A DNA stretch of 40,703 nucleotides from Clostridiales bacterium (GTDB taxonomy: Bacteria > Bacillota > Clostridia > Oscillospirales > Oscillospiraceae), in NCBI GenBank assembly GCA_022781505.1, contig JALETK010000035.1, positions 1 through 40,703 of the forward strand, written 5' to 3'. Made by a program: the position numbers and the translations under genes. Positions 1 to 40,703 of the stretch are shown in pieces. Below the pieces are notes generated by a model that had not been told where the DNA came from, made no database searches, and saw only the letters and a list, made by a program, of their open reading frames with translations. Within the stretch, counting starts at the first letter, position 1. Every line of letters starts with the position of its first letter.

Positions 1-555
1 CTGAAACCCATGGGTTCCGGCGGTCAGGGCCCCGGGGGCAACGGCGTTTCCGCCGCCGTCCACAATGGGGGCGGTGTAGCCCATAAAGGTGAGCGTCGGA
101 TTTCCCGCCGTGTTTGCCGCCTCAAATTTCACATACACCAGGCCCCCCTCCACAGGGCTGGCCCCCGGGCTGACAGATTCCACAACCTTCGCCGGAATGT
201 CCGCCCCGATGCTGCAGACCCCGGAGGCGGGGGTGGGAATCTGCACCGCGCCGGTCTGGCTGTTGACGGACGCAACCTTTCCGGCCCCGTCCGCGCCGTT
301 GTACACAGTGAATGCCGCCGTGGAGCCGTCCGTCATGGTAATGGTGTAGGTGTCCGTGGCGCCCGGAGCACCGGTGCCGGAGGTGCGGGCAATGGAGGCG
401 ATGCCAACGCCTGTGTCGCCCTTCGGCCCCTCCACGGAGCCCAAATCCAAAACCGTTCCGTCTGTCAGGGTGAACATCAGGTGACCGTTTTCATCCACGG
501 TCACGGAGCGGATGCCCCGCTGAATCACCCCGTTGATTTTTGCCGTAATGTCCAA
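1..555 (-). CDS. Phage tail fibre-like protein with collagen-like repeat (partial, 3' end outside window)
   Basis: Not in the ORF track because it runs off the left edge. Reading the minus strand from a TTG at 555-553 (GAGGTGA just upstream) gives an uninterrupted frame of 185 codons. It begins LDITAKINGVIQRG and contains one collagen-like stretch (GPKGDTGVGI), a repeated 'TDTYTITMTDGSTAAFTVYNG' type segment and VASVNSQTGAVQIP. The GPKGDTG and SVN-QTGAV signatures are common in tail fibre and receptor-binding proteins of Firmicutes prophages and tailocins. It starts 4 nt after the stop of the next gene (560-910), so the two are probably cotranscribed. The TTG start is inferred; no ATG or GTG in this frame lies close to the Shine-Dalgarno. 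Whether it belongs to a complete prophage cannot be seen. Confidence 0.65.
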   Translation of the reverse strand, partial: MDITAKINGVIQRGIRSVTVDENGHLMFTLTDGTVLDLGSVEGPKGDTGVGIASIARTSGTGAPGATDTYTITMTDGSTAAFTVYNGADGAGKVASVNSQTGAVQIPTPASGVCSIGADIPAKVVESVSPGASPVEGGLVYVKFEAANTAGNPTLTFMGYTAPIVDGGGNAVAPGALTAGTHGFQ

Positions 556-559
556 ATCA

Positions 560-910
560 TCACCTCACAATCATTTTGTTTTCCCAGGCCACGGTGGTTC
601 TGCTGCCGCCGTGGGTCACCGCGATGCGGTAGGTATAGGCCCCGGCGGGGAGCCTTTCGCTGAGTTCCTCCGTCATCACCAGGGCAATTCTGCCCTCGGT
701 CACACCGGCGTAGGTCATCCGCTCCACCAGCTGGTGCCGCCAGTCGAAAATATCCAGAGTCACCACGTCCTCCTCCGCCACGGGCACCGGCGTCCCGTCC
801 TGGTCGGCCAGCTCCAGAACGAAGGTCACCGTGAAGGTGTCACCCTGGCAGAACCGCAGCTCCCCCGCCGCAATCTCCGGGCTGAGCCGGGCTCCCGGTA
901 CGCTGCACAT
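560..910 (-). CDS. Small phage tail-associated protein, BppU N-terminal-like
   Basis: This is a protein of 116 residues from the ATG at 910-908, preceded by AAGGGGGG at 8 nt. The ORF track starts three codons earlier at a GTG that lies inside the Shine-Dalgarno, so the ATG is preferred. The sequence (FCQGDTFTVTFVLEL, then VVTLDIFDWRHQLVE, ending AGAYTYRIAVTHGG) is an all-beta, immunoglobulin-like pattern. It resembles the N-terminal domain of baseplate upper proteins (BppU) found just before tail-fibre genes in Firmicutes prophages. No signal peptide or membrane segment is visible. It lies directly upstream of the collagen-like tail gene on the same strand, which supports a baseplate or tail role. 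The family assignment is by pattern only; it could be a host-adapted remnant. Confidence 0.55.
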   Translation of the reverse strand: MCSVPGARLSPEIAAGELRFCQGDTFTVTFVLELADQDGTPVPVAEEDVVTLDIFDWRHQLVERMTYAGVTEGRIALVMTEELSERLPAGAYTYRIAVTHGGSRTTVAWENKMIVR

Positions 911-985
911 AAAAATCACCCCCCTTCCATCTGCATTCTAGCAAAGGGAAGGGGGGCGTCGTCACCCACACAACCGGGTATTTTT

Positions 986-2188
986 TTAGAGAATTTCCGT
1001 GCAGCCCTGCTCCCGGGGCGTGACCACCTGGCAGGCGCCCTTGCCCAGGGCGTCCTCCATGCCGGACTGGAAGGCCTCCAGCCGGTTCTTGGGCACATAG
1101 GCCTGAACCGTCCCCGCAAAGCCGCCGCTGTGCACCCGGCAGGCGCCACGCCCGGCCAGATAGTGCTCGCACAGGGCCAGGGTCACCGCCACGGACTGGT
1201 GCTCCACCGCACCGGCGGGAATCACATTCTGCAAATACATGTAGGAGGAGTCCCCGGACAGGCGCACCAGGCGCAGGAAGGTCTCAAAGTCTCCGGCCTC
1301 CAGGGCGTCGGCCTGCTTCTGCACCCGGCTGTCCTCCCGGAAGAAGTGGACGGCCCGGAGCACCGCCCGGTCTCCGAATTTCTTCCGGAGGGTGGGCAGG
1401 ACAGCGTAGAACTCCGAGGGGGCTACCTCGCTGAGGACGCTCTTTTCAAAGTAGCCGCTGATCTCCCCCATCTCCCGGGGGATGGCGTCGTACTCCCGGG
1501 CCAGCTCCCCCAGGCCCGCTCCGGAGTTCACGATGCACAGGGCGTAGCCGCAGGCGGAGAAATCAACCCGCAGCCTCTTGATGTGGGGCTTGGCCGGATT
1601 GCCCAGGTCGATGGAGAGGAGGCCCCCGGTGGCGCTGGTAAGCTGATCCATGAGGCCGCTGGGCTTGCCGAAATAGCGGTTCTCAGCGGTGTGACCGGCC
1701 ATGGCCAGCTCCATGGGGGTGCGCTGGCCCCCGCAGAACAGGCCGTTCAGAATGGCGCCCAGGAGCACCTCAAAGGCCGCCGAGGAGGACAGGCCGAAGC
1801 CGGGGAGCACCTGGGAGGTCACATAGGCGTCAAAGCCGGACACGGGGCAGCCCATGGCCAGAAATCCGGCGGCCACCCCCCGGATCAGGGCCGCAGGGGT
1901 ATTCTCCTCCCCGGGGACAGGCTCCCGCCGGGACAGCTCCACCTGGCACATTGGGTAGCCCTGGGACAGAACCCGGATGACCCCAGTTCCCGTGGCCCGA
2001 ACCGCCGCCACCGTGTCCAGGTCGATGGCCGCCGCCAGAACGTGGCCCCCCTGGTGGTCCGTATGATTGCCCCCCAGCTCCGCCCGGCCGGGGGCGGAAA
2101 AGAACCGCTCCGGAGCCGCGCCAAAGGCATCCTGAAACCCACGGCACAACGCCTCGCGCCGGGCCCCATCCAGTAACAATTGAGACAT
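986..2188 (-). CDS. galK: Galactokinase (GHMP kinase family)
   Basis: This is an ATP-dependent kinase that phosphorylates galactose to galactose-1-phosphate in the Leloir pathway; it is cytoplasmic. From the ATG at 2188 it is 400 residues, the normal length. The start is set by AAAGGAGGG 9 nt upstream; the ORF track begins far too early at 2584. The galactokinase signature is near residue 35 (GRAELGGNHTDHQGG, the form I associate with clostridial enzymes rather than the classical GRVNLIGEHTDYNGG). The ATP-binding GHMP loop (GLSSSAA) is near residue 130, and the C-terminal motif (HSGGFAGTVQAYVP) is near residue 375. No galT or galE is in the window. A -10-like TATAAT on the minus strand at 2236-2231 may serve it, without a convincing -35. 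Phage-tail-like genes follow 75 nt downstream. Confidence 0.93.
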   Translation of the reverse strand: MSQLLLDGARREALCRGFQDAFGAAPERFFSAPGRAELGGNHTDHQGGHVLAAAIDLDTVAAVRATGTGVIRVLSQGYPMCQVELSRREPVPGEENTPAALIRGVAAGFLAMGCPVSGFDAYVTSQVLPGFGLSSSAAFEVLLGAILNGLFCGGQRTPMELAMAGHTAENRYFGKPSGLMDQLTSATGGLLSIDLGNPAKPHIKRLRVDFSACGYALCIVNSGAGLGELAREYDAIPREMGEISGYFEKSVLSEVAPSEFYAVLPTLRKKFGDRAVLRAVHFFREDSRVQKQADALEAGDFETFLRLVRLSGDSSYMYLQNVIPAGAVEHQSVAVTLALCEHYLAGRGACRVHSGGFAGTVQAYVPKNRLEAFQSGMEDALGKGACQVVTPREQGCTEIL

Positions 2189-2434
2189 AGAGAATACCCT
2201 CCTTTGGGCCTCGCCCAAAATCACGGGCCTATTATATACGGCCAGGGGGGAAAAGGAAAGCCAAATCTTTCCCCCGGACCGAAAATTCTTCCAAAACGGA
2301 GGCAAAAAAATTGTGCAGACTGCACTGATTTCCGGGAGGACATTTCCCGCCGGTGGGGCGCCGGATGCTCCCGGGAGACGGAAATTAATATTTCCGAAAC
2401 AATTCCCAAACAGAGTGCAAATAAAAGGCCGGTA

Positions 2435-2443
2435 TGGTATACT
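2435..2443 (+). promoter_or_regulatory. Extended -10 promoter for the two-component operon
   Basis: TGGTATACT is an extended -10 element (TG-N-TATACT) ending 43 nt before the GTG start of the membrane-protein gene. A weak -35 (GTGCAA, 2415-2420) sits 17 bp upstream. This is the only promoter-like site seen before the four-gene operon. Confidence 0.5.
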
Positions 2444-2486
2444 GAACACGAAATCCGGCGGAAAGGCCGGGGGAGGAGGGGGATTT

Positions 2487-3422
2487 GTGGAGCGATTGGG
2501 GAAGGTGCTGGGCCGGCTTCTGTTTCCGGGGCTGGAGGTGGTGCTGGTCTGTGTGCCTGTGGCGGCGGCGCTGCTGGGGTACACCTTCGGATTCGGGCAG
2601 GAGGAGGGCCCTGTTGCCTGGCTGCCCTATGGGTTTTCCGCCTACGCCCTCACCATCCTGTGCGCCTGGACGGCGAAAAACGCCGGGCGGGCCCGCCGGG
2701 AGGTTCACGCGGCCATTCACCGGGTCCCGGTGGCGCACCGGTATGTCACGGACGTGTCCTTTAAGCTGCACGTCTCATTGTACCTGTCTCTGGGGCTGAA
2801 TCTTCTTTACGCGGGGATGAAGCTGGTTTACGGGGTGCGGTTCCGCTCCGTTTGGTTTGGCACCCTGGCCGTCTACTATATGACCCTGGCCCTCATGCGC
2901 TTTTTGCTGCTGTGGCAGGTGAACCGCACCGGCTTCGACGGGGAGACGGCCTCCCAGCTGAGGCGGTACCGCCTGTGCGGCTGGATTCTGCTGCTCATGA
3001 ACATCGCCCTGTCCGGGGTGGTGGTGCTGATGGTGCGCAGGGAGGAGGGCTTTGCCTATCCGGGCTACCTCATCTATGTCATGGCCATGTACGCCTTTTA
3101 CAATATCATCACGGCGGTGCGGGACGTGGTGAAGTACCGGAAATTTCAGAGCCCCCTGATGTCCGCCGGAAAGGCCATCAAGCTGGCGGCGGCGCTGGTG
3201 TCCATGCTGTCCCTGGAGACCGCCATGCTGACCCAGTTTGACAACGGGGAAAATCCCGCCGCCTTCCGGCGGGTGATGACGGGCGCCACCGGCGGCTGCG
3301 TCTGCCTGGGGGTGCTGGCCATGGCGGTTTATATGATTGCCACCGCAACCGGGCAGCTGCGCCGTATGGAATATCAAAAAGGAGGGACTACCAATGGTGA
3401 ACATTCTGGTGCTGGAGGATGA
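2487..3422 (+). CDS. Eight-helix integral membrane protein, first gene of a two-component operon
   Basis: I do not recognise the family. The start chosen is GTG at 2487, preceded by GGAGGAGGGGG, giving 311 residues; the ORF track start at 2313 reads through the promoter. Eight hydrophobic segments can be counted: LEVVLVCVPVAAALLGYTF, then around WLPYGFSAYALTILCAWTA, LHVSLYLSLGLNLLYAG, WFGTLAVYYMTLALMRFLLL, GWILLLMNIALSGVVVLMV, YLIYVMAMYAFYNIITAV, AIKLAAALVSMLSLETAML and GGCVCLGVLAMAVYMIATA. Short basic loops lie between them and there is no signal peptide or obvious catalytic motif. Its last 29 nt overlap the start of the response regulator, so the two are translationally linked. It may be a sensor partner, transporter or target of the kinase-regulator pair; nothing in the sequence decides which. 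Confidence 0.8.
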   Translation: MERLGKVLGRLLFPGLEVVLVCVPVAAALLGYTFGFGQEEGPVAWLPYGFSAYALTILCAWTAKNAGRARREVHAAIHRVPVAHRYVTDVSFKLHVSLYLSLGLNLLYAGMKLVYGVRFRSVWFGTLAVYYMTLALMRFLLLWQVNRTGFDGETASQLRRYRLCGWILLLMNIALSGVVVLMVRREEGFAYPGYLIYVMAMYAFYNIITAVRDVVKYRKFQSPLMSAGKAIKLAAALVSMLSLETAMLTQFDNGENPAAFRRVMTGATGGCVCLGVLAMAVYMIATATGQLRRMEYQKGGTTNGEHSGAGG

Positions 3423-4065
3423 CGGGAAGCTGAATCAGACGGTGTGCACCTACCTGAACGACTGTGGCTTCCACGCCAAGGGCTGCCTGGACGCCCAGAC
3501 GGCCTACGAGGAGCTGTACAACAGCATCTATGAGCTGATCATCGCGGACATCATGATGCCGGGGGTGGACGGCTTTACCTTTGCGGAGAATGTGCGGCGG
3601 GTCAACCGGCACATTCCCATTCTCTTCATGTCCGCCAGGGACGACCTGCCCTCCAAGCAGCGGGGCTTCCAGCTGGGCATTGACGATTACATGGTCAAGC
3701 CCATCTCACTGGACGAGCTGCTGCTGCGGGTCCGGGCTCTGCTGCGCCGGGCCAACATTGAGATGGAGCGGAAGCTCCGGGTGGGAAACCTGGAGCTGGA
3801 CGCGGACGCCATCAGCGCCGTCGTGGGCGGCCAGGAGATTCCTGTGACCACCCGGGAATTCAACATTCTCTATAAGCTCCTGTCCTATCCCAACAAGACC
3901 TTCTCCCGGACTCAGCTCATGGACGAGTTCTGGGGCATCGAGACGGAGACCAGCCTGCGGGCAGTGGACGTTTATATCACCAAGCTCCGGGACAAGTTCT
4001 CCCAGTGTGACGGCTTCACCATCAAGACCGTCCGGGGTCTGGGCTACAAGGCGGTGCTGCTATGA
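3394..4065 (+). CDS. OmpR/PhoB-family response regulator
   Basis: This is a DNA-binding regulator of 223 residues, of standard length. The ATG at 3394 has GGAGGG 7 nt upstream; the longer ORF-track start is inside the previous gene. The N-terminal receiver domain (residues 1-115) shows the acidic pocket LVLEDD, the phospho-acceptor Asp in IIADIMMPGVDG (near residue 53), the switch Thr/Ser position (FMSARDD) and the conserved Lys in MVKPIS. The C-terminal winged helix (residues 125-220) has TTREFNILYKLL and the recognition region RAVDVYITKLRDK followed by IKTVRGLGYKA. Its stop overlaps the kinase start by ATGA. Its targets are unknown, but the flanking membrane-protein genes are the likely regulon. 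Confidence 0.93.
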   Translation: MVNILVLEDDGKLNQTVCTYLNDCGFHAKGCLDAQTAYEELYNSIYELIIADIMMPGVDGFTFAENVRRVNRHIPILFMSARDDLPSKQRGFQLGIDDYMVKPISLDELLLRVRALLRRANIEMERKLRVGNLELDADAISAVVGGQEIPVTTREFNILYKLLSYPNKTFSRTQLMDEFWGIETETSLRAVDVYITKLRDKFSQCDGFTIKTVRGLGYKAVLL

Positions 4066-5144
4066 AGGGGCGGCCTCTGGAGCGGACGGTGCGGCAGTCC
4101 CGGTTTCCCATCTCCCTGTTCGGGGTGTTCTGGGGGACGCTGCTGCTCATGTCCGGCATTCACATGGGGCTGCTTCTCCTGGCCGACGAGAGAGGCTGGA
4201 ACAGCCTGGTTCAGACCCTGATTCCCATGACCTACTGGGCATTGGTTGCCGCCGTGCTGACCCTCTACACCCGCTGGCGGGTGCAAAGGGCCTATGAAAA
4301 GCCCATGAAGGAGCTGGCGAAAGCCACGGCCAAGGTGGCCCAGGGGGATTTTTCCGTCTATGTCCCGCCTCTGCACACCCCGGACAAGCTGGACTACCTG
4401 GATGTGATGATTGCGGATTTCAACAAAATGGTGGGGGAGCTGGGGAGCATCGAGACTCTGAAGACCGACTTCGTCTCCAATGTGTCCCACGAAATCAAGA
4501 CGCCCCTGGCGGTCATTCACAACAACGCGGAGCTTCTGAACCGGGCTGGGGTGCCGGAGGCCCAGCGCCGGGAGTACGCCGAGAACATCCTCCACGCCAC
4601 CCGGCGGCTGTCCAACCTGGTGATGAACATGCTGAAGCTGAACAAGCTGGAAAAGCAGGTGATTCAGCCGGCGCCCCAGTCCTATGACCTGTGCGCCCAG
4701 CTCTGCGACTGCGCCCTGCAGTTTGAGGACATGTGGGACAAAAAGGACATCGCCTTTGAGGCAGAGCTGGAGGACCGGGCCATGATTCTGGCGGACCCGG
4801 GGCTTTTGGAGCTGGTCTGGACGAACCTTCTGTCCAACGCCATGAAGTTCACCCCCGCCGGGGGAACCATCACCATCAGGGAGACCTCCGACGGGGAGCG
4901 GATTACAGTCTCCGTCTCCGACACCGGCTGCGGCATGGACGAGGAAACCCTTAAGCGTATTTTTGACAAATTTTATCAGGGGGACCCCTCCCACGCCACA
5001 GAGGGCAACGGCCTGGGCCTGGCCCTGGTGCAGCGGATTTTGCAGCTGTCCGGGGGAACCGTGGCGGTGCGCAGCGCCCCGGGCAAGGGCTCGGCCTTTA
5101 CGGTCACGCTGCCGGTGTCCCCCCGGGATGAGGAAGAGATCTGA
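4062..5144 (+). CDS. Membrane sensor histidine kinase
   Basis: This is the partner of the preceding regulator; 360 residues, starting at the ATG that overlaps the regulator's stop. Two N-terminal membrane segments (about residues 17-41 and 50-70) are separated by only a very short extracytoplasmic loop, so it is an intramembrane-sensing type with almost no external sensor domain. A HAMP-like linker follows (AYEKPMKELAKATAKVAQGDFS). Then come the H-box SHEIKTPL (about residue 145), the N-box WTNLLSNAMKF, the G1 box DTGCGMD, an F-box region (RIFDKFYQGD) and the G2 box GNGLGLAL. All catalytic boxes are intact. The short sensor loop suggests that it reads a membrane state or a partner membrane protein such as the one encoded at 2487-3422. 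The stop overlaps the next start. Confidence 0.93.
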   Translation: MKGRPLERTVRQSRFPISLFGVFWGTLLLMSGIHMGLLLLADERGWNSLVQTLIPMTYWALVAAVLTLYTRWRVQRAYEKPMKELAKATAKVAQGDFSVYVPPLHTPDKLDYLDVMIADFNKMVGELGSIETLKTDFVSNVSHEIKTPLAVIHNNAELLNRAGVPEAQRREYAENILHATRRLSNLVMNMLKLNKLEKQVIQPAPQSYDLCAQLCDCALQFEDMWDKKDIAFEAELEDRAMILADPGLLELVWTNLLSNAMKFTPAGGTITIRETSDGERITVSVSDTGCGMDEETLKRIFDKFYQGDPSHATEGNGLGLALVQRILQLSGGTVAVRSAPGKGSAFTVTLPVSPRDEEEI

Positions 5145-5671
5145 TGGAGCAGAAAAAGGAAAATCCCTTTGTGGGATATGAGTACAAGGAGGTGGCCGTC
5201 CCCGGGGAGCAGGCCTCCATGTATCTGGATTGCTATGAAAACTTCGGCTGGGAGCCAGACGGGAGCATGGCCCCGGTGAGAGGGCCGGGCCCCGTCCGGC
5301 TGCGCCTGAAGCGGGACCGGAAGATTATGAACAAAATGGAGCTGACCCGGCTGCAGCGGCATTTTGAGGCCTGCGCCCGGGAGATTGACCAGCTGGAGCG
5401 CTCCAAGACCTCCGCCGCCACCGCCTGGGCCCTGGGCACAGGCGTCCTGGGCACGGCGTTCATGGCGGGCTCCGTTTTCGCCGTGACCGCCCAGCCGCCG
5501 GTTTACTGGCTGTGTGTCCTGCTGGCCGTCCCGGCCTTCGCCGGGTGGATCGCCCCCTGGTTTCTGTACCGCCGCATCGCCCAGGCCCGGGCCCGGAAGC
5601 TGCAGCCCATGATCGAGGCAAAGCAGGACGAGCTCTACGAGGTCTGCGAAAAGGGCCACGCCCTGCTGTAG
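5144..5671 (+). CDS. Two-helix membrane protein of unknown function, last gene of the two-component operon
   Basis: This is a protein of 175 residues whose ATG shares the A of the kinase stop codon (TGATG), so it is translationally coupled. I do not recognise the family. The N-terminal ~60 residues are soluble (NPFVGYEYKEVAVPGEQ, then MYLDCYENFGWEPD), followed by a charged helical stretch around residues 60-85 (LTRLQRHFEACAREIDQLER). Two membrane segments follow (about residues 88-112, WALGTGVLGTAFMAGSVFAV, and 117-140, YWLCVLLAVPAFAGWIAPWF), then a basic and acidic C-terminal tail. The layout fits an adaptor or effector at the membrane whose level is tied to the kinase. No terminator is evident directly after it; the following 570 bp is repeat-rich. 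Confidence 0.75.
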   Translation: MEQKKENPFVGYEYKEVAVPGEQASMYLDCYENFGWEPDGSMAPVRGPGPVRLRLKRDRKIMNKMELTRLQRHFEACAREIDQLERSKTSAATAWALGTGVLGTAFMAGSVFAVTAQPPVYWLCVLLAVPAFAGWIAPWFLYRRIAQARARKLQPMIEAKQDELYEVCEKGHALL

Positions 5672-5730
5672 CGGGAGCCGCCCGAGGCACCGTGGGGAAG
5701 GGGACTTTGGCGGCTTGTCAGAAGCTCCCT

Positions 5731-6051
5731 GCCTGCTTTCCGGAACCACTGCACTCCATCCAAAGGGATTGCACCCCCAAGTCTGTCATTGTTATGAAAC
5801 AACCGCCGCACCCCCGACATGTCATCCTGAGCCATAGGCGAAGGAGCTCGCGCAGGAGGGTTTCCACACGGAGCCCCGGTGCATGAGGTCCTTCGGCTTC
5901 GCCTCGCCGATGGCAAGGGAGGCCTTTCGGTTATCGTGGTGTAAAAACACGCGATGATTGCGAGACCCCGCAGGGGTCGTGGCAATCCGCCTCCCCGCAA
6001 GCCGTGAGGCTGCAGCGCCCCGTCAGGGGCGCAATGCGGGTCCGGACATAT
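5731..6051. repeat. Mosaic repeat block 1: modules G, E (inverted) and D
   Basis: Three modules recur elsewhere. G (5731-5791, 'TTTCCGGAACCA...CCAAGTCTGTCATTG') recurs at 13643-13702 and inverted at 24811-24870. E (5792-5950; ends GTCATCCTGAG / CTTCGCCTCGCCGATGGCA) recurs at 13870-14045, 18317-18415, 24584-24686 and 35033-35140. D (5954-6051; ATTGCGAGACCCCGCAGGGG...GGCAATCCG...GGACATATGA) recurs at 13697-13793 and inverted at 24730-24822. Module order here differs from the two other large blocks. Confidence 0.8.
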
Positions 6052-6095
6052 GACCAATGTCACGAACTTAAGCGGGCAGGTTGGGTGGTGTGCCT

Positions 6096-6123
6096 GTAGG
6101 GGAGGGTCATGACCCTCCCCTAC
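6096..6123. repeat. 28-bp perfect palindrome, copy 1
   Basis: The arm GTAGGGGAGGGTCA is followed by its exact reverse complement with no loop. An identical 28-mer is at 23128-23155. It lies upstream of the GTPase-NYN promoter. Confidence 0.9.
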
Positions 6124-6174
6124 GGGCAGAATCGGGGGCTGCGGAACAGGTGTGCCGGTTTTGGAAATCTTATA

Positions 6175-6203
6175 TCGACGATTGCCTCCTTCTGTGATAT
6201 AAT
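6175..6203 (+). promoter_or_regulatory. SigA-type promoter of the GTPase-NYN gene
   Basis: There is a perfect TATAAT at 6198-6203 with TCGACG (4 of 6 to TTGACA) at 6175-6180, spacer 17 bp. The expected start of transcription is near 6210, about 29 nt before the ATG. The -10 begins inside the left arm of the inverted repeat described next. Confidence 0.65.
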
Positions 6204-6232
6204 GGGCGCAGCTCACAATCACAGAAGGAGGC
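6184..6232 (+). promoter_or_regulatory. 15-bp perfect inverted repeat spanning the -10 box and the Shine-Dalgarno
   Basis: GCCTCCTTCTGTGAT (6184-6198) pairs perfectly with ATCACAGAAGGAGGC (6218-6232), with a 19-nt loop. The right arm contains the AGAAGGAGG ribosome-binding site of the gene starting at 6239. In RNA that reads through from upstream, the hairpin would hide that site. In RNA from the local promoter the left arm lies upstream of the start, so the site would be free. At the DNA level it could equally be an operator. Confidence 0.6.
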
Positions 6233-6238
6233 GCTTTT

Positions 6239-8866
6239 ATGGGGGAACAAACAGGCGCGAAGCATATTTGTGCGGGTCTGCTGGCCCATGTGGACGCGGG
6301 GAAAACCACCCTGTCCGAGGCTCTTTTGTACTGCGCCGGGGCGCTGCGCCGCCTGGGGCGGGTGGATCACGGGGACGCCTTTCTGGACACCCACAGCCTG
6401 GAGCGGGCCCGGGGCATCACCATTTTCTCCAAGCAGGCCCGGCTCACCGTTGGTGACACGGAGCTCACCCTCCTGGACACCCCCGGCCATGTGGACTTCT
6501 CCACGGAGACCGAGCGCACCCTCCGGGTGCTGGACTATGCCATTTTGGTGGTCAGCGCCACCGACGGGGTGCAGGCCCACACCAAGACCCTGTGGGAGCT
6601 GCTCCGCCGGTATCAGGTGCCCACGATTATTTTTGTGAACAAGACCGACCTCCCCGGCCTGGGGGCGGAGGGGGTCATGGAGAATCTGCACCGGAATCTC
6701 TCCTCCGGCTGCGTCAGCTTCTCCCGGGAGCGGGAGGCGGTTTTTGAGGAGGCGGCCCTGTGTGATGAGGCGGCCCTGGAGGAGTATCTGGGGACGGGGC
6801 GTCTCCGGGAGGAGACCCTGAGAAGCCTTATCTCCCGGGAGAAGCTCTTTCCCTGCTTCTTCGGCTCAGCCCTGAAGCTGGAGGGAATTGAGGCGTTTCT
6901 CCGGGGGCTGGACTGCCTTACGGAGGCTCCGTCCTATCCGGAGGCCTTCGCCGCCAGGGTTTACAAAATCGCCCGGGACCCCCAGGGGAACCGGATCACC
7001 TATCTGAAGGTCACAGGAGGGGCCCTCCGGGTTCGGAGCGCCCTGTCCTACTGCCGCCGGAACGGAGAGCCGGTGGAGGAGAAGGTGAAGGAGCTGCGCC
7101 TCTACTCCGGGGCCAGGTTCACCCAGACGGAGGAGGCAGGCCCCGGGGAGATCTGCGGGGTGCTGGGCCTCAGCGGCACCTGGCCGGGCCAGGGCCTGGG
7201 AGCCGAGCCCCAGGGGCCGGCGCCGGTGCTGGAGCCGGTGATGACCTTCCGGCTGGAGCTTCCCCCGGAGACGGACCCTGCCCGGCTGCTCCCCCGGCTC
7301 CTGGAGCTATCGGAGGAGGACCCTCAGCTGCACATCGCCTGGGATACCCGGCTCCGGGAGATTCAGGTGCGGCTCATGGGCCGGGTGCAGACGGAGGTGC
7401 TGTCCGCCCTGATCCGGGAGCGGTTCGGGGTGGAGGTCTCCTTCGGGGCCGGGCGGATTCTCTACCGGGAGACCATCGCCCAGGCGGTGGAGGGGGTGGG
7501 CCACTATGAGCCCCTGCGCCACTACGCGGAGGTGCACCTCCTCCTGGAGCCGCTGCCCCGGGGGGCGGGCCTGGTCTTTGACACCGCCTGCTCCGAGGAC
7601 CAGCTGGACCGGAACTGGCAGCGGCTGATTCTCACCCACCTGGAGGAGAAAACCCACCTGGGAGTTCTCACCGGCTCCCCCATTGGGGATATGAAAATCA
7701 CCCTGGTCTCCGGCCGGGCCCACCTGAAGCACACCGAAGGCGGGGACTTCCGCCAGGCCACCTACCGGGCGGTGCGCCAGGGGCTTATGCAGGCCCGGAG
7801 CATCCTCCTGGAGCCCTATTACCGGGTGCGGCTGACGGTGCCCCTGCCCCAGGCGGGCCGGGCCCAGAGCGACCTGCGCACCATGGGGGCGGAGCCAGAC
7901 CAGGAGGTGCAGGGGGATCTGGCGGTGCTCACGGGCCGGGTGCCCGTGGCCGCCCTGGGGGACTATGCCGCCCAGGTGGCCGCCTACACCCGGGGCCTGG
8001 GGCGGCTCAGCTGCCTGCCCGACGGCTACGAGCCCTGCCGGAACCAGGAGGCGGTGGTGGAGGCCCTGGGCTACGACCCGGAGGGGGATCTGGAGAACAC
8101 GCCCGACTCCGTGTTCTGCGCCCACGGGGCGGGCTTTGCCGTGAAGTGGCGGGATGTGCCCAGGTACATGCACCTGGAGCCTGCCCTGAAGGTGCGCCCT
8201 GCCCCGCCTCCCGCCCCCAGCCGGGGGCCCAGCCAGGAGGAGCTGGAGAAAATCATGGAGCGGGAGTTCGGCCCCATCCGCCGCCCCTTGTACGGCGCCC
8301 CCAGGGCTGCCCCTCCGGAGCGCCCGGCGATGGAGGCGCCCCGGGGGAAGGAGTACCTGATTGTGGACGGGTACAACGTGCTCTTTGCCTGGGACGGCCT
8401 CCAGGACCTGGCAAAGGAGGATCTGGAGGCCGCCCGGGAGCGGCTCATGGACATCCTCAGCAATTACAGCGCCTACACCCACCGGGAGGTGGTGCTGGTT
8501 TTTGACGGCTACAAGGTGCGGGGCAGCCGGGGGGAGCGGTTCCTGCGGAACAACCTCCTGGTGGTCTACACCCGGGAGAACGAGACCGCCGACGCCTACA
8601 TTGAGGCACTGGCCGGTTCCATCGGGAAGAACGACCGGGTGTGGGTGGCCACCTCCGACTCCCTCATTCAGCTCTCTGCCTTCCGCTCCGGCCTCCTGCG
8701 CATCTCCGCCCGGGAGCTTCAGGATCAGATTCAGCGGGCCGGGGCGGACATGGCCGCCTATTTGAAGCATTTGGACAACACTCAGAAAATAAAAGAACAG
8801 GAGGAGCGTAAAAAAGAATGGAGCAGAATTTTGAGCAGGCTGCACTTGCCCTCAGAGCCGTGCTGA
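6239..8866 (+). CDS. Tet(M)-like ribosomal GTPase fused to a C-terminal YacP/Rae1-type NYN ribonuclease domain
   Basis: This is a protein of 875 residues; Tet(M)-class ribosome protection proteins have about 640. Residues 1-660 are EF-G-like: P-loop AHVDAGKTT (about 16-24), switch RGITI, DTPGH, NKTD and GSALK, followed by domains II-V (GVLTGSPIGDMKITL, then SILLEPYYRV and SCLPDGYEPC). A proline-rich linker (about 660-700, PAPPPAPSRGPSQEE) leads to an NYN/PIN-like domain (about 702-850) with LIVDGYNVLF, VLVFDGYKVRGS, ENETADAYIEAL and VWVATSDSLIQ. These are the acidic residues typical of YacP/Rae1. Rae1 in Bacillus subtilis cuts mRNA in the ribosomal A site (established). Recruitment of the nuclease by the GTPase body is my inference. 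The Tet(M) loop YSPVSTPADFR is replaced by LKHTEGGDFR, so tetracycline protection is doubtful. The ATG has AGAAGGAGG 6 nt upstream. The last 49 nt overlap the next gene. Confidence 0.88.
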   Translation: MGEQTGAKHICAGLLAHVDAGKTTLSEALLYCAGALRRLGRVDHGDAFLDTHSLERARGITIFSKQARLTVGDTELTLLDTPGHVDFSTETERTLRVLDYAILVVSATDGVQAHTKTLWELLRRYQVPTIIFVNKTDLPGLGAEGVMENLHRNLSSGCVSFSREREAVFEEAALCDEAALEEYLGTGRLREETLRSLISREKLFPCFFGSALKLEGIEAFLRGLDCLTEAPSYPEAFAARVYKIARDPQGNRITYLKVTGGALRVRSALSYCRRNGEPVEEKVKELRLYSGARFTQTEEAGPGEICGVLGLSGTWPGQGLGAEPQGPAPVLEPVMTFRLELPPETDPARLLPRLLELSEEDPQLHIAWDTRLREIQVRLMGRVQTEVLSALIRERFGVEVSFGAGRILYRETIAQAVEGVGHYEPLRHYAEVHLLLEPLPRGAGLVFDTACSEDQLDRNWQRLILTHLEEKTHLGVLTGSPIGDMKITLVSGRAHLKHTEGGDFRQATYRAVRQGLMQARSILLEPYYRVRLTVPLPQAGRAQSDLRTMGAEPDQEVQGDLAVLTGRVPVAALGDYAAQVAAYTRGLGRLSCLPDGYEPCRNQEAVVEALGYDPEGDLENTPDSVFCAHGAGFAVKWRDVPRYMHLEPALKVRPAPPPAPSRGPSQEELEKIMEREFGPIRRPLYGAPRAAPPERPAMEAPRGKEYLIVDGYNVLFAWDGLQDLAKEDLEAARERLMDILSNYSAYTHREVVLVFDGYKVRGSRGERFLRNNLLVVYTRENETADAYIEALAGSIGKNDRVWVATSDSLIQLSAFRSGLLRISARELQDQIQRAGADMAAYLKHLDNTQKIKEQEERKKEWSRILSRLHLPSEPC

Positions 8867-9630
8867 AGGAAAGACCCCAGGTGGGGGTGATTCTGGGCAG
8901 CGGCCTGGGAGGCCTTGCGGACCGGCTGGAGGCGCCGGTGTCCCTCCCCTACGGACAGGTGCCCGGTATGAAGGCCAGCACCGCCCCGGGCCACGCGGGC
9001 CGGTTTGTGGCGGGGTACCTGGGGGGCAAGTACGTCCTGTGTATGCAGGGGCGGCTTCACTTCTACGAGGGCCACGCCATGGAGGACATTGTCTTTCCCG
9101 TGCGGCTTATGAAGTGCCTGGGGGTGGAGACCCTGATCGTCACCAACGCCTGCGGGGCGGTGAACCGGGATTTTGCCCCGGGGGATCTGTGCCTCATTAC
9201 GGATCATATCAACCTCCTGGGCACCAATCCCATGATCGGCCCCAACCGGGACGAGTTCGGCCCCCGGTTCTTTGACATGTCCGAGGCCTACAGCCCGGCC
9301 CTCCGGGAGCTGGCCCTGGCCTGCGGCAGGGAGCTGGGCATCGGACTCCGGCAGGGGGTGTACCTGGGCTACACCGGCCCCAGCTACGAGACCCCGGCAG
9401 AAATCCGGGCCTTCCGGGTGCTGGGGGCGGATCTCGTGGGCATGAGCACCGTCCCGGAGGTCATCGCCGCCCACCACTGCGGCCTCAAAACCATGGCCAT
9501 CGGCCTTGTCACCAACATGGCCGCCGGAGTTACGGAGAAAAAGCTGGACGAGCAGGAGGTCATCGACACCGCCGCCGCCCGGGCCCTGACCCTCCAGGCT
9601 CTGGTGGAGGCCGTGATTGAAAGGCTCTGA
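8818..9630 (+). CDS. punA: Purine nucleoside phosphorylase (trimeric class)
   Basis: This cytoplasmic salvage enzyme cleaves inosine or guanosine (and deoxy forms) with phosphate to base plus ribose-1-phosphate. It has 270 residues, normal for the trimeric PNP/MTAP family. The phosphate-binding region is VILGSGLGGL (near residue 24) and the family signature is around VMQGRLHFYEGH / LIVTNACGAVNRDFAPGDL. The purine-site Glu is in GPSYETPAEIRAF, the Asn in LVTNMAAG, and MSTVPEVIAAHHCG is also present. The start ATG overlaps the 3' end of the GTPase-NYN gene by 49 nt in another frame, with AGGAGGAG 11 nt upstream, so the two are cotranscribed. A strong terminator follows. The pairing with an RNA-cutting domain could reflect nucleoside recycling, which is inference. 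The symbol could equally be deoD-like 'pnp'. Confidence 0.93.
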   Translation: MEQNFEQAALALRAVLKERPQVGVILGSGLGGLADRLEAPVSLPYGQVPGMKASTAPGHAGRFVAGYLGGKYVLCMQGRLHFYEGHAMEDIVFPVRLMKCLGVETLIVTNACGAVNRDFAPGDLCLITDHINLLGTNPMIGPNRDEFGPRFFDMSEAYSPALRELALACGRELGIGLRQGVYLGYTGPSYETPAEIRAFRVLGADLVGMSTVPEVIAAHHCGLKTMAIGLVTNMAAGVTEKKLDEQEVIDTAAARALTLQALVEAVIERL

Positions 9631-9640
9631 GCATATGAAG

Positions 9641-9680
9641 AAAGCCCTCCCGCAAGCGTCAGCGCTTGCGGGAGGGCTTT
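9641..9680 (+). terminator. Rho-independent terminator after the phosphorylase
   Basis: An 18-bp perfect stem (AAAGCCCTCCCGCAAGCG) with a TCAG loop begins 10 nt after the stop codon and ends in CTTTCCGTTT. It closes the GTPase-NYN / phosphorylase operon. Its A-rich left flank would let it act weakly on the opposite strand as well, facing gerB. Confidence 0.88.
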
Positions 9681-9686
9681 CCGTTT

Positions 9687-9712
9687 GCAGGGAACAGTGT
9701 TGACCAGATCTG
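9687..9712. repeat. B-type repeat fragment
   Basis: GCAGGGAACAGTGTTGACCA is a diverged copy of the palindrome at 13506-13535; related copies are at 18241-18264 and 24979-25001. About 50 nt further on (9748-9761), TTAAGTTCGTGACA is the exact reverse complement of part of 6058-6071. Confidence 0.6.
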
Positions 9713-9847
9713 TTGATTGGGGTTACAGGTTATCCTGCATTGTGCGATTAAGTTCGTGACAAGGCGCACGGGTCAGCTCCTGCGAATCGGGATGGAGGTG
9801 TGTGCCTCCCCTGGGGACGCGGAACCGGCTTTTTCAAATTCTGTGGC

Positions 9848-10786
9848 CTACGCCTCTTTCTTTTGTTTTCCACAGGCGATGGGCAGGAGGCACCACAGGA
9901 GGATGGCGCCTGCCGCCAGGAGCCAGGGGGGCGCCTCCCTCCCCCAGGGCATTAAGGCGGCGGCCCCCAGGGCGGACAGCCACACCCCGGGGCGGCCCCA
10001 GCCGGTGTGCAGCGTCTCCGCCATTTTCCCGGCGGCGGTGAGAAGGAGGCTCAGGAGGCAGAACCAGCCCAGGGTCATGGCCGCTGCCACCACGGCCTCA
10101 AACCGCTCCGCCACCCCCAGGATGCTGATGCCCCGGGCCATCTCAAAAAAGGCCCCCTGGGTTCTTCCCGCCACAGCCGGAGACAGGGCTCCCACTGTGA
10201 GAAGGGACACCGCCACCCCCCCAAGACCCAGGCCCAGGGCCCAGGGCCAGGGGGAGCTTCCCCGTTTTCTGGGGAGCAGCCCGCCAACGGCGGGCACCAG
10301 CAGCAGGGCGGCGGGCAGTCTGGGGCCCTCCTCAGCCGGAGCCAGCCACGCCCACTTTACATCGGGCAGGGCGAAGGCGCACAGCAGCAGGAGCATCCCC
10401 GCCAGGAACCAGAACACCACCGCCCCGCACCGGGCCCCCGCCTGGGGGCCTGTCTCGGAGGCGCAGGCGGCCAGCACCAGGAGCACCCCGGGGACGGTCC
10501 AGGGGCGCTCCGCCCCAATCCAGCAGGCGCCGCTCCAGGCCGCCGCCGCCCCGGCACACACAATCAGGAACAGCAGCTGCACCGCTGCCGCAGGCTTCCA
10601 CCGGCACACGCCCCCGGCCCGCTCCGCCAGAAGCCACAGGGCCCCCGCGCCCAGACCTCCCAAAAGGCTCCAGTGCCAGGGGACGCTCCCCAGGAACTGG
10701 AGCATGGGGGCGGACACCGCCGCCGCCGTCCAGGCCCACAGGCTGTGGCCCTCAATTTCCCGGTTGAACAAGCAGATACCTCCCAT
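9848..10786 (-). CDS. gerB: Spore germination permease-like protein, GerAB family
   Basis: This is an integral inner-membrane subunit of a GerA-type nutrient germinant receptor (APC-superfamily fold). It has about 312 residues, shorter than the usual ~360. It is almost entirely hydrophobic, with roughly nine to ten membrane segments (e.g. VQLLFLIVCAGAAAAW, VVFWFLAGMLLLLCAFALP, LGWFCLLSLLLTAAGKMAE) and a short basic tail (GKQKKEA). RGISILGVAERFEAVVAA matches the late GerAB region. The ATG at 10786 overlaps the gerC-like gene by 35 nt but has its Shine-Dalgarno only 3 nt away. TTG at 10771, with GGGAGG 7 nt upstream, is an attractive alternative start. It is the last gene of the gerA operon. 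The family assignment rests on pattern and operon context. Confidence 0.78.
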   Translation of the reverse strand: MGGICLFNREIEGHSLWAWTAAAVSAPMLQFLGSVPWHWSLLGGLGAGALWLLAERAGGVCRWKPAAAVQLLFLIVCAGAAAAWSGACWIGAERPWTVPGVLLVLAACASETGPQAGARCGAVVFWFLAGMLLLLCAFALPDVKWAWLAPAEEGPRLPAALLLVPAVGGLLPRKRGSSPWPWALGLGLGGVAVSLLTVGALSPAVAGRTQGAFFEMARGISILGVAERFEAVVAAAMTLGWFCLLSLLLTAAGKMAETLHTGWGRPGVWLSALGAAALMPWGREAPPWLLAAGAILLWCLLPIACGKQKKEA

Positions 10787-11234
10787 CCTCCTCCAGAAGC
10801 CGGGGCAGGGCCCCTCCCTCCGCCCGCATCAGGCGGAGATTTTTCTCCGGCTCATGGGCCCGGAGGTAGGCCCCCGCCGCCTCCAGATCCATTCCGCGCC
10901 TCCCCAGGCACAGGCTGCAGGCGGGATTGATCTCCTGGCGGGTGAGAATCACCGGCAGCAGCTCCAGGGCGCTGTCGTCCAGCAGCAGGAAGCTGACGGT
11001 TCCCAAAAAGACGCTTCCCGGGGCGGTGGCCTTCAGATTCTCCATGGCCGCCTCCCAGGTGCTCCCGGCTCCCCGGTCCCCGGCGTCGGTCTCCAGCACC
11101 ACGGTGCCCTCCTCCACCGCCACGGCCAGGGTCTCCACGGGCTGGAGCTTTCCCACGTCGTGGTTGGAGAAGGGGAGGCTCCCGGTGAGAATCACCGCCG
11201 CAGCCAGTACCATATAAATAACCCCGTGCTTCAT
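10752..11234 (-). CDS. Short GerAC-like spore germination protein lacking a lipobox
   Basis: This protein has 160 residues; normal GerAC lipoproteins have about 370-400. It starts at the ATG at 11234, 4 nt after the gerA stop, with GAGGTGA upstream. The N-terminal hydrophobic segment (VIYMVLAAAVILTGSLPFS) ends in LTGS where GerAC proteins usually have an LxGC lipobox, so no lipid-modified cysteine is evident. The rest fits the N-terminal GerAC domain: VETLAVAVEEGTVVLETDAG, STWEAAMENLKATAPGSVFLG, then VILTRQEINPACSLCLGRRG. The two later domains of GerAC are missing. The reading frame closes normally and overlaps the next gene, so this looks like a designed short form rather than a broken gene, although a lineage-specific truncation cannot be excluded. 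Confidence 0.65.
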   Translation of the reverse strand: MKHGVIYMVLAAAVILTGSLPFSNHDVGKLQPVETLAVAVEEGTVVLETDAGDRGAGSTWEAAMENLKATAPGSVFLGTVSFLLLDDSALELLPVILTRQEINPACSLCLGRRGMDLEAAGAYLRAHEPEKNLRLMRAEGGALPRLLEEDGRYLLVQPGN

Positions 11235-11238
11235 GGCC

Positions 11239-12696
11239 TCACCTCTGATTTCTCCCGTCCTGGGGGGACAGGCTGGGGTCCCGGAACTTGCTCCGGAACA
11301 GCCTCCGGCGCAAAATGCCCGGGTGGGCGGAGCCGGAGAAGGGGGCGAGATAGGCCACGTCCATGCAGGTCAGCCGGGACAGATGAATGAGCAGGGCCAG
11401 AAATCCCGCCGTGAGGCCGAAGAGCCCCGCCAGGCTGGCGGTCACGGTCAGGGCAAATCTCCACATCCGCACCGCGTCGGCAAAATCCCTGCCGGGAAGG
11501 GCAAAGCCGCAGATTCCCGCCACGGACACGGCGATGAGGGCCGCCGGGGAGACCAGCTTGGCCTCCACCGCCGCGGTGCCCACCACCAGGCCGCCGATGA
11601 TGGACACCGCCTGGCCGATGGACTGGGGCAGGTGGATGCCTGCCTCCTGCAAAATTTCAAAGGCCAGGAGCAGCCCCAGCACCTCCACCACCGTGGGAAA
11701 GGGGACGGACTCCTTGCTCTCAATCATGGCCTTGAGAAGGGGCAAGGGGATCATCTCCTGGTGGAACGCGGCCATGGCCACATAAAACCCGGGGAGCAGC
11801 AGGCTCAGGAGCATGGCCCCGTACCGGAGCACCCGCACCGCCGAGGCGGAGACATAGTCCATGCCCAGATCCTCGGGACTGGTCATGAGGCAGCCCAGAT
11901 CCGCCGGGGCCAGGTAGCCCAGGGGCAGCCCGTCCACCAGGAGGCCCACCCGCCCGGCCAGAAGGCCCTGGCAGAACTTGTCCGCCCGCTCCGTGTACTG
12001 AAGCAGAGGGAAGGCCGTGGGCCGGGAGCCGGTGACGTACTCCTCCACCGCCGCCGGGGACAAAAAGCCGTCGATGTCGATGCTGTCCAGGCGGCCCTTC
12101 ATTTTCTCCACCAGCGCCGGGTCGGTGATTCCCTCCACATAGGCCACGGTGACGTTGGTAAGGCTCCGCCGCCCCACCAAGGTCTCGTACAGCCGCAGGT
12201 CGGGAGACCGCATGTGCCGCCGGATGAGGCTGGTGTTGGTGCGGACGGTCTCCGTAAAGGCGTCCTTGGGGCCCTTGACGGTATTTTCCACCTCCGGGGC
12301 GGACAGGCCCCGCTTTTCCCCGGTTTTGACCTCAAAGGCAATGGCCCCCGCCCCGGGAAACAGAACCACGCAGAAGCCGTTTACCAGCTTCTTTGCCACG
12401 GTGTCCAGATCCTTGCAGGGGTCGGCCACGGAGTTGTACACCGCCCCCCCAAGGGCCCGGTCATAGAGCTCCTCCATGGAGCCGCCCCGGAGGTGCTCGG
12501 TGATGGGCTTGAAGATATACTCCGAGGCATCTCCCCCGGACACCAGGCCGTCAATCATGTAGGCATAGAGGACGGCCTCTCCGCAGGTTAAGACCCGGTG
12601 AATAAAATCCCCCGCATCCCGGAAAATATGACAGATGTTCCCGTCGGTCAGCTCCCCGGGGTACATAGGCTGGGGCCGGGGGGTGGGCTTTTCCAT
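11239..12696 (-). CDS. gerA: Spore germination protein, GerAA family
   Basis: This is the A subunit of a GerA-type germinant receptor in the spore inner membrane. It has 485 residues, normal length. A large hydrophilic N-terminal region (about 1-260) contains typical family segments: GEAVLYAYMIDGLV, TAFPLLQYTERADKFCQGLLAGRVGLLVDGLP and SPEDLGMDYVSAS. Four to six membrane segments follow (about 265-440) including SIGQAVSIIGGLVVGTAAVEAKLVSPAALIAV, the most conserved GerAA stretch. A polar C-terminal tail follows. The ATG at 12696 has GGGAGGTGATG upstream. A sigma-G-like promoter lies directly before it, which fits forespore expression. It heads the operon gerA - gerC-like - gerB. Confidence 0.92.
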   Translation of the reverse strand: MEKPTPRPQPMYPGELTDGNICHIFRDAGDFIHRVLTCGEAVLYAYMIDGLVSGGDASEYIFKPITEHLRGGSMEELYDRALGGAVYNSVADPCKDLDTVAKKLVNGFCVVLFPGAGAIAFEVKTGEKRGLSAPEVENTVKGPKDAFTETVRTNTSLIRRHMRSPDLRLYETLVGRRSLTNVTVAYVEGITDPALVEKMKGRLDSIDIDGFLSPAAVEEYVTGSRPTAFPLLQYTERADKFCQGLLAGRVGLLVDGLPLGYLAPADLGCLMTSPEDLGMDYVSASAVRVLRYGAMLLSLLLPGFYVAMAAFHQEMIPLPLLKAMIESKESVPFPTVVEVLGLLLAFEILQEAGIHLPQSIGQAVSIIGGLVVGTAAVEAKLVSPAALIAVSVAGICGFALPGRDFADAVRMWRFALTVTASLAGLFGLTAGFLALLIHLSRLTCMDVAYLAPFSGSAHPGILRRRLFRSKFRDPSLSPQDGRNQR

Positions 12697-12715
12697 GGCT
12701 TCATCACCTCCCGGT

Positions 12716-12745
12716 TAGTATGGCCCAAGGGAGGAGAACTATTCC
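12716..12745 (-). promoter_or_regulatory. Sigma-G/sigma-F-type promoter of the gerA operon
   Basis: On the minus strand, GGAATA (12745-12740) and CATACTA (12722-12716) are separated by 17 bp. Forespore sigma-G promoters have GNATA-like -35 and CATNNTA -10 elements, so the match is strong. The -10 ends only 19 nt before the ATG, so the leader would be about 12 nt and begin at the Shine-Dalgarno. Confidence 0.65.
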
Positions 12746-12780
12746 GGGAGCCTCCGGTCTTTTGCCGGGGAGGCAGGCTG

Positions 12781-12818
12781 GGTGCATAAGATCCTTCGCC
12801 TTTGGGCTCAGGATGACA
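12781..12818. repeat. Half-copy of the E repeat
   Basis: GTGCATAAGATCCTTCGCCT followed by a CTCAGGATGACA end matches the right half of the E modules at 35033-35140 and 18317-18415. It lies between the divergent gerA and folA promoters. Confidence 0.75.
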
Positions 12819-12853
12819 TTGAAGGGGGCGGCCTATGACAGCAAAAAAGGGGG

Positions 12854-12882
12854 TTGCCTCGCCGGGGGGGATGTTGTAAAAT
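12854..12882 (+). promoter_or_regulatory. SigA-type promoter of folA
   Basis: TTGCCT (12854-12859) and TAAAAT (12877-12882) have a 17-bp spacer; transcription would start near 12889 and the Shine-Dalgarno AAGGAGG begins near 12893. Confidence 0.65.
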
Positions 12883-12907
12883 GGCCTTGTAAAAAGGAGG
12901 GCGGTCT

Positions 12908-13390
12908 ATGGAAGCCATTGTTGCCGTGTACGGAGACTGGGGAATCGGGTGCGGAGGTACGCAGCCTGTGACTCTTTCTGCGGATCGGAAATATTTTCTG
13001 AAAAGAACCAAGGGAACCTGCGTCATTGTGGGCAGGCGAACCCTGGAGGATTTCCCCGGGGGGCGTCCCCTGCCCAACCGGCGGAATCTGGTGCTCACCC
13101 GCCAGTCCGCCCCCATTCCCGGGGCGGAGCTGGTTCACAGCCCGGCCCAGGCGCTGGAGGCCTGTGAGGGGGAGGCCATGGTCATTGGGGGCGCCTCAGT
13201 CTACCGGCAACTGCTGCCCTGGTGCACCCGGGTTTATGTCACCCGGCTGGACGTCTGCCCGGAAAGCGACGTCTTTTTCCCCAACCTGGACGAAGACCCC
13301 GCCTGGGTCTGCACCGACCCGGGGGAGCCCGCCTGGGAGAACGGGGTGTGCTACCGGTTTTGCGTGTACGAAAGGCGTAGGGAGGGCTGA
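12908..13390 (+). CDS. folA: Dihydrofolate reductase
   Basis: This enzyme reduces dihydrofolate to tetrahydrofolate with NADPH; cytoplasmic, 160 residues, normal length. The N-terminal strand and substrate loop are MEAIVAVYGDWGIGCGG (family MIAAVDENWGIG). The NADPH-binding segment is CVIVGRRTLEDFPGGRPLPNR (family GRKTFESL...PLPGR), with NLVLTR, then VIGGASVYRQLLP (family GGxxxY) and YVTRLD. The catalytic acidic residue position after the Trp loop appears shifted: ADRKYFLKRTKG stands where DMKRFKELT is usual, so the Asp of SADRKYF is the likely equivalent. The ATG has AAGGAGGG 8 nt upstream. It is a single-gene unit with its own promoter and a terminator-like hairpin. No thyA is in the window. 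Confidence 0.9.
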   Translation: MEAIVAVYGDWGIGCGGTQPVTLSADRKYFLKRTKGTCVIVGRRTLEDFPGGRPLPNRRNLVLTRQSAPIPGAELVHSPAQALEACEGEAMVIGGASVYRQLLPWCTRVYVTRLDVCPESDVFFPNLDEDPAWVCTDPGEPAWENGVCYRFCVYERRREG

Positions 13391-13407
13391 CCGGTCAGAC
13401 CCAAAAA

Positions 13408-13440
13408 ATCGCCGTATGGGAGGCACTCCCATACGGCGAT
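13408..13440 (+). terminator. Hairpin terminator after folA
   Basis: The 15-bp perfect stem ATCGCCGTATGGGAG with a GCA loop starts 18 nt after the folA stop. The following GGCTTTATAG is a poor U-tract, but the left flank CAAAAAATC gives a better one for the opposite strand, so it may work in both directions. Confidence 0.7.
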
Positions 13441-13505
13441 GGCTTTATAGATATATGTCGGTTCCCCGGCCCTCTGTGCAAGAAACCAATGCAGCCGGTT
13501 TTTTT

Positions 13506-13535
13506 CGTAGGGAACGGTCTTGACCGTTCCCTACG
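13506..13535. repeat. B palindrome, intact copy
   Basis: CGTAGGGAACGGTC, a TT centre and the exact reverse complement form a 14-bp-arm palindrome. Diverged copies are at 9687-9712, 18241-18264 and (inverted) 24979-25001. Confidence 0.85.
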
Positions 13536-13642
13536 GTATCAAAAGCGGGTGCCTGCTTTTGATGGCCGGGCAGGGAGCTGCTGAACAGTTACAAAAAAAA
13601 CAATTATCGAACCCGCACAGCAGGGGGCTGGTTATCTCTCAC

Positions 13643-14132
13643 CGCCCGCTTTCCGGAACCAGGATACTTCCGCTACAGGCGCTGCACCGCCAAGCATGTC
13701 ATTGCGAGACCCCGCAGGGGTCGTGGCAATCCGTCTCCCTGCAAGCCGCAGGCTTGCGCGCCCGCCAAGGGCGCAATACGGCCCCGGACATATGATGAGC
13801 CTCACAGCCGGTGCAATGCACTCGCGTTGCAAGGGGACGGATTGCCATGTCGCTGCGCCCCTCGCAATTATCCTGTGTTTTCACACCACCATAAACGAAA
13901 GGCCCCCGATTGTCATCAGCGAGGCGTAGCCGAAGGATCTTATGCACCGGGGCTTGTTGTGTCGGAACCCTTCTGCGCGAGATCCTTCGCTGCCCGCTCA
14001 GGATGACAAATCGGGGGTGCGGCGGTTGTTTTATAACAATGACGGGGCCGGGGGTCTGGTGGGTTTGGATGGAGCTGCAGGGCAGATTTGCGAGTGCCCG
14101 GCGGGGGCGAGCCCCCGCCCTACGGGTGCATA
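13643..14132. repeat. Mosaic repeat block 2: modules G-D-E-F
   Basis: G, D and E are as in block 1. F (14050-14132) runs GTCTGGTGGGTTTGGATGGA, then GCAGGGCAGATTTGCGAGTG, and ends in a GC-rich palindrome (GGCGGGGGCGAGCCCCCGCC). E2 and F2 match the inverted sequence at 24475-24690 closely over more than 200 bp. The left extension of E2 (CTCGCAATTATC...GTGTTTTCACACCACCATAA) is shared with the inverted E of block 1. Confidence 0.82.
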
Positions 14133-14203
14133 GTCGGGAGCCGGTACGCTGGGATGAGGTTGCTAATCAGATTTGCAGATGCCCGGCGGAATGATTATGT
14201 ATG

Positions 14204-14842
14204 CTACAGGGTGGAGTAGCCGTTGCCGGTGACCAGGGCGTCGATCTTCTCGCCACGGCGGCACATGGGGCAGTTGTGGGCGCTGTAGCCCGCGTAGTCC
14301 GGCAGATCCGCCACATGGAACAGGGCGTTGATGGGGGTGCCGTCCTCGGTGGTGTCGATGGCGCTGTAGATGGCGGAGAGGCCTGCCACACAGCCGCCGT
14401 AGTACCGGACGCAGTCGGCGCTGCGGCTGGCGGTGATGCCCGTGGTGGCGGAGGCCAGGAGAATCAGAACATGCTTGCCCCGGATCATGGGCTGGAGGCT
14501 CTCCCGGAAGAACAGCTGGGACTCGCTGCTGGTCTCCGGCGTCACCACATAGATGGTCTGGTGGGCGTTGATGGACATGACCCCGGCCTTGGTCAGCTCC
14601 TCGGCCAGGCAGGTGCCCACCACCTCCATGCCGTCCAGGCACAAGATGGTGTCCACAATGGTGGTGTTCACATATTGCCGGGCCAGCGCCTTGGCCGTGG
14701 CCTGGGCCTCGCTGAGACGGGACTTCTGGAAGGTGACGTCGATGTAATAATTGATGTGGGAGTGGTTGGTGACGAAATGTCCCTTGGACACCCGCAGGGC
14801 GACGTTGCTCTTCAGCACGGGGAGTTTTACCAGGTTCAGCAT
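14204..14842 (-). CDS. Phosphoribosyltransferase-fold protein (orotate phosphoribosyltransferase-like)
   Basis: This protein has 212 residues from the ATG at 14842, with GGAGGA 8 nt upstream; the ORF track joins it to an upstream frame. It resembles the PyrE-like proteins of Clostridia: HINYYIDVTFQKSRLSEAQATAKALA, then VDTILCLDGMEVVGTCLAEEL (the strand and helix before the flexible loop), and a PRPP-loop region HVLILLASATTGITASRSAD. In catalytic enzymes that loop reads DDVxTTGxT. Here the two acidic residues are replaced by LASA while the TTG part is kept, so PRPP catalysis is uncertain. A late HNCPMCRRGEKIDAL segment holds a CPxC motif that could bind metal. It may be a nucleotide sensor or enzyme. 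It has its own promoter and a large leader hairpin. Confidence 0.7.
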   Translation of the reverse strand: MLNLVKLPVLKSNVALRVSKGHFVTNHSHINYYIDVTFQKSRLSEAQATAKALARQYVNTTIVDTILCLDGMEVVGTCLAEELTKAGVMSINAHQTIYVVTPETSSESQLFFRESLQPMIRGKHVLILLASATTGITASRSADCVRYYGGCVAGLSAIYSAIDTTEDGTPINALFHVADLPDYAGYSAHNCPMCRRGEKIDALVTGNGYSTL

Positions 14843-14861
14843 GTTTACTTCCTCCAATTCC

Positions 14862-14905
14862 AAAAGGCGCCATGCCCGGAGGCAACCCCGGGCAAAACGC
14901 CTTTT
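14862..14905 (-). promoter_or_regulatory. Structured leader hairpin before the phosphoribosyltransferase gene
   Basis: In the minus-strand RNA, AAAAGGCG pairs with CGCCTTTT (outer stem) and GCCCGG with CCGGGC (inner stem), separated by small bulges. The structure ends in TTTT 11 nt before the GGAGGA site. It could be an attenuator or an RNA-binding-protein site. The plus-strand reading ends in CGCCTTTTTTT. Confidence 0.55.
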
Positions 14906-14909
14906 TTTC

Positions 14910-14939
14910 ATTATACAATATTTTTTGCCACCTCCGCAA
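14910..14939 (-). promoter_or_regulatory. SigA-type promoter of the phosphoribosyltransferase gene
   Basis: On the minus strand, TTGCGG (14939-14934) and a perfect TATAAT (14915-14910) are 18 bp apart. The transcript would begin at the base of the leader hairpin. Confidence 0.65.
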
Positions 14940-15005
14940 GGGAAAAGTGCAAATTCTCCCTCGCCAAGGCGCACAAAGATTGTCCCCGGTTTTTGTGCAG
15001 AACAT

Positions 15006-15359
15006 CTAGAGGAAGTTATAATAGTGTGGCATCTCCGACTGGGCCAGGCCCCGGACCCGGGAGGCCAGGGCGCTGCAGCGGGTGGTGAAGTCCTCCGGGG
15101 CCGTCTCCAGCTCCGCGAAGACCTGGCGGATTTCATCCAGATCCTCATGGTCGGTGAGGGCCGCCATGAGGCCGTACCGCCGGTCCCACAGGGCCCGGGC
15201 CTTCTCCACCCGCTCCATGGCCGCCTCCGGCTCCAGATCCCGGGCCGCCTCCAGGAGGGCCGCCACCTGATCCGTTGTGGTGTCCATAAACACCAGGGCC
15301 CCAATGGACAGAGCCAGGAGCACCGTCAAAACCGTAAAGCCAATCCAGAAGTGCTTCAC
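15006..15359 (-). CDS. DUF4363 family protein
   Basis: This protein has 117 residues, starting at a GTG (15359-15357) that overlaps the stop of the DUF421 gene (GTGA). One N-terminal membrane anchor (FWIGFTVLTVLLALSIGALVF) is followed by a helical extracytoplasmic domain (VAALLEAARDLEPEAAMERV, WDRRYGLMAALTDHEDLDEI, ending SALASRVRGLAQSEMPHYYNFL). The YGLMxALTDHEDLDEI stretch and the size match DUF4363, a family of spore-forming Firmicutes that sits next to DUF421 genes. The biochemical role is unknown. The strict overlap suggests that it acts with the DUF421 protein at the membrane. Confidence 0.82.
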   Translation of the reverse strand: MKHFWIGFTVLTVLLALSIGALVFMDTTTDQVAALLEAARDLEPEAAMERVEKARALWDRRYGLMAALTDHEDLDEIRQVFAELETAPEDFTTRCSALASRVRGLAQSEMPHYYNFL

Positions 15360-16033
15360 GCCCCCGCCTCCTTCCGCACAAAATACACATGGTCAAGGCC
15401 GTCCACCGTGAGAAGGTACACCTCCCGCAATGGGCACTCCCGCCGCTTCAGCTCCTTTCCCAGCCAGGCCCGATCCCTTCCGGAGAGGGTCAGGTTCTCC
15501 TCCAGCACCCGGCCGTCGGAGACGATGGTCACCGGGAGGCTCTGGGGCGACGCGGGAACGCCCGCGTCCTTAGCGCTGGCGGGCCTGTCCTTGGGGTACA
15601 GGAACACGGAGATTTTTCCGTTGGTCTCCAGGATGGCATACTGGACGGTGTTTAAGTCCAGCACCTCCCGCTGGCGCAGGTGCTCCGTCAGCTCGTCCAG
15701 GGTGATGCGGGTTCTCACAAGGTTTTTCTGCTGAATGACCCCCTGGGAGATGAGAATCACCGGCTTTCCGCACAGGGCCCGGCGCACGGGAATCCACCGC
15801 ATGGAGGCCACGGCCAGAAGAAGCTGCACCCCCAGCACCGTGAGAATGGGCACGAGGCCGGAGAACAGGGGGATTCCCCCGTCCTGCATGGGAATGGCCG
15901 CCAGGTTTGCAATGAGCATGGTCACCACAAACTCCGCCGGCTCCATCTCCCCAATCTGGCGCTTGCCCATGAGCCGCACCACCAGAATCAAAATCAGATA
16001 CAAAACCACGGTTCGCACATAGGAAAGAAGCAT
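15356..16033 (-). CDS. DUF421 / YetF-family membrane protein
   Basis: This protein has 225 residues from the ATG at 16033, with GGTGGAG 5 nt upstream. Three N-terminal membrane segments (about 5-22, 35-52, 58-78) carry the family hallmark GKRQIGEMEPAEFVVTMLIANLA. The cytoplasmic DUF421 domain follows: PVILISQGVIQQKNLVRTRITLDELTEHLRQREVLDLNTVQYAILETNGKISVFLYPKD is read in pieces and is typical. Bacillus relatives (YetF, YdfS, and the DUF421-DUF1657 protein 2Duf) are linked to the spore inner membrane and spore resistance. With DUF4363 overlapping downstream and a gerA operon 3 kb away, a spore-membrane role is reasonable inference. No clear sporulation promoter is visible upstream. Confidence 0.88.
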   Translation of the reverse strand: MLLSYVRTVVLYLILILVVRLMGKRQIGEMEPAEFVVTMLIANLAAIPMQDGGIPLFSGLVPILTVLGVQLLLAVASMRWIPVRRALCGKPVILISQGVIQQKNLVRTRITLDELTEHLRQREVLDLNTVQYAILETNGKISVFLYPKDRPASAKDAGVPASPQSLPVTIVSDGRVLEENLTLSGRDRAWLGKELKRRECPLREVYLLTVDGLDHVYFVRKEAGA

Positions 16034-16082
16034 TTACTCCACCTCGCCCATAGCATCTCCCAAAGGGCGCAAACTATACCGG

Positions 16083-16111
16083 TTGCAAATGCCGTCGAGA
16101 TCTGCTATACT
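16083..16111 (+). promoter_or_regulatory. SigA-type promoter of the DEAD-box helicase gene
   Basis: TTGCAA (16083-16088) and TATACT (16106-16111) have a 17-bp spacer, about 42 nt before the ATG. Confidence 0.7.
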
Positions 16112-16152
16112 GAGGGAAATTACATTATTTTTGAGATAAGGAACGCTTTGCC

Positions 16153-17340
16153 ATGTCAGATACGAACATTTCTTTTCAGGATCTGGGCCTCTCCCAGGCC
16201 ATGCTGAAGGCCCTGGAGCAAAAGGGGTACGGCTACCCCACCTCCGTCCAGCGGGAGGCCATTCCGCCCCTTCTCCAGTGGAAGGACGTGATTGCCAAGG
16301 CCCCCACGGGCACCGGCAAGACCTTTGCCTTTGGAATTCCCATGATTGAGCATGTGGACCCGGAGCGGCCCGAGGTACAGGGCCTGATTCTGGCCCCCAC
16401 CCGGGAGCTGGCCATTCAGATCTGTGACGAGCTCCGGAGCCTCCTGTCCTTCTACAAGGGCATCCGGGTGACGGTGCTCTACGGCGGGGCCTCCATTGTG
16501 ACCCAGGCCAAGGCCCTGGAGAAGAAGCCCCAGATCGTGGTGGCCACCCCGGGCCGCCTCATGGATCACTACAACCGGAAGAACATCCGCTTCGACCAGG
16601 TGCAGACCATCATCCTGGACGAGGCCGACCGGATGCTGGACATGGGCTTTTTCAAGGATGTGACCCGGATTGTGGAGAAGGTGAAGAACCGGAAAAATCT
16701 GGGTCTGTTCTCCGCCACCATCTCCCAGGAGGTCATGACCGTCAGCTGGATGTACCAGCGGGACGAGGTGGAGATCACCGTGGAGCCCAAGCTGGAGGAC
16801 AAGCCGGACATCGACCAGTACTCCATCACCACCACCCCCCTCTCCAAGGCGGAGACCACCCTGCGGCTGATTCGCTCCCAGGGCTTTGAGCGGGTGATGA
16901 TCTTCTGCAACACCAAGCACATGTGCCAGCGGCTGTGCGACGACTTCCAGCGGGCCGGCGCCCCCGCCGAGTGCATCCACGGGGACATCAAGCAGTCCCT
17001 CCGGGAGAAGACCATGCAGAAGTTCCACAGAGGAGAGCTGCCCATCCTCATCGCCACGGACGTGGCCTCCCGGGGCATCGACGTGGACGACGTGGACTGC
17101 GTCATCAACTATGACATTCCCGAGGAGAACGAATACTATATTCACCGCATCGGCCGCACCGGCCGGGCAAAGCGGAAGGGCGCCGCATATTCTATTATAA
17201 GCAACTTCCCGGAGAAGGCGAAGCTGGACGAGATCGCCAAATACTCCAACTTCACCGTCCGCCCCATGCTTCTGGGCGAGGACGGGAGCCTCACCGAAGA
17301 GGTGGTCAAGGCCCCCGTGGTCAAGAAGCGCTTCCGTTGA
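16153..17340 (+). CDS. DEAD-box ATP-dependent RNA helicase
   Basis: This protein unwinds RNA duplexes and helps ribosome assembly or mRNA turnover, especially in the cold; it is cytoplasmic. It has 395 residues, which is essentially the two RecA-like core domains with only a short basic tail (VVKKRFR), so no accessory RNA-binding domain. Motifs in order: Q-motif (FQDLGLSQAMLKALEQKGYGYPTSVQ, around residues 6-31), I APTGTGKT, Ia PTRELAIQ, Ib TPGRL, II DEAD, III SAT, IV IFCNTKH, V ATDVASRGIDVDDV, VI YIHRIGRTGRAKRKG. All are intact. The ATG has AAGGAA 10 nt upstream. The next gene starts within its stop codon. Confidence 0.95.
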   Translation: MSDTNISFQDLGLSQAMLKALEQKGYGYPTSVQREAIPPLLQWKDVIAKAPTGTGKTFAFGIPMIEHVDPERPEVQGLILAPTRELAIQICDELRSLLSFYKGIRVTVLYGGASIVTQAKALEKKPQIVVATPGRLMDHYNRKNIRFDQVQTIILDEADRMLDMGFFKDVTRIVEKVKNRKNLGLFSATISQEVMTVSWMYQRDEVEITVEPKLEDKPDIDQYSITTTPLSKAETTLRLIRSQGFERVMIFCNTKHMCQRLCDDFQRAGAPAECIHGDIKQSLREKTMQKFHRGELPILIATDVASRGIDVDDVDCVINYDIPEENEYYIHRIGRTGRAKRKGAAYSIISNFPEKAKLDEIAKYSNFTVRPMLLGEDGSLTEEVVKAPVVKKRFR

Positions 17341-18206
17341 CCCGCAAGGAGGCGGGGCTCCTGCTGCTCACCTCCAGCCTGGGAGACCCGGGGCGGCGGC
17401 CCCTCACCCCCACCCAGTACAGCCGCCTCCAGAGCCGGGTGCTGGCCGCCCGGGAGGTGGGTCACGGGGGAGAGGTGGAGCTTCCCTTCCTCCTCTCCCT
17501 GGGCTGCACCGCCCGGGAGGGAGAGCATGTGCTGGCGCTTCTGTCCCAGATGGGCCGGCTGGAGGCCTATCTGGAGAAGGCCCGGAGCCGGGGCTACGAC
17601 TGCATCACCCGGCTGAGCCCCCGGTACCCGAAGCGGCTGCTCCGGGTCATGGGCCCGGAGGCCCCCACGGTGCTGTGGGCCTGGGGAGACCCCGGCCGCC
17701 TGGAGGACCGGTGCCTGGGCCTGGCGGGGAGCCGGGATCTCCTGCCCCCAAACGCGCTGTTTGCCCAAAAGGCCGGCCTGGAGGCCGCCCGGCAGGGCTA
17801 TACCCTGGTGACCGGTGGCGCCCGGGGGGCAGACCGGGTTTCTTTGGAGCGCTGCCTTGCCGCCGGAGGCCGGGTGATCACCGTGCTGCCCGACGGCTTT
17901 CTGGGGCACCTGCCGGAGAAAAACACCCTGTACCTCTGCCACGACAGCTTTGACCTCCCCTTCTCCTCCGGCAGAGCCCTGGCCCGGAATCACATCATCC
18001 ACGCCATGGGCGGCCTGACCCTGATTCCCCAGTGCAGCCTCCGCCGGGGGGGCACCTGGTCCGGCGCCGCCGCCAACCTGGAGCACCGGTGGAGCCGCCT
18101 GGGGGTCTATGGGGACGGCTCCCCCGCCGCCCTGGCACTGGCGTCCCAGGGCGCGGTGCCCCTCTCCCCGGAGGATCTGGAAAACCTCTCCGCCCTGTGC
18201 CTGTAA
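17337..18206 (+). CDS. DprA/Smf-like Rossmann protein (divergent DNA-processing protein)
   Basis: This protein has 289 residues. The start must be the TTG at 17337, which overlaps the helicase stop (TTGA); there is no good Shine-Dalgarno, so translation is probably coupled to the helicase. The N-terminal helical part (EAGLLLLTSSLGDPGRRPLT, then DCITRLSPRYPKRLLRVMGPEAPTVLWAWGD) matches the region before the DprA core. The core has CLGLAGSRDLLPPNALFA, YTLVTGGARGADRVSLERCL, RVITVLPDGF and the ARNHIIHAM segment equivalent to FPxRNRI. The late part (RRGGTWSGAAANLEHRWS) differs from canonical DprA, and the C-terminal winged helix is missing. Canonical DprA loads RecA on single-stranded DNA. Here the link to a helicase is positional only, and function in transformation is uncertain. 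Confidence 0.72.
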   Translation: MTRKEAGLLLLTSSLGDPGRRPLTPTQYSRLQSRVLAAREVGHGGEVELPFLLSLGCTAREGEHVLALLSQMGRLEAYLEKARSRGYDCITRLSPRYPKRLLRVMGPEAPTVLWAWGDPGRLEDRCLGLAGSRDLLPPNALFAQKAGLEAARQGYTLVTGGARGADRVSLERCLAAGGRVITVLPDGFLGHLPEKNTLYLCHDSFDLPFSSGRALARNHIIHAMGGLTLIPQCSLRRGGTWSGAAANLEHRWSRLGVYGDGSPAALALASQGAVPLSPEDLENLSALCL

Positions 18207-18316
18207 CCCCCGTGGTCACGGGCGGCTCCCCACAGATACCGCAGGGAACAGTCTTGACCGTTCCGCAAGCCCCCGGAATCCGCAGCACCTGCGGCAACCT
18301 GTACCGGCCAGCCCCA

Positions 18317-18415
18317 CTTGTCATTCTGAGGCGCAGCCGAAGAATCTCATGCACCGGGCACCCGCATCGGACCCCTCCTGCGGGAGATCCTTCGCTTTTG
18401 GCTCAGGATGACAAG
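18317..18415. repeat. E repeat, stand-alone copy
   Basis: The ends CTTGTCATTCTGAG and CTCAGGATGACAAG are near-perfect inverted repeats; the interior carries CGCAGCCGAAGAATCTCATG and GGGAGATCCTTCGCTTTTGG, which also pair. This is the cleanest copy of the family and defines its 99-bp extent. Confidence 0.85.
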
Positions 18416-18498
18416 TCGGGGGTGGGGCGATGACTTCATAACAATATGATAAGCGATTGCCCGCGTTTTCTCTGCTGCACGGCTCTTTTTTGAGGGTC

Positions 18499-18535
18499 GT
18501 GCAAAAAAAGATAAATTGGTAGTTGATTTTTGCAC
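18499..18535 (+). promoter_or_regulatory. Inverted repeat overlapping the glmS -35 box
   Basis: GTGCAAAAA (18499-18507) and TTTTTGCAC (18527-18535) are exact reverse complements, 19 bp apart, and the right arm covers the end of the -35. This is a good candidate operator for a repressor. Confidence 0.5.
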
Positions 18536-18552
18536 ATCAAAAGTTGTATAAT
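18523..18552 (+). promoter_or_regulatory. SigA-type promoter of glmS
   Basis: TTGATT (18523-18528) and a perfect TATAAT (18547-18552) are separated by 18 bp. The leader contains the small hairpin CCGCCCTAGGCGGGG followed by TTTT, about 10 nt before the Shine-Dalgarno. Confidence 0.7.
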
Positions 18553-18639
18553 GAACCAGCCCCCATTTATATGGGCCTTTGCTTTTGTCTTATCTCACAA
18601 CAACATTACCGCCCTAGGCGGGGTTTTGGAGGTTTTCCT

Positions 18640-20481
<1,842 letters not shown>

Positions 20482-20555
20482 GAGCCACCCTGCGCCACTG
20501 CAGGGCGGGGCACGCCCCAATGTCACGAATCAATGCAAAAACCTTCCATCCCGTC

Positions 20556-20712
20556 CGTAGGGGCGGGCCCATGTGTCCGCCCGCGGCAGGGGGGATCATT
20601 TGTGAAAATGTTGGGCGAATTCGCACATGCTTTGATATTGTCTGCGGTTTCGCATTGGATTTTGCGGGACGGTTCCTTTCTCTGCGGGCGGACACATGGG
20701 TCCGCCCCTACG
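20556..20712. repeat. ~157-bp MITE-like element with long terminal inverted repeats, copy 1
   Basis: The left end CGTAGGGGCGGGCCCATGTG continues TCCGCCCGC. The right end is its inverse (GCGGGCGGACACATGGGTCC, then GCCCCTACG). The core includes GGGCGAATTCGCACATGC and TTTCGCATTGGATTTTGCGG. Copy 2 at 22910-23071 has the same core in the opposite orientation. No transposase is encoded. Confidence 0.85.
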
Positions 20713-20795
20713 AACATGCCGGGGGCCGTTGCCGATGGGCCGGGCGTATTGTGGTGAAAAATCAACTTCAAAATTCCCATCGCCTCAGGAAGCCG

Positions 20796-20824
20796 TTGCA
20801 CTTCCCCCGAAATCGTGGTATAGT
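20796..20824 (+). promoter_or_regulatory. SigA-type promoter of the NUDIX-mnmE operon
   Basis: TTGCAC (20796-20801) and TATAGT (20819-20824) have a 17-bp spacer and lie 34 nt before the ATG, just outside the MITE-like element. Confidence 0.7.
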
Positions 20825-20858
20825 GGGGAGGACAACATGCGAAAGAGGCGATTTTTTC

Positions 20859-21467
20859 ATGGCGGATGTGCGGAATGTGAAAAAGCTCACGGACAACCGG
20901 TTTTTGAATCTGTATCAGCTGGACGCCGTCCACAGGGACGGCACCGTCTCTCCCTATTATGTGGCCTCCCGAACCAAGACCACGGAGAATCTCAAGGCCC
21001 TGGCCCATCACAATCACCCCGACGGGGTGATTCTCTATGGGGTCTGGGGGGCGGCAAAGGATCATGTGGTGCTGATCCGGCAGTACCGGTACCCCATCGG
21101 GGGCTATGTGTACGAGTTCCCCGCCGGGCTGGTGGAGCCCGGGGAGAATCTTCTGGAGGCGGGAGTCCGGGAGATGTTTGAGGAGACGGGCCTGACCTTC
21201 CATCCCGTGGAGGGTGGAAGCTACATGCGCCCCTTCTTCACCACTGTGGGCATGACCGACGAGAGCTGCGGCACGGTCTACGGCTACTGTGAGGGAACCC
21301 CCACCAATGCCAACCAGGAATCCTCCGAGGACATCCAGGTGGTTTTGGCGGACCGGGCGGAGTGCCGCCGGATTCTCCGGGAGGAGAATGTGGCCATTAT
21401 GTGCGCCTATATGCTCATGCACTTCATCGCCGGAGAGGGCGACCCCCTGGCCTTCCTCCGGGCCTGA
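20859..21467 (+). CDS. NUDIX hydrolase, ADP-ribose pyrophosphatase type
   Basis: This protein has 202 residues from the ATG at 20859 (weak GAGG 11 nt upstream); the ORF-track start at 20520 reads through a repeat and the promoter and is rejected. A complete NUDIX box lies near residue 90: GLVEPGENLLEAGVREMFEE followed by TGL, matching Gx5Ex7REUxEExGU, which binds the catalytic metal. The preceding segment VVLIRQYRYPIGGYVYEFPAG is typical of the ADP-ribose pyrophosphatase branch, which hydrolyses ADP-ribose to AMP and ribose-5-phosphate. The exact substrate cannot be fixed from sequence. mnmE starts 18 nt downstream, so they form an operon. Both genes are flanked by inverted copies of a MITE-like element. 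Confidence 0.88.
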   Translation: MADVRNVKKLTDNRFLNLYQLDAVHRDGTVSPYYVASRTKTTENLKALAHHNHPDGVILYGVWGAAKDHVVLIRQYRYPIGGYVYEFPAGLVEPGENLLEAGVREMFEETGLTFHPVEGGSYMRPFFTTVGMTDESCGTVYGYCEGTPTNANQESSEDIQVVLADRAECRRILREENVAIMCAYMLMHFIAGEGDPLAFLRA

Positions 21468-21485
21468 GGGAAAGGAGCGGGTTTT

Positions 21486-22847
21486 ATGTCTCACGTCATT
21501 GCCGCCGTGTCCACAGGCCCGGGGGTCAGCGCCATCGGCATTCTCCGCCTCTCCGGAGAGGGCTGCGCCCGGGTGGCCGGGCAGGTGTTCCGCCCCAAAA
21601 GCGGACGCCCCCTGGAGGAGGCCCCCAACCGGAAGCTGATTCTGGGAACCCTTCTGGATGAAGGGGGCCGGGTTCTGGATCAGTGCATGGCCGTGTACAC
21701 CCGGGGCCCCCACAGCTACACCGGGGAGGACACGGTGGAGCTCCACTGTCACGGCTCCCCCCCAGTCCTGGCCGCCGGGCTGGAGGCCCTGTACCGGGCG
21801 GGAGCCCTGCCTGCCCGCCGGGGGGAGTTCACCAAGCGGGCCTTCTTAAATGGGCAGATGGATCTGACCCAGGCGGAGGCGGTGATCGACCTCATCGAGG
21901 CGGAGACCGCCGACGCCGCCGCCAACGCCGCCGGGCAGGTGGGCGGGGCCCTGGTTCGCCGGCTGGAGCCCATTTACCACAGCCTCACCGACCTGTGCAG
22001 CCATTTCCACGCGGTGCTGGACTACCCCGACGAGGACATTGAGGACTTCCGCCTCCCCGCCTACCTGGGAACTCTGGAGGCCGCCCGGGAGACCTTAGAC
22101 CGGCTCCTGGCCACCGCTGCCCGGGGCCGGATTCTCCGCCAGGGCATCCGGGCGGTGATTTTGGGGAAGCCCAACGTGGGAAAGTCCAGCCTCCTGAACG
22201 CACTGGCCGGGTTCCGGAGGGTGATCGTCACGGAAATCCCCGGCACCACCCGGGACACGGTGGAGGAATCGGTGCTCCTGGGGGGCCTGCGGCTGCGGCT
22301 GGTGGACACGGCGGGCATCCGGGACACCGGGGATGAAATCGAGGCCATGGGCGTGGCCCGCTCCCTGGAGGCCGCCCGGGAGGCGGAGCTGGCCCTTTTC
22401 GTCTGCGACGGCAGCCGCCCCCTGAGCGGGGAGGATTGGGAGGCCATAGAGGCCGCCAAGGCCGCCCCCCACGCCCTGTGTCTGGTGAACAAGGCCGACC
22501 TTCCCCAGGCGGTGGATTTTGCCGCCCTCCCCTTTGACACCGTCCTTCCCATCAGCGCCAAAGAGGGCACGGGGCTGGAGGCCCTGACCGCCGCCCTCGG
22601 GGCCATCTTCGGCACGGAGACCCCCTGCGACGGCTCCATTTTGACCAACGCCCGGCAGACCGGGGCCGTGGCCCGGGCCCGGGACGCGGTGAGCCGCACC
22701 ATAGAGGGCCTCGCCGCCGGCCTCACCCCCGACGCCCTCCTCACGGACGTGGAGGAGGCCCTGGAGGCCATGGGCGAGCTCAGCGGCCGAACCGTCCGGG
22801 AGGACATCACCAACCGGATTTTTGAACGCTTTTGTGTGGGAAAATAA
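21486..22847 (+). CDS. mnmE: tRNA uridine-5-carboxymethylaminomethyl modification GTPase
   Basis: Together with MnmG, this protein modifies U34 of tRNAs; it is a cytoplasmic, potassium-activated GTPase. It has 453 residues, normal length. The N-terminal folate-binding domain opens with HVIAAVSTGPGVSAIGILRLSG and includes YTGEDTVELHCHG and RRGEFTKRAFLNGQMDLTQA. The G domain (about 215-375) holds GKPNVGKSSLLN, a T-rich switch (IPGTTRDTVEE), DTAGIRDT and NKAD. The C-terminal catalytic Cys motif is FCVGK (family FCIGK). The ATG has AAAGGAG 8 nt upstream. mnmG, rsmG and jag, often next to mnmE, are not within this window. No clear terminator follows. Confidence 0.96.
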   Translation: MSHVIAAVSTGPGVSAIGILRLSGEGCARVAGQVFRPKSGRPLEEAPNRKLILGTLLDEGGRVLDQCMAVYTRGPHSYTGEDTVELHCHGSPPVLAAGLEALYRAGALPARRGEFTKRAFLNGQMDLTQAEAVIDLIEAETADAAANAAGQVGGALVRRLEPIYHSLTDLCSHFHAVLDYPDEDIEDFRLPAYLGTLEAARETLDRLLATAARGRILRQGIRAVILGKPNVGKSSLLNALAGFRRVIVTEIPGTTRDTVEESVLLGGLRLRLVDTAGIRDTGDEIEAMGVARSLEAAREAELALFVCDGSRPLSGEDWEAIEAAKAAPHALCLVNKADLPQAVDFAALPFDTVLPISAKEGTGLEALTAALGAIFGTETPCDGSILTNARQTGAVARARDAVSRTIEGLAAGLTPDALLTDVEEALEAMGELSGRTVREDITNRIFERFCVGK

Positions 22848-22909
22848 TCCCAAAAACAGCTCTATAACAGCAAATGCCGCCAAAATAAAGAAAAACTCTC
22901 ATACCCGTC

Positions 22910-23071
22910 CGTAGGGGCGGACCCAAGTGTCCGCCCGCAGAAAAGGGAATCGTTCCACAGAAATCCAATGCGAATCCGTAGAGAACATCGAAAAATATCC
23001 GAATTCGCCCAACCTTGTTGGGGGTTGTTCTCTTGTACCGCAGGCGGACACATGGGGCTGCCCCTGCTGCG
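22910..23071. repeat. ~162-bp MITE-like element, copy 2 (inverted relative to copy 1)
   Basis: The left end CGTAGGGGCGGACCCAAGTG and right end GCGGACACATGGGGCTGCCC are inverted repeats. The core AGAAATCCAATGCGAA and GAATTCGCCCAACCTT matches the reverse complement of copy 1. The right end is more decayed than the left. Confidence 0.85.
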
Positions 23072-23127
23072 TTGTAACTTCTAAAAATCGACTACAGATC
23101 GCTATAAGGGCCGTGATTCTATGAACC

Positions 23128-23155
23128 GTAGGGGAGGGTCATGACCCTCCCCTAC
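23128..23155. repeat. 28-bp perfect palindrome, copy 2
   Basis: Identical to 6096-6123 (arm GTAGGGGAGGGTCA). It lies 57 nt after the MITE-like element. Confidence 0.9.
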
Positions 23156-23304
23156 AATGCACCAAAGTGATATTTTAAAAGCTACAACGTACTATGGGCA
23201 CTCAGGTGCGTTTTTCGCTTTCATCTAACATTGCACATGGCCCTGTCCCTATGGGTTGGGGCGTTTTTCCGTACATTTGAATTTTTACACAGGAAGGAAC
23301 CGAT

Positions 23305-24429
23305 ATGCTGGTATATCTGGACAATTCCGCCACCACCAAGCCCTGTCCCCAGGCGGTGGCGGCGATGGTGGAGGCTTTGGAGGAGGGCTGGGGGAATCCC
23401 AGCGCCCTGTACCGCTTTGGCATGGACGCCGCTCACCGGCTGAAGGCCGCCCGGGAGCAGGTGGCCAAGGCCCTGGGGGCCGAGGCCGACCGGGTGTTTT
23501 TCACCTCCGGGGGCACTGAGGCGGACAACTGGGCTATTTTCTCCTCCCTGGCCCGGATGGGGAAGCGGGGAAAGCATGTGATCACCACCGCCGTGGAGCA
23601 TCACGCCGTCCTCCATCCCATGAAGCGCCTGGAGGAGCAGGGCTTCCGGGTCACCTATCTCCGGCCCGACCCCCTGGGCCGGGTCACCCTGGAGGCCCTC
23701 CGGGAGGCCCTGACCCCGGACACGGTGTTCGTGTCCGTGATGATGGTGAACAATGAGTCCGGGGCGGTGATGCCCATCTCTCAGATGGCGCGGCTCACCC
23801 ACCGGGTGGCCCCCGACGCCATTTTCCACACCGACGCCGTCCAGGGCTTTCTGAAGCTCCCCTTCCAGGCCAAAACCCTGGGGGCAGACCTGATTTCCGT
23901 CTCCTCTCACAAGGTTCACGGCCCCAAGGGGGCGGGGGCCCTGTACATCCGCCGGGGGCTTCCCCTGCCTCCCTTCCTCCTGGGCGGCGGCCAGGAGCTG
24001 GGGGAGCGCAGCGGCACCGAGGCCATGCCCGCCATTGTGGGCTTCGGCGCGGCCTGCGCGGCGGCCCTGCCCACCTTAAAGGAGGATCTTACCCGGGAGG
24101 CCGGACTCCGGGATCTGGCAATCTCCCTTCTGGGGGAGATTCCCGGGGTGGAGCTCCTGGGAGCCCACGACGCGCCCCACATTCTCTCCGCCTCCCTTCC
24201 CGGGGTTCCCACCCAGAACACCATTAACCTGCTCCAGGACAAAGGGGTGTGCGTCTCCGCCGGCTCCGCCTGCGCCAAGGGCCACCGGAGCCATGTGCTG
24301 GAGGCCATGGGCCTTTCACCGGAGACCATCGACGGCGCCTTCCGGATCTCCCTCAGCCGCTACACCACCGAGGAGGAAATCCGCACCCTGGCCGAAGCCG
24401 TCACCGCCGCCGCCCAACGCTGGCGCTGA
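23305..24429 (+). CDS. Cysteine desulfurase (NifS/IscS family)
   Basis: This PLP enzyme removes sulfur from cysteine as a persulfide for Fe-S clusters, thiolated tRNA or other carriers. It has 374 residues from the ATG at 23305, with AGGAAGG 8 nt upstream. It begins VYLDNSATTKPCP and shows FTSGGTEADNWAI, VEHHAVLHP, HTDAVQGF and the PLP lysine in SSHKVHGPKGAGALYI. The catalytic cysteine loop is GVCVSAGSACAKGHRSHVL (about residue 320) and the tail ends FRISLSRYTTEEEI. The loop is of the long, flexible NifS/IscS (class I) type. No scaffold (iscU) or thiI is adjacent, so the sulfur acceptor is unknown; the mnmE neighbour hints at tRNA modification but that is weak. A bidirectional terminator lies downstream. 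Confidence 0.94.
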   Translation: MLVYLDNSATTKPCPQAVAAMVEALEEGWGNPSALYRFGMDAAHRLKAAREQVAKALGAEADRVFFTSGGTEADNWAIFSSLARMGKRGKHVITTAVEHHAVLHPMKRLEEQGFRVTYLRPDPLGRVTLEALREALTPDTVFVSVMMVNNESGAVMPISQMARLTHRVAPDAIFHTDAVQGFLKLPFQAKTLGADLISVSSHKVHGPKGAGALYIRRGLPLPPFLLGGGQELGERSGTEAMPAIVGFGAACAAALPTLKEDLTREAGLRDLAISLLGEIPGVELLGAHDAPHILSASLPGVPTQNTINLLQDKGVCVSAGSACAKGHRSHVLEAMGLSPETIDGAFRISLSRYTTEEEIRTLAEAVTAAAQRWR

Positions 24430-24474
24430 GACCCGCCCCTCCGGTGCACCGGAGCGCGAACTGTGAAGCACAAT

Positions 24475-25001
24475 GTAGGGCGGGGGTATGACCCCGCCGG
24501 GCACTTGCAAATCTGCCCTGCAGCTCCATCCGAACCCACCAGGCCCCCCACCCTGTCCTTGTTATGAGACAACCGCCCCCCGACTTGTCATCCTGAGCCA
24601 AAGGCGAAGGATCCCGCGCAGAAGGGTTCCGACACGGAAGCCCCGGTGCATGAGATCCTTCGGCTGCGCCTCGCCGATGACAAAAAGGGGGCGGGTGCAT
24701 GAGATCCTTTGGTTCCGTCCTCAGGCTGGCATTGCGCCCCTGGTGGGGCGCGCAAGCCTGTGGCTTGCGGGGGAGACGGATTGGCACACCAGCGTGCCCG
24801 CTGGTTCCCAATGACAGACTTGGGAGTGCGGTGCGTGTGGCGGGAGTGCCTGGGTTCCGGGAAGCGGGCGGCGGGGGACAGACAGCCGCCCTGCGGTGCT
24901 GCAAATCATTATGGCTCTTGCCTAAGTTCATCCCATTGTCTCGTGCCAGTTAGACCTTTGCAACTGTAATCAACACCCCTGGTCCAGACCGTTCCCTGCA
25001 G
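24475..25001. repeat. Mosaic repeat block 3: F-E-D-G-B, the inverted counterpart of block 2
   Basis: In plus orientation it holds F (from GTAGGGCGGGGGTATGACCC), E (24584-24686), an E half-copy (about 24690-24720), D (24730-24822), G (24811-24870) and B (24979-25001). Read on the minus strand the order B-G-D-E-F equals that at 13506-14132. The E-F part is nearly identical over about 210 bp. Confidence 0.82.
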
Positions 25002-25049
25002 TGTGTACCGGCAGCTTGCGCAGCGCCGTTGGCTTACCTGATAAAAAGT

Positions 25050-25101
25050 CCCCCTTGAGGGCGGACGCTTTTGGCGTCCGTCCTCAAGGGGGTTGTTTTT
25101 T
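25050..25101. terminator. Strong bidirectional terminator
   Basis: A 19-bp stem (left arm CCCCCTTGAGGGCGGACGC, one G-T wobble) with a TTTTG loop is followed by TTGTTTTTT on the plus strand. On the minus strand the flank reads CTTTTTAT. It separates the convergent desulfurase and SLH-protein genes. Confidence 0.9.
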
Positions 25102-25143
25102 GCCGCCGGTTGGGAGGCAGGGGGGCCTGCCTCCCGGGGAAGC

Positions 25144-28100
25144 TTATCCGGCGGAAATGCAGATGGCGTTGTTCTCCGTATCCAGGCGGAAGGTGACGCC
25201 CTCGGCGGTGGGGATCAGCTTGGCAAGATCCGCCTCGGTGAGGGTGTAGTCCTCCGTGCCCTTTGCCACCACGAAGCCGTCGGTGGGGTACTGGCTGTAC
25301 ACCGTCACGGTGTGGGTCAGGGGGCCGGTGATGACCGCCCAGGTGTTGTTCAGGCTCTTGCTCTGGTCATAGAGGAGCAGGGTGATGTCCTGATTCAGCT
25401 TGTTCAGGTTGACGGTGGCGGTGTACTTCGTGCCGGGACTTCTCAGGGTGATGCCGTCGCCCCTGGCTCCGGTGAGGGGAGAGGCCTCGTTGCCGGTGAA
25501 GGTGCCGCCGCTGAAGTTCACCTCCGTCTGGAGCTTCAGGTAGGCGATGCCGCCGTAGCCATAGGAGGCGCTGGTGGAGGCGCTGCGGTTGTTTGTGTAG
25601 GTGCCGCCGTTGATGTCCAGCACCGTGTTGGCCACGTTGGCGGTGTAGGAGCCCAGGAACACCGCGCCGGGGCCCAGCACCTCGTTGCCGGAGAAGGTGC
25701 AGTCGTTGAACACCAGGTGGTTGCTGCTGTTGTAGGTGACATACAGCAGCCGGGCCTCGTTGCCGGTGATGGTGCCTCCGTTCACGGTCAGGTTCACCGT
25801 GCCCCCCGCCGCGCCGGTGATGAAGAAGATGGAGGGGCCGGAGGTCTCGCTCATGGTGGTGACATAGGACTCAATGCCGCTGGCCACCGTGAGATCATCC
25901 ACATTCACCGTGTTCACCGTGTCCTTCGCGCCGTAGACGTAGACCACGCTCTGGGAGGAGCCCCGCATGTTCCGGGCCACGGTGCCCTTCTGCAGGTTCA
26001 GGGTGCCGCCCTTGTCCACCCGGAACATGGCGCTGTGGGTGCTGGAGTAGGGGAAGGCCTGACGGTTGCCGTCCAGCACCACGTCGTGGACGTTGGCCGT
26101 GCCGTAGACGTAGAAGAAGTAGCTGCTGTTGGTGGTGTACCGCAGGATTGCGCCGTTGGGAATGTCCTCCATGGTGATCTCCTGGGTGGTGTCCGCCGGG
26201 ATGGTGACGTTCTGCATGATGAAAATCACGTTCTCCCCGGTGCCCGAGAGGTTGGCCTTCAGAACGGCCTTGGCCCTGTCGAAGGTGGCCACGGGGGTGT
26301 CCGGGGTGAGGCCGTCGTTTTCATCGCTGCCCTTGGTGCCGCTGAGGTACACCGCGGAGCCGATGTTCCGGCTGTAGGCCACCTTGTAGGCTCCGTCCAG
26401 GGGGTCCAGGAGGGTGGTGTAATAGGTGGAATCCAGCCCGCTTTGGAGGCGGCAGGCCTGGGTGTCCGCCTCGGTGAGGAGGTAGGTGCCATAGCCCCGG
26501 AGGAGGACGGTGTTAATGTCCACGCCGTCATAGTAGACGTCGATGCCGCCGCCTTTGACGTAGCTCAGGGGCTTGGCGGCGTAGATGCCCGCCGTGCCGG
26601 AGGCGCCGTCGGTGTAGGCCACATAGATGCCGTCCATGTCCACATCGTCCTTGGCGCCGTTCAGAACCACCTTGCCGGCCTTCATCACGTTCACGGCGCA
26701 GTTGCCGAAGCCCTCGCCGCTGGTGTTGTCCCGGATGGTGCAGCCGTTCAGGCTGAGGGTGGCGATGTCGGACTTGCTCTTGTCGCCCACGCCGATGCCT
26801 GCGGAGGCGCCGCCGGAGGTGTTGCCGGTGACGGTGCCGCCGTTAAACTGGCACAGGATGTTGCCGCTGACGTTGATGGTGGCGCCCACGCCTGCGGTGT
26901 TGTTCGTGAAGGTGGCGCCGTTGATCACCAGGCTGGAGGGCTCCTCACTGGTGCCGTAGATCCGCAGAGCGGAGCCGTTGGCCCCCATGAGGCTGGCGGT
27001 GGTGCCCACCTGCTGGTTGCCGGAGAACTCCACGGCGTTGAGAATCACCGTGCTGCCGCTGGAGACGGACATGCCGCCGGTGTAGTTGCCGGTGTTGTTC
27101 AGAATCTTCACGCCGTCGTTCATCACCACGGTGTTGCAGCCCCAGCCGTAGATGGCGCCGGTGGTGCTCTTCTGGTTGCCGCAGTTCTGAATCACCACGC
27201 CCTCATTCAGAATCAGGCTGCCGCCGGTGTCGGAGGTGCTGTCCGCGTCCTCCAGGGAGATCATGTGGGTGAGGATGGAGGCCGTCTGCAGGGAGGGGAA
27301 CATCTCCGTGCCGCCGTCCAGAATCAGGTGATCCATGGTGAGGGTGACCCCGGGCTCCACGATGATACCGGCGGTGGTGAAGCCGCTGGCGGCCCGGACC
27401 ACCTTGCCGCCGGGCAGATCCGCCATGGACCAGGTGGTGTCCTCGGTGAGGGTCATGGTGCCGCAGAGGAGAATCACCGGGTTCTTGGCGTCCTTCAGCA
27501 GCTCCTTGGCCCGCTCAAAGGTGCGCACGGCCTGCTCCACGGAGGAGCCGTCGTTGGCATCGTCGCCCAGAACGCCATAGTTGGTGTTGCCGGACTCGTT
27601 GCCGCCCAGGTAGATGTAATCGGAACGGTCATCCACCAGCCAGGAGGCGTAAATCCGGGTGTCCTCGTGGATGGCGCTGTAGAAATTGTAGGCGGTGGTG
27701 AGCTCCGGGTCGGCGTACCACCCGGCGAAGAGGAAGCCCTCCTTCTCCGGGGAGGCGGGGCGCTCCACCCGGGCGCCGTAGCGCACCTCCTGGGTGAACA
27801 GCACCTCCTCGCCGTCCATGAAGCTGACGGTGTAGACCCTTGCGCCCCACTTGGCGTACAGGGTGACGCTCTCATACACGGGCTGGGAGAAGTCGAATTG
27901 GTTCTCGAAGGTGGGCTCTGTGTACCAGCCCTCCAGGCCGTAGCCATCCCGGGTGGCGGTGGCCGGAGTCACGGTTCCGCCCCAGGGCACCTGCACGGAG
28001 GCAGGCTCAATGGTGGCCGCCTGGGCGGAGACGAATTTCACGGTGAGCACCATGTCCTTGGTGGTGAAGCTCACGGTCACATCCCGGTCGATGTTCTTGA

Positions 28101-29352
28101 GAACGAAGGCGGAGCCGTTTTTGCTCAGGGTACCTGCGGTGACCTGCACATCATCCAGCTCAAAGCCCTGGGACTTGTCCCCGAAGAGGCTGAAGGTCAG
28201 CCAGGTCTGGCCGGGCTCCAGGGTCACGGCGTCCACCTTCTCCCCGTCCACCTTGGCATAGCCCTGGTCGCCCACAAAGGTGACGGTGTAGGCGGGGGCG
28301 GGCTCCGTGGGGGTGGGAGGCTCCGTGGGGTCGGGCTCCGTGGGGGTGGTGGGCTCGGGAGGCGCAGGCTCTTTGGGGAGGCAGCCGTGGAAGACCACCA
28401 TGATCTTGGCCACCTCCGCCCGGGTAATAAGGCCCTTGGGCCGGAAGGAGCCGTCGGGGTAGCCCTCCACGATACCGGCCCCAGCGCACAGCTTGACGGC
28501 GTCCTTCGCCCATCTGCTGATGGAGGCCTCATCGGTGAAGGTCTTGGAACCGGCGGTGTTCTCCAGCTCCGCGCCGCTGTAGGCGGCGAACCGGGCCAGC
28601 ATGGTCACAGCCTCTTCTCTTGTGATGCTGCCTCCGGGGATAAACAGGCAGTTTCCGTAGCCGTAGACAATCTTGTTCTCCGCCGCCCAGGTCACGGCGT
28701 TGGTGTACCACTTCCCGGCGGGCACATCGGTGAAGGGGTTCTCCCCGGCGGGGGCGGGGGAACCGGCCATGCGGTAGAGCATGGTGGCCATCTGGGCCCG
28801 GGTCACGTTCTCACCCGGGGCGAAGCGGTCCTGGCCCATGCCCACCATGAGGCCCAGGTCGTAGGCCTCGTAGACGTAGGAGAAGTACCACTTGCTCTCG
28901 TCGGTCACGTCCACAAACCGATAGGGGGTCTTCAGCTCGATGGTCACAGGAATGGGATCGATTCCCAGCTCCGGAAGCTCGATGCTTCCCTCGTAGGCGC
29001 CGGGGGCGCCCGTGAAGGTCAGCTCCAGAATGGCCGTCTCGACGGTGTAGTCCTCATAGGAGGCCCAGGCGAAGCTGACGGTGGTGCCGGTGGTGCTGAG
29101 GTTGCTGACGCCGGTGCTGCCCACCAGGGACTTGGCGCTTTTGAGGGTCAGCTCCTCCGGGAAGGTATACACCAGGCGTCCGCTGCCGGAGTCCGCGCCT
29201 CCGGGGATGAACAGCTGGAGGGTGACGCTGTCCTGGGTCTGGGCCGTCAACTTTTGGGTGACCGGCGCAGGCGCCTCCAGGGCCCATACGTTTGCGCTCA
29301 GGCTGAAAATCATGACGATTGCCAGCAGAGACGCAAAAATCCGTTTCTTCAT
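25144..29352 (-). CDS. Secreted S-layer-homology protein with cohesin-like N-terminal domain, InlB-type repeats and two beta-helix modules
   Basis: This protein has 1402 residues from the ATG at 29352 (MKKRIFASLLA); the ORF-track start lies inside the upstream gene. The signal peptide ends near SANVWA. Residues ~30-140 form a beta domain with cohesin-like rhythm (VTLQLFIPGGADSG..., VSFAWASYEDYTVETAILEL). Three SLH domains follow (~143-197, 204-255, 270-320; e.g. FTDVPAGKWYTNAVTWAAEN, GSFRPKGLITRAEVAKIM), which bind wall polysaccharide. Next are a Pro/Thr linker (~325-355) and Listeria-Bacteroides repeats (~460-575, GYGLEGWYTEP, GFLFAGWYADP). Two parallel beta-helix modules complete it, each opening with a G-D-x-x-D-G segment (GVLGDDANDGSS; SGTKGSDENDGLTPDTP). 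There is no LPXTG motif. It begins 20 nt after the subtilase stop, so it shares that operon. It is likely an adhesin or anchoring scaffold; no catalytic residues could be assigned. Confidence 0.85.
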   Translation of the reverse strand: MKKRIFASLLAIVMIFSLSANVWALEAPAPVTQKLTAQTQDSVTLQLFIPGGADSGSGRLVYTFPEELTLKSAKSLVGSTGVSNLSTTGTTVSFAWASYEDYTVETAILELTFTGAPGAYEGSIELPELGIDPIPVTIELKTPYRFVDVTDESKWYFSYVYEAYDLGLMVGMGQDRFAPGENVTRAQMATMLYRMAGSPAPAGENPFTDVPAGKWYTNAVTWAAENKIVYGYGNCLFIPGGSITREEAVTMLARFAAYSGAELENTAGSKTFTDEASISRWAKDAVKLCAGAGIVEGYPDGSFRPKGLITRAEVAKIMVVFHGCLPKEPAPPEPTTPTEPDPTEPPTPTEPAPAYTVTFVGDQGYAKVDGEKVDAVTLEPGQTWLTFSLFGDKSQGFELDDVQVTAGTLSKNGSAFVLKNIDRDVTVSFTTKDMVLTVKFVSAQAATIEPASVQVPWGGTVTPATATRDGYGLEGWYTEPTFENQFDFSQPVYESVTLYAKWGARVYTVSFMDGEEVLFTQEVRYGARVERPASPEKEGFLFAGWYADPELTTAYNFYSAIHEDTRIYASWLVDDRSDYIYLGGNESGNTNYGVLGDDANDGSSVEQAVRTFERAKELLKDAKNPVILLCGTMTLTEDTTWSMADLPGGKVVRAASGFTTAGIIVEPGVTLTMDHLILDGGTEMFPSLQTASILTHMISLEDADSTSDTGGSLILNEGVVIQNCGNQKSTTGAIYGWGCNTVVMNDGVKILNNTGNYTGGMSVSSGSTVILNAVEFSGNQQVGTTASLMGANGSALRIYGTSEEPSSLVINGATFTNNTAGVGATINVSGNILCQFNGGTVTGNTSGGASAGIGVGDKSKSDIATLSLNGCTIRDNTSGEGFGNCAVNVMKAGKVVLNGAKDDVDMDGIYVAYTDGASGTAGIYAAKPLSYVKGGGIDVYYDGVDINTVLLRGYGTYLLTEADTQACRLQSGLDSTYYTTLLDPLDGAYKVAYSRNIGSAVYLSGTKGSDENDGLTPDTPVATFDRAKAVLKANLSGTGENVIFIMQNVTIPADTTQEITMEDIPNGAILRYTTNSSYFFYVYGTANVHDVVLDGNRQAFPYSSTHSAMFRVDKGGTLNLQKGTVARNMRGSSQSVVYVYGAKDTVNTVNVDDLTVASGIESYVTTMSETSGPSIFFITGAAGGTVNLTVNGGTITGNEARLLYVTYNSSNHLVFNDCTFSGNEVLGPGAVFLGSYTANVANTVLDINGGTYTNNRSASTSASYGYGGIAYLKLQTEVNFSGGTFTGNEASPLTGARGDGITLRSPGTKYTATVNLNKLNQDITLLLYDQSKSLNNTWAVITGPLTHTVTVYSQYPTDGFVVAKGTEDYTLTEADLAKLIPTAEGVTFRLDTENNAICISAG

Positions 29353-29371
29353 AGTATGATGCACCGTCCTT

Positions 29372-32300
29372 TCATCGGTTCCCGGCAATCCCTGCCGGGA
29401 CATCCTCTGTATCCAGGGTGGCGGGAGCGGTCAGCAGGGAGGCGTCCATGGCGTTTACCAGGAGGGCGCCGTCCGCCGCGTCGGAAGCGTCCACCTCCAG
29501 ACCGGCCACGGGCCAGACCTCGTCGCCGAAGCTGCCCAGGTTGGCGGTGGCGCCGCTGTTCAGATCCAGGGCAATGAGCTGGGTCTTGTCCCCGGTCCAC
29601 AGGGAGCAATAGACATACTTGCCGTTGGTGGCAATGGAGGAGAAGTACCACTTGCCCCCGGTGGTCATGCCGATGCTGCCCAGCCGCTGGGGGGTGGTGC
29701 GCAGGAAGTCCCCCTCGGACTGGGCAACGCCCATGAGCCAGAGCTGGCCGTTGGAGTCCAGAAGGATGCAGGAGTCAATGTACCCGTACTGATTGTTCTC
29801 CTGACTGGAGACGTAGCAGATGCCCACGGCGCTGGCGCCGCTTCCCAGGACGGCGGACAGATCCCAGGCTCCGTCATAGCCGCCGGTGGTGGTGTTCACC
29901 ACGGCCACATAGTTGCCATAGGTGGCCAGGAGCAGGCCGTTTGCCACATTGGGGCACCAGGCGAGATCGGTGTAGCCAATCTCCGAGGTGCCAATTTTGG
30001 TTAGATCGTAGGTATCGGAGACGGTGTACAGAGAGGAGATCAGACTACCGTCGGAGTTCTCCTCATAGGTGGCGGCATAGCCTCCCGCCAGGGCCATAAG
30101 CTGCTGGCTGCAGGCCTTCTCCGTGAGCTTGGTGTAGGCGGGGATGGTGTCGGTGTTGAAGGTGCTGAACCAGACCTCGCTGTTCTCGTCCCAGACAAGG
30201 CCCGTGAGCGCCTGGTTCAGGGCCGTGACGGTGACGGTGCAGGAGGCGGTGACCTCCGGATTCAGAACCGAAGCGGCGGTGACGGTGCAGGTGCCCACGC
30301 CTGTGGCGGTGATGACGCCCTCCTCCACGGTGGCCACTGTGGGATCGGAGGTGGTCCAGGTGCAGGCCCGGTTCACCACGGTCCAGGGCTTGGCGGAGAC
30401 CTCCAGGGTGTGGGTGCCGCCCTTGAGCATGGAAACCGCGTCCTCGCTCAGGGAGATCTCCTGCACATCCGTGGAGGGGCCGAAGGTGGTGGTGGCCTTC
30501 TTGGGGATGAACATGCCGCACATCTCGTTCATGCCGAAGCTGCCCAGGACGGTGGCCTTGCCGCTGGCCAGGTCATAGGTCACCAAGCGGCACTCGTAGG
30601 AGGTTCCGGCGGCATTGGTGCCATAGTTCAGGTGATAGAGGGTGCCGGTGTTGTGGTCATAGGCCATGGACTGGATGTAGGCCGCGCTGAGGCCCGAGGG
30701 ATTGGGGGCGGCCTTCACAGTGAAGCCCTCCTCGCCCAGGGTGAAGGTGTACAGGCGGGAGCTGTAGGTGCTGTTGGTGGCGCCGTAGAAGGTTCCGTCG
30801 GTGGCGCAGGCCAGGGTTTGCAGGGTGCCCGAGGGCAGGGGAATCACACCCACCAGGGTGGTGTCGCCCATGAGGGGATCGATGGTATAGAGGTAGTTGC
30901 CGGAGCAAAGGGCGTAGAGCTTTCCGTCGGCGTAGTTGTAGGCCATATCCAGGGTCACGCTGGGCAGGCTCAGGGTCTCGATGTAAATCTGATCCTCCAG
31001 GTCCTCCAGGGGCGCGACGCAGAAGCGGCGGTTGGAGTCAGCGGTGAACACATAGCCGTCGATGTACTCCGCGGCGTAGACGCTGCCCTCGGCCACAGCT
31101 TTGGCGCTGCCCGGATCGTCGGGCTTGAAGGCCAGCCAGGCATCGTCAAACAGGTCGTTGGCATAGATATAGGCAGAGGCGTCGTCTCCGTCCCCATCGC
31201 CGCCGCCGATGTTCACCAGGTAGCCTGTGGTGTTGCCGGCGTAGTCCACGGCCAGCACCACGATCTCGGAGGCGGTGACGCCGGAGATGTCCACGTCCAC
31301 ATCCACGGCCTGGCCCGGCTGGGTGCTGCCGGCAGCCTGGCGGGCCAGAATCTCCGTCTGGCGAGCGTTGGTCACCAGAACGGCGGCCACATACCGGTCA
31401 TCCTGGGCGGTGATGCTCAGCCGGGCGCTGCCAGTGATCAGGTTCCGGGAGATGGAGGCGTCCAGAATCTCCGGGGCGGTGTCGTCCACCGTGAGGGTGG
31501 TCTCCCACACCGCGCCGTGGGACAGGGTTCCCTTCACCGCCTGGGTCTCCCGATCCCAGTTGTACTCGGGAATGGCATAGACGGAGACCTTCACCTTTGT
31601 GCCCTCGGGGAGCTTGTTGCCGCCGGCATCGGTCACCTTCCAGCCCAGGGAGGTGACGATGTTGGTATTGGCCCAGACGCCCGCATTGGAATTGTAGTAA
31701 GCGCCGTACTGGGCACCCTTGTTCACGGTCTTGTACACCTCGCCGGTCTCGGCGTTGGTGATCTCCGCATACATGCTGCCGCCGGCGTTCCGGATGAGGG
31801 TGGCGTAGGCGGCGGTGATGGTGCTGTCCGTGCTGACGGCCGTCCGATCCGCCAGGAAGGTCTCCTCCTGGGCGTAGGGGTTGCCGGTGAGATAATAGGC
31901 GTTGTCCATCACCAGGGCGTTGGTGTAGGAGGAGCCCACATAGGGGTAGGCATCGGGGTCGCCGCTGTCCTCCAGGGTGATGAACTTGTCAAACATGGAG
32001 GGCTCGGTCCAGCTGCCGTAATAGGCCAGCATGGGAAGGGACAGGGCCGCGTTCTGACCCTCCGGGTCCTCGGCGTACACAAAGCCCTCTACATAGCAGC
32101 CGTTTTCGTAGTTCTCCGCGAAGTAGGCCCGGTCGGCCTCGGAGAGAGTCACCTTGACGTGAACCCCGATGGCCTTTCCGGCCTCCACCACATAGGCGGT
32201 GGCGCGCACGTCCACCAGATCCTTCTCGCCCTTCAGGCTCCGGAGGTAGATCTTGGCGTCCCGGCTGGTGATCTCCCCGTCGCCGTCAAAGTCGTATTTC

Positions 32301-34816
32301 ACCGCGTCCCCGTCGGACAGAGGCGCCACGGCCCGGTTGGCCACCGCCAGAAGAACCTCCGCGTCCTTCTCGTCGGGCTGCCCGTCGCCGTTCAGGTCAT
32401 ACACATACCGCTCCGCCGCGTCGGTGGTGAAGACCACCTCCGGGGCAAGGGCGTAGGAGGAATCGGACATAAAGTCCTCGCCGCCGATGGCTTCCACGTC
32501 CATGGTGTTGACGGAGGCCCGGAACCGGTAGCTGAGCGTCTCCTGCGAGAGGTTGTTCACCGTGAAGTCGAATTCATAGACACCGGTGCGCTCCGGGTCG
32601 TCTCCCAGGCAGGCTTTGACCTTGCCGTCGGTGACATTCTTGTCCTCCGTCAGAAGATAGGCGGGGGTTGTCACCGCCTGGTAGACGTTGGCGAGACCCG
32701 AGCCCTGCTTTCTGGGGGAGTATTCCACGCCGTCCTCCTCCAGGAGTGGCACGGAGGTGGACATGAGAAGCGCCTGGGACAGAGCCCGAACCGTCAGGCC
32801 CTCCTGCTCCGCAAGGCCATTCTCCTTCACATACTGGGCAGCCACCGCCGCCATGCCCGTGACGCTGGGGGAGGACATGGAGGTGCCGGACATGGAGCCG
32901 TAGCTGCCGTCCGTCAGGGTGGACCAGATGTTGCCGCCGGGGGCGGTGATCTCCGGCTTCAGATCCAGATTCCCGGGCACGCCCCAGGAGGAGAAGCTGC
33001 TGGGGGCAGAGCCGCCGGGCACATTCTGGACGGTCTGCACCTTGTCGGCGATGACCATGGTTCCGCCCCAGACTCCGTCCTCTCCCTGCTGGGAGGCGGC
33101 CAGAATCATGTCTCCGTAGACCTTTTCAATGGAGATGGCGGGATTTTTGTACTTATAGCCGGTCATATTCATATTGATGGAACCGGCTGCGTTGTTGTAG
33201 ACCACGGCGGCCACGGCTCCGGCCTCCACGGCCCGGTTACCCTTTTCAAAGAAGGACACACCGCCGCCCCGGGAGATGAGGACGATTTTCCCGGTGAGAT
33301 CCAGATTTTGGAAGTCCTCCTCCGCGCCGTAGATGTGCTCCCCGGTCACGGGATCTCCCAGGAACACATATTCATAGGCCGTGCCGGAGGCATCGCCGGA
33401 GGTGTCCAGGGAGGCGAAGGACTGCATACCGTAGCTGCTGTAGGTGTCGGCATAGGCCGTGACCACGCCGCTGAACACTGGCATCACGCCGGTTAGCCCA
33501 GCGTTGTCCACAGAGGCCACGGTGAAGGCGTTGCCGAAGGCGCCGGGGGAGCCCACGGTGTTGATCACCGTGTCCCCGGTGAGCTGCAGCTTCACGCCGG
33601 TGTTGTTGAACTCCGCGTAGCTGTACTTGTTGCCCGCGGAGATGGTAACCACGGTGTCCGAGTCCACCAGGCTTTTAAACAGGGCGTCATAGTCTCCGTA
33701 GGTGTGGCCGGGCATGGAGGAGCCCAGGGACAGGTTCACCGTGTCGCAGCCTAAGAGGATGGCGTCCTCAATGGCGGCCATGTAATCGGAGTCATAGGCG
33801 CCGCCGGTTTTGCCGAAGACCTTCATGGTGAGAATCTGGGCGTCTGGGGCCACGCCCACCACGCCGTTTTCCTGCTGGGCGGCCACCAGATCCCCATCGG
33901 CGTCCTTGGACCAGACATAGGTGTTGGCCGTGGCGATGCCGGAGACGTGGGTGCCGTGATCCCCCTGGGTGTCATTGTCGTGGGTGACATCCAGATCCTC
34001 GTCCACATAGTTGAAGGCGAAGGGGACCTTGGCGGAGCGGTAGAGCTCCTGGGCGGTGAGGCCGCTGTACAGCTCCGCCGCGTGGAGCTTGGGGAGCACC
34101 TGGCTGATCTCCTGGTCGGTCAGGAGGTTGTAATCGTCCACCTCCTTGCCGAAGCGGGCGGCGGAGAGCTCCAGACCGTAGAGGAAGCAACCCTCGTCAA
34201 AGCTGGGGTGATCCAGATCCAGCCCCGTGTCAATGATGGCAATCCGGGAGCCTGCGCCGGTGTAGCCGTCGGCCCAGGCGCTGTAGGAGCCCACCATGGT
34301 TCCGGCGGTGGAGGTGTCCGGCTCCTCCGTGTCAGGCAGATACTGGTTCTCTATGTACACGGCCCTGACGCTGTCCAGAGCCTCGACGGTGTCAATCTGG
34401 CTGGCCAGCAGGGTGGTGGCCACACCGTTGACGCCAATGGAGAACCGGTACCGGAGCTCCAGCTCCTGGCCCAGGGCCTTGCTCACCTTGGCCATAGCCG
34501 CGTCCTGGCGTTTTTCCAGGGTGGCGCGGTAGGCCATGGCTCCCTGGTTGGAGGCCAGGCCCATGGTGGAGTAGCCCCGCTCCACCAGGGCCGCATCCTG
34601 GAAGATGATGATCACCCGCAGGCTCTCCTCCTCTCCGGGCGTATCCGGCTCCTGGGGGGCGGGGGCGTCCGTCAGACCCTCCGCCGTCACGGGAACCTCC
34701 TGCAGCCCCAGCTCCTGGGTCTGCGAGGCCGCCAGCACTGCGGGAACGCAGGTCAGCAGCAGGCAAACCGCCAGAATCCAGGCCACAAGATGGCGCATTC
34801 TTGGGTTTCTTCTCAT
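29372..34816 (-). CDS. Very large secreted subtilisin-family protease with PA, Fn3-like, dockerin and Ig-like (BID_2) domains
   Basis: This protein has 1814 residues from the ATG at 34816 (AAAGGA upstream). The signal peptide MRRNPRMRHLVAWILAVCLLLTC continues to VLAA, then a propeptide (~60-170). The S8 catalytic domain has Asp in IAIIDTGLDLDHP (~194), His in GDHGTHVSGIA (~287) and Ser in SGTSMSSPSVTGMAA (~644). A PA insert (~475-570) sits between His and Ser, as in lactocepin/C5a-peptidase proteases. An Fn3-like region follows. Within it, at ~805-860, lie two dockerin calcium loops (DLNGDGQPDEKDAEVLL and DFDGDGEITSRDAKIYL). Further on are a metal-dependent-looking beta region, a BID_2 domain (~1458-1532, ending VITATGVGTCTVTA) and propeller-like repeats. 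No LPXTG or SLH is present, so surface attachment would need a partner. The SLH protein follows in the operon. Confidence 0.9.
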   Translation of the reverse strand: MRRNPRMRHLVAWILAVCLLLTCVPAVLAASQTQELGLQEVPVTAEGLTDAPAPQEPDTPGEEESLRVIIIFQDAALVERGYSTMGLASNQGAMAYRATLEKRQDAAMAKVSKALGQELELRYRFSIGVNGVATTLLASQIDTVEALDSVRAVYIENQYLPDTEEPDTSTAGTMVGSYSAWADGYTGAGSRIAIIDTGLDLDHPSFDEGCFLYGLELSAARFGKEVDDYNLLTDQEISQVLPKLHAAELYSGLTAQELYRSAKVPFAFNYVDEDLDVTHDNDTQGDHGTHVSGIATANTYVWSKDADGDLVAAQQENGVVGVAPDAQILTMKVFGKTGGAYDSDYMAAIEDAILLGCDTVNLSLGSSMPGHTYGDYDALFKSLVDSDTVVTISAGNKYSYAEFNNTGVKLQLTGDTVINTVGSPGAFGNAFTVASVDNAGLTGVMPVFSGVVTAYADTYSSYGMQSFASLDTSGDASGTAYEYVFLGDPVTGEHIYGAEEDFQNLDLTGKIVLISRGGGVSFFEKGNRAVEAGAVAAVVYNNAAGSINMNMTGYKYKNPAISIEKVYGDMILAASQQGEDGVWGGTMVIADKVQTVQNVPGGSAPSSFSSWGVPGNLDLKPEITAPGGNIWSTLTDGSYGSMSGTSMSSPSVTGMAAVAAQYVKENGLAEQEGLTVRALSQALLMSTSVPLLEEDGVEYSPRKQGSGLANVYQAVTTPAYLLTEDKNVTDGKVKACLGDDPERTGVYEFDFTVNNLSQETLSYRFRASVNTMDVEAIGGEDFMSDSSYALAPEVVFTTDAAERYVYDLNGDGQPDEKDAEVLLAVANRAVAPLSDGDAVKYDFDGDGEITSRDAKIYLRSLKGEKDLVDVRATAYVVEAGKAIGVHVKVTLSEADRAYFAENYENGCYVEGFVYAEDPEGQNAALSLPMLAYYGSWTEPSMFDKFITLEDSGDPDAYPYVGSSYTNALVMDNAYYLTGNPYAQEETFLADRTAVSTDSTITAAYATLIRNAGGSMYAEITNAETGEVYKTVNKGAQYGAYYNSNAGVWANTNIVTSLGWKVTDAGGNKLPEGTKVKVSVYAIPEYNWDRETQAVKGTLSHGAVWETTLTVDDTAPEILDASISRNLITGSARLSITAQDDRYVAAVLVTNARQTEILARQAAGSTQPGQAVDVDVDISGVTASEIVVLAVDYAGNTTGYLVNIGGGDGDGDDASAYIYANDLFDDAWLAFKPDDPGSAKAVAEGSVYAAEYIDGYVFTADSNRRFCVAPLEDLEDQIYIETLSLPSVTLDMAYNYADGKLYALCSGNYLYTIDPLMGDTTLVGVIPLPSGTLQTLACATDGTFYGATNSTYSSRLYTFTLGEEGFTVKAAPNPSGLSAAYIQSMAYDHNTGTLYHLNYGTNAAGTSYECRLVTYDLASGKATVLGSFGMNEMCGMFIPKKATTTFGPSTDVQEISLSEDAVSMLKGGTHTLEVSAKPWTVVNRACTWTTSDPTVATVEEGVITATGVGTCTVTAASVLNPEVTASCTVTVTALNQALTGLVWDENSEVWFSTFNTDTIPAYTKLTEKACSQQLMALAGGYAATYEENSDGSLISSLYTVSDTYDLTKIGTSEIGYTDLAWCPNVANGLLLATYGNYVAVVNTTTGGYDGAWDLSAVLGSGASAVGICYVSSQENNQYGYIDSCILLDSNGQLWLMGVAQSEGDFLRTTPQRLGSIGMTTGGKWYFSSIATNGKYVYCSLWTGDKTQLIALDLNSGATANLGSFGDEVWPVAGLEVDASDAADGALLVNAMDASLLTAPATLDTEDVPAGIAGNR

Positions 34817-34867
34817 GTTCGTCATCCTTTCCGTTTTTTTACCTGCCCATGGAGCAGGCTTGCTTTT

Positions 34868-34895
34868 ATTATACAATGTGTCTCCGAAAAAGCAA
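34868..34895 (-). promoter_or_regulatory. SigA-type promoter of the surface-protein operon
   Basis: On the minus strand, TTGCTT (34895-34890) and a perfect TATAAT (34873-34868) are 16 bp apart, about 50 nt before the ATG. Confidence 0.65.
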
Positions 34896-35032
34896 TATAG
34901 TTTTTTGCCGTCATATTCAAACAGAAATCTACATAGATGAACATTTTTCTGCATTTTCCGTTAAAAGCCGGAAGAATCGGACAAGGTTTGACAAAAGCCC
35001 CGGAGCCCGTGGCGCCCCCCGGCTTTGCTCCC

Positions 35033-35140
35033 CCCCTTTGCCATCCTGAGGCGCAGCCGAAGGATCTCATGCACCGGCTCTCATTTTCGAGGCCCTTGTG
35101 CATAAGATCCTTCGCCTTTGGCTCAGGGTGACAAAGGGGG
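35033..35140. repeat. E repeat copy next to rpsF
   Basis: The ends CCCCCCTTTGCCATCCTGAG and CTCAGGGTGACAAAGGGG are inverted repeats. The interior has GCGCAGCCGAAGGATCTCAT and GCATAAGATCCTTCGCCTTT, as in the 18317-18415 copy. Confidence 0.85.
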
Positions 35141-35201
35141 GGTGAGGCGGTTGCTTTCCGGCGGGGGCAGAGGAAAAGAGCGAAAAAATCCAAGTTTATC
35201 C

Positions 35202-35230
35202 TTGACTTTCGGGAAAAAATCCGGTATACT
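35202..35230 (+). promoter_or_regulatory. SigA-type promoter of the rpsF-ssb-rpsR operon
   Basis: TTGACT (35202-35207) and TATACT (35225-35230) have a 17-bp spacer; this is the best promoter match in the window, fitting a highly expressed ribosomal operon. Confidence 0.8.
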
Positions 35231-35234
35231 ATTC

Positions 35235-35278
35235 GGGCCTGTGAAATTTCAGGCCCTTGCCGCCGTTGCCGCGGCGGC
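35235..35278 (+). promoter_or_regulatory. Candidate S6:S18 autoregulatory leader RNA
   Basis: Two hairpins fill the leader: GGGCCTG / CAGGCCC (35235-35256) and GCCGCCG-TTGCCG-CGGCGGC (35259-35278), the second showing a CCG in its loop. S6:S18 leaders before rpsF in many bacteria carry a conserved CCG that mimics the 16S rRNA site. The match is by position and by the CCG, not by a full covariance model. Confidence 0.5.
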
Positions 35279-35305
35279 CAAAAGTCCAAAAGGAGGTGCA
35301 ATAAC

Positions 35306-35602
35306 ATGGCTAAGATTTCCGCCAAGTACAAGGTGATCTACATCATCGATCCCGCTGTGGGCGAAGAGGGCATCACCGCTCTTGTGGAAAAGTTCAAGGC
35401 GATGGTAGAAGCGGAGGGTACCCTCATCAGCGTGGATGAGCTGGGCAAGCGCCGGCTGGCCTACCCCATCAACGATCTGCCCGAGGGCTACTACGTCCGG
35501 ATGATCTGCGAGTGCAAGCCCCAGCTCCCCGCTGAGCTGGATCGTGTGCTGGGCATCACCGAAGGCGTGATCCGTCACATCATCACCAACGAAGAAGCGT
35601 AA
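35306..35602 (+). CDS. rpsF: 30S ribosomal protein bS6
   Basis: This protein binds the central domain of 16S rRNA together with bS18, on the platform of the small subunit. It has 98 residues, normal length, and no C-terminal acidic tail. The family pattern is clear: KYKVIYIIDPAVGEEGITAL, then GTLISVDELGKRRLAYPIND, GYYVRMICE and the ending LGITEGVIRHIITNEEA. The ATG has AAAGGAGGTG 7 nt upstream. It is the first gene of the classical bS6-ssb-bS18 operon, with ssb 12 nt downstream. A structured leader with a CCG loop suggests feedback control by the S6:S18 complex. Confidence 0.97.
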   Translation: MAKISAKYKVIYIIDPAVGEEGITALVEKFKAMVEAEGTLISVDELGKRRLAYPINDLPEGYYVRMICECKPQLPAELDRVLGITEGVIRHIITNEEA

Positions 35603-35614
35603 GGAGGGTCCACC

Positions 35615-36154
35615 ATGCTGAACCATATTGTTCTCATGGGCCGCCTTACCCGGGATCCGGAGCTTCGCCGCACCGGCACAGGAATTGCCGTTGCGTCCTT
35701 CTCCCTGGCCGTGGACCGGGATTTCGGCTCCAAGGAGACCGGCGAGAAGGAAACGGATTTCATTGACATTGTGGCATGGCGGAATACGGCGGAGTTCGTC
35801 TCCAAGTATTTCACCAAGGGCCGCATGGCAGTGGTCTCCGGCAGGCTTCAGATCCGGAACTGGAACGATAAAGATGGCAACAAGCGCCGCAGCGCCGAGG
35901 TGGTGGCGGATAACGTCTACTTCGGCGACAGCAAGCGGGACGCAGACGCCGGTGGCAGCTACAGCACCGGCGGCTACAACGCCGCGCCCCCTGCCTCCGG
36001 CTACAACGCCGCCCCCAGCTACAATGCCGCTCCCGGCTACGGCGCAGCCCCCGGCTACAGCCCGGCTCCCGCTTATGGTGCAGCCCCGGCCACCCCGGCT
36101 CCCGCCGCCGACAGCTTCGCCATGCTGGAGGACGACGATCAGCTCCCGTTCTGA
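35615..36154 (+). CDS. ssb: Single-stranded DNA-binding protein
   Basis: This protein coats single-stranded DNA in replication, repair and recombination as a tetramer. It has 179 residues. The OB-fold spans about 1-105: MLNHIVLMGRLTRDPELRRT, VASFSLAVDRDF, DFIDIVAWRNTAEFVSKYF, KGRMAVVSGRLQIRNWNDKDGNKR and NVYFGDSKRD. The linker (about 115-168) is a low-complexity Gly/Tyr/Ala/Pro repeat (GYNAAPPASGYNAAPSYNAA and similar), richer in Tyr-Ala-Pro units than most. The acidic tip MLEDDDQLPF is the conserved protein-interaction tail. The ATG has AAGGAGGG 6 nt upstream. It sits between the two ribosomal genes, the standard Firmicutes arrangement. Confidence 0.97.
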   Translation: MLNHIVLMGRLTRDPELRRTGTGIAVASFSLAVDRDFGSKETGEKETDFIDIVAWRNTAEFVSKYFTKGRMAVVSGRLQIRNWNDKDGNKRRSAEVVADNVYFGDSKRDADAGGSYSTGGYNAAPPASGYNAAPSYNAAPGYGAAPGYSPAPAYGAAPATPAPAADSFAMLEDDDQLPF

Positions 36155-36202
36155 GGTTCCGTCTCATTTTTCCAAAAGAGTTTTTAACGAAGGAGGATTA
36201 CC

Positions 36203-36436
36203 ATGGCTAACGATCGTGTCCGTCCCCGCAAGCGCAAGAAGGTATGCAGCTTCTGCGTGGACAAGCTGACCCACATCGATTACGAAGACACTGCGAAGCT
36301 CCGCCGTTACCTGTCCGAGCGCGGCAAGATTCTGCCCCGCCGTACCACCGGTACCTGCGCCGCCCATCAGCGCCAGCTGACCGTCGCCATTAAGCGCGCC
36401 CGTCAGATCGCCCTGCTGCCCTATGTGGCCGACTAA
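36203..36436 (+). CDS. rpsR: 30S ribosomal protein bS18
   Basis: This is the partner of bS6 on the small-subunit platform. It has 77 residues, normal length. The basic N-terminus ([17 protein letters not shown]) is followed by [43 protein letters not shown] and the ending IALLPYVAD. The CxxC pair (CSFC) together with the later TCAAHQ suggests the zinc-binding (C+) form of bS18; organisms with this form sometimes keep a cysteine-free copy elsewhere for zinc shortage, which cannot be seen here. The ATG has AAGGAGG 7 nt upstream. A strong terminator begins 14 nt after the stop. Confidence 0.97.
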
Positions 36437-36450
36437 TCAAAGATGCTCTC

Positions 36451-36482
36451 AGGAGCCGCCTTTGCAGGCGGCTCCTGTTTTT
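36451..36482 (+). terminator. Rho-independent terminator after rpsR
   Basis: An 11-bp stem AGGAGCCGCCT / AGGCGGCTCCT with a TTGC loop is followed by GTTTTT. It ends the rpsF-ssb-rpsR operon. Confidence 0.93.
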
Positions 36483-36510
36483 CTGCCATTATCTTCCTCC
36501 TGCCTGTGGT

Positions 36511-36553
36511 TTTCCCAGAAAAAGGCGATTTTTCAGTTGCGTTTTCTGGGAAA
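36511..36553 (+). promoter_or_regulatory. 12-bp perfect inverted repeat over the trkA -35 region
   Basis: TTTCCCAGAAAA (36511-36522) and TTTTCTGGGAAA (36542-36553) are exact reverse complements, 19 bp apart. The -35 box lies between and at the edge of the arms, so this is a candidate operator. Confidence 0.5.
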
Positions 36554-36565
36554 GCGTGGTATATT
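36537..36565 (+). promoter_or_regulatory. SigA-type promoter of trkA
   Basis: TTGCGT (36537-36542) and TATATT (36560-36565) have a 17-bp spacer, 38 nt before the ATG. Confidence 0.65.
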
Positions 36566-36603
36566 GTTCTGGAACGCGGTTTTGTCCGAAAAGAGGTTTG
36601 ACC

Positions 36604-37965
36604 ATGAAAATCATCATTGTAGGCGACGGCAAGGTGGGCAGAACCTTTGCCCAGCAGCTGTCCCAGGCCGGTCACGACGTCACCATCATTGACCGCCAGG
36701 CCTCCGCCCTGCAGCACACCAGCGAGAGCCTGGACATTATGAGCATTCAGGGCAATGGCGCCACCCTGGCCATCCAGCAGGAGGCCGGCGTGGAGCAGGC
36801 GGATCTGCTGATTGCCGCCACGGATACGGACGAGCAGAACCTGTTCACCTGCCTCATCGCCAAGCGGGCCGGAGCGAAGCACACCATCGCCCGGGTGCGC
36901 AGCCCGGAGTACACCCGGGAGATCAGCCTCATCCGGGAGGATCTGGGCCTGAGCCTGGCCATCAATCCGGAGCTGGCCTGCGCCACGGAGATGGCCCGGG
37001 TGCTGCGCTTCCCCTCCGCCGTGAAGATCGACACCTTCGCCGGGGGCAAGGTGGAGATTCTCAAGCATCTCATCGGCCCCGCCTCCCCTCTGGTGGGCAT
37101 CCGGCTGATGGATCTCAACAAATTCAAGGCCAATGTCCTGATCTGCGCCGTGGAGCGGGGCAAGGAGGTGCTGATTCCCAACGGCAGCTTCACCCTGGCC
37201 GCCGGGGACCGGATCAGCATCGTGGCCCAGCCCAGAGACGCCTCTTTGTTCTTCCGGAAAATCGGCGCCCCTGTCTCTCCCGCCCGGCGGATCATGCTCA
37301 TCGGCGGCGGGCGGATCGCCTTTTACCTGGCCAGCCAGATGGCTGACTTCGGGGCGGATGTGAAGATCATCGAGGAGAACGGCACCGTGTGCAAGGCCCT
37401 GGCCGCCCTGCTGCCGGGCGTCACCGTGATTCACGGGGACGGCACGGATCACCAGCTTCTCAGCCAGGAGGGCATCGAGGAGATGGACGCCGTGGCCACC
37501 CTCACGGGCCTGGACGAGCTGAACATCCTCATGAGCCTGTACGCCGGTCAGGTTTCCAAGGCCAAAATCATCACCAAGATCAACCGGGACTCCTACGAGG
37601 ACATTGTGGAGAACATGGACATCGGCAGCGTCTTCTACCCCCGCTACATCGCCGCGGAGGTGGTGGTGCGCTACGTCCGGGCCATGGAGAACTCCGCCGG
37701 CTCCAACGTGGAGGCCCTGTACAGCATCGTGGGAGACAAGGCGGAGGCCCTGGAATTCCGGGTGTCCCGGGGCTCCAAGGTCTGCGGCATCCCTCTGCAG
37801 GATCTGTGCACCCGCCCGGGCATCCTCTTCGGCTCCATCTTCCGCCGTGGCAGGGCCTTTATCCCCAGAGGCCAGGACACCATCGAGCCGGGAGACACGG
37901 TTGTGGTGGTGACCACCCTCCCCAATCTCAACGATCTGGACGACATTCTGGAGCGCCGCCGCTGA
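36604..37965 (+). CDS. trkA: Trk potassium uptake regulatory subunit TrkA
   Basis: This peripheral cytoplasmic subunit gates a TrkH/KtrB-type potassium channel in response to nucleotides. It has 453 residues from the ATG at 36604 (AAGAGG 8 nt upstream); the ORF track begins 16 codons early. Two tandem RCK units are present. The first Rossmann fold has IIIVGDGKVGRTFAQQLSQA (residues 3-22), the acidic ribose-binding residue in VTIIDRQ, and a TrkA_C domain ending near residue 215 (PNGSFTLAAGDRISIVAQ). The second has IMLIGGGRIAFYLASQMADF, HGDGTDHQLL and a final TrkA_C (VVVVTTLPNLNDLDDILE). The first glycine motif is intact. No trkH lies in the window, so the channel partner is elsewhere. Confidence 0.94.
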   Translation: MKIIIVGDGKVGRTFAQQLSQAGHDVTIIDRQASALQHTSESLDIMSIQGNGATLAIQQEAGVEQADLLIAATDTDEQNLFTCLIAKRAGAKHTIARVRSPEYTREISLIREDLGLSLAINPELACATEMARVLRFPSAVKIDTFAGGKVEILKHLIGPASPLVGIRLMDLNKFKANVLICAVERGKEVLIPNGSFTLAAGDRISIVAQPRDASLFFRKIGAPVSPARRIMLIGGGRIAFYLASQMADFGADVKIIEENGTVCKALAALLPGVTVIHGDGTDHQLLSQEGIEEMDAVATLTGLDELNILMSLYAGQVSKAKIITKINRDSYEDIVENMDIGSVFYPRYIAAEVVVRYVRAMENSAGSNVEALYSIVGDKAEALEFRVSRGSKVCGIPLQDLCTRPGILFGSIFRRGRAFIPRGQDTIEPGDTVVVVTTLPNLNDLDDILERRR

Positions 37966-38047
37966 TACCTTTGATACATATGGGACGGGGTTCCGGGGGA
38001 AATTCTGTGGAAATCGTAAAAATGTCCTGTAAAATCCATTTTCCGGA

Positions 38048-38076
38048 TTGATTTTACGGGAAGTTTGCCTTACAAT
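38048..38076 (+). promoter_or_regulatory. SigA-type promoter of the trmL-pgk unit
   Basis: TTGATT (38048-38053) and TACAAT (38071-38076) have a 17-bp spacer. An imperfect inverted repeat (GTAAAATCC ... GGATTGATTTTAC, about 38030-38058) overlaps the -35 and may be an operator. Confidence 0.65.
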
Positions 38077-38114
38077 ATAGGACAGAGCCTGCGGGCCCGG
38101 AAGGAAGTGCGCCA

Positions 38115-38624
38115 TTGCTGCATGTGGTTTTGGTGGAGCCGGAGATTCCGGCAAACACGGGAAATATCGCCCGCACCTGCGCCGCCACCGGCAGCGTGCT
38201 GCACCTGATCCGTCCCCTGGGCTTTGACATCTCCGACAAGGCCGTAAAGCGGGCGGGCCTCGACTACTGGCATCTGGTGGATGTGCGGGTGTATGACAAT
38301 CTGGAGGAATTCTTCGCCAAAAATCCGGTGGAGCAGATGTGGTGCCTTTCCACCAAGGCTCCCCGGGCCTACAGCGAGGCCTCCTTCTCCGACGGCTGCT
38401 ATCTGTTCTTCGGCAAGGAGACCAGGGGGCTGCCCGAGGAATTTCTGTCCCGGCACCGGGACTGCTGCCTGCGCCTGCCCATGCGGCCGGAGGCCCGGAG
38501 CCTCAACCTCAGCAACTCCGTGGCCATCACCGTCTATGAGGCCCTGCGGCAATTGAATTTTCCAAACCTACAGGAATCCGGCAAGATGAAGGACCGGGAC
38601 CTTCCCGGCCCCCACAATGAATAG
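38115..38624 (+). CDS. trmL: tRNA (cytidine/uridine-34-2'-O-)-methyltransferase, SpoU/TrmL family
   Basis: This enzyme methylates the ribose of the wobble base in leucine tRNAs, using S-adenosylmethionine; it has the trefoil-knot SPOUT fold and is cytoplasmic. It has 169 residues starting at TTG (38115), with AAGGAA 8 nt upstream; no nearby ATG is in frame. The family motifs are complete: HVVLVEPEIPANTGNIARTC (motif 1), YLFFGKETRGLPEEF (motif 2, AdoMet pocket) and LNLSNSVAITVYEALRQ (motif 3). The length fits the minimal YibK/TrmL type rather than larger TrmH proteins. The stop is 12 nt before pgk, so it is the first gene of a glycolytic unit. The C-terminal tail (GKMKDRDLPGPHNE) is unremarkable. 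Confidence 0.9.
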   Translation: MLHVVLVEPEIPANTGNIARTCAATGSVLHLIRPLGFDISDKAVKRAGLDYWHLVDVRVYDNLEEFFAKNPVEQMWCLSTKAPRAYSEASFSDGCYLFFGKETRGLPEEFLSRHRDCCLRLPMRPEARSLNLSNSVAITVYEALRQLNFPNLQESGKMKDRDLPGPHNE

Positions 38625-38636
38625 GAGGAATCTATC

Positions 38637-39836
38637 ATGAACTATAATAAGAAGTCCATTGAGGATGTGGAAGTCTCCGGCAAGCGGGTGCTGTGCCGCT
38701 GCGACTTCAACGTGCCCACCAAGGACGGCAAGATCACTTCCGACAAGCGGATCGTGGCCGCCCTGCCCACCATCGAGTACCTGGTAAAGCACGGTGCCAA
38801 GGTCATTCTCTGCTCCCACATGGGCAAGCCCAAGGGCGAGTGGAAGCCCGAGCTGAGCCTGAAGGTGGTCGCCGCCCGGCTGAGCGAGCTCCTGGGTCAG
38901 GAGGTCATCATGGCCGCCGACGTGGTGGGCGAGGACGCCAAGGCCAAGGCCGCCGCTCTGGAGAACGGCCAGGTCATGCTCCTGGAGAACACCCGCTTCA
39001 TGAAGGGCGAGACCAAGAACGATCCCGAGCTGAGCCGTGAGCTTGCTTCCATGGCCGACCTGTTTGTGAACGACGCCTTCGGCTCCGCTCACCGGGCCCA
39101 CTCCTCCACCGCCGGTGTGGCTGACCATCTCCCCGCCGTCTGCGGCTACCTGGTGCAGAAGGAAGTTTCCATCATGGGCAAGGCCCTGGCCGATCCCGAG
39201 CGTCCCTTCGTGGCCATCCTGGGCGGCGCCAAGGTCTCCGACAAGCTGAACGTCATCAACAACCTCCTGGAGAAGGTGGACACCCTGATCATCGGCGGCG
39301 GCATGGCCTTTACCTTCCTGGCCGCCAAGGGCTACTGCACCGGCAAGAGCCTGCTGGACGCCGAGAAGGTGGACTACTGCAAGGAGATGATGGCCAAGGC
39401 CGAGGCCAAGGGCGTGAAGCTCCTGTTGCCGGTGGATGCCGCCGTGGCCGCCGCCTTCCCCTCTCCCATCGACGCCCCCATCGATGTGGACATTGTGGCC
39501 GCCGACGCCATCCCCGCCGACAAGATGGGCCTGGACATCGGCCCCAAGACCATGGAGCTGTACGCGGAGGCCGCCAAGAACGCCAAGACCGTGGTTTGGA
39601 ACGGCCCCATGGGCGTGTTTGAGAACCCCGTCCTCGCCAAGGGCACCATCGCCGTGGCTCAGGCTCTGGCGGAGTCCGACGCTGTGACCATCGTGGGCGG
39701 CGGCGACAGCGCGGCTGCCTGCGAGCAGCTGGGCTTCGCGGACAAGATCACCCACATCTCCACCGGCGGCGGCGCCTCCCTGGAGTTCCTGGAGGGTCTG
39801 GCCCTGCCCGGCATCGCCTGCCTGGAGGACAAGTAA
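38637..39836 (+). CDS. pgk: Phosphoglycerate kinase
   Basis: This glycolytic enzyme transfers phosphate from 1,3-bisphosphoglycerate to ADP. It has 399 residues, normal for bacteria. Hallmarks: [21 protein letters not shown] (substrate-binding N-domain), [37 protein letters not shown], then [31 protein letters not shown] and the nucleotide-binding C-domain segments WNGPMGVFE and [16 protein letters not shown], followed by [15 protein letters not shown]. No residues seem to be missing. The ATG has AGGAGGAA 7 nt upstream. Codon use is strongly biased to C-ending codons, fitting high expression. gapA, usually upstream of pgk, is replaced here by the tRNA methyltransferase gene. Confidence 0.98.
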
Positions 39837-39854
39837 ACATCCGTTATTTCAGGC

Positions 39855-39882
39855 CAGCGGGGAGGCCTGGGCTTCCCCGCTG
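39855..39882 (+). terminator. Intergenic hairpin between pgk and tpiA
   Basis: The stem CAGCGGGGA / TCCCCGCTG (9 bp, 10-nt loop) is followed by CCTTCTCT, so it lacks a real U-tract. It could be an attenuator or an RNA-processing stem that sets the pgk:tpiA ratio. Confidence 0.5.
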
Positions 39883-39933
39883 CCTTCTCTATGCATATTT
39901 ATCGAGACACAGATTTTTGGAGGCATAAAAGAA

Positions 39934-40703
39934 ATGAACAGAAAGTATCGCAAGACCGTCATCGCTGGCAACTGGAAAATGAACAAGACCCCCAGTGAGA
40001 CCAAGGAATTCATGACCACCTTCAAGACCCTGCTGCCCAAGGGCCGCTGGTGCGACGTGGTGTTCTGCGTTCCCGCCGTCTGCATCCCCGCAGCCGTCCG
40101 TGCCATGCGGGAGACCCGGGTGGGCATCGGCGGTGAGAACATGAACGCCAACGCTTCCGGCGCTTACACCGGCGAGATCGCCGCCAACATGTTGGTGGAC
40201 GCCGGCTGCAAGTATGTGATCATCGGCCACTCCGAGCGCCGCGCCATGGGCGAGACCGACGCCGACGTGAACGCCAAGGTCCTGGCCGCCCTGGAGGCTG
40301 GCCTCACCCCCATCATGTGCTGCGGCGAGTCCCTGGAGCAGCGGGAGTCCGGCATCACCGAGGAGTGGATCACCATGCAGATCAAGACCGGCCTGCAGAA
40401 CGTCCCCGAGGACAAGATCCGCAAGGTCATCATTGCCTACGAGCCCATCTGGGCCATCGGCACCGGCCGCACCGCCACCCCCGAGCAGGCCGAGGAAGTC
40501 TGCGAGAGCATCCGCACCGTGATCCGCAAGCTGTACAGCTCCAAGAACGCCCGGGCCATCTCCATCCTCTACGGCGGCTCCATGAACGACAAGAACGCCT
40601 TTGAGCTCCTGGCCCAGCCCGACATCGACGGCGGCCTCATCGGCGGCGCCTCCCTGGTTCCCGAGAAGTTCGTGAAGATCATCGAAGCGGCCAACCAGCC
40701 CGC
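39934..40703 (+). CDS. tpiA: Triosephosphate isomerase (3' end cut by window edge)
   Basis: This enzyme interconverts dihydroxyacetone phosphate and glyceraldehyde-3-phosphate in glycolysis. It is missing from the ORF track because no stop lies in the window. The start ATG at 39934 has GGAGG 10 nt upstream. The visible 256 codons carry every catalytic feature: substrate Lys in AGNWKMNKT, catalytic His in VIIGHSERR, catalytic Glu with loop 6 in AYEPIWAIGTGRTATPEQA, and the phosphate-gripping YGGSMND and LIGGASL. Family length is about 250, so only a few residues are absent. It continues the trmL-pgk-tpiA unit; gpmI and eno would be expected next but are outside. Confidence 0.96.
   Translation, partial: MNRKYRKTVIAGNWKMNKTPSETKEFMTTFKTLLPKGRWCDVVFCVPAVCIPAAVRAMRETRVGIGGENMNANASGAYTGEIAANMLVDAGCKYVIIGHSERRAMGETDADVNAKVLAALEAGLTPIMCCGESLEQRESGITEEWITMQIKTGLQNVPEDKIRKVIIAYEPIWAIGTGRTATPEQAEEVCESIRTVIRKLYSSKNARAISILYGGSMNDKNAFELLAQPDIDGGLIGGASLVPEKFVKIIEAANQP

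What the first reader, a model, noticed from the sequence alone, without database searches (positions are those of the whole stretch)
10752..11234. Miniature GerAC lacking the lipid-attachment cysteine
Seen: only the N-terminal third of a GerAC protein, with LTGS where a lipobox LTGC is expected, in an intact and tightly packed gerA-gerC-gerB operon; the GerAB is short too. Known: GerAC lipidation is needed for full function in Bacillus. Inference: a reduced germinant receptor, possibly typical for gut spore-formers responding to other signals.
Basis: partly seen in the sequence, partly recalled or inferred. Interest (0 to 1): 0.55.

Follow-up and report, generated by a model that had tools for sequence, protein, structure and literature searches.

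The report
One-domain, lipid-free germination receptor C subunit
The only germination receptor of this gut spore-former has a C subunit cut down to its first domain and lacking the usual lipid anchor, and this is an inherited trait of a whole bacterial clade, so it may show which part of the subunit spores really need.

Summary
A tight minus-strand operon, gerA (485 aa), mini-gerC (160 aa), gerB (306-312 aa), is the only GerA-type receptor in a genome about 96% complete. It is not a recent mutation or an assembly error. 38 genomes in 12 of 92 sampled genera of the family carry the same mini-C, and none of 53 sequences has a lipobox cysteine. On the GerA tree these operons form one 100/100-supported clade among operons with full-length GerC, nearly all lipoproteins. 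Mini-C corresponds to GerAC domain 1. The evidence is colinear profile matches (score 39.9 against at most 15.0 in decoys) and bridging proteins with weak to strong matches to Spore_GerAC_N. The second conserved domain is found nowhere in the genome. A 20-residue uncharged segment (residues 4-23) probably serves as a signal anchor in place of the lipid. GerB keeps the APC-transporter fold. Purifying selection and a sigma-G-type promoter argue that the operon is functional. LTGS itself is not conserved. GerC shrank or lost its cysteine several times independently in the order, and some close relatives have gerA with no adjacent C or B. Anchoring, complex assembly and germination function are inferred. 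Verdict: a new variant of a known receptor.

The parts
11239..12696 (-). gerA: GerA-family channel subunit, 485 aa, full length
   Evidence: PF03323 E 2.2e-134, profile positions 5-458 of 466; the only GerA in the genome
10752..11234 (-). mini-gerC: one-domain C subunit, 160 aa
   Evidence: profile match to bona fide GerAC; conserved in the clade
11166..11225 (-). uncharged hydrophobic segment (residues 4-23, GVIYMVLAAAVILTGSLPFS), probable uncleaved signal anchor
   Evidence: 20-residue run, mean Kyte-Doolittle 1.99 over 19 residues; helix 3-16 in the model, with low confidence there
11178..11189 (-). LTGS, residues 16-19, about where a lipobox Cys would be
   Evidence: not conserved in the clade
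10755..11156 (-). GerAC domain-1-like alpha/beta domain, residues 27-160
   Evidence: AlphaFold2 model, block pLDDT 85-96 from residue 31 on; colinear profile alignment
9848..10786 (-). gerB: short GerAB-like APC-fold subunit, 312 aa from the ATG at 10786 (306-307 aa if the start is the TTG at 10771)
   Evidence: AlphaFold2 pTM 0.88; Foldseek E 2.3e-6 to AdiC; TIGR00912 weak
12716..12744 (-). sigma-G-type promoter GAATA-N17-CATACTA, 20 bp before the gerA start
   Evidence: only match in the window, 0.05 expected; sites with at most 1 mismatch in 15 of 40 clade relatives against 2.4 in shuffles

Best explanation
The operon encodes a working but reduced GerA-type nutrient germinant receptor, made in the forespore. 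GerA forms the channel and GerB (APC fold) senses the nutrient. The C subunit has been cut to GerAC domain 1, the N-terminal part. It is probably held on the outer face of the spore inner membrane by an uncleaved N-terminal hydrophobic helix instead of a lipid. It would do what domain 1 does in full receptors: sit on GerA and GerB and help them assemble and signal. The reduction arose once in the ancestor of a clade of Oscillospiraceae from a full-length, probably lipoprotein, GerC, with similar losses elsewhere in the order. Shown here: clade-wide conservation, absence of Cys and of the second conserved domain, domain-1 homology by profile, GerB fold, purifying selection, single receptor. Inferred: helix anchoring, location, complex formation, germination function.
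For: Homologous operons: 45 loci, 39 distinct; 38 genomes in 12 genera match the mini-C profile at E <= 1e-20. One GerA clade at 100/100 (18 rows; 35 rows). Mini-C against GerAC profiles: 95.9%, E 6e-9; without the signal region, score 39.9 against at most 15.0 in 60 decoys, colinear. The mini-C profile aligns with the N-terminus of full-length GerACs, best 4.6e-9. Bridging one-domain proteins L203, L205, L209, L237 match PF25198 at 1e-5 to 1e-17, L237 (25.3 bits) just under the 27-bit cut-off. dN/dS 0.06-0.42. No PF05504 or PF25198 elsewhere in the genome. SpoVAD and SpoIVA are present. Sigma-G-type promoter. GerB has the APC fold. Where gerA has moved away, mini-C stays next to gerB in 7 of 7 genomes. 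Precedent: GerKC tolerates Cys loss, attributed to a long hydrophobic region (PMC11841064).
Against: Mini-C alone hits no family. The structure search of its model did not return GerBC 3N54 or any significant match, and the mixed profile reached 3N54 only at E 0.55. Some members have short hydrophobic segments (10-15 residues), so cleavage by signal peptidase I is not excluded. In 4 of 5 close relatives with gerA next to an rRNA operon no gerB was found genome-wide, so this receptor may be on its way out. No expression or germination data exist.
Confidence: 0.68

Rival explanations
1. Mini-C is homologous to GerAC domain 1, but its N-terminus is an ordinary signal peptide cleaved by signal peptidase I, so the domain is held only by binding to GerA and GerB.
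For: Segments are short in some members (uncharged run 10-23, median 17); there is no lipobox.
Against: 38 of 53 members reach transmembrane-like hydropathy of at least 1.6 over 19 residues; by eye no conserved small-x-small cleavage motif stands out. No signal-peptide predictor was available.
Confidence: 0.17
2. Mini-C is an unrelated small membrane protein that took the place of GerC in the operon.
For: No family hit; no significant PDB fold match.
Against: Profile match far above decoys; bridging proteins match both profiles; PF25198 is the family most often hit by clade members, weakly (8 of 32, best 0.0039); colinear from residue 1.
Confidence: 0.07
3. The receptor is decaying and not used; mini-C is a step in the loss of nutrient germination, replaced by another germination route.
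For: C and B are missing next to gerA in some near relatives, and GerB is missing genome-wide in 4 of 5 of them; no GerD and no SleB/CwlJ hydrolase found in this genome.
Against: Purifying selection on mini-C and GerB; intact in 12 genera; sigma-G-type promoter.
Confidence: 0.08
4. Recent mutation, frameshift or sequencing error in one genome.
For: None found.
Against: Same length and no Cys in 53 sequences from many independent assemblies; 0 of 36 same-genus genomes have a full-length form.
Confidence: 0.01

Closest known systems
GerAC / Ger(x)C lipoprotein (Spore_GerAC_N PF25198 + Spore_GerAC PF05504; B. subtilis GerBC structure 3N54)
   Same: Place in a gerA-type operon, N-terminal membrane-targeting segment, domain-1 profile match, colinear from residue 1
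   Different: No lipobox Cys, no PF05504 domain, less than half the length, loop in domain 1 shortened
B. subtilis GerKC
   Same: Reported to tolerate loss of its Cys or of GerF, attributed to a long hydrophobic segment (PMC11841064)
   Different: Keeps the Cys and, as far as I know, full length
Clostridial GerXC without recognised lipobox (C. botulinum / C. sporogenes, PMC4161481)
   Same: C subunit without the consensus lipobox in a receptor operon
   Different: The paper reports no truncation; not a one-domain protein
One-domain GerC lipoproteins found here in other lineages (L109-L111, L181, L237)
   Same: Only GerAC domain 1, in a ger operon
   Different: Keep the lipobox Cys
Heteromeric amino acid transporters (SLC3 type II membrane protein + SLC7 APC transporter)
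   Same: If helix-anchored: a type II protein with an outer domain on an APC-fold partner; Artzi et al. (PMC8617281) draw this comparison for GerAC
   Different: Analogy only; no sequence relationship tested
Orphan gerA genes (C. perfringens; C. botulinum Group II GerXAO)
   Same: GerA without adjacent C or B, as in some relatives of this operon
   Different: The window keeps all three genes

Membership tests
GerA-type germinant receptor operon | GerA subunit, PF03323 | tested here: met
   E 2.2e-134 over nearly the whole profile
GerA-type germinant receptor operon | GerB subunit, Spore_permease PF03845 or TIGR00912 | tested here: inconclusive
   No PF03845 hit; TIGR00912 E 0.0068, far under cut-off; APC fold by Foldseek E 2.3e-6; clade GerB profile matches GerBs of full-length operons
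GerA-type germinant receptor operon | Three genes in one tight operon with a sigma-G promoter | tested here: met
   4-bp gap and overlap; sigma-G consensus by pattern only
GerA-type germinant receptor operon | Needed for nutrient-triggered germination | not testable with these tools
   Needs spores and mutants
GerAC / Ger(x)C | N-terminal domain PF25198 | tested here: inconclusive
   Window protein: no hit; 8 of 32 clade members hit weakly, best 0.0039; profile-profile 95.9%, 39.9 against 15.0 decoys
GerAC / Ger(x)C | C-terminal domain PF05504 | tested here: not met
   Absent from the protein and from the genome
GerAC / Ger(x)C | Lipobox with lipid-attachment Cys | tested here: not met
   0 of 53 clade members
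GerAC / Ger(x)C | Located on the outer face of the spore inner membrane | not testable with these tools
   Hydrophobic N-terminus is compatible

The most novel reading that the evidence does not exclude
In this clade the C subunit has turned from a peripheral lipoprotein into a small type II membrane protein, and the receptor is being taken apart stepwise: domain and lipid lost first, then gerC-gerB split from gerA, then C and B apparently lost in relatives within the window's own subclade. GerA alone, or with a minimal partner, would then sense and gate germination.
Probability: 0.2. Interest if true: 0.72.

Novelty: new variant of a known kind. Interest (0 to 1): 0.5.

Why it matters
What GerAC does is unknown ('a lipoprotein with unknown function', PMC8617281). 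A clade that kept only domain 1 and dropped the lipid and the rest, apparently with no second receptor, points to domain 1 as the essential part. That can be tested by truncation and anchor swaps in B. subtilis. It also warns that current Pfam and NCBIfam models miss the C and B subunits of such gut spore-formers, so surveys based on them may score their receptors as incomplete.

Tried and rejected
Recent mutation or error: rejected by relatives. Missing half encoded elsewhere in the genome: no PF05504 hit. Second complete receptor: only one GerA. Structure search to prove the GerAC fold: no significant match and GerBC absent from the list, so the fold claim rests on profiles. PDB search with mini-C alone: only chance hits. 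Strict sigma-G pattern across the clade: 2 of 48, so not strictly conserved; relaxed to at most 1 mismatch it is enriched. An initial reading of 7 rumen genomes as 'gerA only' was rejected when C and B were found together elsewhere in those genomes. Rfam: nothing in the window. No complex prediction was possible, since only single chains can be folded. No paper in the held library was found that describes a one-domain GerC; the library is partial.

Full report
Observation. The minus strand carries gerA 12696..11239 (485 aa), a 160-aa ORF 11234..10752 four bases downstream, and gerB 10786..9848 overlapping it. GerA is an ordinary PF03323 protein (E 2.2e-134). The 160-aa protein and GerB have no Pfam hit; GerB has a weak TIGR00912 hit, E 0.0068. 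The genome (2.47 Mb, 96.28% complete) has exactly one GerA.

Relatives. 48 related gerA loci were fetched and 60 relatives searched. 45 loci (39 distinct) have a 150-167 aa ORF directly after gerA, none with a lipobox Cys (the 211-aa forms are read-through of one sequence). In the 36 same-genus genomes neither PF05504 nor PF25198 is found. Over 251 genomes of the family the mini-C profile matches 53; 38 of these, from 12 of 92 sampled genera, at E <= 1e-20 (genera counted by hand). Weaker matches fall in ORFs that are mostly full-length GerACs.

What mini-C is. Profile-profile comparison with 13 GerACs of the same order gives 95.9% and E 6.3e-9. Without the signal region the score is 39.9; reversed and 60 column-shuffled decoys reach at most 15.0, and the alignment is colinear over nearly the whole mini-C. 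The mini-C profile aligns from the N-terminus of full-length GerACs, best 4.6e-9. One-domain proteins in other genera bridge the gap: L237 (187 aa, with Cys) matches both profiles (7e-7, 7e-11) and PF25198 at 1.5e-5, just under that family's cut-off; L203 and L209 match at 6e-17 and 3e-15, L205 at 1.4e-6. PF25198 is the Pfam family most often hit by clade members, though weakly (8 of 32, best 0.0039). A profile with the bridges has GerBC 3N54 as its only PDB hit, but at E 0.55. The AlphaFold2 model is confident (pLDDT 87.5), but Foldseek found no significant PDB match and did not list 3N54. The homology claim therefore rests on sequence profiles.

Anchor. Residues 4-23 are uncharged (19-residue hydropathy 1.99). 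Over the clade the run is 10-23 residues (median 17), and 38 of 53 pass 1.6. LTGS is in only 2 of 53, so the site drifted after Cys was lost. A review states that C-subunit lipidation by GerF matters for receptors, but that GerK tolerates loss of GerF or of its Cys, presumably because of its long hydrophobic segment (PMC11841064). I infer that the helix stays uncleaved and replaces the lipid; this was not tested.

GerB. The model (pTM 0.88) matches APC transporters, best AdiC, E 2.3e-6. This agrees with GerAB as an APC-type nutrient sensor (PMC8617281). The short GerB thus keeps the fold.

Evolution. 100 operons of the family and 20 regions of other families were read. On GerA trees the mini-C operons are one clade: 35 rows at 100*, 18 rows at 100/100 in the careful tree, beside clades whose GerC is mostly full length with Cys. 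GerC lost length or Cys independently elsewhere: genus g38 (no Cys, about 200 to about 310 aa), L205 (193 aa, no Cys), L112 (188 aa, no Cys), and domain 1 with Cys in L181/L183, L234, L237, L109-L111. Start codons were chosen by rule, so single lengths may be off.

Function. dN/dS for mini-C is 0.06-0.42, similar to GerB. SpoVAD and SpoIVA are present in this genome and in all 22 near-complete relatives searched. A perfect sigma-G consensus lies just before gerA, the only one in the window, 0.05 expected. In relatives at most 1 mismatch occurs in 15 of 40 against 2.4 shuffled. In 7 rumen genomes nested in the clade, gerA has moved away and mini-C with gerB sits elsewhere, so C and B stay paired.

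Further reduction. L053, L055, L058, L059 and L062, within the window's own subclade (99*), have gerA followed by non-coding DNA; in L055 and L059 the start of a 16S rRNA gene is reached, and in the others the same leader-like sequence is seen. No mini-C follows, and no GerB is found genome-wide in 4 of 5. These are drafts of unknown completeness, and a genome-wide search for mini-C was not run.

Comparison and verdict. Receptors are modelled as GerA pentamers or hexamers with GerB around them and a ring of C subunits on the outer face (PMC13170314; PMC11841064). The operon works like such a receptor. By strict membership the C subunit fails two defining features of GerAC (lipobox, PF05504) and is inconclusive for the third, so it is best called a reduced, divergent relative of GerAC. 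Missing lipoboxes were noted before in clostridia (PMC4161481); a one-domain GerC fixed across a clade was not found in the held literature.

Noticed in passing
window 6239-8866 (+): 875-aa fusion of an EF-G/TetM-like GTPase with a C-terminal YacP-like NYN (Rae1-type) RNase domain (PF05991 E 2.5e-43).
   Followed up: partly
L053, L055, L058, L059, L062, downstream of gerA: gerA sits directly before rRNA-leader-like DNA (16S start reached in L055 and L059), with no C or B after it; no GerB genome-wide in 4 of 5. Many family contigs also end a few kb from gerA, perhaps for the same reason.
   Followed up: partly
L259-L265 versus L067, L069, L071, L073, L074, L075, L077: Operon split in seven rumen genomes: gerA alone, mini-gerC plus gerB together elsewhere.
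   Followed up: yes
L116, L118, L119, L198, L213, L217, L218, L220-L222, L224, L227, L228, L231, L232, L236, L248: A deep separate GerA clade (17 rows, 100*) with no C or B next to it; perhaps SpoVAF-like, not settled.
   Followed up: partly
L237 (gerA, 187-aa lipobox GerC, then a 226-aa ORF): One-domain lipoprotein GerC, no GerB after it, followed by a protein with a peptidoglycan-binding-like start.
   Followed up: no
genome G000: No GerD and no SleB/CwlJ-type Hydrolase_2 found, though SpoVAD and SpoIVA are present; the cortex lytic enzyme is unidentified.
   Followed up: no
window 25144-29403 (-) and 29372-34954 (-): Two large neighbouring surface-type proteins: SLH plus List_Bact_rpt repeats (1419 aa), and a subtilase with PA and Ig-like domains (1860 aa).
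   Followed up: no
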